Shown piece by piece: positions 1 through 64,000 of a stretch of 64,000 nt of DNA (positions are counted from its first letter, which is position 1; each line of letters starts with the position of its first letter). A program made the translations under genes and the position numbers. The stretch covers positions 1,675,789-1,739,788 of the forward strand of contig NZ_JH711481.1 of the NCBI RefSeq assembly GCF_000269805.1. Direction: 5' to 3'. Under the pieces are notes generated by a model. The model had not been told where the DNA came from. It did no database searches and saw nothing but the letters and a program-made list of their open reading frames with translations. Origin of the DNA: Actinomyces massiliensis 4401292 (GTDB taxonomy: Bacteria > Actinomycetota > Actinomycetes > Actinomycetales > Actinomycetaceae).

Positions 1-422
1 TCTGCCGAGGGGGCGGCCGGCTCGCTCACCTCCTCGGGACCGGTGGGCTGAGCACTAGTCGCACCCTGCTGCGTGTCCGCATCGGATGGCTCCGGAGTGT
101 CCAGAGGGGTGGCCGCCGCCAGCCGTTCGGGCGTCCAATAGGCGAGGACGTCTTCATCTGGAGCGCTGTACTCATCGGGCGAAGAAACCGCCTCGTCGTC
201 ACTGACGGGGGTTGCCTCCTTGCCGAAGCTGGTTGGAGCGCTGACCGCAGTGGAGGCGGCGCGGTCGTCACTGCCATCGGCGGCAGCGGGAGCGTCTGCC
301 GCGGGTGCCCCTAACGCAGGCGGTGCTGCGAGAGCGGAAACGCTCAGGAGAAGAATGGTGGCCCAGCCCGGCCGTCCGCTATGCATCCGCGCAGGCCTCC
401 GTACAGGCATTGTGATTCGCAT
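1..422 (-). CDS. Secreted protein, N-terminal part (possible trypsin-like protease precursor)
   Basis: An open frame on the minus strand starts at ATG 422 behind an excellent ribosome site (TGAGGAGGA) and runs off the left edge without a stop, so only about 140 N-terminal residues are visible. It begins with a basic stretch (MRITMPVRRPARM) followed by a hydrophobic core (WATILLLSVSALAAPPALG), which is a typical Sec signal peptide. After it comes an Ala/Asp/Ser-rich spacer and the segment DEDVLAYWTPERLAAATPLD. A YWTPER-type motif of this kind is familiar from the propeptide region of actinobacterial secreted trypsin-like serine proteases. The catalytic domain would lie outside the window, so the protease assignment is inference; secretion is well supported. 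It is divergent from the monooxygenase at 709. Confidence 0.6.
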   Translation of the reverse strand, partial: MRITMPVRRPARMHSGRPGWATILLLSVSALAAPPALGAPAADAPAAADGSDDRAASTAVSAPTSFGKEATPVSDDEAVSSPDEYSAPDEDVLAYWTPERLAAATPLDTPEPSDADTQQGATSAQPTGPEEVSEPAAPSA

Positions 423-708
423 GGATTCCTCCTCAGGGGGAGATGGAATATCACTTCGATGAATAAGCGCGCAAAATGCCCGAACCTCGTTTGTTCGATA
501 AACGTGGCAAGTATTTTCTAAATATCGTTGGTACATCAGGGATCGTCAGACAGCTGCACGCAGTATCGAGCCTAGCCATCGCAGTTGCCCGTGTAAACCC
601 TGTGCCGCGGCCGAGCGGCGGCAGGTTCGCTCTCCATTCAAGCCAATTGGAGCAGGCCCGCATCATAGGATGACAGCGGCGTCGCATATGGCGCCAGGAG
701 GAGGAACC

Positions 709-999
709 ATGAAGATCCTGCACTCGCAGTTCACCGCCAAGCCCGGCTTTGAGGACGAGGTCGCGACGATGATCTGCGGATTCGCCGACAAGGTCCGCGC
801 CGAGCCGGGCAACCGCGTTTTCGACGTCTACCGGCACAGCGAGGACCCCGCGAAGTTCTTCGTCATGGAGGCCTACGTCGACGAGGACGCTTTCCAAACC
901 CACTTGGGCATGCCCTATGGCGGGCCCTTCAATGCACGTCTGGAGGAGATCATCGAGGAGCCCCACTCGATCCTCACCTTCCTCGACCAGATCGCCTGA
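709..999 (+). CDS. ABM-domain monooxygenase (YgiN-like small dimeric alpha/beta protein)
   Basis: A 96-residue protein starting MKILHSQFTAKPGFEDEV, with the fold pattern of the antibiotic biosynthesis monooxygenase (ABM) family: a beta strand, helix FEDEVATMICGFADKVRAEPGN, strand VFDVYRHSEDPAKFFVMEAYVDEDAFQTHL and a terminal helix. The motif EPGNRVFDVYRHSEDP followed by F.. EAY.DEDAFQTH matches YgiN/quinol-monooxygenase-like members, which are cofactorless cytoplasmic dimers. The start at 709 is chosen because AGGAGGAGG lies just upstream; an ATG at 670 in the same frame has no ribosome site. The gene stands alone and is followed by a strong hairpin terminator. The substrate cannot be told from sequence. 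Confidence 0.85.
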   Translation: MKILHSQFTAKPGFEDEVATMICGFADKVRAEPGNRVFDVYRHSEDPAKFFVMEAYVDEDAFQTHLGMPYGGPFNARLEEIIEEPHSILTFLDQIA

Positions 1000-1032
1000 C
1001 GGCGCTCGCCGCTGGCGCCCGATCAGCAGCAC

Positions 1033-1079
1033 AGGGCGGGGCCCGCCGAAACGGTTTGAGTTTCGGCGGGCCCCGCCCT
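1033..1079 (+). terminator. Strong hairpin after the ABM monooxygenase
   Basis: A perfect 20-bp inverted repeat (left arm 1033-1052, right arm 1060-1079, 7-nt loop GGTTTGA) begins 33 bp after the stop codon. It is very GC-rich and has no T-run, as is common for terminators in high-GC actinobacteria. The rest of the gap up to 1419 holds two tandem repeat arrays and no credible gene. Confidence 0.75.
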
Positions 1080-1124
1080 ATGCGTGCGTCACGTTCGGCG
1101 ACGTGCTTCCTACCGGGTAACCCG

Positions 1125-1223
1125 GACCGATCTCGGCGCGGAACTGGACCGATCTCGAGCCGGAACTGGACCGATCTCGGCGCGGAACTGGACCGATCTC
1201 GGCGCGGAGTACGACCGATCTCG
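1125..1223 (+). repeat. 22-bp tandem repeat array A (5 copies)
   Basis: The core GACCGATCTCG recurs at 1125, 1147, 1169, 1191 and 1213 with an exact 22-bp period. Between cores the sequence varies (AGCCGGAACTG or GCGCGGAACTG). The same family appears at 34824-34922 (opposite orientation) and 35496-35660. It sits in the convergent gap between the ABM gene and the solute-binding lipoprotein. The unit length is not a multiple of three, so translated ORFs through it are not credible. Confidence 0.9.
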
Positions 1224-1280
1224 ACGAGTAGGGGAGGCCGTCGGGCCTCGCCCGCCTCTGAGCGGCCCTGCCGGCCCCGC

Positions 1281-1384
1281 CCCTGCCTGCCTCCCGCCTG
1301 CCCCGGCCCTGCCTGCCTCCCGCCTGCCCCGGCCCTGCCTGCCTCCCGCCTGCCCCGGCCCTGCCTGCCTCCCGCCTGCCCCGG
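1281..1384. repeat. 26-bp perfect tandem repeat (4 copies)
   Basis: Four identical 26-bp units, each reading CCCTGCCTGCCTCCC followed by GCCTGCCCCGG, run head to tail from 1281 to 1384. A degenerate start of a fifth copy follows. The C-rich strand is the plus strand. The array ends 36 bp before the stop codon of the solute-binding lipoprotein on the other strand. Confidence 0.9.
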
Positions 1385-1419
1385 CCCTGCTTGGCTCGGC
1401 AGGCCAGGAACCGATCCGT

Positions 1420-2835
1420 CTAGTGGTTGGCGGGACCGCCCGCCCCCTCGTTGACGCGGTCGGTGAGGATGCGGCCGAAGGAAGAGGCGTCGCGGGTCGA
1501 GATGTAGTTGTTGACGGCCTTGAAGAAGCCGTCCTGCATCGCCGGTGAGATCACTTCCCCGTAGGAGATCGAGTTGAGGATCTTCTGGCTGCGCAGGTCC
1601 TTCGACGCCTGCTGCTGGTAGGAGCTGAGGGAGGAGACGTCGGCGTCGTTGCGCGTCGGGATGCAGCCCTTGACCTCGCAGACCGCGGTTTGCACCCCGG
1701 GGTCGAGGGCGGAGCTCAGGAAGGCGTCCGCGCCGCTGCGGTTGTCCGTCGAGGAGGACGCCACGAATGCGTCCACGACCATGAGGAAGCTCCCCTCGGT
1801 TCCCGGGAAGATGGTCGAGGAGACGGGCGAGGTCCCGTTGTTCGAGTCGGTGGTCGCCTCCTCAAGGGTGGTCGATTCGGTCAGGGCGCTGTCGTTCATC
1901 TGATAGAAGCCGCATTCGCCCGCCGCCAGACGGCCCGAGGCCTCGTCCCAGGTGCGCGTTGCATCCGCCTGGTCGGTGTGGTCCATAAGGCGCCCGAAGG
2001 TATCGAGGGCGTCCTTGACCTCCTGGCCATTCCAGTCGAAGCGATCAGCCTCGATCCTCTCCCACCCCTCCTGGCCGATGGTGGCCAGCAGGACCGACTC
2101 GAAGAGCCCTGCTGTGGTGATGGAGTCGGCTCCACCGATGCACAGGGGCGTTGTCCCCTTCGACTGCAGGGTGTCGAGATCGGTCAGGAACTGGTCGAGA
2201 GTGTAATCGGCACCCGGTTCGGCGACCCCGGCGCCCTGGAGAACATCGCTGTTGAACATGAGGAGATTCGCGCGATGCGCGGACAGTGGGGCCGCGTACT
2301 GCACCCCGTCGACCGAGACCGAGGAGAGTACATCCTCGGGGAGCTGCGACGTGACGTCCTCAGGGAACAGGGAGGAGACGTCGGCGACGGAGCCGGCGTT
2401 GTGCCACGCCGTGATATTGCCGCCGACGAGGCTCTGCCAGACGTCGGGCGCATCGCCGTGCGCAATGCGCGTTGCCAGAGTCACGTGCGCCTCGGAGCCT
2501 CCACCGCCGACCACCGCGATCTCATCGACAGAGGCGTCTGGGTTGCGCTGCTTGTGCTGATCGACGAGCGTATCGAGGGCCGAGGACTCGGAGGCCGACG
2601 TCCACCAGGAGAGCACGTCGATCGATCCGCCTGCGGAGGGGGAGGAGCCGCCCGAGCAGGCGGTCAGGGCCAGGGCGGTCGTCACCGCGGTCAGAGCGGT
2701 CAGAACGGCGACGACGCGCCGCCTCAGGGCACTCAGGGCATTCAGGACTCGCGGGGCTCCCGGCGTGCTCGATACGCCAGACGTTCTCGATGTGCCCTGC
2801 GTTCTCAGGGTTCTCAGGATGCTCGGCGTGGTCAT
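1420..2835 (-). CDS. Extracellular sugar-type solute-binding lipoprotein
   Basis: A 471-residue protein with a long basic N-terminus (about 37 residues containing LRTLRTQGTSRTSG repeats), a hydrophobic signal segment VVAVLTALTAVTTALALTAC and a lipobox with Cys60 as the likely lipidated residue. The mature part resembles cluster-B (family 1) ABC solute-binding proteins: IDVLSWWTSASESSALDTLVDQHKQ, then DAPDVWQSLVGGN, and later GSFLMVVDAFVASSSTDN. It would bind a carbohydrate outside the membrane. The ATG at 2835 overlaps the last base of the permease stop codon, so the two genes are translationally coupled. No ABC permease or ATPase for it lies nearby; its partner is instead an MFS symporter. 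Ligand unknown; fucose or a related sugar is suggested only by the neighbour. Confidence 0.85.
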   Translation of the reverse strand: MTTPSILRTLRTQGTSRTSGVSSTPGAPRVLNALSALRRRVVAVLTALTAVTTALALTACSGGSSPSAGGSIDVLSWWTSASESSALDTLVDQHKQRNPDASVDEIAVVGGGGSEAHVTLATRIAHGDAPDVWQSLVGGNITAWHNAGSVADVSSLFPEDVTSQLPEDVLSSVSVDGVQYAAPLSAHRANLLMFNSDVLQGAGVAEPGADYTLDQFLTDLDTLQSKGTTPLCIGGADSITTAGLFESVLLATIGQEGWERIEADRFDWNGQEVKDALDTFGRLMDHTDQADATRTWDEASGRLAAGECGFYQMNDSALTESTTLEEATTDSNNGTSPVSSTIFPGTEGSFLMVVDAFVASSSTDNRSGADAFLSSALDPGVQTAVCEVKGCIPTRNDADVSSLSSYQQQASKDLRSQKILNSISYGEVISPAMQDGFFKAVNNYISTRDASSFGRILTDRVNEGAGGPANH

Positions 2836-4241
2836 CACTTGGCCTTCCTCTCCGATGAGGTTGTGGCTATTAGTCGCGGGGTGGGCGTGCGCAGGTCGTA
2901 GATCGCGTAGAGAGTGACCATGGCGAAGCAGAGCGCCGGAACTATGAACGACGTGGCCGCGCTCGTCGCGTCCATCACCTTTCCCTGGACCATGGGCATG
3001 ATCGCTCCGCCGACGATCGCCATGACCAGGCCTGCGGCGCCGAACTTCGTCGCTTCGCCGAGCCCCGCCAGGGCGACCCCGTAGATCGTGGGGAACATGA
3101 GGGACAGGCACAGGGAGATGGCGATGACGGCGATGACCCCGGTGATGTCGGGGCGCAGAGCGGCGTAGATGCACAGGGCGACGGCCAGTGAGCCGAGGGC
3201 CGCCATGACCTTCGTCGCCCGGATCCTCGCGATGACGGCGGTCATGACGAAACGCGCGATGAGGAAGACGATGAGGCTGACCTGCAGCATCTGCGATCCC
3301 AGTTGAAGAGAGCCGTCGATGGCCTGCTGGGTGTACTGGATGATGTACGTCCAGCAGCACACCTGGGCGGCCACGTTGAAGAACTGGGCGACGACTCCGT
3401 ATCGGTACCGCTTCGAGCGCCACAGGGTGAGCCCCGGGTTGGCGGACTTCGATCCGCTCGCCTTCATCTCCTCCTCGGGGGAGGCCGAGGACGGGGCCCT
3501 CTGGATGAAGATGATGACGAGGATGACGGCCAGCAGGATTCCCAGCCCGATGTAGGGGCCGGTGACGGCGCGCAACTGCTCGGCGCGGATCTGGCGCTCC
3601 ATCTCTGCGCTGACGTCGGCGAGGTTCACCGGGGTGTCGAGCTTGGGCAGGATCATGGTCGAGGCGATCAGGACGCCGATATTGGTTCCCAGCGGGTTGA
3701 ACGCCTGGGCCAGGTTGAGTCGCCGCGTCGCGGTCTCCTCCGGCCCCAGGGATATGACGTAGGGGCTGGCGGAGGTCTCCAGAAGGGAGCAGCCGGCGGC
3801 GATGGCGAACAGCGCGGCGAGGAACGCCCCGTAGGTCATCACCTGGGAGGCGGGCCAGAAGCCGAAGGCGCCCAGTGCGGCGAGGGCGAGGCCCGACACC
3901 ATTCCCGCCTTGTAGCCCCAGCGGGAGTTGATGAAGGCGGCCGGGATCGCGAGCAGGAAGTACGCTCCGTAGTACGCCATCTGAACCAGGGACGCCTGGA
4001 ACGAGGACATGTCGAAGATGCGCTTGAAGCCGGAGACCATGGGGGTCGTCAGGTCTGCGGCGATGCCCCAGGCGGTGAAGCACCCGATGACCGCGATGAA
4101 GAGCATGGCGGCACCGGGGAAGAGGATCTTTGATGCGGACCCAGTGGGCTCGGTGGGCTCGGTGGACTCGGTGGACTCGGCGGACGGATCGGTGGATTCT
4201 CTGGATTCTCTGTCGTCGTTGGTTGCTGGCAGGGCCGTCAT
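2835..4241 (-). CDS. fucP: FucP-family sugar:H+ symporter (MFS)
   Basis: A 468-residue membrane protein. After a roughly 40-residue Ser/Thr/Glu-rich tail (repeated ESTEPTEPT) it has about 12 hydrophobic segments, from ILFPGAAMLFIAVIGCFTAWG to VPALCFAMVTLYAIYDL. The segment LETSASPYVISLGPEETATRRLNLAQAFNPLGTNIGVL carries the features of the fucose:H+ symporter family (NLAQAFNPLGTN). It should import L-fucose or a similar hexose across the cytoplasmic membrane. The start at 4241 follows GGAGAGCTC. No fucose isomerase, kinase or aldolase gene is present in the window, so the substrate is inferred from family only. It is the first gene of a two-gene operon with the lipoprotein. Confidence 0.85.
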   Translation of the reverse strand: MTALPATNDDRESRESTDPSAESTESTEPTEPTGSASKILFPGAAMLFIAVIGCFTAWGIAADLTTPMVSGFKRIFDMSSFQASLVQMAYYGAYFLLAIPAAFINSRWGYKAGMVSGLALAALGAFGFWPASQVMTYGAFLAALFAIAAGCSLLETSASPYVISLGPEETATRRLNLAQAFNPLGTNIGVLIASTMILPKLDTPVNLADVSAEMERQIRAEQLRAVTGPYIGLGILLAVILVIIFIQRAPSSASPEEEMKASGSKSANPGLTLWRSKRYRYGVVAQFFNVAAQVCCWTYIIQYTQQAIDGSLQLGSQMLQVSLIVFLIARFVMTAVIARIRATKVMAALGSLAVALCIYAALRPDITGVIAVIAISLCLSLMFPTIYGVALAGLGEATKFGAAGLVMAIVGGAIMPMVQGKVMDATSAATSFIVPALCFAMVTLYAIYDLRTPTPRLIATTSSERKAK

Positions 4242-4410
4242 GAGCTCTCCGTGGATCTTTCCGGCGACACGGATGTGGAGGTGGAAGAAGCGGAATCTGT
4301 ACCGGAGCGTGTGCCGGAGTGTGTGCAGCGCGTCACTGCGATGGTACCTGGAGCGCGTCGTGTCGGCGGGTGTTCGCGGACCCGAGATGGGTTGAACTGA
4401 GCTGAGATCG

Positions 4411-4722
4411 ATGGAGCGATACGGTGGGGCCGTGCCTTCGTATCGGACGATCCTCACCGTCGTCTCCCTGCGCCCCGGCCGCGCCCCCGGGGACGTCGAG
4501 GCGGCAGCGCGCGCCGCCGTCGGCGAGACGACTGTGCTGGAGGCGTTCCAGGTGGATGTCGTGCGCGGAGAGCCGCGCGTCACCGTCCGCTTCACGGGCG
4601 CTGACGACGCCGAGGCGCGCGTCGTTCACGATCGCGTCGTCGACGCGGTTCGCGCCATTGCGGATGCGCCCCGCACCCTCCTGGCCAAGGTCGTGGCCGG
4701 CCGCAGCGTCCCGGTCGCCTGA
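4411..4722 (+). CDS. Small conserved-looking protein of unknown function
   Basis: An open frame of 103 codons with third-position GC typical of real genes here. It reads SYRTILTVVSLRPG, then DVEAAARAAVGETTVLEAFQVDVV, RGEPRVTVRFTGADDAEARVVHDRVVDAVRAI and LLAKVVAGRSVPVA, suggesting an alpha/beta fold with alternating strands and amphipathic helices. No signal peptide or membrane segment is visible. The ATG at 4411 lacks a good ribosome site; GTG 4432 is an alternative giving 96 residues. It lies between the divergent fucP gene and tig and I do not recognise the family. Confidence 0.6.
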   Translation: MERYGGAVPSYRTILTVVSLRPGRAPGDVEAAARAAVGETTVLEAFQVDVVRGEPRVTVRFTGADDAEARVVHDRVVDAVRAIADAPRTLLAKVVAGRSVPVA

Positions 4723-4974
4723 GCCCGGTCGGGCGCCCCGCACGCGTGACGGCCCCTCGTGTCGCCTTGATGCCTCTTGTGACCTCCTGCGGCCCCACGG
4801 CATGTGTGCGGTGCTCCCGATGTGCCCGATGCGCCTGATGTGCGCGGCCTCATTTTTCGCGTCACGCCGCCTGTGCCCTAGGATGGCACGGATTGACGCC
4901 GTCGATCGGCGTCCGTGACGGGGCGCTCTTGGCCCCGCACGCACCATCAGCACCCCGCATCGGAGTAGACCCTC

Positions 4975-6372
4975 GTGAAGAGCACTGTCGAGAATCTTGA
5001 CCCCACGCGCATCAAGCTGACCGTGGAGGTCCCCTACGAGGAGCTCAAGCCCAGCCTCGACGCCGCCTACAAGGAGATCGGCTCTCAGATCCAGGTGCCC
5101 GGCTTCCGCCGCGGTCATGTTCCGGCTCAGGTCATCGATCAGCGCGTGGGCCGCGCCTCGGTCATCCAGGAGGCTGTCAACAACAAGCTCTCCGACTTCT
5201 ACCGCGACGCCATTACTGAGGTCAGTCGCATTCCCATGGCCCAGCCCGAGGTCGAGGTCACCGAGCTGCCCAACGTCACCGGCGCCCAGGGCGGCCGGCT
5301 CGTTTTCACCGCCGAGGTCACCGTCCGCCCCGAGTTCGACCTGCCCGACCTGGGCAGCGCCGAGGTCGTCGTCGATGCCGTCGAGGTCGGCGACGAGGAC
5401 GTCAACAGCGAGTTGGAGAGCCTCCGCGCCCGCTTCGGCTCCCTGAAGTCCGTGGAGCGCGCGGCCGAGACCGGGGACTTCGTCACCATCGATCTCAAGG
5501 CCGTCATCGATGATGAGGAGGTCGACTCGGTCTCGGGCGTCTCCTATGAGATCGGCAAGGGCAACATGCTCGAGGGCCTGGATGACGCGCTGAGCGGTCT
5601 GAAGACCGACGAGTCCGCCACCTTCACCACCACCCTCGCCGGTGGCGAGCACAAGGGCGAGGAGGCCGAGGTCACGGTCACCGCCACGGCGGTCAAGGAG
5701 CGCGAGCTGCCTGAGGCTGACGACGACTTCGCCCAGGAGGCCTCCGAGTTCGACACCATCGACGAGCTTCGGGAGGACTTGAGGAAGCAGGTCGCCGATC
5801 GCAAGGCCGCCGACCAGGCCATCGCCGCCCGCGATGCGCTTCTGGAGCATCTGCGCGAGCAGGTCTCCTTCGACGTCCCCACCGATGTGGTCGAGGATGA
5901 GATCAAGCAGCACCTGTCTGCCGAGGGCAAGACCGATGATGACGACCATGCCGCGGAGATCCGCGACGACGTCACCGCCAGCGTGCGGGACCAGATCCTT
6001 CTGGACGCTCTGGTCGAGAGCCTTGAGGTCGGCGTGGGCCAGGATGAGCTCATCGACTACCTCGTCCAGACCGCTCAGCAGTACGGCATGGAGCCCGCCC
6101 AGTTCATGCAGGGCGCTCAGAAGGCCGGTCAGATTCCGGCCTTCGTCTCCGAGATCGCCCGCAACAAGTCCCTCGCCATGGCCCTGCGCCAGGTCACTGT
6201 CAAGGATTCCGACGGTCAGGTCGTCGACCTGACCGAGTTCATCGGCTCCGACGAGCTCGACGCCGCCGTGGTCTCCGAGGCTGAGGAGGCGGTCTCTCCG
6301 GCGGACGCGGGCTCCGAGGGATCGGCCTCCTCGCCGTCGGCCTCCTCGGCCTCTGCCGAGAGCGCCGAATGA
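4975..6372 (+). CDS. tig: Trigger factor, ribosome-associated chaperone
   Basis: A 465-residue protein starting at GTG (MKSTVENLDPTRIKLTVEV). The ribosome-binding loop GFRRGHVP lies at residues 43-50 (consensus GFRxGxxP). A central FKBP-type peptidyl-prolyl isomerase domain (around residues 155-245, GDFVTIDLKAVID to VTVTATAVKERELPE) and a helical C-terminal substrate-binding domain follow. It ends with an acidic Ser/Ala tail (EAVSPADAGSEGSASSPSASS). It binds at the ribosome exit tunnel and shields nascent chains. It stands upstream of clpP-clpX, as in many bacteria, but separated here by about 7 kb of transport genes. A strong hairpin ends the transcript. Confidence 0.97.
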   Translation: MKSTVENLDPTRIKLTVEVPYEELKPSLDAAYKEIGSQIQVPGFRRGHVPAQVIDQRVGRASVIQEAVNNKLSDFYRDAITEVSRIPMAQPEVEVTELPNVTGAQGGRLVFTAEVTVRPEFDLPDLGSAEVVVDAVEVGDEDVNSELESLRARFGSLKSVERAAETGDFVTIDLKAVIDDEEVDSVSGVSYEIGKGNMLEGLDDALSGLKTDESATFTTTLAGGEHKGEEAEVTVTATAVKERELPEADDDFAQEASEFDTIDELREDLRKQVADRKAADQAIAARDALLEHLREQVSFDVPTDVVEDEIKQHLSAEGKTDDDDHAAEIRDDVTASVRDQILLDALVESLEVGVGQDELIDYLVQTAQQYGMEPAQFMQGAQKAGQIPAFVSEIARNKSLAMALRQVTVKDSDGQVVDLTEFIGSDELDAAVVSEAEEAVSPADAGSEGSASSPSASSASAESAE

Positions 6373-6426
6373 CTCGAGTGAGGCGGGCCCGCTGAGGCTC
6401 CGCCCGCTCAGCGGGCTACGGGACCT

Positions 6427-6464
6427 ACGGGACCCCGCACCGGTTCGCCGGTGCGGGGTCCCGT
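6427..6464 (+). terminator. Terminator hairpin of tig
   Basis: A perfect 17-bp inverted repeat (6427-6443 and 6448-6464) closed by a TTCG tetraloop, which is exceptionally stable in RNA. It lies 55 bp after the tig stop. There is no long T-run. Confidence 0.85.
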
Positions 6465-6501
6465 CGTCTCGTCATCGTGGTCCGCATGCGGCATCGCGGT
6501 C

Positions 6502-6561
6502 TTGCGAACCGCGCGGCTCAGACCTAGAGTGTGACTCGCCGGTCATATGACTGGTGAGTCA
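6502..6561 (+). promoter_or_regulatory. Promoter and overlapping TetR operator
   Basis: A promoter-like pair TTGCGA (6502-6507) and TAGAGT (6525-6530) is separated by exactly 17 bp. Immediately downstream, 6532-6561 is a 30-bp dyad: TGACTCGCCGGTCAT faces ATGACTGGTGAGTCA, matching at 13 of 15 positions. Its place at the expected transcription start, before a tetR gene, fits autorepression. It also covers an upstream in-frame ATG (6554), arguing that translation starts later. Confidence 0.75.
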
Positions 6562-6574
6562 TATGGAGTCTCTC

Positions 6575-7222
6575 ATGCCCAAGCAGACCTTCTTCAATCT
6601 CCCCGAGTCCAAGCGCACGCGTCTTATGGGCGCTCTCAAGGAGGAGTTCGCGGCGCACCCCTATGCGCGAGCCTCCGTCGATCGCGTCACCGGCGCAGCT
6701 GGAGTCTCCAAGGGAAGCTTCTACCAGTATTTCGATGACAAGCTCGATGCCTACACCCACCTGGTGGCCGGGCTCATGGGAAAACGCATCGGGCTGGTGG
6801 ACACGCCCGTGCCGGCGGCCTCCTTCAAGAAGGTGCTTACGGACATCGTCCGGGCAAGCCACGATTTTCACATTCACGATCCCCAGGGGTGGGCCGTTCT
6901 CGCTCGCGCCTGCGCCGATGACGCCCCGCCGGTCATCGACTCCGACCAGTCGATCTCCGGCGGTCTCCACCGGTGGGCAGTCGCCGCCATCACCGCCGGG
7001 CAGGGCAACGGCGAGCTGCGCCACGACGTGGACGCCGACAGTGCGGCCTGGATGGTCGAGCGCGTACTCCTGGGGGTGCCCCAATACGTCATGGCCCGCT
7101 TCGACATCGATCCCGGACGGGTCGCCGTCGACGGCTCCGCCATGGATCGGCCCGAGATCGCCCGGGCGGTCGACGATGTCGTCGCCCTGCTCGTCTCCGC
7201 CTTGGCCCCGGAGCGGTCATGA
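6575..7222 (+). CDS. TetR/AcrR-family transcriptional regulator of the adjacent ABC exporter
   Basis: A protein of 215 residues (MPKQTFFNLPESKRTRLMGALKEEF). The N-terminal helix-turn-helix is clear: ASVDRVTGAAGVSKGSFYQYFDDKLDAYTHLV, typical of TetR regulators. The C-terminal ligand-binding part is not recognisable to a specific ligand. The start at 6575 is preferred because GGAGT lies 7 nt upstream and the operator dyad covers the ATG at 6554; ATG 6563 is also possible. The stop overlaps the ATG of the ABC ATPase by 4 nt, so regulator and transporter form one operon, and the regulator probably represses it until an effluxed compound binds. Confidence 0.9.
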   Translation: MPKQTFFNLPESKRTRLMGALKEEFAAHPYARASVDRVTGAAGVSKGSFYQYFDDKLDAYTHLVAGLMGKRIGLVDTPVPAASFKKVLTDIVRASHDFHIHDPQGWAVLARACADDAPPVIDSDQSISGGLHRWAVAAITAGQGNGELRHDVDADSAAWMVERVLLGVPQYVMARFDIDPGRVAVDGSAMDRPEIARAVDDVVALLVSALAPERS

Positions 7223-8073
7223 CCGCCGCGGCACTGCGCGTGCGCGAGCTCGGATTCACCTACCGGGGCGCCCGAGCCCCGGCTCTCGACCGCATTGATC
7301 TGGACCTCCCCGCCGGTGAAGTCCTGGGGCTGCTCGGGCCCAGCGGTGCCGGGAAGTCCACCCTCCAGCGCATCCTCACCGGTCTCCTGCCGGGCTACCG
7401 GGGCTCGGCGCAGGTCCTGGGCGCAGAGGCATCGGCCTGGGGGAGGGCTCTCTACGAGCGCATCGGGGTCGCCTTCGAGACGCCCATCTCGTTCGGGCGA
7501 CTCACGCTGCGGGAGAACCTCCGGTACTTCGCCGGCATGTACGACCGCGTCACTCGCGATCCCGACGAGCTGCTAGAGGCCGTGGGTCTTCTCGACGACG
7601 CCGACACCCTCGGGGCCCACCTGAGCAAGGGCATGGGGGTGCGTCTCAATCTCGCCAGGGCGCTGCTCACCGATCCCGAGCTCCTCTTCCTCGACGAGCC
7701 GACCTCGGGACTCGACCCGGCCCGGGCGGCACGGGTGGAGGAGATCATCGATCGTCAGCGCCGGCGGGGAGGCTCCGTCGTGGTGACCACCCATGACATG
7801 GTCCTGGCCGAACGCGCCTGCGACCGTGTCGGCTTCATCGTTGATGGGCGTCTGGTGGAGGTCGGGGATCCCGGACGTATGCGGCGTCGCCACGGCGCCC
7901 CCGAGGTCCTGGCCACCTGGGAGGGCGGCAGCGCCCGCTTCCCCTTGGCGGGACTCGCCGATGACGAGGACTTCCTCACCGCGCTGCGCATCCACCGGGT
8001 TCAGAGCCTCCACAGCCAGGAGGCGGACCTGGCCGAGGTGTTCCTGGCGGTCACCGGCCGGAGCCTGTCATGA
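7219..8073 (+). CDS. ABC exporter ATPase (fluoroquinolone/daunorubicin-type)
   Basis: A 284-residue ATPase with Walker A GPSGAGKST, a Q-loop region VAFETPISFGRLTLRENLRYFAGMYD, a signature region with an unusual form (LSKGMGVRLNLARAL instead of LSGGQ), Walker B LLFLDEPTSGLDP and switch histidine TTHDM. The C-terminal extension of about 60 residues resembles DrrA/Rv2688c-type exporters. It works with the two following membrane proteins as an ABC-2 type exporter. It overlaps tetR by 4 nt and the next gene by 4 nt. Confidence 0.88.
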   Translation: MTAAALRVRELGFTYRGARAPALDRIDLDLPAGEVLGLLGPSGAGKSTLQRILTGLLPGYRGSAQVLGAEASAWGRALYERIGVAFETPISFGRLTLRENLRYFAGMYDRVTRDPDELLEAVGLLDDADTLGAHLSKGMGVRLNLARALLTDPELLFLDEPTSGLDPARAARVEEIIDRQRRRGGSVVVTTHDMVLAERACDRVGFIVDGRLVEVGDPGRMRRRHGAPEVLATWEGGSARFPLAGLADDEDFLTALRIHRVQSLHSQEADLAEVFLAVTGRSLS

Positions 8074-8786
8074 CGCCTGCCCTTCGGCGCATAGGCGCCA
8101 CTGCGAGACTGAATCTGGGGCGGCAGGCCCGAAGCGGGTTCTGGCTGGTCGCCCTGATGGTGGGAGCCCTGGTCGCCGGGCTCGTCCGGGCGCTGCCCTG
8201 GACCGAGGGGCCCGGACAGTGGTGGCCCGTCCTCATTCTGGGCGAGCTGGTCATCACCGGCTTCTACTTCGCCGCCGTCCACGTCCTGCTCGAGCATGAT
8301 GAGGGCACTCTGGTGGCGCGCGCGGTCACGCCCATGCGCGGCGGCGAGTACCTGACCGCCCTGGCCGCCTCCCTGACGCTTCTGGCGCTCGTCGAGAGCG
8401 CCGTCCTGGTGCTCTTCGGCCGTGGGGCTCAGATGCGGTGGGCGCCGTTTCTGGTCGGAGTCGTCTTCCTGTCCGGTCTGTACGTGCTCTACGGGGTCAT
8501 CGCGGTGGCGGGCTACGACTCCATGAGCGGATTCCTGCTGCCATCGGGCGTGTGGACGCTGGCGCTCATCGTCCCGGCGCTGCCCTTGATGGGGGTGCGA
8601 GGCGGCTGGTGGCTCTGGCTCCACCCGCTCCAGGGCGCCTTCGTGCTGATCCAGCTCGGCTTCGATCAGGCGCCGGCCCAGGTCGGGCTGCCCGCCGCGC
8701 TGCTGTCGGGCGCCTGGCTGTGCGGGGGAGTCCTCCTGGCCCGCCGCCGTCTGACGGGCATGATCGCCCGGACGGGAGGACGCTGA
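8070..8786 (+). CDS. ABC-2 type exporter membrane subunit 1
   Basis: A 238-residue protein with about six hydrophobic segments (GFWLVALMVGALVAGLV, VLILGELVITGFYFAAVHVLL, LTALAASLTLLALVESAVLVLFG, FLVGVVFLSGLYVLYGVIAVAG, GVWTLALIVPALPLMGV, ALLSGAWLCGGVLLA). The gene organisation (ATPase plus two small integral proteins) is like the Rv2686c-Rv2687c-Rv2688c fluoroquinolone exporter of mycobacteria. Substrate here is not known. Overlaps its neighbours by 4 nt and 1 nt. Confidence 0.8.
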   Translation: MTPALRRIGATARLNLGRQARSGFWLVALMVGALVAGLVRALPWTEGPGQWWPVLILGELVITGFYFAAVHVLLEHDEGTLVARAVTPMRGGEYLTALAASLTLLALVESAVLVLFGRGAQMRWAPFLVGVVFLSGLYVLYGVIAVAGYDSMSGFLLPSGVWTLALIVPALPLMGVRGGWWLWLHPLQGAFVLIQLGFDQAPAQVGLPAALLSGAWLCGGVLLARRRLTGMIARTGGR

Positions 8787-9613
8787 TGCCGCCGCGCGCA
8801 ATTCTGGCCCTCATGGAGGCCGATCGCCGTCGTCTGCTGCGCGACGGGCTCATGGCCTGGATGATGATCCTCCCGCTGGTCATGGCCGCCGCTGCGCGCG
8901 CGGGCCTGCCGGAGCTGGTTCTCGTGCTGGAGGGGCGGGGCATCATGATCGGCCCCTGGGTTCCGCAGCTGCGAGCCGTGGCCTTCACGGTCGTCGTCCC
9001 CGTCCTGATCGGCGTCGTGGTGGGCTTCATGCTCCTGGAGGAGAAGCAGGACCGGGTATGGCGGGCCCTGGCGGTCACCGGGGTCCGCCTGCGGCGCTAC
9101 CTGGTGTGGCGGGCGATGACCTGCCTCGCCGTGGCGGCGCCGGTGTGCCTCCTCTGCCTGCTGATCGCCGGTCCTCCCGGCCTGAGCGCGGTCCGCCAGA
9201 CCTGCCTGGCCCTGGGCGCAGCACCTCTGGCGGCGGCGGTGGCACTGGGGCTGGCCGCCTGGACGCGGGATGCGATCCAGGGCTTCGCCGCGACCAAACT
9301 GCTGCTCGTCCTCCTGGTCCTGCCCGCTGTCGCACCCCTCCTGGGAGCTCCGTGGCGGGAGCTGCTGGTCCTCGTGCCCAGCTGGTGGATCGTGCGGGCG
9401 GCGGAGATTGCAGGCGCCATGAACGACGGCGGCCGCTGGTTCCCGCTCGTGCTCGGCTCTGCGGCCGTCAACCTGTTGATCGCGGGTGCCGCGGTTGCGT
9501 GCGGGGCGGGAGGACCGGCGCTTCTCCGCCCGTTCTCCCGCCCCGCTTCCCGCAGTCCTGCGCGGGTCAGTCCTGGCTCGCGCCGACGGCGTCGTTGTCG
9601 ACGTCGACCATGA
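8786..9613 (+). CDS. ABC-2 type exporter membrane subunit 2
   Basis: A 275-residue integral membrane protein that starts at the ATG overlapping the previous stop (TGATG). It has about six hydrophobic segments, including LMAWMMILPLVMAAAARAGL, AVAFTVVVPVLIGVVVGFMLL, AVAAPVCLLCLLIAG, KLLLVLLVLPAVAPLLG and LVLGSAAVNLLIAGAAVACG. The C-terminus is a strongly basic tail (SRRRRRCRRRP) that runs 47 bp into the convergent cupin gene; the tail may be accidental read-through of what was once a shorter gene. Last gene of the TetR-controlled exporter operon. Confidence 0.8.
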   Translation: MPPRAILALMEADRRRLLRDGLMAWMMILPLVMAAAARAGLPELVLVLEGRGIMIGPWVPQLRAVAFTVVVPVLIGVVVGFMLLEEKQDRVWRALAVTGVRLRRYLVWRAMTCLAVAAPVCLLCLLIAGPPGLSAVRQTCLALGAAPLAAAVALGLAAWTRDAIQGFAATKLLLVLLVLPAVAPLLGAPWRELLVLVPSWWIVRAAEIAGAMNDGGRWFPLVLGSAAVNLLIAGAAVACGAGGPALLRPFSRPASRSPARVSPGSRRRRRCRRRP

Positions 9614-9935
9614 CGAGCTGCATGCGGCAGGGGGTCACGGCGACCAGGGCGTGTCGGTCGTTGGGCGCCAGGTAGATGACGTCACCGGTCTTCATGCGCT
9701 CTTTGCGCTCCTTGATGGAGAAGTCCATCTCGCCCTCCAGGAGGGTGACCACGACGGCCTTGGGCGAGGCGTGCTCGGTAAGCTGCTGACCGGCGTCGAA
9801 GGTGAAGATGACGGTGCGCAGTACGTCATTGTTGACGACCACGCGGGAGGTGGTGGCCTCATCGCTGATGGGCAGGGCCTCGTTGAGGCCGAGGCGGAAG
9901 AGGGACTCGCTGACGAGAGTCGATGTGGCGGCCAT
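9567..9935 (-). CDS. Small single-domain cupin
   Basis: A 122-residue beta-barrel protein with cupin motif 1 in FDAGQQLTEHASPKAVVVTLLEGEMDFSI and motif 2 in MKTGDVIYLAPNDRHALVAVTPCRMQLVMV; His residues of each motif could bind a metal. The ribosome site GAAAGGAA precedes the ATG. It lies 96 bp downstream of the ABC importer genes on the same strand and could be co-transcribed, but a hairpin (9998-10041) separates them. Its 3' end overlaps the convergent exporter gene by 47 bp. Specific function unknown. Confidence 0.85.
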   Translation of the reverse strand: MAATSTLVSESLFRLGLNEALPISDEATTSRVVVNNDVLRTVIFTFDAGQQLTEHASPKAVVVTLLEGEMDFSIKERKERMKTGDVIYLAPNDRHALVAVTPCRMQLVMVDVDNDAVGASQD

Positions 9936-9997
9936 GGTGTTCCTTTCGTGTGTTTGGCGAGGTGCGGTGAGAGCAGTGAGGTTGGTATCTCGGTTCT

Positions 9998-10041
9998 CGG
10001 CCTGAGGTGCGGATCCGCAGCGGGGCGAGCCTCAGACCGAG
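9998..10041 (-). terminator. Hairpin at the end of the ABC importer operon
   Basis: An 11-bp stem (TCGGCCTGAGG at 9998-10008 against CCTCAGACCGA at 10031-10041, one mismatch) encloses the perfect 12-bp palindrome TGCGGATCCGCA (10009-10020). It overlaps the permease stop codon and precedes the cupin, so it may end or attenuate transcription there. Confidence 0.5.
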
Positions 10042-10802
10042 GGGTGGGAGAGCCGGCGGCGCAACGGCCCCAGGATGCACAGCTCCAGGGCGAGCGTGAG
10101 CACCGCCATGACGACGGACAGGGCGAAGACGTCGTCCGTATTCAGATTGGTGCGCGCACGCTGAACCATTGCCCCCAGTCCCGTCGTCGTGCTGAGTAAT
10201 TCGGACATGACGGTGACACGCACGGACTGGCCGACGGCGACGGTCAGTGCCGACAGTACCGGGGGAGCGACCGCGGGCAGAATGACCCTGCGAATCGTCC
10301 AAGCCCGGCTCCTGGCGAACACTCGGCTCATGTCCAGCAGATCCGGGTCCACGCCGGCCACGGCGTCGCGCACGGTGGTGGCCAGCAGGGGGAGGGTCAC
10401 CAGGGCGACCACGAGGACGACGACTCCGGCGGTGGGGCCGAGCCAGATCATGCCGACCACGACGATGACGATCGGCGGCACGGACAGGAGTATCTGCATC
10501 CATGAGTCCAGCAGCTCGCGCAGCCACGTCCATGTCCCCATCGCCCAGCCCAGCGGCATGCCGACCAGGCAGGAGACGCCGAGTCCGGTGGCGCCGCGCT
10601 CGATGGTGAGCAGAAGCGCAGTGCCGAGCCGCTTGCTGCGGATCAGTTCGAGCAGTGCCTCCCAGGCGGCCTGCGGGCTCGGCAGCACGTAAGCGGGCTG
10701 AGACCGTGCCGCCAGGTGCCAGATGACGACCCCCAGCACGATGCCGGTCCACCACAGCAGGGCGGAGCGCAGTCGCTCGGCCCGTGAGCGCCGTTCGTGC
10801 AT
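10032..10802 (-). CDS. NitT/TauT-type ABC transporter permease
   Basis: A 256-residue integral membrane protein of the binding-protein-dependent transport permease family (SsuC/TauC-like). It starts with a basic segment then hydrophobic SALLWWTGIVLGVVIWHLAA, has the stretch YVLPSPQAAWEALLELI common to SsuC/ThiX proteins, and the EAA-like cytoplasmic loop DMSRVFARSRAWTIRRVILPAVAPPVLSAL. About six membrane segments are visible. It forms an importer with the ATPase at 11898 and the binding protein at 10802, with which it overlaps by one base. Substrate unknown (nitrate, sulfonate and thiamine-precursor families all share this architecture). Confidence 0.88.
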   Translation of the reverse strand: MHERRSRAERLRSALLWWTGIVLGVVIWHLAARSQPAYVLPSPQAAWEALLELIRSKRLGTALLLTIERGATGLGVSCLVGMPLGWAMGTWTWLRELLDSWMQILLSVPPIVIVVVGMIWLGPTAGVVVLVVALVTLPLLATTVRDAVAGVDPDLLDMSRVFARSRAWTIRRVILPAVAPPVLSALTVAVGQSVRVTVMSELLSTTTGLGAMVQRARTNLNTDDVFALSVVMAVLTLALELCILGPLRRRLSHPSV

Positions 10803-11822
10803 CAGCGCGGATCGGCGACGTAGAAGTCCTCCGCCGGCAGGGAGCCGCCGATGATGTCCGGGTCGAGCGTGGACATCCTCGTGTAGAAGTCCTCCAGCTC
10901 GCCCCTGGCATCCGCCGCGGCCACGATCTTCAGCTGCAGACGCGGGATCGTCTCCTTGACCACCGGGACCGGCACCCCGGTGGTGTCCGAGATCGTCTGC
11001 ACGGTCTCGTCGGTCTGTCCGTTGACGTCGGCCACGGCGGCCTCGAGCTCGTTCAGGACGGCGCCGACCAGCTCGGGGTGATCGTCGGTGAGCGTCTGCG
11101 GCATGACGAGGCCCGCCATGGGGAAACGGGCCTCGCCGCCGGTGACCTCGGCCCACAGGTCCTGGAGGTTGAGCGTGTGCTCCAGGCTCAGGCCCTGCTG
11201 CTTGCCCTTGGTCAGGGACAGGCTCGCCGCGTGCTCGGGCAGCACGGCGTACTCGACCTCTCCCGTCAGCAGGGCATTGAGCGCATCCTGGCCCTCGGTG
11301 TAAGGGGTCTTGCTCAGGTCGGAATCGACGTCCCACCCCTTCTGCCCGAGCAGGTAGCGGAAGACGAGGCCGGGCATGTCGTTCGGCATCGGCACGCCGA
11401 CGGTCTTGCCCCGTAGCGCCTCCAGACCCTGTTCGGAGGAGCCCGAGGGGCCGATGACGTAGAGCATGCCCCACACCTGCATGGCGATCAGACGCAGCGC
11501 CACGCCCTTGTTGAACAGGTTGGCGGCGACGTACGAGGGGGTTGCCGCCAGGTCCGTCTCCCCGTTGACGAGCAGCGACTTGAGCACATCGGTGGTGTTC
11601 CAGTTGTCCTTCTGGACATCCCCGACGATCCCGTCGAGATTGCCGTAGGTGCCGAACAGGGCCATGGGGGCGGCGTAGGCGAGCGTGGTGGGGGTGTGGA
11701 CGCGCAGTGCGTCGGGGAGAGCAGACCCCGAGCCGGACGAGTCCTTCGAGTCGGTCGTCGAGGAGCAGGCGGCCAGGGCGGAGGCCGAGTCCGGCCAGGG
11801 CGAGGAGGGAGCGGCGCTTCAC
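10802..11822 (-). pseudogene. NMT1/SsuA-type ABC solute-binding lipoprotein, frameshifted in the signal peptide
   Basis: The body (287 residues from ATG 11665) is a type-2 periplasmic binding protein: YGNLDGIVGDVQKDNW, LLVNGETDLAATPSYVAANLFNKG, LRGKTVGVPMPNDMPGLVFRYLL, LLTGEVEYAVLPEHAA. Upstream in the same frame lie a lipobox ALAACSS and linker TTDSKDSSGSGSALPDALRVHTPTTLAYAAP, but no start codon: a TGA is met first. A start (GTG 11822, after GAAAGGAACCCC) and the signal n-region KRRSLLALAGLGL are in a different frame. Joining the two around 11775-11790 would give a perfect lipoprotein signal, so a one-base deletion or equivalent has occurred, or the base is an assembly error. As written, only a cytoplasmic product from 11665 is possible. 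Confidence 0.75.
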
Positions 11823-11897
11823 GATGGGGTTCCTTTCACGGGTGCTGCTGCTGGGGCGGTTCTGAAGGCTTCCGGTGGGGACGGTGCCCGCGGCGGT

Positions 11898-12608
11898 TCA
11901 GGAGGTCAGCTGCCAGGTGCCGGGCGGGCCGTCCAGGTGCAGGTGGAGGTGGGAGACCTCCTCGGCCTCGTCGGGATCGTGCGTCACCCAGACGGTCACC
12001 ACGTTCTGATCGGCCAGGAGCTCGGTCAGGTCGGTGCGCAGAGCGGCGGCCAGCGGGCGATCCAGGGCGGAGAAGGGCTCATCGACGAGCAGGAGCGTCG
12101 GTGAGGCGGCCAGGGCCCGGGCGATGGCCACCCTTTGGCGCATACCGCCGGACAGCCGTGCCGGGGGCAGGTGGCCCGCGGCCGCGAGCCCGACTCGTTC
12201 GAGCCACTGCACGGCCGTCAGGTCCGGCGCGGGGCCGTCCACGATGAGCGAGATGTTGCGGTGCGCGGAGTACCAGGGAAGGAGGCGCGGCTCCTGGAAG
12301 ACCTGGGACAGGCGTCCCCCGGGGCGCGCCACCGTGCCGCCGTCGGTGGGGGACAGGCCGGAGATGGCGCGCAGGAGCGTCGTCTTTCCCGCGCCCGAGG
12401 GGCCGGTGACGGCCAGGACCTGGCCGGGGCCGACTGCGAGCGACAGGTCCTCCACAAGCGTGAGGCCGCGTCGCACCATGGTGACGTGCCGCAGGGTCAA
12501 GGACGCGGCTGTGTCCGCTGTGTTCGCCGTGCCTGCGGCAGTTGCGGCAGTTGCGGCGGCTGTGCCGGTGCTCGCGGCTGTGTCGGTCGGGTCAGTCATC
12601 TCAGTCAT
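11898..12608 (-). CDS. NitT/TauT-type ABC transporter ATPase
   Basis: A 236-residue ATPase with Walker A GPSGAGKTT, Q-loop VFQEPRLLPWYSAHRNI, signature LSGGMRQRVAIARALA, Walker B LLLVDEPFSALD and switch WVTHDPDEAEEV. The QEPRLLPW stretch is characteristic of SsuB/TauB/NrtD-like ATPases. An Ala/Thr-rich N-terminal tail (TGTAAATAATAAGTANTADTA) of about 35 residues, coded by short tandem repeats, precedes the domain. ATG 12608 overlaps the methyltransferase stop by 8 nt; ATG 12599 is an alternative. It energises the importer with the frameshifted binding protein and the permease. Confidence 0.9.
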   Translation of the reverse strand: MTEMTDPTDTAASTGTAAATAATAAGTANTADTAASLTLRHVTMVRRGLTLVEDLSLAVGPGQVLAVTGPSGAGKTTLLRAISGLSPTDGGTVARPGGRLSQVFQEPRLLPWYSAHRNISLIVDGPAPDLTAVQWLERVGLAAAGHLPPARLSGGMRQRVAIARALAASPTLLLVDEPFSALDRPLAAALRTDLTELLADQNVVTVWVTHDPDEAEEVSHLHLHLDGPPGTWQLTS

Positions 12609-13485
12609 CCCCGGCTCGCCTCGCAGGGTGAGTCTCGTCGGCCTTCCGCGCCACGATGCCGACGGCGCTGAGCAGTTCGCCCTGCAGGCGGAAGTTCTGG
12701 CGCATGGCGCGCACCCGGTCGCGCGCCCCGGGGGTGCGTTGCATGGCGCGCCAGAAGCGGGCGGCGCCGAGCAGGCCCTCATCCTCAATGACGCGACGGG
12801 GCTCGAGCAGATGCATGGGGGCGGTGCCCGTCCACTCGACGACGAGGCCGGCCTCGGTGAGCAGGTCCTTCCATCCCTCCAGCGGCAGTGGGCGGGCTCC
12901 GACCTTGATGGTCCGGGAGATGCTCCTGCGGATGGAGTCGAGCTCCTCGGGCGAGCGATCGCCCCGGAGCGCCAGCTCGTGGATGGCGTAGCGCCCTCCC
13001 GGTGCCAGGACGCGCACGGCCTCGGCGACGATCTCGCGCTTGTGCTCGTCGGACTGGATGGTGAGCATGGCCTCGCCCACGACCAGATCGGCGTCGGCGT
13101 CCGGCAAGCCCGTGGCGGCGGCGTCGGCGACGACATACTCGACATGCTCAGCATGCTTGGCGCTGGGGTGCTTGTCGAGGACGGCGGCCATCTGATCGCG
13201 GCCTTCGGGATTGGGGTCCACCGCCCTGTAGGTCGAGGGGCGGGAGGCCAGCAGCAGCTCGGCCGTGCGCCCGACGCCGGGGCCGAGCTCGACGATGCGT
13301 TCGCCCGGCTCGGGAGCGGCCGCTGCCAGAAGACGGCGGGTCAGGCCCATCCCTCCGGGGCGCAGGACGCGCTTGCCCAGGCGGGCCAGGAGCCAGTGGC
13401 CCTGCATGCGAGCTGCTTCGGGACCAGAGCGACTGCCGCGCTCGGGCGAGGTTCCGCCCGGTGCGGAGCTGGAAGCGGACGACAA
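12601..13485 (-). CDS. SAM-dependent class I methyltransferase
   Basis: A protein of up to 294 residues. The Rossmann-type SAM site is clear: ERIVELGPGVGRTAELLL (motif I), YRAVDPNPEGRDQM, EYVVADAAATGLPDADADLVVGEAML (motif II region) and VLAPGGRYAIHELAL (motif III). A C-terminal 90-residue part (WTGTAPMHLLEPRRVIEDEGLLGAARFWRAM) recurs in uncharacterised methyltransferases that I cannot assign further. The frame opens at TTG 13485 after GAAGGG; an internal ATG (MQGHWLL) would remove about 26 residues. It is the first gene of the operon methyltransferase-ATPase-binding protein-permease and lies directly behind two dyad operators. What it methylates is unknown. Confidence 0.85.
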   Translation of the reverse strand: MSSASSSAPGGTSPERGSRSGPEAARMQGHWLLARLGKRVLRPGGMGLTRRLLAAAAPEPGERIVELGPGVGRTAELLLASRPSTYRAVDPNPEGRDQMAAVLDKHPSAKHAEHVEYVVADAAATGLPDADADLVVGEAMLTIQSDEHKREIVAEAVRVLAPGGRYAIHELALRGDRSPEELDSIRRSISRTIKVGARPLPLEGWKDLLTEAGLVVEWTGTAPMHLLEPRRVIEDEGLLGAARFWRAMQRTPGARDRVRAMRQNFRLQGELLSAVGIVARKADETHPARRAGDD

Positions 13486-13531
13486 TTGTTACCCTTCGAA
13501 CCGTAACAAATACGTTAAGGGAACCCTAACG
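13486..13531 (-). promoter_or_regulatory. Two adjacent dyad operators before the methyltransferase/ABC operon
   Basis: Dyad 1 (13486-13509): TTGTTAC and GTAACAA arms around CC TTCGAA CC, abutting the TTG start at 13485. Dyad 2 (13514-13530): GTTAAGGG AA CCCTAAC. Both share GTTA...TAAC arms and a GAACC element, and lie about 25 bp apart centre to centre. Such a pair beside a start codon suggests repression by a dimeric regulator; its identity is not encoded nearby. The region also separates this operon from the divergent clpP1. Confidence 0.6.
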
Positions 13532-13685
13532 CACTGATCCGCACTGCTGAGGGTGTGCTCCCTCACGGTGCGGCGTGCGACAGATCGGTCACACCCTGTG
13601 CCGTGAGCGAAAGCGCCCGATCGCGGGCATATGGCCGGCGCCGCCCGCGTTAGCGTTGGCAACACCGAATACGAGAGGACTAGAC

Positions 13686-14315
13686 GTGAGCGAGCTGACT
13701 TCGCCCGTGATGCCCGCGGCGGCCGAGGGGCCCGGCACGGGTCTGGGCCTGACCGACTCCATCTACAACCGCCTCCTGAAGGAGCGGATCATCTGGCTCG
13801 GCTCCGAGGTGCGCGACGACAACGCCAACGCCATCTGCGCGCAGATGCTGCTCCTCGCGGCCGAGGATCCCGACAAGGACATCTACCTGTACATCAACAG
13901 CCCCGGGGGCTCAGTGACCGCCGGCATGGCCATCTATGACACCATGCAGTACGTCCAGCCCGACGTCGTCACGGTCGCCACCGGTCTGGCAGCCTCCATG
14001 GGGCAGTTCCTGCTGACCGCCGGGGCCAGGGGCAAGCGCTACATCACCCCGCATGCGCGCGTGCTCATGCACCAGCCCTCCGGCGGGGCCGGGGGCTCGG
14101 CCACCGATATCCGCATCAACGCGGACCTCATCATCAAGATGAAGCAGCAGCTGGCGGAGATCACGGCTGCCAACACCGGGCACACGGTGGAGGAGATCAT
14201 CGCCGACTCCGATCGCGACCACTGGTTCAGCGCGTCCGAGGCCCTCGACTACGGCTTCATCGACCACATCGTGACTTCGAGCCGTGAGATCGGCGCCCAG
14301 AACGGAGAGAACTGA
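13686..14315 (+). CDS. clpP1: ATP-dependent Clp protease proteolytic subunit ClpP1
   Basis: A 209-residue serine peptidase subunit starting at GTG 13686 behind GAGAGGA. The catalytic Ser104 lies in GLAASMGQ, His129 in VLMHQPSGG, and the Asp within [40 protein letters not shown] is the classical strand/oligomer motif. In actinobacteria two different ClpP proteins form mixed two-ring tetradecamers that work with ClpX or ClpC; the immediately following paralogue supports that here. A frame extension upstream to 13575 is not supported by a ribosome site. Confidence 0.97.
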
Positions 14316-14316
14316 C

Positions 14317-15012
14317 ATGACGAGCTCTCGCCCCTATTTCGACGCCGCCGCTCACCAGCTGGGGGCCGCGGGCGTCGCGCCCGCCGCCCTGCCGTCGTCC
14401 CGCTACGTGCTGCCCCAGTTCGAGGAGCGCACCGCCTACGGCTTCAAGCGTCAGGATCCCTACGCCAAGCTCTTCGAGGACCGCATCGTCTTCATGGGCG
14501 TGCAGATCGACGACGCCAGCGCCGACGACATCATGGCCCAACTGCTCGTCCTGGAATCCCAGGACCCCGACGGGCTCATCACGATGTACATCAACAGCCC
14601 CGGCGGCTCGTTCACCGCCCTGACGGCCATCTACGACACCATGCAGTACATCAAGCCCCAGGTGCAGACGGTCTGCCTGGGCCAGGCGGCCTCCGCCGCC
14701 GCGGTGCTGCTGGCCGCGGGGTCCCCGGGCAAGCGCCTGGCTCTGCCCAATGTGCGAGTTCTCATCCACCAGCCCGCCATGGAGGGCGTCCAGGGGCAGG
14801 CGAGCGATATCGAGATCGTCGCCGATGAGATCGACCGCATGCGCGCCTGGCTGGAGGACACCCTGGCCTCCCACACCGGTCGTGAACGGGAGCTCGTGCA
14901 CGCCGATCTGGAGCGGGACAAGATCCTGACGGCCACCCAGGCCCTGGAATACGGCATCGTCGATCAGGTCCTTTCGTCCCGAAAGACGCCCGCCTCGCCC
15001 CGCTCAGCCTGA
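14317..15012 (+). CDS. clpP2: ATP-dependent Clp protease proteolytic subunit ClpP2
   Basis: A 231-residue ClpP paralogue starting one base after the clpP1 stop, so the two are translationally coupled. Active-site Ser126 (LGQAASAAAVLLAAG) and His151 (VLIHQPAMEG) are present. Compared with ClpP1 it has a longer N-terminus including SSRYVLPQFEERTAYGFKRQDPYAKLFEDRIVF, typical of actinobacterial ClpP2. It should form the second ring of the mixed ClpP1P2 protease. Confidence 0.97.
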   Translation: MTSSRPYFDAAAHQLGAAGVAPAALPSSRYVLPQFEERTAYGFKRQDPYAKLFEDRIVFMGVQIDDASADDIMAQLLVLESQDPDGLITMYINSPGGSFTALTAIYDTMQYIKPQVQTVCLGQAASAAAVLLAAGSPGKRLALPNVRVLIHQPAMEGVQGQASDIEIVADEIDRMRAWLEDTLASHTGRERELVHADLERDKILTATQALEYGIVDQVLSSRKTPASPRSA

Positions 15013-15059
15013 GAAGGCTCTGAATTCGCCATGAAATTGGTCAGATCAGGCGACGAGCG

Positions 15060-15100
15060 TGGGGTGGGCACGTTAACCTACGAGAAACAATCCCACCCCA
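15060..15100 (+). other. Weak hairpin in the clpP2-clpX gap
   Basis: TGGGGTGGG (15060-15068) can pair with CCCACCCCA (15092-15100) over a 23-nt loop. It lies within the 211-bp gap between clpP2 and clpX and could attenuate transcription, letting clpX have its own promoter; a promoter cannot be called with confidence. Confidence 0.35.
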
Positions 15101-15223
15101 TGCCCATCCCACTACCGTGCGGACACGCCGAATAGCCCGATCGCGCCGAGCCTTGTTCGTCATAGGCTTGCACATGAATTGGGCTTCGTGCCCGCAGCGG
15201 CCCGACAAGACGGAGGACCCCAC

Positions 15224-16519
<1,296 letters not shown>

Positions 16520-16538
16520 GGATCGTTCCGGCCTTCTG

Positions 16539-16561
16539 CCGGAGCGGCGTCGACGCTCCGG
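16539..16561 (+). terminator. Short hairpin after clpX
   Basis: A perfect 8-bp stem (CCGGAGCG at 16539-16546 and CGCTCCGG at 16554-16561) with a 7-nt loop lies 20 bp after the clpX stop and 20 bp before the chorismate mutase start. It could be a weak terminator or an mRNA processing hairpin. Confidence 0.45.
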
Positions 16562-16580
16562 CGGTCCAGGTCCAGCGGCC

Positions 16581-16916
16581 ATGACGACGCAGACCGGACC
16601 GGAATCCGTGGAGCGGAGCCTGCCGGGCGTTCCGCCCCGGTTGGCGGCCTATCGGGCGACCATCGACAACCTGGATGCCGCGCTCGTGCATCTGCTGGCT
16701 GAGCGATTCCGCTGCACGCAGCAGGTCGGCGTTCTCAAAGCCGAGCTCGACCTGCCCCCTTCGGACCCGGGCCGGGAGGAGCGCCAGGTGGTGCGCCTGC
16801 GCGCCCTGGCGCAGGATTCCGGACTCGATCCGGTTTTCGCGGAGAAGTTCTTCGCCTTCATCGTCGCCGAGGTGATCCGCCACCACGAGGCGATCCGTGA
16901 CGAGATGACCGACTGA
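16581..16916 (+). CDS. Chorismate mutase, AroQ type II
   Basis: A 111-residue all-helical protein with the monofunctional AroQ pattern: YRATIDNLDAALVHLLAERFRCTQQVGVLKAE (helix 1 with catalytic Arg and Lys), DPGREERQVVRLRALAQDSGLDPVFAEKFFAFIVAEVIRHHEAIRDEM. It would convert chorismate to prephenate for Phe/Tyr synthesis in the cytoplasm. As in many actinobacteria it is a stand-alone small enzyme that may need DAHP synthase for full activity (family knowledge). It follows clpX by 61 bp and converges with the ligase gene at 16961. Confidence 0.9.
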   Translation: MTTQTGPESVERSLPGVPPRLAAYRATIDNLDAALVHLLAERFRCTQQVGVLKAELDLPPSDPGREERQVVRLRALAQDSGLDPVFAEKFFAFIVAEVIRHHEAIRDEMTD

Positions 16917-16960
16917 CCGGAGTGCCGGGTGAGGGAGGCCCTGCCCGGCGATTGACCGTC

Positions 16961-18862
16961 TCACCTCAGGGTGCGCGTGTAGAGCGCATCGATCTCCTTG
17001 GCGAAGCGCTCCTGGGCCTGAGCCCGACGGACTTTCAATGAGGGCGTGAGCAGCCCGTTGTCGACGGTGAAGTCGCCGGGCAGCACCGTGAAGGTGCGGA
17101 TCGACTCGGCACGCGAGACCGCTTCGTTCGCCCGGGCCACCGCCTTCTCCAGGGCGGCCCGCACACGAGGATCCTGCGCCGCCTCGATCGGGGCCATGTC
17201 CTCCAGGCCGTGGCCGGACAGCCACATCGGCAGTATTTCCGCATCCAGGGTGATCAGGGCGCCGATGCAGGGCCGTCCATCCCCGACGACGAGCACCTGA
17301 CTGACCAGCGGGTGCCCGCGCAGTCGGTCCTCCAGGATGGCGGGGGCGACGTTCTTGCCGCCCGCCGTCACGATCAGCTCCTTCTTACGGCCCGTGATCC
17401 TCAAGAAGCCCTCGGAGTCGAGGGAGCCGAGGTCTCCGCTGCGCAGCCATCCATCGTCGAGCGCCTCGGCGGTCGCCTGCGGGTTGTTTCGGTATCCGCG
17501 GAAGAGACCGATGCCCTTGATGAGGATCTCGCCGTCGTCGCTCAGCCTCACCGACGTGCCGGGCAGAGGCCGTCCCACTGAGCCGATGAGCGTGGCCGCC
17601 GGCAGGTTCACCGTGCACGGAGCGGCCGTCTCGGTCAGGCCGTAGCCCTCCAGGACGGTGACTCCGGCCCCGCGGTAGAAGTGCCCCAGGCGCTCGCCCA
17701 GCGGCCCGCCGCCGGAGATGACATGCGCGACCCGGCCTCCCAGCAGGCCTCGCAGAGTGGAGAAGACCATCCGGTCGAAGACGGCTCGCTGTGCGCGCAG
17801 GCCCCGGCTCGGCCCGTCAGGGGTGTCCAGGGCCCGCGAGTAGGCGATCGCGGTCTTGGCGGCCAGTCGGAAGACCTTCTGCTTGGCGCCGGTCGAGCGG
17901 GCGTCGGCCGCGTTGTAGATCTTCTCGAATACGCGCGGTACCGCGACGACGAAGGTCGGGCGGAAGGAGGCCAGGTCCGTCACCAGGTTCTTCACATCGG
18001 GCGCGTGCCCGAGGACCCCGGCCGGCGAGCAGATGATCGCGATCTCGACGAATCGTCCCAGCACATGGGCCAGGGGCAGGAACAGCAGCGCGCGAACCTC
18101 AGGGGCCTTGAGCACTTCCGGAACGTGGGCGACGGCGTTGACCCCCAGGTGGATGAGATTGCCGTGAGTGAGCTCGACGCCCTTGGGACGGCCGGTTGTG
18201 CCCGAGGTGTAGACGATCGTGGCCAGGTCCGTGCTCTTCAGATTCGCGACGCGGGCGTCGAGGTCGGCACTGCTGACGCTGCCGGAGCCGTCGGCGCTCG
18301 CTGTAGACGCTGTAGACGCAGTGGAAGTGGACGCGGCGGACTCGTCCTGCCCGCCCGTCGCCATGAGCTCGGTGACGGCGCCCTTGGCGAGGGACAGTAC
18401 CCGCAGTCCGCTCAACTCGGGCACGGCCGCGGTGAGTGAGGTCAGCATCGTCTCCATGGCCGCGTCCTCGACCACGACCAGGCGCACGTCCGCATCGGTG
18501 AGGATCCACTGCGCCTGCTCGGGCGAGGAGGTCTCGTAGATGGGAACGACGACCAGGCCCGCCTCCCAGGCCGCGAAGTCGAGCAGCGTCCACTCGTAGC
18601 TCGTATGCGCCATGATGCCGATCGCGCTGCCCGCCTCCAGGCCGAGGGCCATGAGTCCGGTCGCGACCTGACGGACCTGATCGCGGAAGGCTCGGGCTGA
18701 CATGTCCCGCCAGCGCCCGCCCACGGAGGACTTGCGGGCGATCAGCGGGCCGTCGGGGTTGACGCGCACGCGCTCGGCGAGTGCCCATGGGCCCGTCATG
18801 TCGTCATGAACGGGTGTGAGCAGTGGGGTGGAGATCTCGCTGGTCTCGCGGCTCGTGCTCAC
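16961..18862 (-). CDS. Long-chain fatty acid-CoA ligase (FadD15-like), paralogue 1
   Basis: A 633-residue ANL-superfamily adenylating enzyme. Motifs: YTSGTTGRPKGVELTHGN (phosphate-binding loop), YGLTETAAPCTVN (acyl-adenylate motif), LRSGDLGSLDSEGFLRITGRKKELIVTAGGKNVAP (hinge and DxEGFL) and TPSLKVRRAQAQERF with the C-terminal catalytic Lys. A Ser/Thr/Ala linker coded by nonanucleotide-like repeats (AASTSTASTASTASADGSGS) is inserted near residues 172-195. It should activate fatty acids with ATP and CoA. GTG 18862 overlaps the end of the upstream paralogue by 4 nt. Confidence 0.9.
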   Translation of the reverse strand: MSTSRETSEISTPLLTPVHDDMTGPWALAERVRVNPDGPLIARKSSVGGRWRDMSARAFRDQVRQVATGLMALGLEAGSAIGIMAHTSYEWTLLDFAAWEAGLVVVPIYETSSPEQAQWILTDADVRLVVVEDAAMETMLTSLTAAVPELSGLRVLSLAKGAVTELMATGGQDESAASTSTASTASTASADGSGSVSSADLDARVANLKSTDLATIVYTSGTTGRPKGVELTHGNLIHLGVNAVAHVPEVLKAPEVRALLFLPLAHVLGRFVEIAIICSPAGVLGHAPDVKNLVTDLASFRPTFVVAVPRVFEKIYNAADARSTGAKQKVFRLAAKTAIAYSRALDTPDGPSRGLRAQRAVFDRMVFSTLRGLLGGRVAHVISGGGPLGERLGHFYRGAGVTVLEGYGLTETAAPCTVNLPAATLIGSVGRPLPGTSVRLSDDGEILIKGIGLFRGYRNNPQATAEALDDGWLRSGDLGSLDSEGFLRITGRKKELIVTAGGKNVAPAILEDRLRGHPLVSQVLVVGDGRPCIGALITLDAEILPMWLSGHGLEDMAPIEAAQDPRVRAALEKAVARANEAVSRAESIRTFTVLPGDFTVDNGLLTPSLKVRRAQAQERFAKEIDALYTRTLR

Positions 18863-20769
18863 TCCTGCGGGCCCTTCCTCGTGGAGGCGTAGATATCGGC
18901 GATCGTGTCGGCGTACTCCTTCATCACCTGGTTGCGCTTGACCTTCAACGACGGGGTCAGCAGCCCGTTGGCCTCGGTGAAATCGTTGGTCAGCACCCGG
19001 TAGGTGCGGATGGACTCGGCCCGCGAGACGGCGCGATTCGTGCGTGCCACGGCCCGGTCCAGTGCGGCCAGGACCTGGGGATTGGTCGAGGCCTCCACGA
19101 CTCCCATCTCCGGCAGGCCGTGGTTGTGCAACCAGCCGGGCAGCATCTCGCGGTCCAGCGTGATGAGAGCGGATATGAAGGGCTCGCCGTCACCGATGAC
19201 GAGCACCTGGCTGATCAGCGGGTGCCCGCGCAGTCGGTCCTCCAGGATGGCGGGGGCGACGTTCTTGCCGCCCGCCGTCACGATCAGCTCCTTCTTACGG
19301 CCCGTGATCCTGATCCAGCCGTCCGAGTCGATGGAGCCGATGTCCCCGGTGCGGAACCAGCCGTCCGGCGTGAAGGCCTCAGCATCCGCAGCGGGATTGT
19401 TGTGGTAGTGGGAGAAGACGCTCATCCCGCGCACTTCGATCTCGCCATCGGCGCTGACCCGGGCCCGGCCGCCGCAGACCGGCGGGCCCACGGTGCCGAC
19501 CTTGTTGCGCCAGTCGAGGTTGACGCTGATGGGGCCGAGCGTCTCGGTCAGGCCGTAGCCCTCGAGGATGGCCAGGCCCAGGCCGCGGTAGAAGTGCCCG
19601 AGGCGCTCGCCCAGCGGCCCTCCGCCGGAGATCGCGTAACGGGCGTTGGGACCCAGCAGGTCGCGAATGGTGCGGTAGACGAGCCTGTCCGCCATGGCGT
19701 GCGCGGCCGCCAGCCTGCGCGAGGGGCCTGCGGGCATGTCCAGGGCGCGGGAGTACTCGATGGCGACCTTCGCGGCCCAGCGGAAGGTCTTGAGCTTGAA
19801 GCCGCCGCCGGCCTTCGCGTCCGCCGCGTTGTAGATCTTCTCCAGGACGCGGGGCACCGCCAGGACGTAGGAGGGGCCGAAGCTCTTGAGGTCGGGCAGC
19901 AGGGTGGCCACGTCGGGGGTGTGTCCGAGCACGCCGTTCCCGGCGATGGACAGCAGCTCCAGACAACGGGCGTAGGAATGAGCCAGTGGCAGGAACAGCA
20001 GCAGGCGCGTGTCGGGGGAGAAGAGCAGATCGGGGATCCAGCGCACCCCGTTCCAGGCCAGTCCCGCCGCCATGCGATGCGTGATCTCGACGCCCTTGGG
20101 ATTGCCGGTCGTTCCCGAGGTGTAGATGATCGAGTAGAGGTCGTCGGCATTCAGCGCATCGGAGCGCTCGTCGAGGTCCGCGCGGGAGACCGTCCTGCCC
20201 TCGGCCGAGATGGTCGTGAGGGCATCGCGGTCCAGCGACAGCACCCGCACCTCGGCGGCGTCCGGGTGCGCGGCGGCCCGCGCTGCGGCCGCGCCCCGCA
20301 CCAGTTCGGCCAGCGCGGCCGACTCGGTGATCACAAGCCGCACATCCGCGTCCTGCAGGATCCACTGCACCTGGGAGGCGGAATCGGTCTCGTAGATCGG
20401 CACCGAGACCAGGCCCGCCCGGGCGACGGCCATATCGAGCAGCGTCCACTCGTAGGAGGTGTGAGCCATGATGCTCACGCGCTGACCGGGCTCGAGCCCC
20501 ATTCCCATCAGGCCGGAGGCGACCCGGGCGACGTCATCGCCGAAGCCGCGGGCCGTGACCTTGGCCCAGGAATGGCCCAGTGCCGCCTTGCGCTCGATGA
20601 TCGGCGAGTCCGGGGTGCGGGCGATGCGGTCGGCCAGGAGCCACGGGACCGTCCAGGAATGATCCGGCTCGGTGATGACGCTGCTGGTAGCCGCGTCATC
20701 AATGATGGAGGGCTTGCCTGCGACGGACACAGCGGGGTGGCCGGAAGAGGATCGAGGACTCAGACTCAC
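18859..20769 (-). CDS. Long-chain fatty acid-CoA ligase (FadD15-like), paralogue 2
   Basis: A 636-residue paralogue with YTSGTTGNPKGVEITHRM, YGLTETLGPISVN, FRTGDIGSIDSDGWIRITGRKKELIVTAGGKNVAP and NGLLTPSLKVKRNQVM. It starts at GTG 20769. A roughly 140-bp stretch around the motif GRKKELIVTAGGKNVAPAILEDRLRGHPL is almost identical at DNA level to paralogue 1 (compare 19201-19310 with 17281-17395), which suggests recent duplication or gene conversion. It forms an operon with paralogue 1 through a 4-nt overlap. Confidence 0.9.
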   Translation of the reverse strand: MSLSPRSSSGHPAVSVAGKPSIIDDAATSSVITEPDHSWTVPWLLADRIARTPDSPIIERKAALGHSWAKVTARGFGDDVARVASGLMGMGLEPGQRVSIMAHTSYEWTLLDMAVARAGLVSVPIYETDSASQVQWILQDADVRLVITESAALAELVRGAAAARAAAHPDAAEVRVLSLDRDALTTISAEGRTVSRADLDERSDALNADDLYSIIYTSGTTGNPKGVEITHRMAAGLAWNGVRWIPDLLFSPDTRLLLFLPLAHSYARCLELLSIAGNGVLGHTPDVATLLPDLKSFGPSYVLAVPRVLEKIYNAADAKAGGGFKLKTFRWAAKVAIEYSRALDMPAGPSRRLAAAHAMADRLVYRTIRDLLGPNARYAISGGGPLGERLGHFYRGLGLAILEGYGLTETLGPISVNLDWRNKVGTVGPPVCGGRARVSADGEIEVRGMSVFSHYHNNPAADAEAFTPDGWFRTGDIGSIDSDGWIRITGRKKELIVTAGGKNVAPAILEDRLRGHPLISQVLVIGDGEPFISALITLDREMLPGWLHNHGLPEMGVVEASTNPQVLAALDRAVARTNRAVSRAESIRTYRVLTNDFTEANGLLTPSLKVKRNQVMKEYADTIADIYASTRKGPQE

Positions 20770-20936
20770 CGGGTCATTGTGTCAGGTCAATCGATGTGAA
20801 CGGCAGGCGTTGGCCAAAAGATCTGACGTTCTGTCTTGGAGAGATCCGCTAAGGAGGCCCAGGCTGATCGTGCGCACTCACATAACCGGGGGCGATACGG
20901 CCCTGAGCGAGCCCCGGGAGTCGCACACCCCAGCGC

Positions 20937-22817
20937 TCAGCGCTCAGCACTCAAGTACATCGCATCGATCTGCTCGGAGAAGCGCTCCACCGCCACAGCG
21001 CGCTTGACCTTCAGCGACGGGGTCAGCAGGCCGTTGGCCTCCGTGAAGTCGCCGCTGAGGATGGTGAACTTGCGGATCGACTCCGCCCGCGAGACCTGCG
21101 TGTTGGCCCGTGCCACCGCTCGGTCCAGTGCCGACAGCACCCGCGGGTGCAAGGCGGCCTCGGACACGGTCATCGCGGGCAGGCCGTGGGATCGCAGCCA
21201 CAGGGGCAGCATCTCGGCGTCGAGTGTCATCAGCGCGGCGATGAAGGGCCGGTTCTCGCCGACGACGACGACCTGGCTGATGAGGGGGTGCCCGCGCAGG
21301 GAGTCCTCGAGACCGGACGGGGCGATGTTCTTGCCGCCGGCTGTCACGATGATGTCCTTGGCCCTGCCGGTGATCCTCACGTATCCGTCCCGGTCCAGGG
21401 AGCCGAGATCGCCGGTGCGGAACCAGCCGTCCGGCGTGAAGGCGGACGCCGTCGCCTCGGGATCGCCGTGGTACCCCTGGAAGACCGAGGGGCCCTTGAG
21501 CAGGATCTCGCCGTCCGCGGAGATGCGCACGGACATAGGCGGCAGCGGCGGCCCCACGGTGCCGATCTTCGTCAGTCGGGGGATGTTCACCGAGATCGGG
21601 CCCACGGTCTCGGTCAGGCCGTAGCCCTCCAGGACGGGTATGCCGAGCCCGCGGTAGAAGTGGGCCAGGCGCTGCGACAGGGGTGCGCCGCCGGAGACGA
21701 TCCAGTCCGCATTGCCGCCCACAAGGCTCCGGATGCGCCGGAAGACGAGGCGGTCGGCCAGCGCCCGCCGGGCACGCAGCGCGCGGGACGGACCCGTCGG
21801 GGCGTCCAGGGACCGGGAGTAGTCCACCGCCACCTTCGCCGCCCAGCGGAAGACCTTACGAGCGCTGCCGGAGGCCGCCCGGGCGTCGGCGGAGTTGTAG
21901 ATCTTCTCGAGCACTCGCGGCACGACCAGCAGGTAGGACGGGCGGAACGCGGCGAGATCCGGCAGGAGGTTCTTGGTGTCGGGCGCATGGCCGATGACTC
22001 CCTCACCGGAGATCTGGAAGACCTGCAGGAAGCGGGCGAACACGTGGGCCAGCGGGAGGAAGAGCAGGAGTCTGGAATCGAGCCCCATGGCGATCTCCGG
22101 CATCCATTGATGCGCATTGGTGCATAGGTCGGTGAAGTTGCCGTGGGACAGGACCGTGCCCTTGGGGGTGCCAGTGGTTCCCGAGGTGTAGACGATTGTC
22201 GCCAGCGAGGAGGTCCGCAGGGACTCGGTGCGCTCGGCGAGCACGGAGGCCGGAACATCGCGGCCGTTCTCGGTGATGGTGCGGATCGCTCCGGCATCCA
22301 GGGACAGCACGCTCGGGCTCTCCCGTCCGACTGAGACGGCGGCCGTGCGAACGAGCTCGGCCATGGTGATCGTCTCGGTGACGATGAGGCGGGCCTCGGA
22401 ATCGGCGAGGACGTGGGTGATCTGCTCGGTCGAGCTCGTTTCGTAGATGGGGACCGGGACCAGCGCGGCGGTCCAGCAGGCGAAGTCGAGCAGCGTCCAC
22501 TCATACCGGGTGCGCGACATGATGGCGACTCGCTCGCCGGGCTCCAGGCCCATGCCGATGAGCCCGGAGGCCACCGCGTCGACCTCCTCGGAGAACTCGC
22601 GGGCCGTGATCGTGCGCCACACTCCGCTCGTCTCCTGCTTGCGGGCGATGAGGGGGCGGTCGGCTGAGCGGGAGACCCGGGCTTGCAGCAGGGCGGGAAT
22701 GGTCGTCCGCTCATCAATGCGCGTGAGAGTAGGAGCGTGCCACTCCAGCGCGTGTCCGGTGGAGGCGCCCGGGGAGGGGGACGGGGCAGGTGGGGATGGG
22801 GCGGTCATGAACAGCAT
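20937..22817 (-). CDS. Long-chain fatty acid-CoA ligase (FadD15-like), paralogue 3
   Basis: A 626-residue paralogue with YTSGTTGTPKGTVLSHGN, YGLTETVGPISVN, FRTGDLGSLDRDGYVRITGRAKDIIVTAGGKNIAP and TPSLKVKRAVAVERF. It differs from the other two in the hinge region (GRAKDIIV instead of GRKKELIV). ATG 22817 is preferred because GGAG lies 7 nt upstream; an extension to 22952 lacks a ribosome site and has no family similarity. It is separated from paralogue 2 by 167 bp, so it may have separate expression. Confidence 0.9.
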   Translation of the reverse strand: MLFMTAPSPPAPSPSPGASTGHALEWHAPTLTRIDERTTIPALLQARVSRSADRPLIARKQETSGVWRTITAREFSEEVDAVASGLIGMGLEPGERVAIMSRTRYEWTLLDFACWTAALVPVPIYETSSTEQITHVLADSEARLIVTETITMAELVRTAAVSVGRESPSVLSLDAGAIRTITENGRDVPASVLAERTESLRTSSLATIVYTSGTTGTPKGTVLSHGNFTDLCTNAHQWMPEIAMGLDSRLLLFLPLAHVFARFLQVFQISGEGVIGHAPDTKNLLPDLAAFRPSYLLVVPRVLEKIYNSADARAASGSARKVFRWAAKVAVDYSRSLDAPTGPSRALRARRALADRLVFRRIRSLVGGNADWIVSGGAPLSQRLAHFYRGLGIPVLEGYGLTETVGPISVNIPRLTKIGTVGPPLPPMSVRISADGEILLKGPSVFQGYHGDPEATASAFTPDGWFRTGDLGSLDRDGYVRITGRAKDIIVTAGGKNIAPSGLEDSLRGHPLISQVVVVGENRPFIAALMTLDAEMLPLWLRSHGLPAMTVSEAALHPRVLSALDRAVARANTQVSRAESIRKFTILSGDFTEANGLLTPSLKVKRAVAVERFSEQIDAMYLSAER

Positions 22818-22978
22818 TACAGCACTCCATCCGCCATCCCAGTGCGCGGGAGGCGGGGAGCAGACCCCTACTCCACGGGCCCGGCTGGTGACACACTGGT
22901 GGAGCGGCCCCCCGCGCCGGCAGGGGCACTCGAGGCAGGGATGACGGGGCATTACGAGGCGTTCAGGAGGTTTCAGGG

Positions 22979-24031
22979 GTGATGGGGAAGGCGCGCAGAG
23001 GAGTCCTCCTGCCGATCGGGATTCTCGCTGCTCTGGCCGTCATTGCGGTCGTCCTGCTCCTGGCGCGCACACCCGCACCGGATACCCGGGCCAGGCCGGA
23101 CGCCGGCCTCGTCCAGACGGCCCTCGATGATCATCAGGCGGTGCTCGATTCCGAATGGACGGACCCCAAGGCGTCCAGCGGCGCCCCGAGCCCCATGGCC
23201 GCGGAGGAGACGATCCGCCGCGTGCGGGACGGACTGGCTCAGGACGGGCTTCCGGTGACGTCGGCGACGAGCAGCGTGCACCTCGACAGGGCGACCTTCC
23301 AGGACGACGGCAGCGTGCTGGCCGCCGTCACGGTGACCACCACTTACGCTTACGAAGGGGGAGAACCGGATTCGGCCGCAGCCGACCTTCACTGGATGAC
23401 TCTGACCGGCAGCGACGCCACCGGCTACTCGGTTGTGCAGGACGAGGTGATCGATGAGACGGCCTTCAAGGGCACGCTGGACGGTCCTGATGAGGTCCAA
23501 CGGCGGGCCGACCTCATCGGACTTGCCATCTCCGTCGTCTTCGGCGCACTGGCGCTGGCTGCCGCGTTCCAGCCATGGCTGGTGCGGCGTCGGCTCCGGC
23601 TCGCTCGCCCCGACTCCGGACGCCTGACAGGCTTTCTCACCGCCCTGCTGGTGGGCGGCCCCGCGGTCTTTGCCGTCGCCCTCACATGGCTCTTCACACT
23701 GGGCGGTGCCTCTACCATCAGCGACTTCGACGGCAGCCAGGCGACCTGTATGCGTGAGCGCCTCACCTCGCTCGACTCCCGACTCGAATCCGGCGACGGG
23801 CTCTGGCACGGCTGCGTCGCTCACAGCCGGATCGATGTCGCCTTGGCGCTGGTGATCGCGACGGCCGTCATCGTGGTGGAGTACCTGATTCTTCTGGGTC
23901 TTCACCGCCATCGCCTTGGCAGCATGCGCGCACCGGGCGGCGAGGAGCCCCCGGCCGGCGATGCCGACGGTGCTGACAGCACTGACAGCACTGACAATGA
24001 GGGCCCCCGGCTCCCCGAGCCTGACGAGTAA
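22979..24031 (+). CDS. Membrane protein of unknown function, four predicted membrane segments
   Basis: A 350-residue protein starting at GTG 22979 (or ATG 22982) just after AGGAGG. An N-terminal membrane anchor LPIGILAALAVIAVVLLLA is followed by an outside domain of about 130 residues (QTALDDHQAVLDSEW ... VLAAVTVTTTYAYEGGEPD ... VVQDEVIDETAF). Then come three membrane segments (LIGLAISVVFGALALAAAF, FLTALLVGGPAVFAVALTWLF, VALALVIATAVIVVEYLILLGL) and a charged tail with GADSTDSTDNEG repeats. Between the last two segments two Cys (ATCMRER and WHGCVAH) could form a disulfide. I do not recognise the family. It is divergent from ligase 3 and convergent with valS. Confidence 0.75.
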   Translation: MMGKARRGVLLPIGILAALAVIAVVLLLARTPAPDTRARPDAGLVQTALDDHQAVLDSEWTDPKASSGAPSPMAAEETIRRVRDGLAQDGLPVTSATSSVHLDRATFQDDGSVLAAVTVTTTYAYEGGEPDSAAADLHWMTLTGSDATGYSVVQDEVIDETAFKGTLDGPDEVQRRADLIGLAISVVFGALALAAAFQPWLVRRRLRLARPDSGRLTGFLTALLVGGPAVFAVALTWLFTLGGASTISDFDGSQATCMRERLTSLDSRLESGDGLWHGCVAHSRIDVALALVIATAVIVVEYLILLGLHRHRLGSMRAPGGEEPPAGDADGADSTDSTDNEGPRLPEPDE

Positions 24032-24130
24032 GCCAGAGCAGCGTCTTTCCGGGGCGCGGCGGATGCGGAAGGTTCGCGGTAGACGCGACTGGATGACCTT
24101 CCCCCGGTCTTGCTCCGATTGTGAATGTGT

Positions 24131-24166
24131 TGTGGCCCCGACCCGCTTTCCCGGGTCGGGGCCACA
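24131..24166. terminator. Bidirectional hairpin between the membrane protein and valS
   Basis: A perfect 15-bp inverted repeat (TGTGGCCCCGACCCG at 24131-24145 and its complement at 24152-24166, loop CTTTCC) lies between two convergent genes and can serve both strands. Confidence 0.8.
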
Positions 24167-24200
24167 GCGTGAACTGCGCACTTGAACGGGTGTCAGCGCC

Positions 24201-27104
24201 TCACTTCTTGGAGCGCTTGGGAGGGGCCTGGCCGAGCTCGACGGCGGTGACGCTCACCGATGCGCTCTCATCGCCCTTCTCCGCGCCGTCGTCGGCCTGG
24301 CCGGCTACGGACGCAGAGTCGAAGTCGGGGTTCATGACCTCGACCGTGAAGGGGCCGGTGACCTTGGCGGCCTCGATCAGGTCTCCCTGCACGGCCTCGA
24401 CCGCGGGCGCGACCTCGGGCGCCACCGCCAGGGCGACTGACAGGATCGGCGTCTTCTGGCTCGTCTTGGCCTCGGACTTCACCTTGCGCAGAGCCGCCAG
24501 AGCCGTCCCCGCGTGCGCGATCAGCTCGGGATCGGCATCGCCCGCGGCGGCTCGCAGCTCCGCCGCCTGGGGCCAGGCGGCGCGGTGCACGCTCCCGGTG
24601 CGGTACCAGCTCCACACCTCCTCGGTGACGAAGGGCAGGAAGGGGGCCAGCAGGCGCACGAAGGTGTCCACCGCGATCGCCAGCGTCGTGCGGGCACTGC
24701 GCACCGCCGCGGGCTCGTGAGCGCCGTCGAAGTCGTTGGCCCGGTCCTTGACCAGCTCGATGTAGTCGTCGCAGAAGGTCCAGAACAGCGACTCCGTGGC
24801 CTCCAGCGCGCGAGCGTGCTCGTACCCCTCGAAGGCGGCCGTTGCGGACTCGACGACACCGGCCAGGGCGGCCAGCACCGCGCGGTCGATGGGCTCGGTG
24901 ACGGCGCTCGCGTCCAGGCTCGGCGGCGGCGCGGCGGCCAGCGCCGCCTCATCGGCGTCGAACGGAATCCCCATGGACAGGGCGAACTTGGAGGCGTTGA
25001 GGACCTTGATCGCCAGGCGCCGCCCGACCTTGATCTGCGCCTCGTCGAAGGTGGCGTCCAGACCCAGGCGGGCCGAGACCGCCCAGTAGCGAACGGCGTC
25101 GGAGCCGTACTTCTCCAACAGGTCCATCGGCGTGACCACGTTGCCCTTGGACTTGGACATCTTCTTGTGGTCCGGATCCAGGATCCACCCGGACAGGCCG
25201 GCATGCGCCCACGGCAGTGCGCCGAACTCCAGATCGGCGCGCACCACGGTGGAGAACAGCCAGGTGCGGATGATGTCCTGGCCCTGGGGGCGCAGGTCCA
25301 TGGGGTAGACGCGGCGGAAGAGATCCTCATCGCTCAGCCATCCCGAGGCCAGCTCGGGGGACAGGGAGGAGGTGGCCCACGTGTCCATGATGTCGAGCTC
25401 GCCCACGAAGCCGCCGGGTTCGCCGCGCTGTGCCTCGGTGTAACCGGGTGGGACGTCGGAGGAGGGGTCCACCGGCAGGGCGGACTCATCGGGGGTGATG
25501 ACGGCGTCGTAGTCGACCTCGCCGTCGGCGCCGATCGCGTACCACAGCGGGAACGGCACGCCGAAGAAGCGCTGGCGGGAGATGAGCCAGTCGTTGTTCA
25601 GGCCCTTGACCCAGTTCTCGTAGCGCACCCGCATGAAGTCCGGGTGGAAGACCAGCTCGCGGCCCCGGGCGAGCAGCTCGGCGCGCAGGTCCGCGCCCGT
25701 GGCGGGGTTGGTCCACTCCTTGCCGCCGTTGCGGATGTACCACTGCCGGGAGGTGACGATCTCCAGGGGCTTGTCGCCCTTCTCGAAGAAGTTGGCCTGG
25801 CGCACCGTCTTGGTGGGCTCGCCGCGCATCTCGCCGGTGGCGGCCAGCTCGGCCACCAGGGCCTCGCGGGCGGAGTAGGCGGTCTTGCCGGCCATGGCGG
25901 CGTACATCTCGCGGCCCGCCTCGGAGGTGATCCAGTCCGGGGTCTCGGCCTCGATGCGCCCGTCCTTGCGCAGGATGGCGCGCAGCGGCAGCTCCAGGTC
26001 CCTCCACCAGTCGATGTCGGTGGTGTCGCCGAAGGTACAGCACATGGCGATGCCGGCGCCCTTGTCCTTCTCCGCCGCCGAGTGGGGCAGCACGGGCACC
26101 TCGACGCCGAAGACGGGGGAGGTCACCGTCGTGCCGAACAGCGGCTTGAAGCGCTCGTCGTCGGGGTGGGCCACCAGGGCCACGCAGGCCGGCAGCAGCT
26201 CGGGGCGGGTCGTCTCCACGCAGACGTCGGCGGTGCCGCCCGGGCCCTCCTCGATCGGAGCGCCGGCCGCCCTGGCCCTGGCCACGGCCCCGGCATCGGC
26301 GATGTGGAAGGCGATGCGGTGGTAGAAGCCCGGGTACTCCCGGGACTCCAGCTCCGCTTGAGCCACCGCCGTCTGGAACGTCACGTCCCACAGGCCCGGG
26401 GCCGCCGACTGATAGGCCTCGCCGCGAGCCAGGTTGCGCAGGAAGGCGGCCTGGGCGACTTTGCGAGCCCGTGAGCCGATGGTCTGGTATGTCTGCGACC
26501 AGTCCACGGACAGGCCCAGGCGGCGCCACAGGGCCTCGAACTGGGCCTCGTCCTCGACCGTCAGGCGCTCGCACAGCTCGACGAAGTTGCGCCGCGAGAT
26601 GGGCAGCTGATCCCTGGCCTTGATCGACTTGCCCTGACCGCCGGTGAAAGGCGGCTCGAAGTCGGGGTCGTAGGGAAGGGTCGGGTCGCAGCGCACTCCG
26701 AAGTAGTTCTGGACCCGGCGCTCGGTGGGCAGGCCGTTGTCGTCCCAGCCCATGGGGTAGAAGACGGCCTTGCCCCGCATGCGCTGGAATCGGGCGACGG
26801 CATCGGTGTGGGTGTAGGAGAACACGTGGCCCACGTGCAGAGAGCCGGAGACCGTGGGCGGAGGGGTGTCGATGGAGAACACCTCGGCTCGCTCGGCGCT
26901 GCGGTCGAAGGCGTAGGTCCCCTCGGCCTGCCAGTTCCCGCCCCACGTGGCCTCCAGGCCATCGGTGGAGACCCTGGCGGGCACTCGCGGGCTGTGGACG
27001 GAGTGGACAGAGCTGGCAGAGTGGGCGGGGGCGAGACGGGGTGAGGACCCTGCTGGAATCGCTGAAGCCGCTGAAGTCTCTGGAGTCGCTGGAGTCTCGG
27101 GCAT
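24201..27104 (-). CDS. valS: Valine-tRNA ligase
   Basis: A 967-residue class I aminoacyl-tRNA synthetase. The HIGH signature is HVGH in PPPTVSGSLHVGHVFSYTHTD and the KMSKS signature is KMSKSKGN. The stretch FYPMGWDDNGLPTERRVQNYFGVRCDP is characteristic of ValS and reads like the variant shared with archaeal-type enzymes. The usual C-terminal coiled-coil arm of bacterial ValS is weak or missing; instead the protein ends in an Asp/Ala/Glu segment and basic PKRSKK tail. An N-terminal tail of about 45 residues (TPATPETSAASAIPAG, SASSVHSVHS) is low-complexity and repeat-coded. It charges tRNA-Val, with an editing domain in the CP1 insertion. Monocistronic. Confidence 0.95.
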   Translation of the reverse strand: MPETPATPETSAASAIPAGSSPRLAPAHSASSVHSVHSPRVPARVSTDGLEATWGGNWQAEGTYAFDRSAERAEVFSIDTPPPTVSGSLHVGHVFSYTHTDAVARFQRMRGKAVFYPMGWDDNGLPTERRVQNYFGVRCDPTLPYDPDFEPPFTGGQGKSIKARDQLPISRRNFVELCERLTVEDEAQFEALWRRLGLSVDWSQTYQTIGSRARKVAQAAFLRNLARGEAYQSAAPGLWDVTFQTAVAQAELESREYPGFYHRIAFHIADAGAVARARAAGAPIEEGPGGTADVCVETTRPELLPACVALVAHPDDERFKPLFGTTVTSPVFGVEVPVLPHSAAEKDKGAGIAMCCTFGDTTDIDWWRDLELPLRAILRKDGRIEAETPDWITSEAGREMYAAMAGKTAYSAREALVAELAATGEMRGEPTKTVRQANFFEKGDKPLEIVTSRQWYIRNGGKEWTNPATGADLRAELLARGRELVFHPDFMRVRYENWVKGLNNDWLISRQRFFGVPFPLWYAIGADGEVDYDAVITPDESALPVDPSSDVPPGYTEAQRGEPGGFVGELDIMDTWATSSLSPELASGWLSDEDLFRRVYPMDLRPQGQDIIRTWLFSTVVRADLEFGALPWAHAGLSGWILDPDHKKMSKSKGNVVTPMDLLEKYGSDAVRYWAVSARLGLDATFDEAQIKVGRRLAIKVLNASKFALSMGIPFDADEAALAAAPPPSLDASAVTEPIDRAVLAALAGVVESATAAFEGYEHARALEATESLFWTFCDDYIELVKDRANDFDGAHEPAAVRSARTTLAIAVDTFVRLLAPFLPFVTEEVWSWYRTGSVHRAAWPQAAELRAAAGDADPELIAHAGTALAALRKVKSEAKTSQKTPILSVALAVAPEVAPAVEAVQGDLIEAAKVTGPFTVEVMNPDFDSASVAGQADDGAEKGDESASVSVTAVELGQAPPKRSKK

Positions 27105-27342
27105 GAGCCCGATTCTGTCATGGGGCGCGAGCCCGCCCCGAACGGGAGCCCGATGCCGCCGTGTGAAGTGGACTACGAGCCGGGTTCGGCTGCTGCATGG
27201 TGACTGCGTGGGACGAGTGCCACGTTCCCGGTAATGACGATGGGGTGAAACGAAGCCCGCAGACGTTTATCGTTCTGTTAAGAAATCCGCTGACCAGCGA
27301 TCCGCCCCATCCCGAGTCCCGAAATCACTGAGAGGAGAGCCC

Positions 27343-28326
27343 GTGGACGAGCGCCCTCAGACGGCCCCGTCCGGGACATCCCCTGACCCCTTCCCGGAAA
27401 CCGATCCCGCTCCCGCACCTGCTCCGTCATCGCCGGCTCCTGAAGCCTCTGAAACCTCTGAAGCATCCGCTGCAGCCCTTGCAGCTTCTGCAGTTTCTGC
27501 AGCTTCTGCAGCTTCTACAGGGGCCGCGCCCGCAGGATCTGCCGAGCTCGAGGCGCAGCGGCGCCTGCGGGAGGATACCGGCGATATCGAGCCCATCGAT
27601 GAGGCTATCGCCGTCCCCATGACGGCTTCGGAGGCCTCCGAGGCTTCCGAGGCTTCGGCGCCTTCCGACGAGCAGCCCCCGAATACGCCCGTGGCACCGA
27701 TTCCCGCGGTGAAGGCCGCGGCGGTCAGTCGACTGTCCTCGTTGGCGCGCGCGCAGATCGGTGTCGCCGCGGTGGCGAGCCTGGCGATCGTTGCGGCCCT
27801 TGCCGTATTCGTGCCGGGTTTCGGCGGTCGGGAAGGCGCCGCCGAGAAGGCCGTCGCACCCACGGCCACCAGTACGGCCGAATCCGAGCGGCCGTCGCCC
27901 ACGCCGCAGGCGACGAGGACTGCCACTGCCGAGGCGAGTCGGCACGACGGCGAGGGCGCCGTCGCCGACTCCGATCAGCCGGACGCCGGATCCCCCGAGG
28001 CGACGGCTGCCGCCGGCTCCGATGACGCCTTGAGTGACGCCGGCGCTGACGGTGCCCCCGGTGGTGCCGGTGGCGCTGGGGGTGCCGGCGGTGCTGGTGG
28101 CGTCGCCGGTGGGGTCAACAGTCCCGACGGCGGGAGTGATAGGGCCTCCGGCGGGGGCGGCTCCTCGACCGGAGAAGGATCCTCAGCCGGGGAGGGGACT
28201 CCGGGCGGAGGATCCGAGGATCCTCAGCCGCAGCCCAAGGAGCCTCGGGAGGATGACCTCAACCCGTTGGAGCCAAAGCCTCCGGTGCCTTCGAAGCAGC
28301 CCGCCCCCAAGCCCACGACCCCTTGA
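27343..28326 (+). CDS. Single-span membrane protein with long low-complexity arms
   Basis: A 327-residue protein starting at GTG 27343 after GAGAGGAGAGC. Residues 1-135 are Ala/Ser/Pro/Glu-rich, including repeats SEASAAALAASAVSAASAAS and SEASEASEASA coded by 9-nt DNA repeats. One membrane segment (IGVAAVASLAIVAALAVFVPGF) lies near residues 139-160. The rest is an extracytoplasmic Gly/Ala/Ser/Pro-rich arm with GGAGGAGGAGGVAGG and a proline-rich end (PKPPVPSKQPAPKPTTP). No folded domain is visible. The architecture suggests a cell-wall-spanning or scaffold protein; function unknown. It is divergent from valS and 227 bp upstream of the BCCT transporter. Confidence 0.7.
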   Translation: MDERPQTAPSGTSPDPFPETDPAPAPAPSSPAPEASETSEASAAALAASAVSAASAASTGAAPAGSAELEAQRRLREDTGDIEPIDEAIAVPMTASEASEASEASAPSDEQPPNTPVAPIPAVKAAAVSRLSSLARAQIGVAAVASLAIVAALAVFVPGFGGREGAAEKAVAPTATSTAESERPSPTPQATRTATAEASRHDGEGAVADSDQPDAGSPEATAAAGSDDALSDAGADGAPGGAGGAGGAGGAGGVAGGVNSPDGGSDRASGGGGSSTGEGSSAGEGTPGGGSEDPQPQPKEPREDDLNPLEPKPPVPSKQPAPKPTTP

Positions 28327-28553
28327 TCCTCGAGGGATCTTCGAGGGGCGACGCCAGGGCGTTCGGTCGAGCAATCGCGGTCGAAGATAAATTGCAGATA
28401 GATGGCCAATAGGCTCCCGCTAGGAACCCGATAGGAATAGGATCGAGCTGTACCTCTCGCGCCGTCCTCGTGACGTCCGGGCCCGTGACCGCTTGCGACG
28501 CTCGCAGGACCACCCCTCACCACCGAAGAAGTTCTCGAAGGGACCACGCGACC

Positions 28554-30194
28554 ATGGATCATGAAAAGCATTCGAAGAATCCCGATACATCCGACGCAGA
28601 GGGCGCGGAAGACGCGGAGGACACAGGGCGAGTCCGGTCCGCATCAGGCGTGACGCCGCGGCGATGGGACGATCGCATTATCAAGACCGTCAGCCTCGTC
28701 CTGGTCGCCGTCGTCGTCGTTTTCGCGGTGCTCAATGGTGAGGCCGCTGCGCGTGCCATCGGTTCTTTCAGAACTTTCGTGACCGGAAACTTCACCTGGT
28801 ACTTCGTCGTGCTCGCCACGATGGCTTTGATGTTCTGCATATACATGGCGATCGGCGAACGCGGCTCCATTGTGCTGGGAGGGAAGGGGGCCAAGCCGGA
28901 GTACGGCCGCTTCGCGTGGTATTCGATGCTCTTCGCCTGCGGTCAGGGGATCGGGCTTATCTTCTGGTCCGTGGCCGAGCCCATTCTGGTCAAGGACGAC
29001 GACCCGATTCAAGCTCATATGAGCGTTGATAAACTCGACGGCGCGCTGATCTGGAGCTATTTCCACTGGGCGGTGCACGGATGGGCCATTTACTGCGTCG
29101 TCGCCCTGTGCTTAGCACTCTCTTTCCACAACCGCAAAGCGCCGATGACCTTCCGGGATGCTGTAGTCGGGATGTTCCCGGAGAATACTCGCCGGCCGAT
29201 CGGGCTGGCGGTTGAGATCATTGCCATTCTGGCCACTGTTTTCGGACTGTCGACTTCTTTCGCATTCGCGGCCATGCAGCTCTCCTCCGGTTTGGTGCAG
29301 ACCTTCGGATTGGGCAATGGGAGCCTCATCCGCATCGTCGTCATCATCGGAATCGGAGTTTTCGCCGGGGTCAGCGTGTACCTGGGCATTGAGAAGGGGA
29401 TGAAGCGGGTCAGTGAGGTCAACTCCATTCTGTCCATCGTGCTCGTTGTAGGGGTGCTCATCGCCGGCCCGACCCTCTACCTGCTGTCGGTTCTGCCTCA
29501 GACCGCCGGTCAGTACTTCTGGTCGATGTGGTGGATGGGAACCTGGACGGACGCCGGTTCCGCGATGGCGCCGCCGCATGTGTGGAGCGACAGCTGGAAT
29601 GGCGTCTGGACCGTATTCATCTGGTGCTGGTGCTGGGCCTTCTCCCCGTTCGTGGGGTCGTTCATCGCGCGCATCTCCCGCGGTCGCTCGGTCAGGGAAT
29701 TCGTTGTGGGCGTGCTCGGCATCCCCTCGGCGATCTGCGTCGTGTGGATCGGCGTCGTCGGCGGTGCGGCTCTTTTCTACGATGAGACAAGGGGCGGTGT
29801 CGTCAGCGAGGCCGTGGGTCAGGACACCTCGCTCGGACTGTTCGCCATGCTCAAGGAGCTGCCCTACCGGCCGGTGGTCTTCTCCCTGCTGCTGGCCGCC
29901 ACCATTCTGGTGGGCACCTACTACCTGACGTCCCTGGACTCCGGCGTCCATGCATTGAGCGGATTCGTGGCATCGGCTTCCAAGCCATCTCGGGTATTCC
30001 GAGTCACCCTGGTCGTGGGCATCGCCGCCATCGCCTTCCTGCTGCTCAGCATCGGCGGCGAGAGCGTGGTCGGCACAGTGCAGACCGGCACCATTATCGG
30101 CGCCCTGCCCTATACCGTCGTCGTGCTCCTGATGATGCTGAATACGGTCCGTCAGACCAATCTGGAGATCGCGTCGCGGAACAGCGGCTCTTAG
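28554..30194 (+). CDS. BCCT-family betaine/choline/carnitine transporter
   Basis: A 546-residue membrane protein with about 12 hydrophobic segments. The BCCT hallmark is in WNGVWTVFIWCWCWAFSPFVGSFIARISRGRSVREFV; other family stretches are GERGSIVLGGKGAKPEYGRFAWYSMLFACGQGIGLIFWSVAEP and LDGALIWSYFHWAVHGWAIY. One tryptophan of the usual FYWAWW aromatic motif is replaced here (IWCWCW), which could alter the substrate box. It probably imports a quaternary ammonium compatible solute. A charged N-terminal tail (DTSDAEGAEDAEDTG) precedes the first segment. ATG 28554 follows GAAGGGA; an upstream extension to 28470 is unlikely. Confidence 0.92.
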   Translation: MDHEKHSKNPDTSDAEGAEDAEDTGRVRSASGVTPRRWDDRIIKTVSLVLVAVVVVFAVLNGEAAARAIGSFRTFVTGNFTWYFVVLATMALMFCIYMAIGERGSIVLGGKGAKPEYGRFAWYSMLFACGQGIGLIFWSVAEPILVKDDDPIQAHMSVDKLDGALIWSYFHWAVHGWAIYCVVALCLALSFHNRKAPMTFRDAVVGMFPENTRRPIGLAVEIIAILATVFGLSTSFAFAAMQLSSGLVQTFGLGNGSLIRIVVIIGIGVFAGVSVYLGIEKGMKRVSEVNSILSIVLVVGVLIAGPTLYLLSVLPQTAGQYFWSMWWMGTWTDAGSAMAPPHVWSDSWNGVWTVFIWCWCWAFSPFVGSFIARISRGRSVREFVVGVLGIPSAICVVWIGVVGGAALFYDETRGGVVSEAVGQDTSLGLFAMLKELPYRPVVFSLLLAATILVGTYYLTSLDSGVHALSGFVASASKPSRVFRVTLVVGIAAIAFLLLSIGGESVVGTVQTGTIIGALPYTVVVLLMMLNTVRQTNLEIASRNSGS

Positions 30195-30232
30195 CGGCTC
30201 GCAACAGCCCTCAGCGGCTCGCAGCAGCCCTC
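30193..30232 (+). repeat. 20-bp direct repeat after the BCCT gene
   Basis: Two near-identical 20-bp units (AGCGGCTCGCAACAGCCCTC and AGCGGCTCGCAGCAGCCCTC), followed by a partial third (AGCGGCTCTC), overlap the BCCT stop codon region and follow it immediately. Confidence 0.8.
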
Positions 30233-30272
30233 AGCGGCTCTCAGTGGGCATCTGGTTACCCCGCCCGCATCG

Positions 30273-30290
30273 GGTTAGGCTTGCCTGACC
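30273..30290 (+). promoter_or_regulatory. DtxR/IdeR-type iron box
   Basis: GGTTAGGCTTGCCTGACC is an 18-bp dyad with one arm mismatch. Aligned to the DtxR/IdeR consensus TTAGGTTAGCCTAACC, 13 of 16 positions agree. It lies about 95 bp before the start of the siderophore-type ABC pair. Iron-loaded DtxR/IdeR would repress that operon when iron is plentiful. Confidence 0.8.
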
Positions 30291-30385
30291 AGGTGTGGTG
30301 CGTCCGGGCGCCGATGCCGAATCTTGAGCTCTCTCCGGCTCTCTTCAGCTCTCCCCGGCGCACCCGTTGATGAGGAGGCATGAGG

Positions 30386-32215
30386 ATGACTGTCACCATC
30401 GGCACGCTCATCACTCCCGCGCGCAAGGCCATGATCGTCTCCGGCCTGCTCACGGCCGCCGGGGCCGTCATGTCCGTCGTGCCCTATGCGGCGCTGCGCA
30501 ATATGGCGGCCATCTGGCTGGGGGAGTCGGAGGCCACAGGCTGGGCCGCCAGTTTGTGGGCCTGGGCGGCCATCGCCGTCGTCTCCCTCTTCGCCGCGCA
30601 GATGCTCTACCTCATGGGCCTGGGGCTCACCCACCTTGCCGAGGCGAAGCTGCGCCACCTGCTGCGCACGCAGGTGGTGGATGCCCTTGGCCACCTGCCG
30701 CTGGGGCGCGTGGCCGCCATCCCGCACGGCGCCATCCGCAAGATGGTGGCCGATGACACCTCCTCCATCCACACCCTCGTCGCCCACGTGCCCGGGGACG
30801 CCACCAATGCCGTCGTCGGAGCCGTTGCCGGCATGGCCTACCTCCTGTGGACGGATTGGCGGCTCGCCTTGGCGCTGCTGGGCGTGTGGTGCCTGGTCCT
30901 GGCGGCCATCGCCCTTCCCACCATGCGCGGTCTCAGCGGCATCACCGACCGCTTCGCCGTCGCGCAGACCCGGCTGTCGTCCGCCACCGTCGAGATGCTC
31001 GAAGGCATGAAGGAGATCAAGAGCTTCCATGCCACCGATGCGACCCGCACCCGCTTCAACACCGCCCGGAAGCACTTCTCCAGCATCTCCTACGAGTGGG
31101 TGTCCGCCTCCGGGAAGACCATCAGTCTCATGGGCGCCTTCCTGCGCCCGGCCACTGTCTTCGCCACCGTCGCGCCCCTGGTCGTCCTCTTCGTCTCCCA
31201 GGGATGGACGCAGCTGTCCGCCACGCTGCCCTTCTTCCTCCTCGCGCTGGGCCTGCCCGAGGGGCTGCAGACGCTGATCGGCATGATGCAGCAGATGTAC
31301 GAGTCCCGTATGGCTGCCCAGAGCACCGCCGACCTCCTGTCCCAGGCGCCCATGCCCGAGGGCTCCCACGATGAGGGGGAGGGGCCGGCCCCGGGCCGCG
31401 TCGAGGCGGATGACATCACCTTCTCCTACGAGGCCGGCTCCCCGGTGCTGCGGGGCGTCTCCTTCACCGCCGAGCCGGGCACCGTCACCGCTCTCGTCGG
31501 CCCCTCCGGCGGCGGCAAGTCCACCCTGGCCCGCCTCATCGCGCGCTTCTACGACGTCGACGGCGGCGCCGTCCGCGTGTCCGGCATCGATGTGCGCGAG
31601 ACGACCTTCTCCTGGCTGCTGTCCCGCGTCGCGATCGTGCTGCAGGACGTGGACCTGTCCCACGACTCGGTGGCGGACAACATCGCCCTGGGGCGGCCCG
31701 GGGCCACCCGAGAGCAGATCGAGGACGCGGCTCGCGCCGCCTGCATCCACGAGCGCATCACGCGCCTGCCCCACGGCTACGACACCGTCCTGGGCGAGGA
31801 AGGAGGATTCCTCTCGGGCGGCGAGAGGCAGCGGGTGACTCTTGCCCGCGCCTACCTCCAGGACGCGCCCGTCCTCGTGCTGGACGAGGCCACCGCCCAG
31901 GCCGATCCCGCCTCCGAGCGCGACATCCACCTGGCCCTGTCCCGCCTGGCGGTCGGGCGCACCGTCATCGTGATCGCCCACCGCCTGTCCACCGTGCGCG
32001 ACGCCGATCAGATCCTCGTCGTCGATGACGGCCGCATCGTCGAGCGCGGGCGCCACCGGGGACTCATGGAGGCCGACGGCCGCTACGCCTCCATGTGGCG
32101 CAGCCAGGACTTCGACTCCGCTGATGGTGCTGGCAGGGCTGACAGGGCTGATGGTGCCGGTGGTGCTGACGATCAGGCCGGCGTCCCGGCCGCCGCTGCT
32201 GCAGAAGGGGAATGA
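30386..32215 (+). CDS. ABC half-transporter A of a siderophore-type (YbtP/IrtA-like) system
   Basis: A 609-residue type IV ABC protein: six-helix membrane domain (residues about 10-310) fused to an ATPase. ATPase motifs: GPSGGGKST near residue 372, signature LSGGERQRVTLARA, Walker B VLVLDEATAQADP with catalytic Glu, switch IVIAHRLS. Although it has exporter fold, adjacent pairs of such proteins (YbtPQ, IrtAB) import ferric siderophores; the iron box upstream supports that reading. It lacks the siderophore-reducing SIP domain of IrtA. ATG 30386 is 7 nt from AGGAGG; ATG 30380 is too close. A repeat-coded Ala/Asp/Gly tail (GAGRADRADGAGGADDQ) ends the protein. It overlaps its partner by 4 nt. Confidence 0.88.
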   Translation: MTVTIGTLITPARKAMIVSGLLTAAGAVMSVVPYAALRNMAAIWLGESEATGWAASLWAWAAIAVVSLFAAQMLYLMGLGLTHLAEAKLRHLLRTQVVDALGHLPLGRVAAIPHGAIRKMVADDTSSIHTLVAHVPGDATNAVVGAVAGMAYLLWTDWRLALALLGVWCLVLAAIALPTMRGLSGITDRFAVAQTRLSSATVEMLEGMKEIKSFHATDATRTRFNTARKHFSSISYEWVSASGKTISLMGAFLRPATVFATVAPLVVLFVSQGWTQLSATLPFFLLALGLPEGLQTLIGMMQQMYESRMAAQSTADLLSQAPMPEGSHDEGEGPAPGRVEADDITFSYEAGSPVLRGVSFTAEPGTVTALVGPSGGGKSTLARLIARFYDVDGGAVRVSGIDVRETTFSWLLSRVAIVLQDVDLSHDSVADNIALGRPGATREQIEDAARAACIHERITRLPHGYDTVLGEEGGFLSGGERQRVTLARAYLQDAPVLVLDEATAQADPASERDIHLALSRLAVGRTVIVIAHRLSTVRDADQILVVDDGRIVERGRHRGLMEADGRYASMWRSQDFDSADGAGRADRADGAGGADDQAGVPAAAAAEGE

Positions 32216-33957
32216 CGATGTGGACGATGCTGCTGCGGCTCGTCAATGCGCGCAGGATGCGGGCGATCCTCGCCTGGTTCGTCGCCTCGGCGATCCTCCA
32301 GGGCGCGACCCTGGCCCTCATGATCCCCTTCCTGCGCGCCCTCTACGGGCGCTCGGATTCCCTGGTCGCCTGGCTCATCGCCGTGGTCGTACTCGGGGTG
32401 GTCACGGTCGCCGTGGACACCACCGCCATGTACCGCTCCTACCGGGTGAGCGTCTTCGAGGTCTGCGACACCATGATCGATCGCGTGGCCGAGCACGTGC
32501 TCGCTCTGCCGCTGGGCTGGTTCAACGCCCAGCGCGAGGCCGCCGTGGTCAATGCGACCTCGAAGGAGGTCAACACCCTGTCCCACCTGACCTCCATGGT
32601 CATCCCGAATCTGTGCAACGCCTTCATCGTTCCCCTGGTCATGCTGGTCGCCACGGCCTTCGTCGAGTGGCCGCTGGCCCTCATCATGGCGGTCACGATC
32701 ATCCCCCTGGTCCTCATCTGGCGGCTCATGTCCGCGGCGACCTCCCGCGCCAATGAGATGGAGGACTCCGCCTCGGCGGCGGCGGCCGGGCGCCTGGTCG
32801 AGTTCGCCCGACTTCAGCCGGTCCTGCGCGCCACAGGCGTCACCGAGACGGGCTGGGAGCCCGTACGCGCAGCTCTCGATGCCGACTCCGAGGCCACCCT
32901 GAACGGCCTGCGCATCAAGGGGCGCCCCGGCCAGGCCTTCAACCTGACCGTCAACATCGCCTTCGCCCTGGTCATGGCCACGGGTCTGTCCTTCGTCAGC
33001 GGTTACCGGCTCGACGTGGTCGCCTACCTGGCGATCATGACCGTCACCTCGCGGATGCTCATGCCGCTGACCAGGGCCGCCCTGTTCTCCACCGAGGCCG
33101 ACGGTGCTCGGGTCGCCCTGCGCGCCATGAGTTCCATCCTCGACGCCGAGCCCCTGCCCGAGCCCGCCCCCGAGGAGCGGGCCCGTCCGGAGGGCACCAC
33201 GATCGCCCTGACCGACGTCTCGTTCTCCTACGACGAGGGGCGTCCCGTTCTGAAGGACGTGTCCCTGACCGCGCCGCAGGGACGGGTCACCGCACTGGTG
33301 GGGCCCTCCGGCGCCGGGAAATCAACGATTCTTCGTCTGGCGGCCCGTTTCTGGGATGTCGGCTCCGGGGCGGTCACCATAGGCGGCGCCGATGTGCGCG
33401 CTCTGCCCACCTCCGAGATCATGGGAATGACCTCCATGGTCTTCCAGGACGTCTATCTCTTCGACACGACCATCCGGGAGAATCTGCGCATCGCCCGACC
33501 TGAGGCCACCGACGTCGAGCTGGAGGAGGCGGCCCGCCGCGCCCGCCTGGACCGGGTCGTCGAAGCGCTCCCGCACGGATGGGAGACGAAGGTGGGACCC
33601 GGTGGCCTGAGCCTGTCCGGAGGTGAGCGCCAACGCGTCTCGATCGCCCGCGCCTTCGTCAAGGACGCTCCGATCCTCCTGCTCGATGAGATCACCTCCG
33701 CCCTGGACGGGGAGAACGAGTCGGCGATCACCGAGGTCGTCCGCGAACTGTCCCACGGGCGCACCGTCATGGTGGTGGCCCACCGTCTGTCCACGATCCG
33801 CCGCGCGGATGAAGTCGTCTTCCTCCAGCCCGCCGCCGGCGGTGCGCGGGTGGCGCAGCGGGGCGTACCGGACGAGCTGGCCGCCATGCCCGGGCCTTTC
33901 CGCGACTTCATCGAGGCGTCCACCGCCTCCTCCCGCTGGCACCTCGCGCGGGGCTGA
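32212..33957 (+). CDS. ABC half-transporter B of a siderophore-type (YbtQ/IrtB-like) system
   Basis: A 581-residue type IV ABC protein with six membrane helices (AILAWFVASAILQGATLALMI, VAWLIAVVVLGVVTVAVDT, ...) and a complete ATPase: GPSGAGKST, LSGGERQRVSIARAF, ILLLDEITSALDGENE, MVVAHRLSTIRR. It pairs with half-transporter A (ATGA overlap) to form a heterodimer with two competent ATP sites. Iron-siderophore import is inferred from the iron box and the paired organisation; export of a siderophore or drug remains possible because no siderophore biosynthesis or reductase gene is in the window. Confidence 0.88.
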   Translation: MTMWTMLLRLVNARRMRAILAWFVASAILQGATLALMIPFLRALYGRSDSLVAWLIAVVVLGVVTVAVDTTAMYRSYRVSVFEVCDTMIDRVAEHVLALPLGWFNAQREAAVVNATSKEVNTLSHLTSMVIPNLCNAFIVPLVMLVATAFVEWPLALIMAVTIIPLVLIWRLMSAATSRANEMEDSASAAAAGRLVEFARLQPVLRATGVTETGWEPVRAALDADSEATLNGLRIKGRPGQAFNLTVNIAFALVMATGLSFVSGYRLDVVAYLAIMTVTSRMLMPLTRAALFSTEADGARVALRAMSSILDAEPLPEPAPEERARPEGTTIALTDVSFSYDEGRPVLKDVSLTAPQGRVTALVGPSGAGKSTILRLAARFWDVGSGAVTIGGADVRALPTSEIMGMTSMVFQDVYLFDTTIRENLRIARPEATDVELEEAARRARLDRVVEALPHGWETKVGPGGLSLSGGERQRVSIARAFVKDAPILLLDEITSALDGENESAITEVVRELSHGRTVMVVAHRLSTIRRADEVVFLQPAAGGARVAQRGVPDELAAMPGPFRDFIEASTASSRWHLARG

Positions 33958-33959
33958 GC

Positions 33960-34784
33960 TCAGGCCCCGAGGGCGCGGTCGCGGGCGATCGCCGCCCGCA
34001 CCGCCTCGATCACTGCGGGGGAGAAGCCCGCCCCCTCCATTGCGATCAGACCCGCCACCGTCGTCCCGCCGGGGGAGCACGCGGTGTCGAGCAGGTCCGC
34101 CAATGTGCGGCCCGTCCCGTCCTCGGCTCGACGCTCCGCCTCGCGGCGGACCATGGACGCCGATCCGAGCAGCGCCTGAGTGACGATCTCGACCGCCCGC
34201 GCCTTGGGAAGTCCGGCATCGACACCGCCTCGGGCGAGTGCCTCGATGAACGTGAAGATGAATGCCGGAGAGGAGCCGGCCAGGGCTGTGAAAGCCGAGA
34301 AGTCCTTCTCGTCTAGGACTATTGTGCGGCCGACCCGGCCCATGAGGGAGGCCGTGAGCTCCAGGTCCTCCTCGCTCGCCGCCGTGCCCGCCGTCAGGGC
34401 CGTCATGGATTCGCGGACCGCCGCCGCCATATTCGGCATGGCCCGCACCACGCGTGTGCCGTCCGGCAGCAGGGACTCCAGTCGCGTCGTCGTCAGCCCC
34501 GCCGCAATGGAGACGACCAGGGGCTTCCGGGCGGCCAGGGCATCCTGCAACGGTGCCAGTACGACGGGGATGACATGCGGTTTGACCGCCAGGATCACGA
34601 CGTCGCTCGTACCTACGAGCTCCTCGGCGCTGGGGGCGAGACGCACGCCGGTGCGAGCGGCCAGCGCCGAGGCCGAGTCGTGCGCACTCCACACAGTCGT
34701 GCCGCCACTGTGCCCGGAGGCGATCAGACCGTCCACGATCGCGCCCGCCATATTTCCCGCACCGATGAAGCCGTAAGTCGTCAT
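33960..34784 (-). CDS. proC: Pyrroline-5-carboxylate reductase
   Basis: A 274-residue NAD(P)-dependent oxidoreductase. The N-terminal Rossmann site is GFIGAGNMAGAIVDGL; later come VILAVKPHVIPVVLAPL, VVSIAAGLTTTRLESLL, RAMPNMAAAVRESMTAL and the C-terminal dimer domain FTALAGSSPAFIFTFIEALARGGVDAGLPKARA with the conserved ...LLDTACSPGGTTVAGLIAMEGAGF. It reduces pyrroline-5-carboxylate to proline, the last step of proline synthesis. It converges with the ABC pair (2 bp gap) and is transcribed away from the repeat-rich spacer at 34785-35689. Confidence 0.96.
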   Translation of the reverse strand: MTTYGFIGAGNMAGAIVDGLIASGHSGGTTVWSAHDSASALAARTGVRLAPSAEELVGTSDVVILAVKPHVIPVVLAPLQDALAARKPLVVSIAAGLTTTRLESLLPDGTRVVRAMPNMAAAVRESMTALTAGTAASEEDLELTASLMGRVGRTIVLDEKDFSAFTALAGSSPAFIFTFIEALARGGVDAGLPKARAVEIVTQALLGSASMVRREAERRAEDGTGRTLADLLDTACSPGGTTVAGLIAMEGAGFSPAVIEAVRAAIARDRALGA

Positions 34785-34823
34785 GACTCCAGTTTATCCG
34801 CGCCCCATGAGCCGGAGCTGTGC

Positions 34824-34922
34824 CGAAATCGGTCGGGTTCCGGCTCGAGTTCGGTCGGGTTCCGGTTCGAGTTCGGTCGGGTTCCGGTTCGAGATCGGTC
34901 CGGTTCCGCGTCGAGATTGTGG
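34824..34922 (-). repeat. 22-bp tandem repeat array B (5 copies)
   Basis: Copies of CGAGATCGGTC or close variants start at 34824, 34846, 34868, 34890 and 34912 with an exact 22-bp period. This is the reverse complement of the GACCGATCTCG core of arrays A and C, so array B is inverted relative to both. It lies 40 bp upstream of proC. Confidence 0.85.
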
Positions 34923-35137
34923 TGTGTCAGGGCGTCTGGGGTGGGATACACCGAACGCACCACCGATCTGCCATCACACCCGACGTTCGCGTATGTCTGG
35001 GGCTGTGGGTGGTAGGTCCAGGGGTCCGGTGGGTTTGTTCCCCGATACCCGCGCATGCCCGGGTGATGGGTGTTGCACATTCGCGTGTGCTCCGCGTTGA
35101 CGAAAACCGCGGAATCATGCGGAATAGTAAGGTTGCT

Positions 35138-35204
35138 TGTGGCCGTGGTCGGGCTCCCATGTGCGCAGTCCCCCCTGACTGCACATGGGAGCCCGACCGC
35201 CACA
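35138..35204. other. Large hairpin/cruciform inside the 34.8-35.7 kb spacer
   Basis: A perfect 18-bp inverted repeat (35147-35164 and 35181-35198; arm GGTCGGGCTCCCATGTGC) is extended outward by TGTGGC/GCCACA (35138-35143, 35199-35204) past a 3-nt bulge, and inward by GCAGTC/GACTGC. No T-run follows on either strand. The motif CTCCCATGTGCG recurs as CTCCCATGTGCGAC at 35270-35283. The rest of 34923-35495 holds no frame with the codon bias of neighbouring genes. Confidence 0.75.
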
Positions 35205-35381
35205 GACAGTGATCATCGGAAAGGCGCGTAATTCCGGCAAAAACCAGTCCTCGTCCCGCAAGAGCCGTGCTCTCCCATGTGCGACACCGCAGACAACCGT
35301 GTCCATCGGTCGGATAACCGTGTCCGCGGTCGCTTGACGCACGACATCGGGGCGTCCCATCTCTCTGCGAGATCGACTTTT

Positions 35382-35420
35382 TCGAACGAGGTCGACGGTG
35401 GCGCCGTCGACCTCGTTCGA
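35382..35420. other. Perfect 17-bp hairpin in the spacer
   Basis: TCGAACGAGGTCGACGG (35382-35398) pairs perfectly with 35404-35420 across the 5-nt loop TGGCG. On the plus strand a run of five T lies before the stem (35378-35382), not after it, so it is not a standard intrinsic terminator for either strand. Confidence 0.8.
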
Positions 35421-35495
35421 GAATGTCTATGTGGACGGGTCCTGCAGTACGCTCCCCGCTCCAAGACAAGGCACCATCGCCTCGGTGCGGAAGTG

Positions 35496-35660
35496 GACCG
35501 ATCTCGAGCCGGAGTGCGACCGATCTCGGTGCGGAAGTGGACCGATCTCGAGCCGGAGTACGACCGATCTCGAGCCGGAGTACGACCGATCTCGAGCCGG
35601 AGTACGACCGATCTCGAGCCGGAGTACGACCGATCTCGGCACGGGTTTCGACCGATCTCG
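35496..35660 (+). repeat. 22-bp tandem repeat array C (8 copies)
   Basis: GACCGATCTCG starts at 35496, 35518, 35540, 35562, 35584, 35606, 35628 and 35650: eight copies with an exact 22-bp period, the middle ones identical (AGCCGGAGTAC between cores). It ends 30 bp from the stop codon of the GH13 gene. It is in the same orientation as array A and inverted relative to array B. Confidence 0.92.
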
Positions 35661-35689
35661 GCGAAAGGGGCGGGGCGGGGGCGCGGGGC

Positions 35690-37183
35690 TCAGGTCAGGA
35701 CTGCCCAGCCGAGCGGCGGCAGGACGACGCCGTCGCCCTCGGGGCGCGGGGGCGGGGCGTCGTACGTCGAGGCCAGGACGAGCTGGTGGCCCGCCGTGGG
35801 CAGCCAGGCCTCGGTCTCCTCCAGGCTGAGGACGAGCACCGCCTCATTGTGCTCAGCATTCTCGTGCTCGGGCGAGCGCGCCCGCATGCGCAGGGACAGC
35901 ACCGTGTTGCCCAGGTGAAGGGCCTCGACCTCGGCGTCGTGCAGCCACGGCAGGCGGCGGCGCACTCCGATGAGCTCCTGGTGCAGGGTCCGCACTGCGC
36001 CGCCGTCGCGCTCCTGCGGTGAGGCGGGCAGCTCGGGGCGGATGGCGTCGTCCCCGCCGAGTCGGTCCTCCTTGATGGCGCGCAGGCCGTCCTCGTCGCC
36101 GTAGTAGATCGCCGGCGTCCCCGGCAGGGTCATGAGCAGCGCCAGGGCGTGGGGCAGACGGCGCGCATCGGGCAGTTGGGAGGCGATCCTGGAGGTGTCG
36201 TGGTTGCCGATGAAGGTCCATGGCACGAAGGTGGCGAGCAGATCGGCATTGCGCCGCAGGGTCCAGTCCAGCTCGTAGAAGTTCGCCTCCGCCAGGGAGT
36301 GCCAGATCGCCTGCCACAGCTCGTACTGGGTCACGGAGTTCATGCCCGAGGCGGTCACGATGGCGGCGTAGTCTCCGTGGATGACCTCGCCCACGATGTA
36401 GACCTGCGGATGGTCGCGGCGCACCCGGGGGAGCACTCGCGTCCAGAAAGCCGGATCGACGGCGTAGGCCGCATCCAGTCTCCAGCCGTCCACGCCGCGC
36501 TCGCACCAGTGGGTCATGACATCGGCGACCAGGTCCACCACGGCCTCGCAGGAGTGGTTGAGCTCGGGAAGCCAGTCCTGGCCCTCGAAGCGCCTGTAGT
36601 CGGGCGCAATGCCCGGGGCCCATGTTTCCCCGGTTTCTCCGGTTCCCCCGGCTTCTCCGCCTGTTTCGCCGCCCGCCCCGTCGCCTCCCGGCCACGTCAG
36701 GTGGAACATGGAGGCCTCGCGGGAGTGGGGGCCGGCTTCGGGCAGGGCAGCGAAGGCCGGGTGGTCGATGCCGACGTGGTTGAAGACGCCGTCGAGCATG
36801 ACCCGCACCCCCCGGGCGTGGGCGGCGTCGATGAGGGCGAGCAGGTCCTCATTCGTGCCCAGTCGGGGGTCGAGCCGCATGTGGTCGATCGTGTCGTATC
36901 CGTGCGACATCGAGTGGAAGACGGGGCCGAGCATGAGCACGTTGCAGCCGAGCTCGACAAGGCGGTCGAGCCAGGGCAGCAGGCGGCGCAGGCGGTGCTC
37001 GGCCGCCATCGCCCCGGCCGGTGACGAGGGATCGTCCGGGTCGCCCTTCGGACACAGCGCCGGAGCGCCCACGGCGCCCAGGGGGAAGACGTGCCAGGCG
37101 ATGGCGTGACGGACCCAGTCCGGTTCATTCGGAGCAGTGGAGCGGAGGGCGGAGGACTCGGGCGCGGCGTCGTCGGCGTGCAT
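35690..37183 (-). CDS. Alpha-amylase family (GH13) glycosidase
   Basis: A 497-residue GH13 (beta/alpha)8-barrel enzyme. Conserved regions: I VMLDGVFNHVG, II GWRLDAAYAV with nucleophile Asp237, III YIVGEVIH with acid/base Glu266, IV FIGNHDTSR with Asp329. There is no signal peptide, so it is cytoplasmic and probably acts on maltodextrins, glycogen fragments or cyclodextrins. A Gly/Glu/Thr repeat insertion (GGETGGEAGGTGETGETW) sits near residues 171-188 between barrel regions. The exact specificity cannot be read from the sequence. Monocistronic, with array C just after its stop. Confidence 0.9.
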   Translation of the reverse strand: MHADDAAPESSALRSTAPNEPDWVRHAIAWHVFPLGAVGAPALCPKGDPDDPSSPAGAMAAEHRLRRLLPWLDRLVELGCNVLMLGPVFHSMSHGYDTIDHMRLDPRLGTNEDLLALIDAAHARGVRVMLDGVFNHVGIDHPAFAALPEAGPHSREASMFHLTWPGGDGAGGETGGEAGGTGETGETWAPGIAPDYRRFEGQDWLPELNHSCEAVVDLVADVMTHWCERGVDGWRLDAAYAVDPAFWTRVLPRVRRDHPQVYIVGEVIHGDYAAIVTASGMNSVTQYELWQAIWHSLAEANFYELDWTLRRNADLLATFVPWTFIGNHDTSRIASQLPDARRLPHALALLMTLPGTPAIYYGDEDGLRAIKEDRLGGDDAIRPELPASPQERDGGAVRTLHQELIGVRRRLPWLHDAEVEALHLGNTVLSLRMRARSPEHENAEHNEAVLVLSLEETEAWLPTAGHQLVLASTYDAPPPRPEGDGVVLPPLGWAVLT

Positions 37184-37298
37184 GCCCTCAACCTACCGCG
37201 CTGACGATGCGAATAGTCGGAAGGTCGCCAGAAAGTATGGGGTCTTCGCGCGCAACTCGCGGGATCGCGGCGATGAGGGGCTGTCGATTGCTTAATCC

Positions 37299-37363
37299 AT
37301 ACCGTATGGTATTTTACATACCGCCTAGTTCGTACCGATCGGTATATCGATTGTGCGATACCG
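37299..37363 (+). promoter_or_regulatory. Array of ATACCG half-sites, probable TetR-type operators
   Basis: Two dyads precede the ABC ATPase gene: ATACCGTATGGTAT (37299-37312) and TACCGATCGGTA (37333-37344, perfect). Further ATACCG half-sites occur at 37318 and 37358. They cover the likely promoter region (AT-rich segment 37291-37350). The TetR regulator at 39289, at the end of the same cluster, is the natural candidate to bind them. Confidence 0.65.
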
Positions 37364-37412
37364 CGACGATCCGGACATCCAGCCAGTACCAGTCAGTTAA
37401 GGAGCATCGGGC

Positions 37413-38396
37413 ATGGCCGCCATCAGCGAGGACACCGACGAGAGGACGAACAAGGGGATGAACGAGGATCTGCTCACCATCACCGACCTCCACAAGCACT
37501 TCGGCTCCGGTGCGCGCACCGTGCGCGCCAACGACTCCATCTCGATGAACGTGGCCTCCGGCCAGGTCGTCGGACTGCTCGGACACAACGGGGCGGGCAA
37601 GAGCACGCTGGTCAACCAGGTGGTGGGCCTGCTGCGCCCCACATCCGGGACCATCAGACTCGACGGCTTCGATGCGGTCGCCCGGCCCGCCGCGGCCAGG
37701 CGCGCCGCGAGCGTCCAGGCCCAGGCCAACATCCCCATCACCGGGCTGACGCCGCAGCGCGCCATCGAACTCGTCGGGCGCGTCCGCGGGGCCGACCGGC
37801 GTCGTGTCCGCCGGCGGGCGGAGCAACTCATCGATGCCCTCGACATCGGCCAGTGGGCCCGCACCCCGGCGCAGAAGATCTCCGGCGGGATAGCCAGGCT
37901 GACCGCCTTCGCCATGTGCGCCGTCGTCCCGGGTCGGCTCGTCATCCTCGACGAGCCGACCAATGACGTCGATCCCGTGCGCCGCCGCCTGCTGTGGGAC
38001 CAGATCCGCGCACTCGCCGACGACGGCGCCGCCGTCCTCCTGGTCACCCACAACGTGCGCGAGGCGGAGCGGGCGGTCGACCGGCTCGTCATCCTCGATC
38101 GCGGTCGCGTCATCGCCCGGGGAGCGCCCGATGATCTCATCGCCGCGCGCCCGCACCCCGTCGTCCTGGAGCTCACGGCCCCTCCCGGCACCGTCCTCAG
38201 CCCGCCTCCCGGACTGGCCGTCGAACGCTCCGAAGGCGCTCGCACCGTCGTCGGAGTGCCCGCCGAGCAGTCGACCGAGGCCATCGCCTGGGCCTCCCGG
38301 CTGCGTGAGGACGGCGTCGTGGAGCGCTACAGCCTCGAGCCGGTCTCGCTGGAGGACGTCTACGTCGACCTCACCGCCCACGGCTCCCGGGGCTGA
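37413..38396 (+). CDS. ABC-2 exporter ATPase
   Basis: A 327-residue ATPase with Walker A GHNGAGKST, signature KISGGIARLTAFAM, Walker B RLVILDEPTNDVDP and switch VTHNVREAE. A 20-residue charged N-terminal tail and a 90-residue C-terminal domain (VVLELTAPPG ... EDGVVERYSLEPVSLEDVYVDL) are present; the latter is common in DrrA/NatA-type exporter ATPases. The ribosome site TTAAGGAG precedes the start. It pairs with the permease at 38476. Expression is probably repressed through the upstream ATACCG dyads. Confidence 0.9.
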   Translation: MAAISEDTDERTNKGMNEDLLTITDLHKHFGSGARTVRANDSISMNVASGQVVGLLGHNGAGKSTLVNQVVGLLRPTSGTIRLDGFDAVARPAAARRAASVQAQANIPITGLTPQRAIELVGRVRGADRRRVRRRAEQLIDALDIGQWARTPAQKISGGIARLTAFAMCAVVPGRLVILDEPTNDVDPVRRRLLWDQIRALADDGAAVLLVTHNVREAERAVDRLVILDRGRVIARGAPDDLIAARPHPVVLELTAPPGTVLSPPPGLAVERSEGARTVVGVPAEQSTEAIAWASRLREDGVVERYSLEPVSLEDVYVDLTAHGSRG

Positions 38397-38475
38397 TGAA
38401 CCCGGCGACAGTCCCGATACCCAGACAGCCCCGACACCCCCGACTGTGCCTGATCATGAAGGAGAAGAAGCACGC

Positions 38476-39246
38476 ATGACCGCTGCGATCACGACCGCCC
38501 CAACCACTCCAGCCGGGCTGTGGCGTCAGACCGGCCTGCTCATTCAGTGGCAGCTGCGCCGCTCCCTGCCCGTGATGCCGTTGCTCATGGTGATCCAGGC
38601 GCTCCTGTCCGTCTCCACGATTCTCGGGTACGGGCTCATCGCTGGCGACCCGGGGCCGGAGGCGAGTCTTTACCTGGCGACCGGTGCGCCCGCCATCTCC
38701 CTGGTGGTCCTCGGCCTGGCCATGACTCCCCAGTGGGTCTCCCAGTCCCGCACCGAGGGGAGTCTGGACTGGATGCGCACGCTCCCCGTGCCGCGGATCG
38801 CCTTCCTGCTGGCGGACCTCACCCTGTGGACGCTCCTGGCGCTGCCCGGCCTGGTTCTCGGGGTGGTGGTCGGCGCCGCCCGCTTCGACATCTCTCTGAG
38901 TCCCGCCTGGTGGCTCCTGCCCGGGGCTGTCCTGGTGGCCCTGACAGCCGCCTGCATCGGGTACGCCATCGCCAACCTCCTGGCGCCTCCCCTGGCGCAG
39001 ATCATGTCGCAGGTGCTCATCTTCGTCATCATGCTCTTCTCGCCCTTCTCCTACCCGGCCTCCCAGTTGCCCGGCTGGGCCCGGACCGTGCACGAGTGGC
39101 TGCCCTTCGAGCCCATGGCCCAGGTCGTGCGCGCGGGTCTGTGCTCGCAGGACGCGTCCATGACGGCTCGCGACTGGATCGTACTGGGAGTCTGGGGCGC
39201 GGTGGCGATGGCGGGCGCCTCCTGGGCCCTGGGGCGCCGCGCCTGA
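38476..39246 (+). CDS. ABC-2 type exporter permease
   Basis: A 256-residue membrane protein starting at ATG 38476 behind AAGGAGAAGAAG. Hydrophobic segments include LPVMPLLMVIQALLSVSTILGYGLI, APAISLVVLGLAMTP, LTLWTLLALPGLVLGVVVG, WWLLPGAVLVALTAACIGYAIANLL, IMSQVLIFVIMLFSPFSYP and DWIVLGVWGAVAMAGASWAL: six in all. The LPGWARTVHEWLPFEPMAQVVR loop before the last segment is typical of ABC-2 proteins. Works with the ATPase at 37413; substrate unknown. Confidence 0.88.
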   Translation: MTAAITTAPTTPAGLWRQTGLLIQWQLRRSLPVMPLLMVIQALLSVSTILGYGLIAGDPGPEASLYLATGAPAISLVVLGLAMTPQWVSQSRTEGSLDWMRTLPVPRIAFLLADLTLWTLLALPGLVLGVVVGAARFDISLSPAWWLLPGAVLVALTAACIGYAIANLLAPPLAQIMSQVLIFVIMLFSPFSYPASQLPGWARTVHEWLPFEPMAQVVRAGLCSQDASMTARDWIVLGVWGAVAMAGASWALGRRA

Positions 39247-39288
39247 GAATCAGCGGGGCGGGGTGCGCCCCCGTCTAGGATGGAGGCC

Positions 39289-40071
39289 ATGGCACGCCAG
39301 GATCCCCCGCGCGACTCGGACGACGACGCCCTCGCCGAGGTCCACACGGCTGCGCGCGCCCTCAACGACGCCATCAATTCGCTGACCCGCTCGGTCGTCG
39401 AGAGTTCCGCGCGCACCGGTCAGGACGCCGTCGCCGGTTCCATGCGCAAGGCCGCCCGCTCCCTGAGCACGGCGGCCGAGCGTCTGGGCGGGAGCACTGC
39501 CAAGGGCGGCAACTCCCGCGGACGGTCCGAGGCCACCCGTCAGCGGTTGCTCGAGGCGGCCGGGCGCGTCTTCGCCGCCAAGGGCTATGAGGGCGCCTCC
39601 GTCAGCGATATCGCGGCGGCCGCCGGTTTCACCAAGGGCGCCTTCTACGCCTCCTTCTCCTCCAAGGAGGAGGTCTTCCTCGAGGTGGCGCGCTTGCGCT
39701 GCGGCGCCGAGGAGGACGGCGGGTCCCAGGGCTCCGACTGGCAGTACGACCTGGCGGACGTCCCCATTGAGGACGTTCTTCTTCAGCTCGAGTTCTGCCT
39801 GTACGCGGTGCGTCATGAGGGCTCGGACTCCCGCGGGGTGCTGGTGGACAGCTGGCACCGCTCCTTCGAGGCGGTGGCCGCTCAGGTGGCCCGTCACAAG
39901 GGGCGCGACGCCGCCGCGGAGGAGGACGTCGAGACCGCCTTCGCCATGGTGTCCGTGGGACTCCTGGGGTCGATCATCGGTGCGGCGACGAGCCCGGAGG
40001 AGACGAACCCGATGGTTCAGGGCACCTGGGCGCGCCTGCTCGGCCCGCAGCACGACTCTCCCGAGCCCTGA
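39289..40071 (+). CDS. TetR-family regulator with long N-terminal extension
   Basis: A 260-residue regulator. The DNA-binding domain sits unusually far in, at about residues 78-130 (TRQRLLEAAGRVFAAKGYEGASVSDIAAAAGFTKGAFYASFSSKEEVFLEV). The preceding 75 residues are a charged, apparently helical extension (HTAARALNDAINSLTRSVVESSARTGQDAVAGSMRKAARSL) not usual for the family; its repeated small/hydrophobic pattern might oligomerise. The start could be ATG 39280 or 39289. It follows the exporter permease by 42 bp and probably represses the exporter. Confidence 0.88.
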   Translation: MARQDPPRDSDDDALAEVHTAARALNDAINSLTRSVVESSARTGQDAVAGSMRKAARSLSTAAERLGGSTAKGGNSRGRSEATRQRLLEAAGRVFAAKGYEGASVSDIAAAAGFTKGAFYASFSSKEEVFLEVARLRCGAEEDGGSQGSDWQYDLADVPIEDVLLQLEFCLYAVRHEGSDSRGVLVDSWHRSFEAVAAQVARHKGRDAAAEEDVETAFAMVSVGLLGSIIGAATSPEETNPMVQGTWARLLGPQHDSPEP

Positions 40072-40133
40072 GTCCGCGGGCCGTCCCAGCCCGGGACTGG
40101 ACGGTGGGCCGCGGGCGCGGGGAGGATGGCGCC

Positions 40134-40940
40134 ATGAGTCAGTCGCAGGGGCGGGGACAGTCACGGGATCAGTCGCAGGGCCGGCCGGCCACCTCCTCCG
40201 GCATGCGTCGGGTCCTGGTCACCGGAGCCTCCACCGGCATCGGCGAAGCCACGGTTCGCCTGTTGCGCGCCCGCGGGTGGGATGTGGTCGCCACTGCGCG
40301 CCGCGGTGAACGTCTGAGGGCCCTCGCGGCTGAGACCGGCTGCACCTGGGCGGCTGCCGATCTTCAGCGCCCCGAGGATGTCGAGCGTCTCGCCGATGAG
40401 GCGCTCGCCGCCGGAGGCGTGGATGCGGTGGTCAATAATGCCGGCGGAGCGCTCGGCGCTGATCCGGTCGCCGATGGCAGTCCCCAGGAGTGGCTGACCA
40501 TGTATGAGCGCAATGTCCTGGCGGCGCTGCGCGTCACCCAGGCCTTCCTGCCCGGCTTGCGCGAGCGAGGCGGCGACGTCGTCTTCCTGACCTCGACCGC
40601 GGCCCACGACACCTATCCCGGCGGGGCCGGCTATGTGGCCGCCAAGCACGGCGAGCGGATCATTGCGAACACCCTGCGTCTGGAGTTGGTCGGGGAGCCG
40701 GTGCGCGTCATCGAGATAGCGCCGGGAATGGTCGCCACCAGCGAGTTCTCCCTGAATCGCTTCCACGGTGACCGGGCGCGAGCCGATGCCGTCTACGCCG
40801 GGGTGGACGCCCCGCTGAGCGCCGAGGACGTAGCCGAGTGCATCGCCTGGGCTCTGGAGCGCCCCGCCCACGTCAACATCGATTCCATGGTGGTGCGGCC
40901 GCGGGCTCAGGCCTCCAACACGGTGATCGCGCGCGGTTGA
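40134..40940 (+). CDS. Short-chain dehydrogenase/reductase (classical SDR)
   Basis: A 268-residue oxidoreductase. NAD(P)-binding motif TGASTGIG, structural NNAG, catalytic Ser in FLTSTAAHD and YVAAK (Tyr-x-x-x-Lys) are all present. The basic residue in TARRGER after strand 2 suggests NADPH preference. ATG 40134 has a good ribosome site (GGGGAGG), but the first 23 residues (SQSQGRGQSRDQSQGR) are low-complexity and ATG 40203 (MRRVLVTGAS) would give a standard family start. Substrate unknown, though YdfG-like serine/3-hydroxy acid dehydrogenases are similar in layout. Its 3' end overlaps the convergent gene by 34 bp. Confidence 0.9.
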   Translation: MSQSQGRGQSRDQSQGRPATSSGMRRVLVTGASTGIGEATVRLLRARGWDVVATARRGERLRALAAETGCTWAAADLQRPEDVERLADEALAAGGVDAVVNNAGGALGADPVADGSPQEWLTMYERNVLAALRVTQAFLPGLRERGGDVVFLTSTAAHDTYPGGAGYVAAKHGERIIANTLRLELVGEPVRVIEIAPGMVATSEFSLNRFHGDRARADAVYAGVDAPLSAEDVAECIAWALERPAHVNIDSMVVRPRAQASNTVIARG

Positions 40941-41707
40941 GGGGGCAGCGCCCCGGCCAGGAAGCCGATCAGGCGCGCCTGCGCGTCGTCGTCGGCGGTG
41001 CCTCTGGCGCGCACCGGGTCGTAGAGGCCGATGAGCGTCCCCGCCCGAGTGCTCCTGGTCCGCGCCTGCCCCGCCAGTGCCGCGCCCGCGTCCCCGCCCC
41101 GGGCATCCCGCAGTCGGGCCGACACCCACCACAGGCAGGGCGGGTCCGATGGCGCCCGCCGGCTCAGCTCCTCGGGCAGCGGCAGCAGGGCCTCCGGCCC
41201 GAGTCCCGCGTAGAGCGCGTCCGTCCCCTCGGCCAGGCCGCGCAGCAGTCGGACGGCGAGGTTCCAGCGGCGGCGGGCGCTCGAGTGCTCGCCGCCTGCG
41301 CGCATTGCGGACCTCGGGCTGAGTGGGCCGGCGTCGAGGACCAGGTCCGTGAGCAGCAGGCCGGACCCCGGGGCGTGGCGGACGCTCAGGACCATCGGCC
41401 CGCAGCCGCCGCGACTCCAGCCCATCCGCACCACCCGGCGCCCACAGCCCGCCATTCGCGCCGCCGCCTGCTGCGGTGCGCCGCGCACAACCTCCTCCAC
41501 GGGCTCGTCCGCGCTGCCCGTCCCGGGACCCTGAGCCTGCCCCCACCGGTCCAGGTATGAGCCGTGCGGCAATGAGGCGAGGTGTCTGGTGAAGGTGCAG
41601 CCGCTCGCGGTCATCACCTCCGCCGCCCGGCTCATGAGCGCGCCCGGCCCGACGTCCGCAGGCGCGGCGGTGGTGATGATGAGCAGCTCGCCTGTGGGCG
41701 TCCTCAT
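40907..41707 (-). CDS. Conserved-looking protein of unknown function
   Basis: A 266-residue protein with strong coding bias. It starts MRTPTGELLIITTAAPADVGPGALMSRAAEVM and contains RVVRMGWSRGGCGPMVLSVRHAPGSGLLLTDLVLDAG, RRRWNLAVRLLRGLAEGTDALYAGLGPEALLPLP and ends DDDAQARLIGFLAGALPPQPRAITVLEA. No signal peptide, membrane span or recognisable catalytic motif. ATG 41707 is used; an in-frame extension to 41821 lacks family-like sequence. It is divergent from treC and convergent with the SDR gene. Confidence 0.7.
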   Translation of the reverse strand: MRTPTGELLIITTAAPADVGPGALMSRAAEVMTASGCTFTRHLASLPHGSYLDRWGQAQGPGTGSADEPVEEVVRGAPQQAAARMAGCGRRVVRMGWSRGGCGPMVLSVRHAPGSGLLLTDLVLDAGPLSPRSAMRAGGEHSSARRRWNLAVRLLRGLAEGTDALYAGLGPEALLPLPEELSRRAPSDPPCLWWVSARLRDARGGDAGAALAGQARTRSTRAGTLIGLYDPVRARGTADDDAQARLIGFLAGALPPQPRAITVLEA

Positions 41708-41851
41708 ACCGGTTCGCCGTCCTTTGCGGTGCCCGCGGTCGCTTTTGGGCGGGGGCTGCTGCATCTGGTGCGAGGCGAGGGGCTGAGGGGGATGCCTGGT
41801 GCGCGGAGCGGGACGGTACACACCGAAAAAGTATGACGTGCCTCTCTTTGC

Positions 41852-41880
41852 TTGGCTCGGGGTTTCTACGGTCTACTTAT
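41852..41880 (+). promoter_or_regulatory. Putative treC promoter
   Basis: TTGGCT (41852-41857) and ACTTAT (41875-41880) are separated by 17 bp and lie 57 bp upstream of treC. The surrounding sequence is the least GC-rich part of the treC upstream gap. Confidence 0.5.
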
Positions 41881-41936
41881 ATGCACAAGTGCGCAGGTGT
41901 ACGACTCGCCCATCCCGCCCGATCCCAGGGGAAGCC

Positions 41937-43601
41937 ATGTCCTTCAAAGACGCCGTCGTCTATCAGATCTATCCGCGCTCCTTCCGCGACTCCACGGGCG
42001 ACGGCGTCGGCGACCTGCGCGGAATCGTCGAGAAGGTCCCCTACATCGCATCCCTCGGCGTCGCCTACGTCTGGCTCAACCCCTTCTTCCCCTCGCCGGG
42101 CAAGGACAACGGCTATGACGTGTCCGACTACTGCGCCATCGACCCGGACATGGGCACCCTGGAGGACTTCGACGACCTCGTCTCCGCCCTGGAGGCCCAC
42201 GGGGTCGGCGTCATGCTCGACATGGTCCTCAATCACACCTCGACCGAGCACGAGTGGTTCCAGCGGGCACTGGCCGGGGAGCAGCGCTACCGCGACTACT
42301 TCTACATCCGTCCTCCCAAGGCGGACGGCTCCCTGCCCACCAACTGGGTCTCCAAGTTCGGCGGGTCGGCCTGGGCGCCCTTCGGGCCCGTTGATGAGGA
42401 CGGGCGCCCGCTCTCGGGCGAGTACTACCTCCACCTCTTCGACCCCGGTCAGGCCGACCTCGACTGGCACAACCCCGAGGTGCGCGCCCGCGCCGCCGAG
42501 GTCGTCAACTTCTGGCGCGCCCGGGGCGTGCAGGCGTTCCGCTTCGACGTCGTCAACCTCATCGGCAAGACCGAGCCGCTCCAGGATGCCCCGGTCGGGG
42601 TCGATGACCGGCCCACCTACACCGATGGCCCGCTCGTCCACACCTACCTGCGCGAGCTCAACGAGGCCAGCTTCGGCCAGGACCCCGACTCGGTGACGGT
42701 GGGGGAGATGTCCTCGACCAGCATCGGCGCGTGCGTGGAGTACACGCGTCCGGAGAACCATGAGCTGTCCATGGTCTTCAACTTCCACCACCTCAAGGTC
42801 GACTACGCCGACGGGCGCAAGTGGACGCTCATGGAGCCCGACATCCTCGCCCTCAAGCGCCTGCTCAACGACTGGTCCCTCGGGCTTCAGGCCGGCGGCG
42901 GCTGGAACGCCCTGTTCTGGAACAACCACGACCAGCCCCGCGCCCTCGACCGCTTCGGCGACGCCGACCGATTCCGCTACGAGTCCGCCACCATGCTCGC
43001 CGCCGCCATCCACCTCATGCGCGGAACCCCCTACGTCTACATGGGCGAGGAGATCGGCATGAGCGACCCCGGCTACACGACCATCGACGACTACGTCGAT
43101 GTCGAGGCGCGCAATGCCTTCGCCGAGCTCGTCGACGCCGGGCACGACGAGGAGGAGGCGTTCCGGATCGTCCACTCCAAGGCGCGCGACAACTCCCGCA
43201 CCCCCATGCAGTGGGATTCCAGCGCCGGCTCCGGGTTCACCGATGGCACCCCCTGGCTGCAGCCCACCAACCAGGCCGAGGTCAACGTCGCCCACGAGGA
43301 GACGGCTGGACGCATCCTGCCCTTCTACAAGCGGCTCATCTCCCTGCGCAAGAGCACCCCGGTGATCTCCGAGGGCGACTACGAGCCCTACGCGCCCGAC
43401 CACCCGGACGTCCTGGCCTACATCCGTCGGCACGAGGGCCGCCGTCTGCTGGTGATCTGCAGCTTCCGCGGGCACGAGACCGAGATCGATGTGCCCGAGG
43501 ACTTCCTGGACGGCGAGGTGTTCGTCTCCAACTACCCGGCGCGGCCGCTGCGTCCGCGTCTGAGCCTGAGCCCTTACGAGACGCTGGCCCTGCTCGTCTG
43601 A
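41937..43601 (+). CDS. treC: Trehalose-6-phosphate hydrolase (GH13)
   Basis: A 554-residue GH13 enzyme: region I MVLNHTS, region II FRFDVVNL with nucleophile Asp204, region III TVGEMSS with acid/base Glu257, and FWNNHDQPR with Asp332. The sequence type (VVYQIYPRSFRDSTGDGVGDLRGI, NSRTPMQWD) covers oligo-1,6-glucosidases and trehalose-6-phosphate hydrolases; the PTS gene and GntR regulator next to it favour the latter. It splits imported trehalose 6-phosphate into glucose and glucose 6-phosphate in the cytoplasm. ATG 41937 gives the family-standard N-terminus; a longer frame to 41799 is not coding-like. Confidence 0.92.
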   Translation: MSFKDAVVYQIYPRSFRDSTGDGVGDLRGIVEKVPYIASLGVAYVWLNPFFPSPGKDNGYDVSDYCAIDPDMGTLEDFDDLVSALEAHGVGVMLDMVLNHTSTEHEWFQRALAGEQRYRDYFYIRPPKADGSLPTNWVSKFGGSAWAPFGPVDEDGRPLSGEYYLHLFDPGQADLDWHNPEVRARAAEVVNFWRARGVQAFRFDVVNLIGKTEPLQDAPVGVDDRPTYTDGPLVHTYLRELNEASFGQDPDSVTVGEMSSTSIGACVEYTRPENHELSMVFNFHHLKVDYADGRKWTLMEPDILALKRLLNDWSLGLQAGGGWNALFWNNHDQPRALDRFGDADRFRYESATMLAAAIHLMRGTPYVYMGEEIGMSDPGYTTIDDYVDVEARNAFAELVDAGHDEEEAFRIVHSKARDNSRTPMQWDSSAGSGFTDGTPWLQPTNQAEVNVAHEETAGRILPFYKRLISLRKSTPVISEGDYEPYAPDHPDVLAYIRRHEGRRLLVICSFRGHETEIDVPEDFLDGEVFVSNYPARPLRPRLSLSPYETLALLV

Positions 43602-43830
43602 GCCCAGTCGCCCATTCAAGCGGTTCGGTCACTCGCTCAGCGGCGAGGCGACGATCCCCTCGCCAGATCTTCTGACGACCCACAGGCCGTATCCAACTCC
43701 ATTCCTGATCCATTCCTGACAACATCCACCTTCCGACAACCGCCTCTTGTCCGCCCCGGAGTACCGCACACCGCTTGCGCGGCTTCTCCCCGACCCTGCT
43801 GCCAGCACAACGCTCCGAAAGGAACCCCTC

Positions 43831-45933
43831 ATGTCCCAACCGGCAACAGATCGCGAGGTCCCGATCGCCTCCCCGGTGACGGGGAAGGTCATCGACCTGG
43901 CCGACGTCCCCGACCCCGTCTTCTCCTCCAAGGCAGTCGGCGACGGTCTCGGTGTCGAACCCGACGACGGAGCCATCGTCTCCCCGGTCGATGCAGAGGT
44001 CACCATGGTGGCCGGCACCGGGCACGCCATCGGGTTCAAGGCCGACTCCGGCCTGGAGGTCCTCGTCCATCTGGGCGTGGACACCGTGGAGCTGGAGGGC
44101 AAGCCCTTCAATCTCACCGTGAGCGTGGGCGACACCGTCAAGGCCGGGGACAAGCTCGGGACCATGGACCTGGAGGCCATCCGCGCCGCGGAGAAGGCCA
44201 CCACCGCCATCGTGGTCCTGACCAACACCATCACCCACCTGGAGTCCCTGTCCGTGGACACCGGTCAGGCCGAGGCCGGTGCCACCGTCGCCACCGCCAC
44301 GCTCAAGGGCGAGGACGACGATGCTTCCGCCGCCGGCGCCGGGGCCTCAGCGGTCGCGGAGGCCTCGGGTGACGGCGAGCGCACCGACGGGCTGACCGGC
44401 TTCGACGCCACCGCCGCCGACATCATCAAGAACATCGGCGGCCCCGACAACGTCCGCTCGGTGCTCCACTGCATCACCCGCGTGCGCTTCTACCTCAAGG
44501 ACGAGTCGATCGCCGACGACGCCGCCGTTGCCGGCACCGAGGGCGTCATCGACGTGGCCAAGGCCGGCGGCCAGTACCAGGTCGTCATCGGCCCCGAGGT
44601 CGAGGACGTCTACGAGGCCGTCGTCAAGCAGCTGCCCGGCACCTCTAAGGGCGATGCGGAGGGCGAGGTCGAGGAGGTCGAGAGGCCCACCACGCTCATA
44701 GGATGGGTCAAGTTCGGCTTCTCCTCGCTCATCGGCGTCATCACCGGATCCATGATCCCGATCGTCGGGATGCTGGCCGCCTCCGGAATCCTCAAGGGGC
44801 TGCTGGCCCTGCTCGTCCAGTTCAAGGTGGTGGCCGAGGCCTCGGACACCTACCAGATCATCGACGCCATGAGCTCGTCGATGTTCTACTTCCTGCCGAT
44901 CATCGTCGGCTTCACCGCCGCTCGGCGCCTGGGGTCGAACCCCATCGTCGTGGCCATTGTCGGCGGCGTGCTGTGCTACCCCTCCATCGTGGCCCTGTCC
45001 AACCCCGACCATATCGTCAAGGTCACTCAGGACGACGGCTCTGTGCAGTACACCGAGACCTACCACGTCATCGCACAGTTCGGGCAGACCGTCTTCAACG
45101 CCGACTTCTTCGGGATCCCGGTCACCCTGCCGCAGGGCAACGCCTACGCGTCCTCGATCTTCCCCATCATCGTAGGCGCTTGGCTGGCCGCCAAGATCGA
45201 GCCCTGGCTCAAGAAGGTCCTGCCCGCGGTCATCCGCCCCATCTTCGGCCCGCTCATTGAGATCTTCGTGGTCTCCGCCCTCATCCTGCTGGTCTTCGGC
45301 CCTGCGGTCATGTTCGTCTCGGGTGGCATCGCCTCGCTCATCAACGCGATTCTGGACTTCAACTACCCGATCGCGGGCTTGGTGATCGGCGGCTTCTACC
45401 AGTGCCTGGTCATCTTCGGCCTGCACTGGGCGGTCATCCCGCTCATCTCCTCCGAGCTGGCCTCGACCGGGAACTCGTACCTGAACGCCATCGTCTCGGC
45501 CACCATGATCGCCCAGGGCGGCGGCGCCCTGGCCGTGTGGATCAAGATCAAGAAAGCCCGTATCAAGAGCATGGCGGGCCCCGCCACCGTCTCCGCCTTC
45601 TGCGGCATCACCGAGCCCGCCATGTACGGTCTCAACCTCAAGTACGGCCGCATCTTCATCACGGCTTCGCTCGGCGGCGCCGTGGGCGGGCTGCTCACCG
45701 GTCTGTTCAATGTCAACATGTACGGGTTCACCGGCGCCTTCGTGGGCTTCCCCTCCTTCGTCAACCCCGACGGCATCGACTCGGGCTTCACCGGATACTG
45801 GATCGCCTCTGTTGCGGCCCTGGCGGTCTCCTTCGCCTGCACCTACTTCTTCGGTTTCAAGGAGGAGGACTTCGAGCAGGGCAGAACCGTCAAGAAGGTC
45901 CGGCTGGGCAAGCGCGAGCCCGCCGGTGCGTGA
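43831..45933 (+). CDS. treP: PTS EIIABC permease, trehalose/beta-glucoside type
   Basis: A 700-residue three-domain phosphotransferase permease in the order EIIA-EIIB-EIIC. EIIA (residues about 1-160) has His65 and the phospho-acceptor His80 (VLVHLGVDTVEL). EIIB (about 190-280) has phosphocysteine Cys214 (LHCITRVRF). EIIC (about 300-690) has about ten membrane segments and the motif FCGITEPAMYGLN. It would import and phosphorylate trehalose; an N-terminal EIIA of glucose type is less usual for TreP than a C-terminal one. ATG 43831 follows GAAAGGAA. It is 229 bp after treC and may have its own promoter; that gap contains a repeated CCATTCCTGA. Confidence 0.93.
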   Translation: MSQPATDREVPIASPVTGKVIDLADVPDPVFSSKAVGDGLGVEPDDGAIVSPVDAEVTMVAGTGHAIGFKADSGLEVLVHLGVDTVELEGKPFNLTVSVGDTVKAGDKLGTMDLEAIRAAEKATTAIVVLTNTITHLESLSVDTGQAEAGATVATATLKGEDDDASAAGAGASAVAEASGDGERTDGLTGFDATAADIIKNIGGPDNVRSVLHCITRVRFYLKDESIADDAAVAGTEGVIDVAKAGGQYQVVIGPEVEDVYEAVVKQLPGTSKGDAEGEVEEVERPTTLIGWVKFGFSSLIGVITGSMIPIVGMLAASGILKGLLALLVQFKVVAEASDTYQIIDAMSSSMFYFLPIIVGFTAARRLGSNPIVVAIVGGVLCYPSIVALSNPDHIVKVTQDDGSVQYTETYHVIAQFGQTVFNADFFGIPVTLPQGNAYASSIFPIIVGAWLAAKIEPWLKKVLPAVIRPIFGPLIEIFVVSALILLVFGPAVMFVSGGIASLINAILDFNYPIAGLVIGGFYQCLVIFGLHWAVIPLISSELASTGNSYLNAIVSATMIAQGGGALAVWIKIKKARIKSMAGPATVSAFCGITEPAMYGLNLKYGRIFITASLGGAVGGLLTGLFNVNMYGFTGAFVGFPSFVNPDGIDSGFTGYWIASVAALAVSFACTYFFGFKEEDFEQGRTVKKVRLGKREPAGA

Positions 45934-45977
45934 CTCCGGGAGGGGGCCGGTCGGACGGTAGGCGGCTCCCTCCCGCG

Positions 45978-46020
45978 CCCTCGTGCTCCTTCGGCCACTG
46001 CGGCCGGGGGAGCACGAGGG
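45978..46020. terminator. Bidirectional hairpin between treP and treR
   Basis: A perfect 12-bp stem (CCCTCGTGCTCC at 45978-45989, complement at 46009-46020) with an inner GGCC/GGCC pairing lies between the convergent PTS and GntR genes. Confidence 0.75.
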
Positions 46021-46049
46021 CGTCTGCGCCTCCCGGGCCCCGCGATCGC

Positions 46050-46775
46050 TCAGCGCTGGGCCGGCAGGCGCTGGGCGGTGGAGATGAAGCTGAAGGTCCG
46101 GGGCGCGTGATGGGAGCGGGTGTACTCGAAGGGGACCCCCGCCGAGTCGAAGGAGAAGGACTCGACAACGCCGACGCAGTTCTGCCCGCCCAGGTCCAGG
46201 TGGCGCAGGTCGTCGTCGTCGGCCGGCTCGATGGTGGCCAGGCGGGAGGAGGAGACGATGCTCACGTCGAGCTCGTTCTCCAGGTAGGCGTAGATGGAGG
46301 ACTCGGCCGCGTCCCGCGGTATCCGGGGGACGACCTCGGCGAGGAACATGTTGTGATCGACGATGGCGGGACGCCCGTCGAGGAGCCGCAGTCGCGTCAG
46401 GGAGAGCGCGCTCGCCCCCTCGGGCAGGCCGGACCGTTCCGCCAGGCCCGAATCGACGGTCACCGTGCGGGAGTCCAGCAGCCTGGTGCGCACCTCAATG
46501 CCCAGGCGCCGGCCAGCCTCGGCCAATGACTCGACGCCGGCCAGCAGGAAGTGGGACGCCCGGTACTGACGGAAGATGACCTGGATGCCCCGGCCCTGCA
46601 TCGCCTGGACGTACCCCTGGCTCGCCAGGTACTGGAGCGCCTTGCGCACCGTGTTGCGCGAGATCCCGAATTCGTCCGCCAGGGAGTTCTCCGAGGGGAG
46701 GAATGACAGGAAGGGGTACGTGCCCCGTTCGATCCCCGTGCGCAGTGCGGAGTAGATCTCCTCGTACTTCGCCAC
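46050..46775 (-). CDS. treR: GntR/HutC-family repressor of trehalose genes
   Basis: A 241-residue regulator. The N-terminal winged helix MAKYEEIYSALRTGIERGTYPFLSFLPSENSLADEFGISRNTVRKALQYLASQGYVQAMQGRGIQV is a standard GntR domain; the C-terminal UTRA effector domain has LTRLRLLDGRPAIVDHNMFL and GVPFEYTRSHHAPRTFSF. By analogy with TreR it would respond to trehalose 6-phosphate and control treC and treP, which lie next to it. A 16-bp dyad lies 50 bp upstream of its start. Confidence 0.9.
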   Translation of the reverse strand: MAKYEEIYSALRTGIERGTYPFLSFLPSENSLADEFGISRNTVRKALQYLASQGYVQAMQGRGIQVIFRQYRASHFLLAGVESLAEAGRRLGIEVRTRLLDSRTVTVDSGLAERSGLPEGASALSLTRLRLLDGRPAIVDHNMFLAEVVPRIPRDAAESSIYAYLENELDVSIVSSSRLATIEPADDDDLRHLDLGGQNCVGVVESFSFDSAGVPFEYTRSHHAPRTFSFISTAQRLPAQR

Positions 46776-46824
46776 GTGCCTCGCTCTCTCCCGCCCGGAT
46801 TCTCACCGAGCGACCAGTTGTCGG

Positions 46825-46840
46825 ACGACCGGTAGGTCGT
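46825..46840 (-). promoter_or_regulatory. Dyad upstream of treR
   Basis: ACGACC GGTA GGTCGT is a perfect 6-bp inverted repeat with a 4-bp centre, located between treR and the end of the sulfur operon. It could be an autoregulatory site. I found no identical copy before treC or treP. Confidence 0.4.
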
Positions 46841-46852
46841 TGGGGCTCAACC

Positions 46853-47620
46853 TTATCCTCTGAGGCGCTCAGGACGGGAGTGCTGACCGATGGCGGCCCG
46901 ATAGCGCCTGGCGACGAGCTCCGCGATCGCGGGATGATCGCCCAGGGGAGCGGAGACCACATCGGCGTCGGCGCTGTGCAAAGCGCGGGAGAAGCGCCCC
47001 TCCGCCAGGAGATAGGCGGCGACCGCGATGCTCCTGACGCCCCCGGCGCGCCAACGACGGATGGCCTCGCGCACGCCCGGCCGGGCCGCCGACAGGTAGG
47101 CCGGGCGCACCGGGACGCCGAGCAGCCGGGCCAGCTCCCGGGCAGCGGTTTCCACCTCGGCCACCGGCCCGCGGCGACGCGAACCGGCCGCGGCCAACAC
47201 CACGCCGTCGAGCTCCGTCAGATCCGCGCCCTCGCGCGCCAGTGCCTCCCGGAGGCGCTGCGCCGCTGCCTCCACGACGATGGGCTCCGGCCCCAGATGG
47301 GCGGTGATCGTCCCGGAGCCGTGCTCGCTCATGAGGCGCGGCAGATCGTGCTCGACGTGGTATCCCCCGCCCAGGAAGAAGGGCACGACGACGGGGTCGG
47401 CGTCTCCCGCCAGCGCCTCCGCCGCGCTCGGCCTCTGGAACTCCACCCAGCCATGGCGTACCTCCGTCCCGGGGAGCAGCTCGCCGACCCGCCCGGCCGT
47501 GCGCTCCAGCAGCGGCACGGCGCTGGAACGACGGGTGCCGTGGGCGACCAGGACGAGGGTGCGGGGCGCCGCCGTGGTGGAGGCGGGACCCGGAATCCGT
47601 GCGAGCACTTCGACGGCCAT
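46853..47620 (-). CDS. Sirohydrochlorin ferrochelatase-like protein (CbiX/SirB/CysY type)
   Basis: A 255-residue class II chelatase-type protein. Two repeats of the fold are visible: LVLVAHGTRRSSAVPLLERTAGRVGELLPG (first, with metal-binding His in AHGTR) and VVLAAAGSRRRGPVAEVETAARELARLLGV (second), plus PVVVPFFLGGGYHVEHDLPRLM with further His. It inserts metal into sirohydrochlorin; with sulfite reductase and cobA in the operon, iron insertion to make siroheme is the likely job. It is the last gene of the sulfur operon, 4 bp after the TauE gene. Confidence 0.88.
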   Translation of the reverse strand: MAVEVLARIPGPASTTAAPRTLVLVAHGTRRSSAVPLLERTAGRVGELLPGTEVRHGWVEFQRPSAAEALAGDADPVVVPFFLGGGYHVEHDLPRLMSEHGSGTITAHLGPEPIVVEAAAQRLREALAREGADLTELDGVVLAAAGSRRRGPVAEVETAARELARLLGVPVRPAYLSAARPGVREAIRRWRAGGVRSIAVAAYLLAEGRFSRALHSADADVVSAPLGDHPAIAELVARRYRAAIGQHSRPERLRG

Positions 47621-47624
47621 GGGG

Positions 47625-48653
47625 TCAGGCCGCCGGTGCCACGATGGAGCCCTCCAGGTCCTCCAGCGGTTCCGGCCTGCACGGGGACGGCTCCGCCGCC
47701 GCCGTCGAGGTCGGCCGGGGCGCACCGCGCCCCGAGGATCCCGAGAGCCCTGCGCGTCCTGAGCGTCCCGAGGTTGCGACCAGCAGCGCCCATACGGGCA
47801 CGAACGCCAGGAGGGCGATGGCGATGAGCGGTCCCGGGGCGTGCAGAGCGGACAGGACCGTGCGCGCATTGGTCAGCACGATGAGCCCGCCGACCGCGCT
47901 GCCGAGGATCCGCCCCGGCAGCCTCGACACCAGCCAGGCCGCGATCGGGGCCGCGACAAGACCGCCGGCCAGCAGTGCTCCCACGACCACGGGGCTGATT
48001 CCGGCCGTGCCCAGCCCTGCGAGGAATCCCGCCGAGGCGGCCAGGGCGACCATGAACTCGGAGGTGTCCACGCTGCCGATGACGGTGCGCGGTGCGGTGC
48101 GGCCGCGTGCCAGCAGCGTCGTGGTCGCCACCGGGCCCCAGCCGCCACCGCCGGTCGCGTCCACGAAACCGCCGACCAGACCCAGCAGGGCGAGGAACCG
48201 GACCGAGTGCGGACTGCGCCGGACGGTGGAGCCGGCCGGAGGGCGCACCGCGAAGCGGACCAGGACGTACAGCCCCAGTGCCAGCAGGAGGCTCGAGGCC
48301 ATGGGCGCGGCCGCCTCGGTGCTCAGATGCGACAGGACCACCGCGCCCAGGAGCGCGCCCGCCGCTCCCGGGAGGCCCAGGCGCGCCACGAGTCGCCAGT
48401 CGGTGTTGCCCAGCCGGTGGTGGGCCGTGCCCGAGATGAGTGTCGTGCCGATCTCGGACAGGTGGACGCTCGCGCTCGCCAGGGCGGGGCCGATCCCGAC
48501 CAGCAGGAGCAGCGAGGAGGAGGTGACGCCGTAGCCCATGCCGAGGGCGCCATCGACGAGCTGGGAGGCCAGGCCCACAAGGGCCAGGACGAGGAGCTTT
48601 CTCACGGGCTGATCCGATCTGTCTGTGCGGGTGCGGTGGGAGCGGGCGGTCAT
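47625..48653 (-). CDS. TauE/SafE-family membrane transporter, probable sulfate/sulfite permease (CysZ-like)
   Basis: A 342-residue membrane protein with about eight hydrophobic segments. Family motifs: LVDGALGMGYGVTSSSLLLLVGIGPALASASVHLSEIGTTLISG near the N-terminus and GGFVDATGGGGWGPVATTTLLARG in the middle, the two pseudo-symmetric halves. In the Corynebacterium cys operon a protein of this family (CysZ) is linked to sulfate uptake; no CysTWA or SulP transporter is seen here. The end is a Ser/Gly/Arg/Pro-rich tail. ATG 48653 overlaps the cobA stop; a GTG at 48605 is an alternative. Confidence 0.85.
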   Translation of the reverse strand: MTARSHRTRTDRSDQPVRKLLVLALVGLASQLVDGALGMGYGVTSSSLLLLVGIGPALASASVHLSEIGTTLISGTAHHRLGNTDWRLVARLGLPGAAGALLGAVVLSHLSTEAAAPMASSLLLALGLYVLVRFAVRPPAGSTVRRSPHSVRFLALLGLVGGFVDATGGGGWGPVATTTLLARGRTAPRTVIGSVDTSEFMVALAASAGFLAGLGTAGISPVVVGALLAGGLVAAPIAAWLVSRLPGRILGSAVGGLIVLTNARTVLSALHAPGPLIAIALLAFVPVWALLVATSGRSGRAGLSGSSGRGAPRPTSTAAAEPSPCRPEPLEDLEGSIVAPAA

Positions 48654-49426
48654 TCCCCGGGCACGAGCCGGTGCCTCCAGGCGGGGCTGACCGTGACGAC
48701 GTCGCCGAGGACGATGACCGCCGGGGCTCTGACCCCGACGGACTCGGCGACGTCGGGCAGACATCGCAGGCGTGTCGTCGTCACCCGCTGATCGGGCTGG
48801 TACCCGCGCTCGACGACGGCCGCCGGGGTCTCGGAATCGGCCCCGCGGTCGGTGAGGATGGCGGTGGAGCGGCGCAGGTGGTGCACGCCCATGAGCAGGA
48901 CCAGGGTGTGGTCGCGGCGCACCGGGACGGTGGCGATCAGATCCTCGTGGGCCGAGACGACCGAGAAGCCGCGGGCGAGCCCGCGATGCGTGAGCGGGAT
49001 CCCGGCCGCCGCGGGCACGGCCACCGCTGAGGTCACCCCGGGGACGACCTCGACTCTCACGCCGGCTGCACGGCAGGCCCGCGCCTCCTCGCCGCCGCGG
49101 CCGAGCACGTAGGGGTCGCCGCCTTTGAGGCGCACCACCCGCTGCCCGGCTTCGGCCCGCGCTACCAGGAGGGCATCGATCCCGTCCTGGGGGACCAGGT
49201 GGTTGCCGGGCCGCTTGGAGGCGTCGATCACCTCGGTGCCCGGGCTCAGGTCGTCCAGCAGGCCCCGCGGCGCCAGGCGGTCGGCGACGACGACGTCGGC
49301 GCGGGAGAGCAGCTCCATCCCGCGCACCGTGATGAGACCGGGCTCGCCCGGGCCCCCGCCCACGAGCGCGACCCAGCCTCCCGGCTCATCATCGAGGATG
49401 CCCTCCCGGGCGGCCGAGGCGCTCAT
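48650..49426 (-). CDS. cobA: Uroporphyrinogen-III C-methyltransferase
   Basis: A 258-residue SUMT enzyme. Motifs: WVALVGGGPGEPGLITVRGMELL (P-loop-like N-terminal site), VVRLKGGDPYVLGRGGEEA, VEVVPGVTSAVAVPAAAGIPLTHRG and RDHTLVLLMGVHHL. It methylates uroporphyrinogen III to precorrin-2, the first step of siroheme synthesis needed by sulfite reductase. The precorrin-2 dehydrogenase step is not encoded in this operon. It overlaps cysN and the TauE gene by 4 nt each. Confidence 0.94.
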   Translation of the reverse strand: MSASAAREGILDDEPGGWVALVGGGPGEPGLITVRGMELLSRADVVVADRLAPRGLLDDLSPGTEVIDASKRPGNHLVPQDGIDALLVARAEAGQRVVRLKGGDPYVLGRGGEEARACRAAGVRVEVVPGVTSAVAVPAAAGIPLTHRGLARGFSVVSAHEDLIATVPVRRDHTLVLLMGVHHLRRSTAILTDRGADSETPAAVVERGYQPDQRVTTTRLRCLPDVAESVGVRAPAVIVLGDVVTVSPAWRHRLVPGE

Positions 49427-50775
49427 ATTCCTGTCCGGACGCCCGCGTTGTGCTGCTCGGGATCCTCAGGGCCCTTGAGGGGAACGGGAATTCCGGGAGT
49501 TTCGAGGGCCTTGGGATCGCGGACCATGCCGGCCCCCAGGGTCCAGCCGTCCTGCGGATCGATGAGCAGGAAGGCGCCGTCGGCGCGTGACGTGGCGTAG
49601 TCGGCGGCGGGAAGCGGCTCGGCCAGCCGCAGGCGGAGGCGTCCGATGTCGTTCAGGGCGAGCTCGTCCGCGGGCGAGATCGCCAGGTCGTCCAGCTCCA
49701 GGACGCCCTCGATACCCGCCACGAGTGCCCGGACCGTGCGGGCGCCGTGCTTGACCAGGACCCGATCGCGCACGTGCAGGGGGCGCTCGGACAGCCAGGC
49801 AACGTGCGCCTCGACCTCGCGCACGAGCGGCGGGAAGCCGTGGCCCGCCGCGATGAGATCGCCGCGGGCGATGTCGATGTCGTCGGCCAGTTCCAGGGAC
49901 ACCGATTGCCCGGCCCGCGCCGCGGGGACGGGCTGCGCTCCCAGGTTGATGCCGGTCACCGTGGTCCGCCTGCCCGAGGGCAGGACGACGACGTCATCGC
50001 CGAGTTCCACCGCGCCGGCGCTGATCCGCCCGGCGTAGCCGCGGTAATCGGTCAGCCCCTCGGCGGCGGCGCTCTGCGGGCGGATGACCAGTTGAACGGG
50101 CAGGCGCAGGGCGCGATCGGCCTGAGTCGAGTCCGCGGGCATGGACTCCAGCAGCTCCAGGAGGGCGGGACCGTTGTAGAAGGGGGTGCGCCCCGAGCGC
50201 TCCACGACGTTGTCCCCTGCAAGCGCGGAGGTGGGCAGGACGTGCGCATCCGCGACCCCGAGCGCCGCAGCGACCCGTTCGATCTGCTCGGCCGTGCGCG
50301 CGTAGACCTCGGCGGAGAAATCGACCAGATCGATCTTGTTGACCGCGACCACAACATGGGGGACCTTCAGGAGCGCCGCCACCGCCAGATGGCGCCGGGT
50401 CTGCTCCACCACCCCGTGGCGGGCATCCACCAGCAGCACGACGGCGTCGGCCGTGGAGGCGCCGGTGACCGTGTTGCGCGTGTACTGCACGTGCCCGGGG
50501 CAGTCGGCCAGGATGAAGGAGCGCTGCGGGGTGGCGAAGTAGCGGTAGGCGACGTCGATGGTGATGCCCTGCTCGCGCTCGGCCCGCAGGCCGTCGGTGA
50601 GCAGCGCCAGGTCCGCGCCGGTCAGGCCCCGCTCCAGGCTGACCTGCTCGACGGCGGCCAGCTGATCGCGCAGAACGGCCTTGGAGTCGAACAGGAGACG
50701 GCCCACGAGGGTGGACTTGCCGTCATCGACGCTGCCGGCCGTGGCCAGGCGCAGCAGCGAGCCGGTGGTGGTCAT
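49423..50775 (-). CDS. cysN: Sulfate adenylyltransferase large subunit (GTPase)
   Basis: A 450-residue EF-Tu-like GTPase with ATAGSVDDGKSTLVGRLL (G1), DCPGHVQYTRNTVTGAS (G3) and VVAVNKIDLVDF (G4). Domains II and III follow (LPVQLVIRPQ ... TVTGINLGAQPVPAARAG). There is no fused APS kinase (CysC) domain, consistent with direct reduction of APS in actinobacteria. With CysD it makes APS from sulfate and ATP at the expense of GTP. Its ATG overlaps the final base of the cysD stop. Confidence 0.95.
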   Translation of the reverse strand: MTTTGSLLRLATAGSVDDGKSTLVGRLLFDSKAVLRDQLAAVEQVSLERGLTGADLALLTDGLRAEREQGITIDVAYRYFATPQRSFILADCPGHVQYTRNTVTGASTADAVVLLVDARHGVVEQTRRHLAVAALLKVPHVVVAVNKIDLVDFSAEVYARTAEQIERVAAALGVADAHVLPTSALAGDNVVERSGRTPFYNGPALLELLESMPADSTQADRALRLPVQLVIRPQSAAAEGLTDYRGYAGRISAGAVELGDDVVVLPSGRRTTVTGINLGAQPVPAARAGQSVSLELADDIDIARGDLIAAGHGFPPLVREVEAHVAWLSERPLHVRDRVLVKHGARTVRALVAGIEGVLELDDLAISPADELALNDIGRLRLRLAEPLPAADYATSRADGAFLLIDPQDGWTLGAGMVRDPKALETPGIPVPLKGPEDPEQHNAGVRTGI

Positions 50776-51755
50776 CAGAAGTACCCCTCCTTCTTGCGGT
50801 CCTCCATGGCGGCCTCGCTCAGGCGGTCGTCGGCGCGCGTGGCGCCCCGCTCGGTCAGGACGGAGGCCGCTACCTCGACGGCGATCTCGTGATTCGTGGC
50901 GGCGGCGGACTCCACCGCCCCGGTGCAGGACATGTCGCCCACGGTGCGGTACCGCACGGTCAGCGTGCGCACCTCCTCGTCGTCGCGCGGCCGGGTCACC
51001 GCACTGACCGGCAGCCACATGCCGTCGCGGGAGAAGACCTCCCGCTCGTGGGCGTAGTACAGGCTCGGCAGGACGATGTCCTCGCGCTCGATGTAGCGCC
51101 ACACGTCCAGCTCGGTCCAGTTCGACAGCGGGAAGACGCGTACATGCTCGCCCGGGGCGTGCCGGGGGTTGAACAGGTCCCACAGCTCGGGGCGCTGATT
51201 GCGCGGGTCCCACTGCCCGAACTCGTCGCGCAGCGAGACGATCCGCTCCTTGGCGCGCGCCTTGTCCTCATCGCGCCTCCCGCCGCCGAAGACCCCGTCG
51301 AAGCCCCCGGCCTCGATGGCGTCGAGCAGGGGCAGGGTCTGCAGGGGATTACGCGTGCCGTCGGCGCGTTCGCGCAGGCGCCCGTCGTCGATGTAGTCCT
51401 GGACGCCGGCGACGACCAGGCGCACTCCGAGGCGCTCGGCGGTGGCGTCCCGGTAGGCCAGTACCTCGGGGAAGTTGTGGCCGGTGTCCACGTGCAGCAG
51501 GGGGAAGGGGACGGGCGCCGGCCAGAAGGCCTTGGCGGCCAGGTGCAGCATGACCACCGAGTCCTTGCCTCCGGAGAAGAGCAGCACGGGGCGACGGCAC
51601 TCGGCGACGATCTCCCGGATCACGGCGATGCCCTCGGCCTCCAGAGCGTCGAGCTGGTCGAGGGGACGGATGCCCGGGCTCGCGCCGTCCCGGATGTCGT
51701 TCCGGGTGTCGTCCCGGATGGCGGGTGAGGACCCTGCGACGGTCGGGGCGCTCAT
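50775..51755 (-). CDS. cysD: Sulfate adenylyltransferase small subunit
   Basis: A 326-residue PP-loop ATPase-like protein with VLLFSGGKDSVVMLHLAAKAF, LLHVDTGHNFPEVLAYRD, FGGGRRDEDKARAKER and SNWTELDVWRYIERE. The C-terminus DDRLSEAAMEDRKKEGYF is the usual CysD ending. The first 30 residues (RDDTRNDIRDGASPG) are a low-complexity extension. It adenylates sulfate together with CysN. Overlaps cysH by 4 nt. Confidence 0.96.
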   Translation of the reverse strand: MSAPTVAGSSPAIRDDTRNDIRDGASPGIRPLDQLDALEAEGIAVIREIVAECRRPVLLFSGGKDSVVMLHLAAKAFWPAPVPFPLLHVDTGHNFPEVLAYRDATAERLGVRLVVAGVQDYIDDGRLRERADGTRNPLQTLPLLDAIEAGGFDGVFGGGRRDEDKARAKERIVSLRDEFGQWDPRNQRPELWDLFNPRHAPGEHVRVFPLSNWTELDVWRYIEREDIVLPSLYYAHEREVFSRDGMWLPVSAVTRPRDDEEVRTLTVRYRTVGDMSCTGAVESAAATNHEIAVEVAASVLTERGATRADDRLSEAAMEDRKKEGYF

Positions 51756-52573
51756 AGGTGGATCCCGCATTCGGTCTTGGTGAAGCCGGCCCAGCGCCCC
51801 GAGCGGGGGTCCTCGCCGGGGGCCACGCGGGCGGTGCAGGGCGCGCAGCCGATCGAGGGGTACCCGTCGGCCAGCAGCGGGTTGATGATGACGTCGTGCT
51901 CGGCGGCGTAGGCCAGCAGCTCCTCGAAGGTCCAGGCCGCCAACGGATTGATCTTGACGATCCGGTGCGTCTGGTCGAAGGTGACCAGCGGAGTGGCGGT
52001 GCGGGTGAGCGCATCCTCGCGGCGGACCCCGGTGGCCCAGACCTCGTACCCGGCCAGCGCGCGGGCCAGGGGCTCGACCTTGCGCAGGCGGCAGCACGCG
52101 CCCGGATCGCGTGCGTACAGGCGCGGCCCGAAGCGCTCGTCCTGCTCGGCCACGCTCAGCTCGGGAGTCACGTCGACGACGGTGACGTCCATGGTGGCGG
52201 CCACCGCGTCGCGGGTGCCCACGGTCTCCGTGAAGTGGTACCCGGTGTCCAGGAAGAGGACGTCGACGCCGGGCAGGACCCGGGAGACCACGTGCGGCAG
52301 GACGGCGTCGGCCATGGAGCAGGCCACCGCGAGCGTGCCCGGGAAGGTGCGGGCCGCCCAGGCGATGACCTCGGCGGCGGGGGCGTCGTCGCCGAGCTCG
52401 GCGACGCCCGCGGCGGCCAGGGCGCGCAGCTCGTCCTCGTCGCGCCTGGGGGCATCGGCCGGGCGCGGGGCGTTGGCGCCCCGGGCGGTGGCGCGCCCGA
52501 AGCGGTTGCGGGCGGCCCCGGCCGGCCCGGCGGGGTCGGCGCGATTCGGGGCAAGGGGGCTGATGACGGTCAT
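51752..52573 (-). CDS. cysH: Assimilatory APS (adenylylsulfate) reductase
   Basis: A 273-residue protein of the PAPS/APS reductase family. It has LAVACSMADAVLPHVVSRVLPGVDVLFLDTGYHFTET, the Cys-Cys pair in DPGACCRLRKVEPL, a second pair in IGCAPCTARVAPGEDPRSGRWAGF and the active-site Cys in KTECGIHL. The two Cys pairs ligate a [4Fe-4S] cluster that marks APS-specific enzymes, fitting the lack of APS kinase. ATG 52573 follows AGGAGG. An Ala/Pro/Arg-rich N-terminal segment precedes the domain. It reduces APS to sulfite for the reductase encoded upstream. Confidence 0.95.
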   Translation of the reverse strand: MTVISPLAPNRADPAGPAGAARNRFGRATARGANAPRPADAPRRDEDELRALAAAGVAELGDDAPAAEVIAWAARTFPGTLAVACSMADAVLPHVVSRVLPGVDVLFLDTGYHFTETVGTRDAVAATMDVTVVDVTPELSVAEQDERFGPRLYARDPGACCRLRKVEPLARALAGYEVWATGVRREDALTRTATPLVTFDQTHRIVKINPLAAWTFEELLAYAAEHDVIINPLLADGYPSIGCAPCTARVAPGEDPRSGRWAGFTKTECGIHL

Positions 52574-54333
52574 TGGAGGGCCTCCTGATCGGCTCGATGA
52601 ACCCATTGGGCGAAGCTCTCCTCGTCATCCCGCTGGGTGAGGTAGCGGCGCACGAGGCGCTCGATGTAATCGGTCAGGCCGGCGGCGGGCACCTTGAGCC
52701 CGCGCACCGTGCGCCCGATCTCGGCCTCGGGCCGGCCCTCGCGAGCCAGGGATCCGCCCAGGTGGACCTGGAAGCCCGGCACGCGCTCGCCGTCGACCGT
52801 GATGATCTGGCCCTTGAGGCCGACATCGGCGGTCTGAATGCGCGCGCAGGAGTTGGGGCAGCCGTTGATGTTGACGGTCAGCGGGCGCTCCAGGTCGGTG
52901 TCGGCCAGGCGCTCGTCGAGCTCGGCCGCCACCCGCGCGGCCAGAGCCTTGGTCTCCACGATTGCGAACTTGCAGAACTCCAGGCCGGTGCACGCCAGCA
53001 TCGAGCGGGTCAGGGGGCCGGGGTCGGGCTCGATGCCCAGAGCCCTCAATCCGGCGACGGCATCCTCGATCCTGTCCCCGGGCACGTCCAGCAGCAGGAT
53101 GTTCTGCAGGGGAGTGGTGCGCACCCGGTCCGATCCCATCGATTCCGCTAGGTCGGCCAGGCCCAGCATGATGTCCCCAGACAGGCGCCCCACCGGGGGC
53201 TTTCCGCCGATCCAGTAGGCGCCGTCCCGCTGCAGGTGCACGCCCAGGTGGTCGGCCTCGCCGCGGGGCGGGCGCGGGGCCGGCCCATCGGCGAGGCGGA
53301 AGCCGAGGTACTCCTCCTCCAGGACCTCGCGGAAGCGCTCGGGACCCCATTCGGCCATGAGGAACTTCAGTCGCGCCTTGTTGCGCAGGCGCCGGTAGCC
53401 GTAGTCGCGGAAGATGCGGACCACGCCCCACCACACGTCGCCGACCTGGTCGGGGCGTACGAAGGCCCCCAGGCGCCTGCCCAGGAACGGCGCCGTGGAC
53501 AGGGCGCCGGCGATCCACAGGTCGTAGCCGGGGCCGAGCTCGGGGTGGTCGACGCCGACATAGGAGATGTCGTTGATCTCGTGGAGGACGTCGAGAGTAG
53601 GGGAGCCGGTGAAGGCCGTCTTGAACTTGCGCGGCAGATTGGCGATCTCCGGGTCGCCCAGGTAGGCGTCGTGGATCGCCCGGGCCGCCTCGGAGGGGTC
53701 GATGACCTCCTCCGGCTCGATGCCGGCCACCGGTGAGACCAGGAAGCCCCGAGGGGTGTCCCCGCAGGCCTCGACGGTGGTCAGTCCGACGTCGTCCAGA
53801 CGCCGCCACAGCTCGGGGATGTTCTCGATCTCGAGCCAGTGCAGCTGGAGGTTCTGACGGTCGGTGATGTCCAGAGTGCCGCGGGCGAACTCGTTGGAGG
53901 CGGTGCCGATGACCCGCATCTGGCCCACCGACAGCGTCTGCCCGTCCATGCGGATGCGCTGCATGAAGTAGTGGTCCTCCAGCTCGGTGACGTCGAGCTG
54001 GGCGGTTCTGCCGCCGTCGATGCCCTGCTTGCGCTGGGTGTACAGCCCCCACCATCGGAAACGGCCGTGCAGATCGGTGGGGTCGATGGAGCCGAAGCCG
54101 CCCGCGGCGTAGTCGGCGATGATGCGCTCGCGGGCGCCCAGCGGATTCCCGTCCTGCTTGAGGGCCTCATTGTCGTTGAGCGGCTCGCGGCCATCGACGA
54201 GCCACTGGCCGTTGGAGCGGCCCCGGCGCGGCGGGCGGACGTCGCGCCGGGCTCCGGGGGCGGCATCCGGGACGGAGCGGCGGGCCGTGATGGGGCGCTC
54301 GCGCGCAGGCCGGGTGCGGGTGGTGGTGCTCAT
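52570..54333 (-). CDS. Ferredoxin-dependent sulfite reductase
   Basis: A 587-residue siroheme/[4Fe-4S] reductase of the NirA/SirA family. Two duplicated halves are visible (FARGTLDITDRQNLQLHWLEIENIPELWRRLDDVGL and RLSGDIMLGLADLAESMGSDRVRTTPLQNILLLDVPG). Cluster and siroheme ligands: ACTGLEFCKFA and NINGCPNSCARIQTADVGLKG. The operon with APS reductase and sulfate adenylyltransferase makes sulfite, not nitrite, the substrate. It is the first structural gene of the operon and lies about 165 nt after the stop of a Cys-Cys leader peptide. Confidence 0.93.
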   Translation of the reverse strand: MSTTTRTRPARERPITARRSVPDAAPGARRDVRPPRRGRSNGQWLVDGREPLNDNEALKQDGNPLGARERIIADYAAGGFGSIDPTDLHGRFRWWGLYTQRKQGIDGGRTAQLDVTELEDHYFMQRIRMDGQTLSVGQMRVIGTASNEFARGTLDITDRQNLQLHWLEIENIPELWRRLDDVGLTTVEACGDTPRGFLVSPVAGIEPEEVIDPSEAARAIHDAYLGDPEIANLPRKFKTAFTGSPTLDVLHEINDISYVGVDHPELGPGYDLWIAGALSTAPFLGRRLGAFVRPDQVGDVWWGVVRIFRDYGYRRLRNKARLKFLMAEWGPERFREVLEEEYLGFRLADGPAPRPPRGEADHLGVHLQRDGAYWIGGKPPVGRLSGDIMLGLADLAESMGSDRVRTTPLQNILLLDVPGDRIEDAVAGLRALGIEPDPGPLTRSMLACTGLEFCKFAIVETKALAARVAAELDERLADTDLERPLTVNINGCPNSCARIQTADVGLKGQIITVDGERVPGFQVHLGGSLAREGRPEAEIGRTVRGLKVPAAGLTDYIERLVRRYLTQRDDEESFAQWVHRADQEALQ

Positions 54334-54498
54334 GTCCTTCTCCGAGAAAAGCGGGATCGATGAGCGTCCGGTGGCGGTTCTCGCCGCGGTCCATGGCGGT
54401 GGCCGTCATGGCTCCACCTCTCGCACGCGCCTGTGCGGCCCCGGACGCCTCGTTGCGCCGGATCCGTGTGCGGTCGTGCCGTTGCGGTCAGGCGCCTG

Positions 54499-54600
54499 TC
54501 AGGCCTGACAACACATGACTCGTCCGTGGGCACGCTGCTGCGTCGCGGGGCCGATCCTCTCCGGGATGCCCCTGGCGGCGGTACGGCGTGCTGCGGTCAT
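54499..54600 (-). CDS. Probable Cys-Cys leader peptide of the sulfur operon (33 residues)
   Basis: A short frame from ATG 54600 to TGA 54499 reads MTAARRTAARGIPER, continues IGPATQQRAHGR and ends VMCCQA, with two consecutive Cys codons three codons before the stop. A shorter version could start at the inner ATG (54516, MCCQA). A possible -10 element TAGCGT lies 7 bp before the first ATG, so the mRNA could be leaderless. The Cys codons fall in a perfect 14-bp palindrome TGTCAGGCCTGACA (54497-54510). Polycysteine leader ORFs that sense cysteine supply are known before actinobacterial sulfur operons; the position 165 nt before sulfite reductase fits. Too short to verify by codon bias. Confidence 0.6.
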   Translation of the reverse strand: MTAARRTAARGIPERIGPATQQRAHGRVMCCQA

Positions 54601-54814
54601 GCCACTGACGCTAGTGAGGGCGACGCGTGGCTCTACAGGTAGGGAACCTCGCAAGATGACGCTGTGTCATTGGGATGAACCACGAAAATCCCGAAGAATC
54701 TCATCCTGCGGAATCGGGGTGGTCTCCAGAGCGGAACCCGACAGTGCGCCGTGCGGCCTGTGTCACGCCGGAGAGGGGAGAGGGGTGAGGAGCGACGAAG
54801 AGGGCCGGCGCAGC

Positions 54815-54896
54815 GCCGTGAGGCTGAGGATGGGGCGCCGGAGGTCGCCGTCACCACGGTGGGCCACTTGCTTGTGCCGTGAGGCTGAGGATGGGG
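54815..54896 (+). repeat. 21-bp direct repeat in non-coding region
   Basis: The 21-bp sequence GCCGTGAGGCTGAGGATGGG(G) occurs at 54815-54835 and again at 54876-54896, with similar flanks (GCGCCG/GTGCCG and GAGGTCG). The interval 54620-54930 has no frame with typical codon bias; I see no gene there. Confidence 0.7.
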
Positions 54897-54938
54897 TGCC
54901 GTCGAGGTCGTGCGGTCCTACCTGGGACGCGCCGGAAC

Positions 54939-55044
54939 GTGAACGTACCTTCGTCACGTGAACGTACTTTTCTCCCATTCCACTGAGCTTTAGCCCCAGT
55001 GGAATGGGAGAAAAGTACGTTCACATCGCAAAAGTACGTTCACG
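54939..55044. repeat. Mirrored inverted repeat with four GTACGTTCAC boxes
   Basis: A perfect 28-bp inverted repeat (54958-54985 and 54997-55024, 11-nt loop AGCTTTAGCCC) is flanked outward on each side by another copy of its outer box, so GTACGTTCAC occurs four times, twice per arm, each pair spaced 19 bp. Each arm reads outward as ATGGGAGAAAAGTACGTTCA and continues into an open frame: minus strand from 54978 (71 codons) and plus strand from 55004 (116 codons). Whether these frames are expressed is unclear; neither has a good ribosome site. Confidence 0.75.
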
Positions 55045-55112
55045 CTGGGGCTTTGCGCTGTTGTCCGCGTTTGGCTGGGCCGGCCTCGCCGCCGGCGGCC
55101 GGCTCGACATGG

Positions 55113-55184
55113 TTTCCCGAGCCTCCCGAGCCTCCCGAGCCTCCCGAGCCTCCCGAGCCTCCCGAGCCTCCCGAGCCTCCCGAG
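55113..55184 (+). repeat. 9-bp tandem repeat (8 copies)
   Basis: Seven perfect copies of CCTCCCGAG (55122-55184) preceded by one degenerate copy (TTTCCCGAG, 55113-55121). It lies in the non-coding stretch before the ileS leader. Confidence 0.9.
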
Positions 55185-55479
55185 TCGGGCGGATCCGGTG
55201 GGCTCCGAGGCGAGCCGCGGTTCGTGGCTGCGATCGGACGCTGCGCAGCGCGTCGTGTGTCATGTGTCAGCGCTGCCTCAACGGTGCCTCAGGGTGTGTC
55301 GAGGATGACGCCGCCGACCGGGGCTCGCGGCTGGTCCGGGCCGCCCGGGTCTGATTACACTCCCTGGCATCCAGGCGCTGACCCGGCCGGAACGTCGTCT
55401 GCACTGTGCGCACGACGAGTCCGGGCATCACCGGCGAGCCTCCCGGAAGAACAGGTGCCTGCCGACCAGTCGACATCAT

Positions 55480-55757
55480 CGGCCTCAATCAGCCGATCGG
55501 CCCGGGTCGGCATGCGCCCCACTAGACCCGGGCGGGAGGGGCCCGTACAGCCCCGCACGAGCGGTCGCGCACCGCCCGCCGTCGCGGCTCTGACGCGGCG
55601 GCGGTGCCTCAGGGGTCCACCCCGCGGGCGAGGTGCGCGGCAAGCGAGGTGGTACCGCGGTGCCCTTCCCCGCGCCGGCTGCCAGCCGGGACCGGCGGGG
55701 GCGGCGTCGTCCTCGTGAGACGCAGATGTTCACGAGCGAGACACGAGGCAGACCCCG
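55480..55757 (+). promoter_or_regulatory. ileS T-box riboswitch (actinobacterial, translational type)
   Basis: The T-box sequence GCGAGGTGGTACCGCGG is at 55644-55660, about 100 nt before ileS. A candidate specifier codon ATC (55496-55498, in CCGATCGG) sits at the start of the leader beside a short stem (GCCCGGGTC 55500-55508 with GACCCGGGC 55525-55533), matching the ultrashort stem I of actinobacterial ileS T-boxes. CCGCGG at 55622-55627 can pair with CCGCGG in the T-box to form the antisequestrator. No terminator hairpin with T-run is seen, so control is likely at translation by hiding the GAGG ribosome site (55745-55748). Uncharged tRNA-Ile would switch it on. The exact 5' end is not determined. 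Confidence 0.9.
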
Positions 55758-58700
55758 ATGGCTGATACCGCCGCTACCGCCGATACGGCCGGCACCGCCG
55801 AGCCGACCACCGCCCACACGGGCGCCGCCTTCTACCCCCTGCACCGGCCCGGCCAGGCGGTTGAGCCCTCGCCGTCCTTCCCCGCCATCGAGGAGGACGT
55901 CCTCGCCTACTGGAAGGCCGACGGCACCTTCCAGGCCTCCATCGACAACCGCAACGAGCCCTGCGACGAGTTCGTCTTCTACGACGGCCCGCCCTTCGCC
56001 AACGGCCTGCCGCACTACGGCCACCTCCTGACCGGCTACGTCAAGGACGCCGTCGGACGCTTCCAGACCCAGATGGGCAAGCGCGTCGAGCGCCGATTCG
56101 GCTGGGACACCCATGGGCTGCCCGCCGAGCTCGAGGCCCAGCGCCTGCTCGGCCTCGACGACGTCACCGAGATCACCCGTCCCGGCGGTATCGGCATCGA
56201 GAAGTTCAACGCCGAGTGCCGCTCCTCCGTGCTGCGCTATACCGAGGAGTGGGAGGACTACGTCACCCGCCAGGCGCGCTGGGTCGACTTCGAGCACGAC
56301 TACAAGACCCTCGACCCCACCTACATGGAGTCCGTCCTGTGGGCCTTCAAGTCCCTCTACGACAAGGGCCTGGCCTACCAGGGCTACCGCGTGCTGCCCT
56401 ACTGCTGGCACGACCGCACCCCCTTGAGCAACCACGAGCTCAAGATGGACGACGACATCTACCAGGACCGCCAGGACAACACCGTCACGGTGGGCCTTCG
56501 CGCTGAGGACGGCGACCTGCTCCTGATCTGGACGACGACGCCGTGGACCCTGCCCTCCAACTCCGCGATCGCGGTGGGCCCGGACGTGGAGTACTCCACC
56601 GTGGCCGTGGCCCCCGGCCTCGACTCCCCGCTGGCCGGGGAGCGCGTGGTCATCGCCACCGACCTGATCGGCGCCTACGAGCGCGAGCTCGGCGAGGACC
56701 CGCGGATCGTGGCCACCCGCACCGGTGCGGAACTGGAGGGGCTGCGCTACCACCCCATCTTCGACTACTTCGACGATGACGCCCACCGTGCCGCCGGTGC
56801 CGCCCCCGGGCCGAACGCCTGGAGCATCATCACTGCCGACTTCGTCACCACCACCGACGGCACCGGCCTGGTCCACATCGCCCCCGCCTTCGGTGAGGAC
56901 GACATGATCGCCTGCACCGAGGCCGGCATCGAGACCGTCGTGCCCGTGGACGACGGCGGCTGCTTCACCGAGGAGGTCGGCGACTACGCCGGGCTCCAGG
57001 TCTTCGAGGCCAATAAGCCGATCGTGGCCGACCTGCGCGACGGCAGCGGCCCCCTGGCGCGCCGCGCTGCCGACAAGCGCGCCGTCCTGGTGCGCCAGGC
57101 CTCCTACGTGCACTCCTACCCGCACTGCTGGCGCTGCCGCAAGCCGCTCATCTACAAGGCGGTCTCCTCCTGGTTCGTGCGCGTGACCGCCATCCGCGAC
57201 CGCATGGTCGAGCTCAACCAGGAGATCGACTGGTTCCCCGGCCACATCAAGGACGGCATCTTCGGCAAATGGCTGGCCGGCGCCCGCGACTGGTCGATCT
57301 CCCGCAACCGCTTCTGGGGCGCCCCCATCCCGGTATGGCGCTCGGACGACCCGCGCTACCCGCGCGAGGACGTCTACGGCTCCTTCGAAGAGCTCGAGCG
57401 CGACTTCGGCGTGGAGGTCACCGACCTGCACCGCCCCTTCATCGACTCCCTGGTACGCCCCAACCCCAACGACCCCACGGGGAAGTCCATGATGCGCCGC
57501 ATCCCCGACGTCCTGGACTGCTGGTTCGAGTCGGGCTCCATGCCGTTCGCCCAGGTGCACTACCCCTTCGAGAACGTCGAGTGGTTCGAGTCCCACTACC
57601 CCGGCGACTTCATCGTGGAGTACATCGGTCAGACCCGCGGATGGTTCTACACCCTTCACGTGCTGGCCACCGCCCTGTTCGACCGGCCCGCCTTCACCAA
57701 CTGCGTCTCCCACGGGATCCTCCTGGGCAACGACGGGGCGAAGATGAGCAAGTCCCGGCGCAACTACCCCGACGTCTCCATGGTCTTCGACCGCGACGGG
57801 GCCGACGCCATGCGCTGGTTCCTGCTGTCCAGCCCTGTGGTGCGCGGCGGGAACCTCGTGGTCACCGACAAGGCCATCCGCGACACCGTGCGCCAGGTGC
57901 TGCTGCCGCTGTGGAACGTCTGGTACTTCTTCGCCCTGTACGCGGGACAGGCCGACGACGGTCGCGGCTACGTCACCGCCGGGGTGGACCTGGACGACGC
58001 GGGCCTGTTCGGCAGGAAGGGTTCCCTGCACGTCATGGACCGCTACATCCTGGCCCGCGCCAAGGACCTGGCCGCCACGGTGAGCGCGCAGATGAGCGCC
58101 TACGACGTCACCGGCGCCACCGCCACCGTGCGCGAGTTCCTCGACGTGCTCACCAACTGGTACCTGCGCACCTCGCGGAGCCGCTTCACCGACGGGGCCA
58201 ACGCCGCGGTCTGCCGGCCGGCCTTCGACACCCTGGCCACCGTGCTGCGGGTCCTGGTGCAGGTGATGGCTCCGCTCACCCCGCTGACCAGCGAGGAGAT
58301 CTACCGCGGCCTGACGGGGGAGCGCTCCGTGCACCTGACCGACTGGCCGGTCCTGCCCGCGCACGTGGCCGACTCCGCCCTGGTGTCCGCCATGGACGAG
58401 GCCCGTGACGCCGTCTCGGCGGCGCTGAGCCTGCGCAAGGCCGAGAAGCTGCGCGTGCGCCAGCCGCTGCGCTCGCTCACCGTGGCCACGACCGATCCCG
58501 CCGCTCTGGCGCCCTTCCGCGACCTGATCGCTGAGGAGGTCAACGTCAAGGAGGTGCGGGTGCTCGACGCCGCGGACGCCGGCTACGAGGTGACCGAGCA
58601 GCTCACCCTCAACCCCCGCGCCTTCGACCCCGATGTCCGCAAGGCGACCAGCAAGCTCTTCGCGGCCGTCAAGGCGGGGGAGTGGACGCTGACCGAGGAC

Positions 58701-59111
58701 GGGGACGTGCGCTTCGACGACGTCCTGGTGGGCGGTGCGCCCGTGGTGCTCGAGGCCGAGGAGAGCTCCTTCACCCTGACCAGTCGGATCGAGGTCGATG
58801 ACGATTCCCTGGCCGCGACCATGATCGGCTCGGGCGCCTTCATCGTCCTGGACACGGCACTGGACGACGCCCTGGAGGCCGAGGGCTGGGCGCGCGACCT
58901 GATCCGGCTCGTCCAGGACGAGCGCAAGGCCGCCGGGCTGCACGTGGGCGATCGCATCGAGCTGACCCTGACGGTTCCGGCCGACAGGGGTGCCTGGACG
59001 GGTGCGCACCTGGACCTGATCAAGGGGGAGACCGGGTGCGTGGCCGCGAATGTCCTGACCGACCCGCAGGCCGATCAGGCCAGTGCCTCCGTTGCGAAGG
59101 CGGAGGGCTGA
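55758..59111 (+). CDS. ileS: Isoleucine-tRNA ligase
   Basis: A 1117-residue class I synthetase. The HIGH motif is HYGH ([15 protein letters not shown]) and the KMSKS motif is [30 protein letters not shown] and the CP1 editing domain ([31 protein letters not shown]) are typical of the long, eukaryote-like IleS type found in actinobacteria. The C-terminal part has [16 protein letters not shown] and a beta-rich end. It charges tRNA-Ile and hydrolyses Val-tRNA-Ile. The 5' end codes an Ala/Thr/Asp repeat ([21 protein letters not shown]). It is controlled by the T-box upstream. Confidence 0.97.
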
Positions 59112-59134
59112 GCCTGCTCCGTGCTCCACTCCGA

Positions 59135-60280
59135 GTGCTGGGCACGCGTCGGCCGTGGACGTCGTTGGCGTACCTCGTCGTGGAGATCGCAGCCGGTTGG
59201 CTCACCTGGCTGTTCGCGAGCACCGTCGTGCTGCTGCCCGTCTGGGCGGCGGCATGGGCGGGCGCCGAGCGCCGGCTGGTGACGCTGGCCGGCCTCCCGC
59301 CGATCGCGCCCCGGGCGGCGGGCTGGGCGGGGCGTCTGCGCGAGGCCGCCTTCGTCCTGGTCCTCGCCGTGGTGGCGGTCCTGGGGACGATCGCGGTGGC
59401 GATGCTGCGCACCGCGGCGCAGCTCACCCTCATCGAGCCGTTCCGGGCCCAGGCCGATGCCGGCGGCGCATTGCCCTCTCCGGTGGGGCGCTGCCTGATA
59501 GTCCTCGTCGGCCTCATCGGCGCGTGCCTGCTCCCGTGGCTCGTGATCGGGGCGGCGTCGGGGCTGGCGCGCCTGTCCACGGCGCTGCTCTCCCCGCGGG
59601 CCGAGCAGCTGCAGAAGCAGGTCGACGCCCTCGTCGATAGGGCCGTGGAGACCGAGGATCGCCTCATCCTGGAGCGCAGGCTCATGGAGCAGCGCCTTCA
59701 CGACGGCGCGCAGCTGCACCTGAGCGCGGCCGGCCTCCGCCTGGGGCTCCTCGAGCTTCGGCTCGCCGGCCTCGAGGGCGCATCGGGGGCGGAGGCGCGC
59801 GAGACCCTCGGCGAGCTGCGCGAGCAGATCGACGCCGCCGCCGACGCGGTTCGGGAGGCGGCCCACGGGCTGACCCCGAGAACCCTCGCCGAGCAGGGGC
59901 TGCGGGCCGCTCTGGAGGAGCTCGCCGCCGGCCTGCCCATCCCGACTCAGGTGATCTGGGCCGGTGGGGAGGGGGCGCCGTCGCCTCCCGATGAGATCGC
60001 CGAGAACCTGTACCTCATCGCCTCCGAGGCGATCACCAACGCGATTCGGCACAGCGGATGCAGCCGCATTGAGGCGCACGTGGAGTGCATCGGCGCCCAG
60101 AACGGCGCCGTCCTGCTGACTGTGCGCGACGACGGCGGGGGCGGTGCCGCCCCGACGGGGCAGGGCATTCTCGGAATGGCGGCCCGTGCCCGCCGTCTGG
60201 GAGGTACTTTCGAGGCGGTCAGCCCCGACGGCGGGCCGACCACCATCACCGTCCGCATCCCGACGGGAGAGCAGCGATGA
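59135..60280 (+). CDS. Two-component sensor histidine kinase (NarL-type, HisKA_3)
   Basis: A protein of about 381 residues. Membrane segments SLAYLVVEIAAGWLTWLFASTVVLLPVWAAAWA, AAFVLVLAVVAVLGTIAVAML and CLIVLVGLIGACLLPWLVIGAA form the sensor part. Phospho-acceptor His189 lies in EQRLHDGAQLHLSAAGLRLGL (HisKA_3); HATPase motifs are NLYLIASEAITNAIRHS and VRDDGGGG ... GQGILGMAARARRLGGTF. The start is uncertain: no ATG is available near the ileS stop; GTG 59135 or a CTG at 59108 overlapping ileS are candidates, suggesting coupling. The next gene, its response regulator, overlaps by 4 nt. Confidence 0.9.
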   Translation: MLGTRRPWTSLAYLVVEIAAGWLTWLFASTVVLLPVWAAAWAGAERRLVTLAGLPPIAPRAAGWAGRLREAAFVLVLAVVAVLGTIAVAMLRTAAQLTLIEPFRAQADAGGALPSPVGRCLIVLVGLIGACLLPWLVIGAASGLARLSTALLSPRAEQLQKQVDALVDRAVETEDRLILERRLMEQRLHDGAQLHLSAAGLRLGLLELRLAGLEGASGAEARETLGELREQIDAAADAVREAAHGLTPRTLAEQGLRAALEELAAGLPIPTQVIWAGGEGAPSPPDEIAENLYLIASEAITNAIRHSGCSRIEAHVECIGAQNGAVLLTVRDDGGGGAAPTGQGILGMAARARRLGGTFEAVSPDGGPTTITVRIPTGEQR

Positions 60281-60954
60281 GGATTGTCCTGGCCGAGGAC
60301 GAGGCGCTGCTGCGCGAGGGCCTGGTCATGCTGCTCGAGCGAGCCGGGCACGACGTCGTCGCGTCCGTGGCGACCGCTACAGAGCTGGTCCACGTGGTGA
60401 AGCGCGGTGATCCCACTGCTCCACTGGATGCTCCACTGGATATGGTCATCACCGATGTGCGCATGCCGCCGGGCAGGACTGACGACGGCCTGCGCGCCGC
60501 CATCGAGCTGCGTCGGGATCGCCCGCACCTGCCGATCCTGCTCCTGTCCCAGTACCTGGGCAACGAGTACCTGCAACGACTCCTGGACTCCGCCGAGGAC
60601 GACCCCCGCTCCGGCGGCGTCGGGTACCTGCTCAAGGATCGAGTCTCTCACGTACACGAGTTCATGCAGGCGCTCCAGACCGTGGCCTCCGGCGGGGTGG
60701 TCGTGGACCGCAAGGTCATCAGCGCGCTCATGCGCCGCCGCGAGGATCGCCTGGAGCGCCTGACGCCGCGGGAGCGGGAAGTGCTCCAGCACGTCTCGGC
60801 GGGGGAGACCAACCGCGGGATAGCCGAGGCGCTGCACCTGTCCGACGGTGCGGTCGTCAAGCACATCGGCGCCATCTTCGACAAGCTGGGCCTGTCCCAG
60901 CGCGAGGGCAACCGGCGGGTCCTCGCCGTGCTGGCCTTCCTCGAGCATCCCTGA
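60277..60954 (+). CDS. LuxR/NarL-family response regulator
   Basis: A 225-residue regulator. Receiver domain: IVLAEDEALLREGL (acidic pocket), phospho-acceptor Asp60 in MVITDVRMPPGRTDDG, and the Lys in YLLKDRV. Output: LTPREREVLQHVSAGETNRGIAEALHLSDGAVVKHIGAIFDKLGL, a LuxR-type helix-turn-helix. A perfect 12-bp tandem duplication (60418-60441) codes APLDAPLD just before the strand carrying Asp60. It likely controls the ABC transporter downstream in response to cell-envelope stress or peptides (inference from gene order). Confidence 0.93.
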   Translation: MRIVLAEDEALLREGLVMLLERAGHDVVASVATATELVHVVKRGDPTAPLDAPLDMVITDVRMPPGRTDDGLRAAIELRRDRPHLPILLLSQYLGNEYLQRLLDSAEDDPRSGGVGYLLKDRVSHVHEFMQALQTVASGGVVVDRKVISALMRRREDRLERLTPREREVLQHVSAGETNRGIAEALHLSDGAVVKHIGAIFDKLGLSQREGNRRVLAVLAFLEHP

Positions 60955-61020
60955 CCCGGACCGGCTCCGACCCCGACTTGCTCCGACCCCGATCGGCGGC
61001 GCCCGGCAGAGTCCTGAGTC

Positions 61021-61044
61021 CGTGGTGGGGTTTTCCCCACCACG
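61021..61044 (+). terminator. Hairpin after the response regulator
   Basis: CGTGGTGGGG (61021-61030) and CCCCACCACG (61035-61044) form a perfect 10-bp stem with a TTTT loop, 66 bp after the regulator stop and 53 bp before the ABC ATPase. It would separate the two-component genes from the transporter, so the latter may have its own regulated promoter. Confidence 0.75.
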
Positions 61045-61097
61045 ATCGGGCACGCAGGCCCACTGCGCTCGCGGGTGCACTGGGCTGACATGGGGGC

Positions 61098-61835
61098 ATG
61101 AGACCGACCCCGGCCGTTGAGGCCCACGAGCTGCGCAAGTCCTTCCCGACTCCCGGCGGGAGGCCGATCGAGATCCTGCACGGCGTCACCTGCGCCATGG
61201 AGGCGGGCGGGGTGACGGCGCTGGTGGGCCCCAGCGGGTCGGGCAAGTCCACCGCCCTGCTGTGCCTGGCGGGGCTCGAGCCGGCGTCCTCGGGCCGGGT
61301 CATCCTCATGGGACGCGACGTGGGCGCGCTGTCGGCCGCGCGCGTGGCGGAGCTGTACCGCGACCGGGTCGGCTTCGTCTTCCAGGCCTACAACCTCGTG
61401 CCCTACCTGAGCGTGCGGGAGAATCTGACGATCAGCGACACCCTGGCGGGCCGCAGGCCCGATCGGACGCGCGCGCAGCTAGTCCTCGCCGGGCTCGGCC
61501 TCGAGGCGCGCGCCGACGCGGTCACGACGACGCTCTCCGGCGGGGAGCAGCAGCGCGTCGCCCTGGGGAGGGTGCTCTACCGCCGCCCGCCGGTGGTGTT
61601 CGCCGATGAACCGACCGGGGCCCTGGACACGCGCTCGGCGTCCTTCGTCCTGGCCGAGCTGCGGCGCCTGGCCGACGAGGGCGCCGCGGTCGTGCTGGTC
61701 ACCCACGACCTGGGGGCCGCAGCCATGGCGGAGACGGCGCTCGTCATGCGCGACGGAGTGAGCGTCGGCCGCCGTTGCGGCGCCACCCCCGACGAGCTGC
61801 TGACCGTGATGAACCAAGCGGGGGAGGCGGCATGA
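61098..61835 (+). CDS. ABC transporter ATPase, MacB/LolD type
   Basis: A 245-residue ATPase with GPSGSGKST (Walker A), VFQAYNLVPYLSVRENL (Q-loop; the QxYNL form is typical of the MacB/LolD/BceA group), TLSGGEQQRVALGRVL (signature), VVFADEPTGALD (Walker B) and VTHDLGAAA. It pairs with the FtsX-like permease with which it overlaps by 4 nt. Such systems drive mechanotransmission or export of antimicrobial peptides and lipids rather than classical import. Confidence 0.92.
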   Translation: MRPTPAVEAHELRKSFPTPGGRPIEILHGVTCAMEAGGVTALVGPSGSGKSTALLCLAGLEPASSGRVILMGRDVGALSAARVAELYRDRVGFVFQAYNLVPYLSVRENLTISDTLAGRRPDRTRAQLVLAGLGLEARADAVTTTLSGGEQQRVALGRVLYRRPPVVFADEPTGALDTRSASFVLAELRRLADEGAAVVLVTHDLGAAAMAETALVMRDGVSVGRRCGATPDELLTVMNQAGEAA

Positions 61836-63226
61836 TCCGCTACACGCTGCGCGCCCTGGCCGTTCAGTGGCGGGCCTGGTCGGGAACGCTGATGGTGCTG
61901 GCCTTCGCGGCGGCCCTCGTCGATGTCTGCCTGGTGCACCGGATGACCGTCACCCGGCCGGACGTGGTCGCCGCGGCGCGGGCCGCGGGCGTCAGACCGG
62001 CGGAGCTGGTGGTGCCCGGCGTATCGGTGTACGTCTACTCGGCGATGGTGGCGATCCCGGTGGTGGCGGTCGTCGGGCAGTCCTGCGTGCAGGCCCTGCG
62101 CACGGACTGGGCCAGATGGCGCCTGGCCGGCGCCCTGCCCCGGCAGGTGTTCGTCGGCGTCATCGCCACCGTGGTCGTGGTGGCGGTGGTGTCCTGCTTG
62201 CCCGGCATCCTGGTGGGGGCCGTGGTGGACCAGCCCTTCGCCGCGGTGCTCACGCGCATGGCGGCGCAGCGCATGGGACGGATCGAGGTGGCCCAGACGC
62301 CGTCGACGGTCCTGCTCACGATCGTCTCCGTCGTCGGCGTCGCCGTGATCGGGGCGATCGGCCCGGCGCGCACCGCCGTGCGCACTCCGGCGACCGAGGC
62401 GGTCCGCACCGCTACTGCCGCGTCGGGACGGCGCCGCATGGGCGTCATCCGGTGGATCCTGGCCGGGGCGTGGGCCCTGGTGTGCGTCGTCCAGCTGCTC
62501 GTGGCCCTCATGGTCCGGCCCGGGAAGCGTGTCGATGGGCTGCCGGACGGCGGCGGTCAGGCGATGCTGGCCGCCCTGCTGCTGGCCATCCTGGTCGTGC
62601 TGCTCGCGCCCGCAGTGATTCCAGGTCTGCTGCGCGCATGGTCAGCTCCTCTGGCCCGACTCGGAGGGCCGTGCATGATCGCCCGCCGCTCTGCGCTGTG
62701 GCGCAGCTCCCTGGCGGCCAGCGCCATCGCCCAGCTGGCCCTGGCCTTCTCCTTCGCGGCCGCCCTGATGACCAACCTCGATACGGCCGAGGCGGTGATC
62801 GAGGCGGAGCACCTGAATGTGACGCTCAACCAGTCCGATTCCCTGGTCCTGGCGGCGATTCTCGGGGCCATGGCCCTGCTCGGCGCCATCGCCGTGGTCG
62901 CCATGGCATCCCGCTCCAGACAGCAGGAGATCGCCGTGCTCCGCTGCGCGGGAGCCACCATCGGAGGTGTGCGCGCCCAGGTCGTGATCGAGGCGGCCCT
63001 GTACGTCGGGACCGCCCTGATCATCTCCGTCATCCCTTTGGCCGTCACGGCGCTCGGCGAGGCGATGTTCTTCGCCAGGGCGGGCCTGCCGTTCCTGCCG
63101 AGCCCAGCCGTCGGACGACTCGTGCTGCTGGCTCTGGGGTCCTTCGCGGTTCTCGCCGCGGTGCTCCTGGCGCCGGTGCGCCGCGCCCACCGGGCGCCGA
63201 TCGGCTCCACCCTGGCCGCCGAGTGA
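61832..63226 (+). CDS. FtsX-like (MacB-type) ABC permease
   Basis: A 464-residue membrane protein with roughly eight to ten hydrophobic segments, more than a single FtsX domain. The pattern ALRTDWARWRLAGALPRQVFVGVIATVVVVAVV in the first half and VAMASRSRQQEIAVLRCAGATIGGVRAQVVIEAALYVG in the second half show two FtsX-like domains, with a short outside region near LDTAEAVIEAEHLNVTLNQSD. It acts with the ATPase at 61098; the two-component system upstream suggests a Bce-like detoxification or sensing role, which is inference. Confidence 0.88.
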   Translation: MIRYTLRALAVQWRAWSGTLMVLAFAAALVDVCLVHRMTVTRPDVVAAARAAGVRPAELVVPGVSVYVYSAMVAIPVVAVVGQSCVQALRTDWARWRLAGALPRQVFVGVIATVVVVAVVSCLPGILVGAVVDQPFAAVLTRMAAQRMGRIEVAQTPSTVLLTIVSVVGVAVIGAIGPARTAVRTPATEAVRTATAASGRRRMGVIRWILAGAWALVCVVQLLVALMVRPGKRVDGLPDGGGQAMLAALLLAILVVLLAPAVIPGLLRAWSAPLARLGGPCMIARRSALWRSSLAASAIAQLALAFSFAAALMTNLDTAEAVIEAEHLNVTLNQSDSLVLAAILGAMALLGAIAVVAMASRSRQQEIAVLRCAGATIGGVRAQVVIEAALYVGTALIISVIPLAVTALGEAMFFARAGLPFLPSPAVGRLVLLALGSFAVLAAVLLAPVRRAHRAPIGSTLAAE

Positions 63227-63262
63227 GGCACGGGTGAGGCGAGTGAGTGCGAGGCGATCCGG

Positions 63263-63535
63263 TCAGTGCGCTTCGTCGCGTTGCGAGGAGCCGTCGTCGC
63301 GCCGGGACGCGAGGCGACGCAGGAGGTAGGCGCATCCCAGGCAGCCGAAGAGCGCGGGGTAGCCGACCAGCGTCCATGGCCGCGCCGGCTCTCCCCCGAG
63401 CGCGGGGATCGCACCGCCCAGAAAGGACGCAATGGCGATCAGGCCCAAGCAGAGTCCTGCCATTCTGAGGCAGAGGATGCGACGCTGAGCCGTCGTCCGC
63501 TTCGTCCAGGTCATCCGTATCATCACCGCGACCAT
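63263..63535 (-). CDS. Small two-span membrane protein
   Basis: A protein of about 90 residues: a short basic N-terminus (MVAVMIRMTWTKRTTAQRRIL), membrane segment LRMAGLCLGLIAIASFLGGAI, short loop PALGGEPARPWT, membrane segment LVGYPALFGCLGCAYLLRRL and a charged tail ASRRDDGSSQRDEAH. It converges with the FtsX gene. ATG 63535 is used; a TTG two codons earlier would also fit. Function unknown. Confidence 0.6.
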   Translation of the reverse strand: MVAVMIRMTWTKRTTAQRRILCLRMAGLCLGLIAIASFLGGAIPALGGEPARPWTLVGYPALFGCLGCAYLLRRLASRRDDGSSQRDEAH

Positions 63536-63745
63536 ACTCAACTCAACTCAAGTCAACATTCAGCTCGACTCGCCCCGGCTCGGTGACGCCACGGCCGGCA
63601 TCCCCATCCTCACGATAGGTGAACTCGATTACTTTGCCTTCCTCTATTGACAGATGGCGGTAGCATCTGCTCGGGCTGCTTGGTCGCGCATGTGGCGAAA
63701 GGCGTGCGGACGGACATTCGAAGAACAATCGCGAAGGACGTGGTG

Positions 63746-64000
63746 ATGAGCGGGAGTGAGCCTCGTTCCGGCGTAGGGGATGATCATCCGGGGGCGGCCT
63801 TCGGCATCCCCGAGGGGGCCACGGGCGAGGAGGTCGTCGATGCCGTCCTGGCCGCCGGCGGCTCGACCGGCCCCGATGGCTCTGCTGGTCATGCTGGTCA
63901 TGATGGTCGTGCTGGTCGTGATGGCATTGACCCCGAGCTCCTGCCCTACCTGGAGGCCGCTGACGCCGAGGACGGTGAAGCCGACGAAGCCGACGAAGCC
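63746..64000 (+). CDS. Acidic protein of unknown function, 5' part only
   Basis: An open frame from ATG 63746 (ribosome site AAGGA) continues past the right edge. It reads MSGSEPRSGVGDDHPGAAFGIPEG, then EEVVDAVLAAGG, a repeat-coded GHAGHDGRAGRDG, then DPELLPYLEAADAEDGEADEADEA. No signal peptide or domain is visible in the 85 residues present. The GHAGHDGRAGRDG part and the final EADEADEA are coded by short DNA repeats, as in other proteins of this window. A TTGACA (63647-63652) lies about 95 bp upstream but no convincing -10 accompanies it. Confidence 0.65.
   Translation, partial: MSGSEPRSGVGDDHPGAAFGIPEGATGEEVVDAVLAAGGSTGPDGSAGHAGHDGRAGRDGIDPELLPYLEAADAEDGEADEADEA

Follow-up and report, generated by a model that had tools for sequence, protein, structure and literature searches.

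Three intergenic loci in a 64,000-nucleotide stretch of the Actinomyces massiliensis 4401292 genome (contig NZ_JH711481.1, positions 1,675,789 to 1,739,788), referred to here as the window, carry tandem repeats with a 22-bp period that share an 11-bp core. The question raised by these loci is whether such repeats are a product of random drift or, as the original prediction had it, an array for a sequence-specific DNA-binding protein or a mobile tandem element.

Repeat arrays in the window

Array A (1125..1223, + strand) consisted of five exact cores, GACCGATCTCG, spaced at 22 bp and was located in a convergent gap between an ABM-domain gene (709-999, +) and a solute-binding-protein gene (1420-2685, -). 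Array C (35496..35660, +) contained eight exact cores at the same spacing, lay 29 bp off the 3' end of an alpha-amylase-domain gene (35690-37183, -) and had an outer flank (35661..35683, +) composed of GCGAAA followed by a G-rich tract. Array B had been counted as five copies. Four cores at 22 bp were recognisable (34824..34900, -), of which one was exact (GACCGATCTCG) and three were variants (GACCGATTTCG once, GACCGAACTCG twice), and the fifth and innermost unit, CCACAATCTCG (34912..34922, -), was degenerate, with four mismatches to the core. This array was situated 5' of a proC-like gene on the - strand that, read by eye, starts at 34784. All three arrays were intergenic with respect to genes called by a small purpose-written Markov script, in which gene starts and short genes are uncertain. 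The 22-bp arrays at the three loci are thus real, but the broader claim that all copies lie outside genes held for the arrays and not for a single exact core (2175-2185) that falls within a called gene. The window had 21 core matches with at most one mismatch; the expected number was 4.7, and none of 100 shuffles gave more than 12.

Two further features flank array A. A strong GC-rich hairpin without a T-run (1034-1078, by eye) immediately followed the ABM-domain gene upstream of the array, and a 26-bp tandem repeat (1270-1397; 4.9 copies, 96%), between the array and the next gene end, had no relation to the 22-bp family.

The repeat family in the genome and the genus

The whole genome of A. 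massiliensis contained 726 core-N11-core pairs (362 + 364, at most three mismatches), while the reversed pattern, used as a control, gave 0 core-to-core pairs at 22 bp. Extrapolation from the 82 arrays and 260 pairs found in a 464-kb sample, the window and 20 stretches picked around listed arrays, indicated ~230 arrays in the genome. The first stretches from A. massiliensis, A. gerencseriae and A. gaoshouyii were mostly chosen for their arrays, which inflates array frequencies and, to a lesser extent, orientation counts. The A. massiliensis sample included 7,419 N bases across 8 stretches, with N in 4 of the 58 array-bearing gaps.

The window arrays were thus neither the only copies nor confined to one species, since several species carry them. 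With at most two mismatches, the exact core pattern matched 13 of 59 genomes, including A. massiliensis and one genome from outside the genus. The generic motif ACCGNNCTCG was found in 16 of 200 genomes of the family: A. massiliensis, 14 of the 36 other members of the genus, and one stray in another genus. At least 5 pairs were present in 10 of the 14 other Actinomyces carriers, and the reversed generic motif had 2 matches in the 200 genomes, both in one genome of another genus. Among the matches listed, the carriers included A. gerencseriae, A. israelii, A. denticolens and A. gaoshouyii. Many Actinomyces genomes matched no array with either the exact or the generic pattern; no 22-bp family was seen in samples of G015 (120 kb) and G007 (80 kb), and an 80-kb sample of G029 had a few diverged 22-bp copies. 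The IleRS identity of array-rich genomes ranged from 96% (the nearest relative) to 77% (G017), with array-free genomes interspersed. The middle dinucleotide of the core was lineage-specific: mostly AT in A. massiliensis and A. gerencseriae, GT in A. gaoshouyii, A. denticolens and G033, TT in G017, AA or AT in G005, and AC or AT in G030. A phage origin was rejected, as viral contigs (IMG/VR) had 0 matches to the exact degenerate pattern. Among the papers listed by text searches of the open-access literature, none gave an account of this 22-bp repeat.

Anatomy and conservation of the repeat unit

The spacing between neighbouring cores was rigid. For cores with at most one mismatch at a distance of 12-40, the spacing was exactly 22 bp in 248 of 249 cases in A. 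massiliensis, 44 of 44 in A. gerencseriae, 33 of 33 in A. gaoshouyii and 16 of 17 in G033; at distances below 60, the corresponding values for G017 and G005 were 18/19 and 12/12. The sole clear departure among the sampled species was G030, where 15 spacings were 22 bp and 9 were 23 bp (n = 24; stretches L191, L192, L240 and L241), so the 22-bp spacing is not absolute.

The unit had been described as a core that is kept and a remaining 11 bp that drift among a few forms. In A. massiliensis, positions 2-7, 9-11 and 15-17 of the unit were nearly fixed and positions 8 and 18 mostly so, while positions 12-14 and 19-22 varied among a few linked states. The description was therefore accurate for the core and too simple for the remainder, where positions 15-18 (CGGA) come close to the core in constancy. 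Each 22-bp unit has two blocks, ACCGATCTCG at 2-11 and CGG(A) at 15-18, with centres ~10 bp apart.

The arrays had 2-9 units in A. massiliensis (2-5 in 67 of 82) and 2 or 3 in A. gaoshouyii. The next position of the 22-bp register past either array end was, on average, near random, and a degenerate unit was kept at the inner end of 8 of the 82 A. massiliensis arrays. The gene-facing flank, (G/A)CGA followed by a G-rich tract, was common to A. massiliensis and A. gerencseriae, weaker in A. gaoshouyii, and different from the sequence after array-free stop codons.

The two blocks were also conserved at orthologous sites. For 10 array pairs in 8 orthologous gaps, the core identity was 285/297, a value inflated by core-based detection, and the identity of positions 15-18, which is free of detection bias, was 63/68. 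The seven other spacer positions were identical at 40 of 119, compared to 0.41 for random A. massiliensis-relative spacers. Neutral drift of the whole unit would not yield two kept blocks amid a scrambled spacer. Since the spacers at shared sites were no more alike than random, independent insertion into the same gap is possible.

The rigid spacing, the two kept blocks and the lack of RNA structure described below suggest that the arrays are selected as targets of a protein that recognises DNA in its double-stranded form, probably by reading one face of the helix and cooperatively. The exact spacing and the selection on two sequence blocks strongly support the earlier view that the arrays are not random drift.

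Outward-facing pairs and the segments between them

In gaps with two arrays (n = 44, nine species sets, only arrays with called genes on either side, none counted twice), the arrays faced outward in 43 cases, in the same direction in 1 and inward in 0. Four further gaps had three arrays, with 0 inward-facing pairs. The inner lengths of the outward pairs recurred: 5 bp (4 cases), 16 bp (2), 107-109 bp (6) and ~355 bp, among others.

A dispersed inner module of ~240 bp, R3 (35061..35298), was located between arrays B and C. The ends of R3 are inverted (GTGTTGCACA...TGTGCAACAC), and a hairpin lies in its interior. Nine aligned copies from A. massiliensis, all of them beside arrays, had a mean pairwise identity of 0.77. 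BLAST pieces of R3 were found in the A. massiliensis and A. israelii samples only, and Rfam identified no feature of the window, R3 included, at the gathering threshold. At 0.77 identity, R3 had 0.19 indel events per 22 bp per copy pair; since R3 gathers indels, the rigid array spacing would be unexpected without constraint. A second dispersed repeat, R2 (35368..35439, ~72 bp), forms a hairpin whose arms contain CGAGATCGAC, which resembles the array core. There were 36 BLAST pieces of R2 in 554 kb of A. massiliensis (the strands of the palindrome may each count), 2 in 80 kb of G029, and none in the other ten sampled sets.

The 107-109-bp module matched a lacI-type gene of the same genome (Pfam; L061 9997-10998) at its 3' end. 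Its copies, each between outward arrays, were at L061 9746-9852, L060 11622-11729, L066 12133-12240, L067 524-630, L070 10129-10237 and L071 2482-2590. The gene had one match at E <=1e-90 in A. massiliensis and orthologues in A. gerencseriae and A. israelii. At the left join of the module, the A. massiliensis gene sequence is one base off the core. At the right join, a degenerate array follows the stop codon, and a two-unit array in the same orientation was seen by eye at this site in the A. gerencseriae orthologue. The simplest reading would be that an array-bounded segment captured the end of a host gene and then multiplied. In the A. israelii and A. gerencseriae orthologues, the left-join stretch departs more from the core than it does in A. 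massiliensis, so that the repeat may instead have converted the gene, as opposed to capture at a core-like site that was already present.

By eye, the genes enclosed by distant outward pairs looked ordinarily chromosomal, and no autonomous element was seen among them. The A. massiliensis sample had no recent multi-copy IS, that is, no repeat longer than 200 bp at 95% identity save one within a single gene, and the 60-mers shared within the sample were runs of N. A few comparisons with array-less relatives, made by eye, gave no sharp element ends or target duplication.

A proposed REPIN-like family with arrays as its ends

The explanation preferred here, with a probability of about 0.5, is a REPIN-like family whose ends are putative protein-binding arrays, whose outward pairs are copied about the genome, and whose arrays at gene boundaries are kept by selection. 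The arrays would be runs of sites for a candidate sequence-specific DNA-binding protein. Within one unit, about one turn of the helix would separate the two recognised blocks, and successive units would be two turns apart, so that the bound molecules would be aligned on one face of the DNA and could bind cooperatively. Outward pairs would constitute the ends of short non-autonomous segments with an inner part of 5, 16, ~108, ~355 bp or more. These segments would be copied around the genome by the same protein or a partner, much as REPINs are by an end-reading transposase. Arrays would then be left at gene boundaries, mostly just past stop codons, and retained by selection, presumably because they serve the host.

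As described by Bertels and Rainey (PMC3116915), REPINs are intergenic, high-copy and non-autonomous inverted doublets, in which short conserved ends enclose an inner part that is less conserved and has a few preferred lengths. The family described here agrees with that description in being intergenic, high-copy and non-autonomous, with outward doublets and preferred inner lengths. It differs in ending with an array of direct repeats in a 22-bp register, while the end of a REPIN is a single REP. The doublet is also less dominant than the 43 outward pairs suggest, since single-array gaps (117) outnumber two-array gaps. The A. massiliensis arrays (3-6 units, n = 56) did not behave as hairpin-forming units, their folding being at the level of shuffled sequences; in A. 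gaoshouyii, hairpins do arise where inverted pairs lie close together.

The fate of single arrays may be a further difference. The view that pairs are the living unit and single arrays their remains fits poorly, because the singles were not more degenerate in three of the four species sets. In A. massiliensis, the mismatches per core were 0.211 in single and 0.341 in paired arrays (p = 0.02), the unexpected direction. The values for A. israelii were 0.40 and 0.53 (0.41 vs 0.53 with one repeat dropped, p = 0.2), and those for A. gerencseriae, 0.39 and 0.38, did not differ significantly. Only A. gaoshouyii, with 0.333 in single and 0.121 in paired arrays (p = 0.048), followed the expected direction.

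Three candidate partners were considered. The RAYT-family transposase domain, Y1_Tnp, was present in 0 of 49 genus genomes, A. massiliensis included, while 5 of 14 control genomes were positive. The ends of Tn7/Mu-type transposons are tandem transposase-binding sites, and the arrays resemble them in that the element ends carry repeated, here putative, protein sites with a comparable period. In contrast to those transposons, a matching transposase domain, Mu-transpos_C (TnsB/MuA-type), was found in only one of the 49 genus genomes, G010, where the generic motif gave no array pair; the 14 control genomes gave 0 matches, so that this search had no positive control. Both classes were rejected as partners on these counts. 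The lacI-type regulator was considered as the array-binding protein because a fragment like its end rides in some of the segments. It was rejected because four array-rich genomes (G004, G017, G033 and that of A. gaoshouyii, G036) lacked orthologues (E <=1e-90), while G015 and G022, where the search for array pairs found none, had them. A. massiliensis has 3 rve genes, two without an array in the locus. The third, at L267, had four arrays in its 3.3-kb locus.

The two alternatives in the original prediction therefore both stand in part. A DNA-binding array is favoured indirectly by the spacing and the blocks, and a mobile element by outward pairs that bound dispersed segments, one with a gene end; neither a binding protein nor a mobilising enzyme was found in this analysis. 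If the REPIN-like reading is right, such a family can exist without a RAYT, so that another enzyme or process spreads the arrays, and the end of an element would be a putative protein-binding array able to survive alone. With a rigid 22-bp register and species dialects, the putative binding protein is directly fishable, the relatives in which no arrays were found are natural controls, and the arrays give a handle on gene-boundary upkeep in human-associated bacteria.

Placement at gene boundaries

Among 154 arrays with a called gene on both sides, from seven species sets, overlap with a called gene exceeded 20 bp in 6 and in none of the 76 from A. massiliensis, a number reduced from 82 by the requirement for flanking genes. 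Arrays were enriched in convergent gaps, which held 51 of the 154 (baseline, 76 of 426 gaps), compared to 88 in co-directional gaps (baseline, 251) and 15 in divergent gaps (baseline, 99). In A. massiliensis, the median distance from the gene-facing array end to the gene was 45 bp at 3' ends and 76 bp at 5' ends.

An alternative explanation of this placement is that the arrays are primarily host boundary elements, which at gene ends would insulate transcription or act as roadblocks to it. A protein filament, orientation-specific in its action, would halt RNA polymerase just past the stop codon and avert the collision of convergent genes, and the dispersed segments would be a by-product of recombination between arrays. 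Several observations favour this possibility: 1) in the array-chosen A. massiliensis sample, arrays were present in 18 of 40 convergent gaps of at least 60 bp, 31 of 122 co-directional gaps and 4 of 45 divergent gaps, 2) single arrays in co-directional gaps faced the 3' end in 40 cases and the 5' end in 22 (p = 0.03), 3) in three species sets, a pyrimidine-rich tract (mRNA sense) separates the gene from the array, 4) in the 17 of 34 reciprocal best pairs with 60-bp gaps in both A. massiliensis and A. israelii, 3'-end arrays were shared in 5, confined to A. massiliensis in 2 and to A. israelii in 0, and absent from both in 10 (p = 0.003), and 5) single arrays are well conserved in A. massiliensis. 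Sal-box terminators of Pol I likewise have a pyrimidine-rich tract and then tandem oriented protein sites after the gene, so that there is a likeness, by analogy only, to the pyrimidine-rich tract and tandem oriented putative sites seen here.

However, unlike the case of the Sal box, most sampled gene ends had no array: a sense array was found at 48 of 247 sampled A. massiliensis 3' ends (gap of at least 60 bp) and an antisense array at 19. About a third of the pooled arrays (52/154) face a 5' end, and the many Actinomyces genomes without a match argue against this explanation. The 3'-end positions, compared for genes inside the sampled stretches, were weakly shared with A. gerencseriae (3 shared, 8 and 4 in one species alone, 34 in neither; p = 0.18) and not with A. 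gaoshouyii (0 shared, 4 in A. massiliensis only, 2 in A. gaoshouyii only, 12 in neither). Whole orthologous gaps, compared only for genes inside the sampled stretches, had arrays in both A. massiliensis and A. gerencseriae in 3 cases, in A. massiliensis alone in 5, in the relative alone in 3 and in neither in 33; the corresponding counts were 5, 1, 0 and 12 for A. israelii and 0, 5, 0 and 6 for A. gaoshouyii. The undecayed single arrays in three of four sets, the enrichment in convergent gaps and the 3' bias keep the boundary explanation alive, while the array-free majority of gene ends and the turnover of positions between species weaken it. It is accordingly regarded as a tentative alternative, doubtful in its present form.

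A version that combines both functions, a genus-specific boundary system, is rather unlikely. A candidate protein would polymerise on the arrays from the gene-facing end in a strict two-turn register and insulate or end transcription. The protein and the core would have co-evolved into species dialects (ACCG-AT/GT/TT/AA/AC-CTCG), and the arrays would double as the ends of mobile segments, whose mobilising enzyme would belong to neither of the two tested classes.

RNA structure, tandem duplication and chromosome-wide signals

The arrays might instead act at the level of RNA, as hairpins that serve as intrinsic terminators or stabilise mRNA. This proposal is favoured by A. gaoshouyii, where many array pairs are 4 bp apart and form long hairpins and where the 40 nt after the stop codon had a median folding energy of -27.4 if an array was present (n = 12), compared to -19.9 if not (n = 57). 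In A. massiliensis, however, 56 arrays of 3-6 units had no excess of folding over shuffles (mean z, 0.03 sense and 0.86 antisense), and 3' ends folded equally with and without arrays (-17.6, n = 37, and -17.5, n = 137). T-runs, which together with a hairpin mark an intrinsic terminator, were rare at these 3' ends (2/37 with arrays, 14/137 without). RNA structure was rejected as the basis of the arrays because those of A. massiliensis fold like shuffles, and an RNA-level role is judged improbable.

Many of the A. gaoshouyii array pairs are near-perfect 70-bp palindromes with a variable 4-nt centre (L079, L080, L082-L084 and L086), and their arms are alike between loci.

Tandem intergenic repeats of variable unit number are familiar in actinobacteria from the MIRU/VNTR loci of mycobacteria, and the arrays could be functionless slippage products of that kind. 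In each of the 8 shared gaps, every array of the relative had an A. massiliensis counterpart in the same orientation, often with a different number of units (8 vs 2, 6 vs 2 and 5 vs 4; equal elsewhere, for example 3/3 and 2+2/2+2), so that unit number varies at fixed loci, here between species. Within A. massiliensis arrays, spacers two units apart were alike at 7.95 of 11 positions (n = 111), compared to 6.22 for neighbours (n = 174) and 6.52 at random; because alternate spacers are the more alike, arrays grow partly by 44-bp steps or duplications. Neutral slippage is nevertheless very improbable as a full account, as it does not agree with the two blocks kept in a short unit while the rest of the spacer is scrambled, the near absence of spacings other than 22 bp, the outward pairing, or the like unit architecture with species-specific cores across the genus.

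A signal that operates across the chromosome, for DNA uptake or segregation for example, would fit the high copy number and the species-specific variants but is scarcely credible, since DNA uptake sequences are many single copies over genes and gaps, whereas 464 kb of A. massiliensis had 4 exact cores outside arrays (2 genic, 2 intergenic), and since 14 stretches sampled from C1:1-380 kb had no strand polarity (33 +, 28 -). Replichore polarity was rejected on the same balance of strands, for stretches within these 380 kb.

One further tandem repeat was observed in the window, a perfect 9-bp repeat, TCCCGAGCC, of 7.8 copies (55115-55184) that lies in the long gap 5' of the gene for IleRS.
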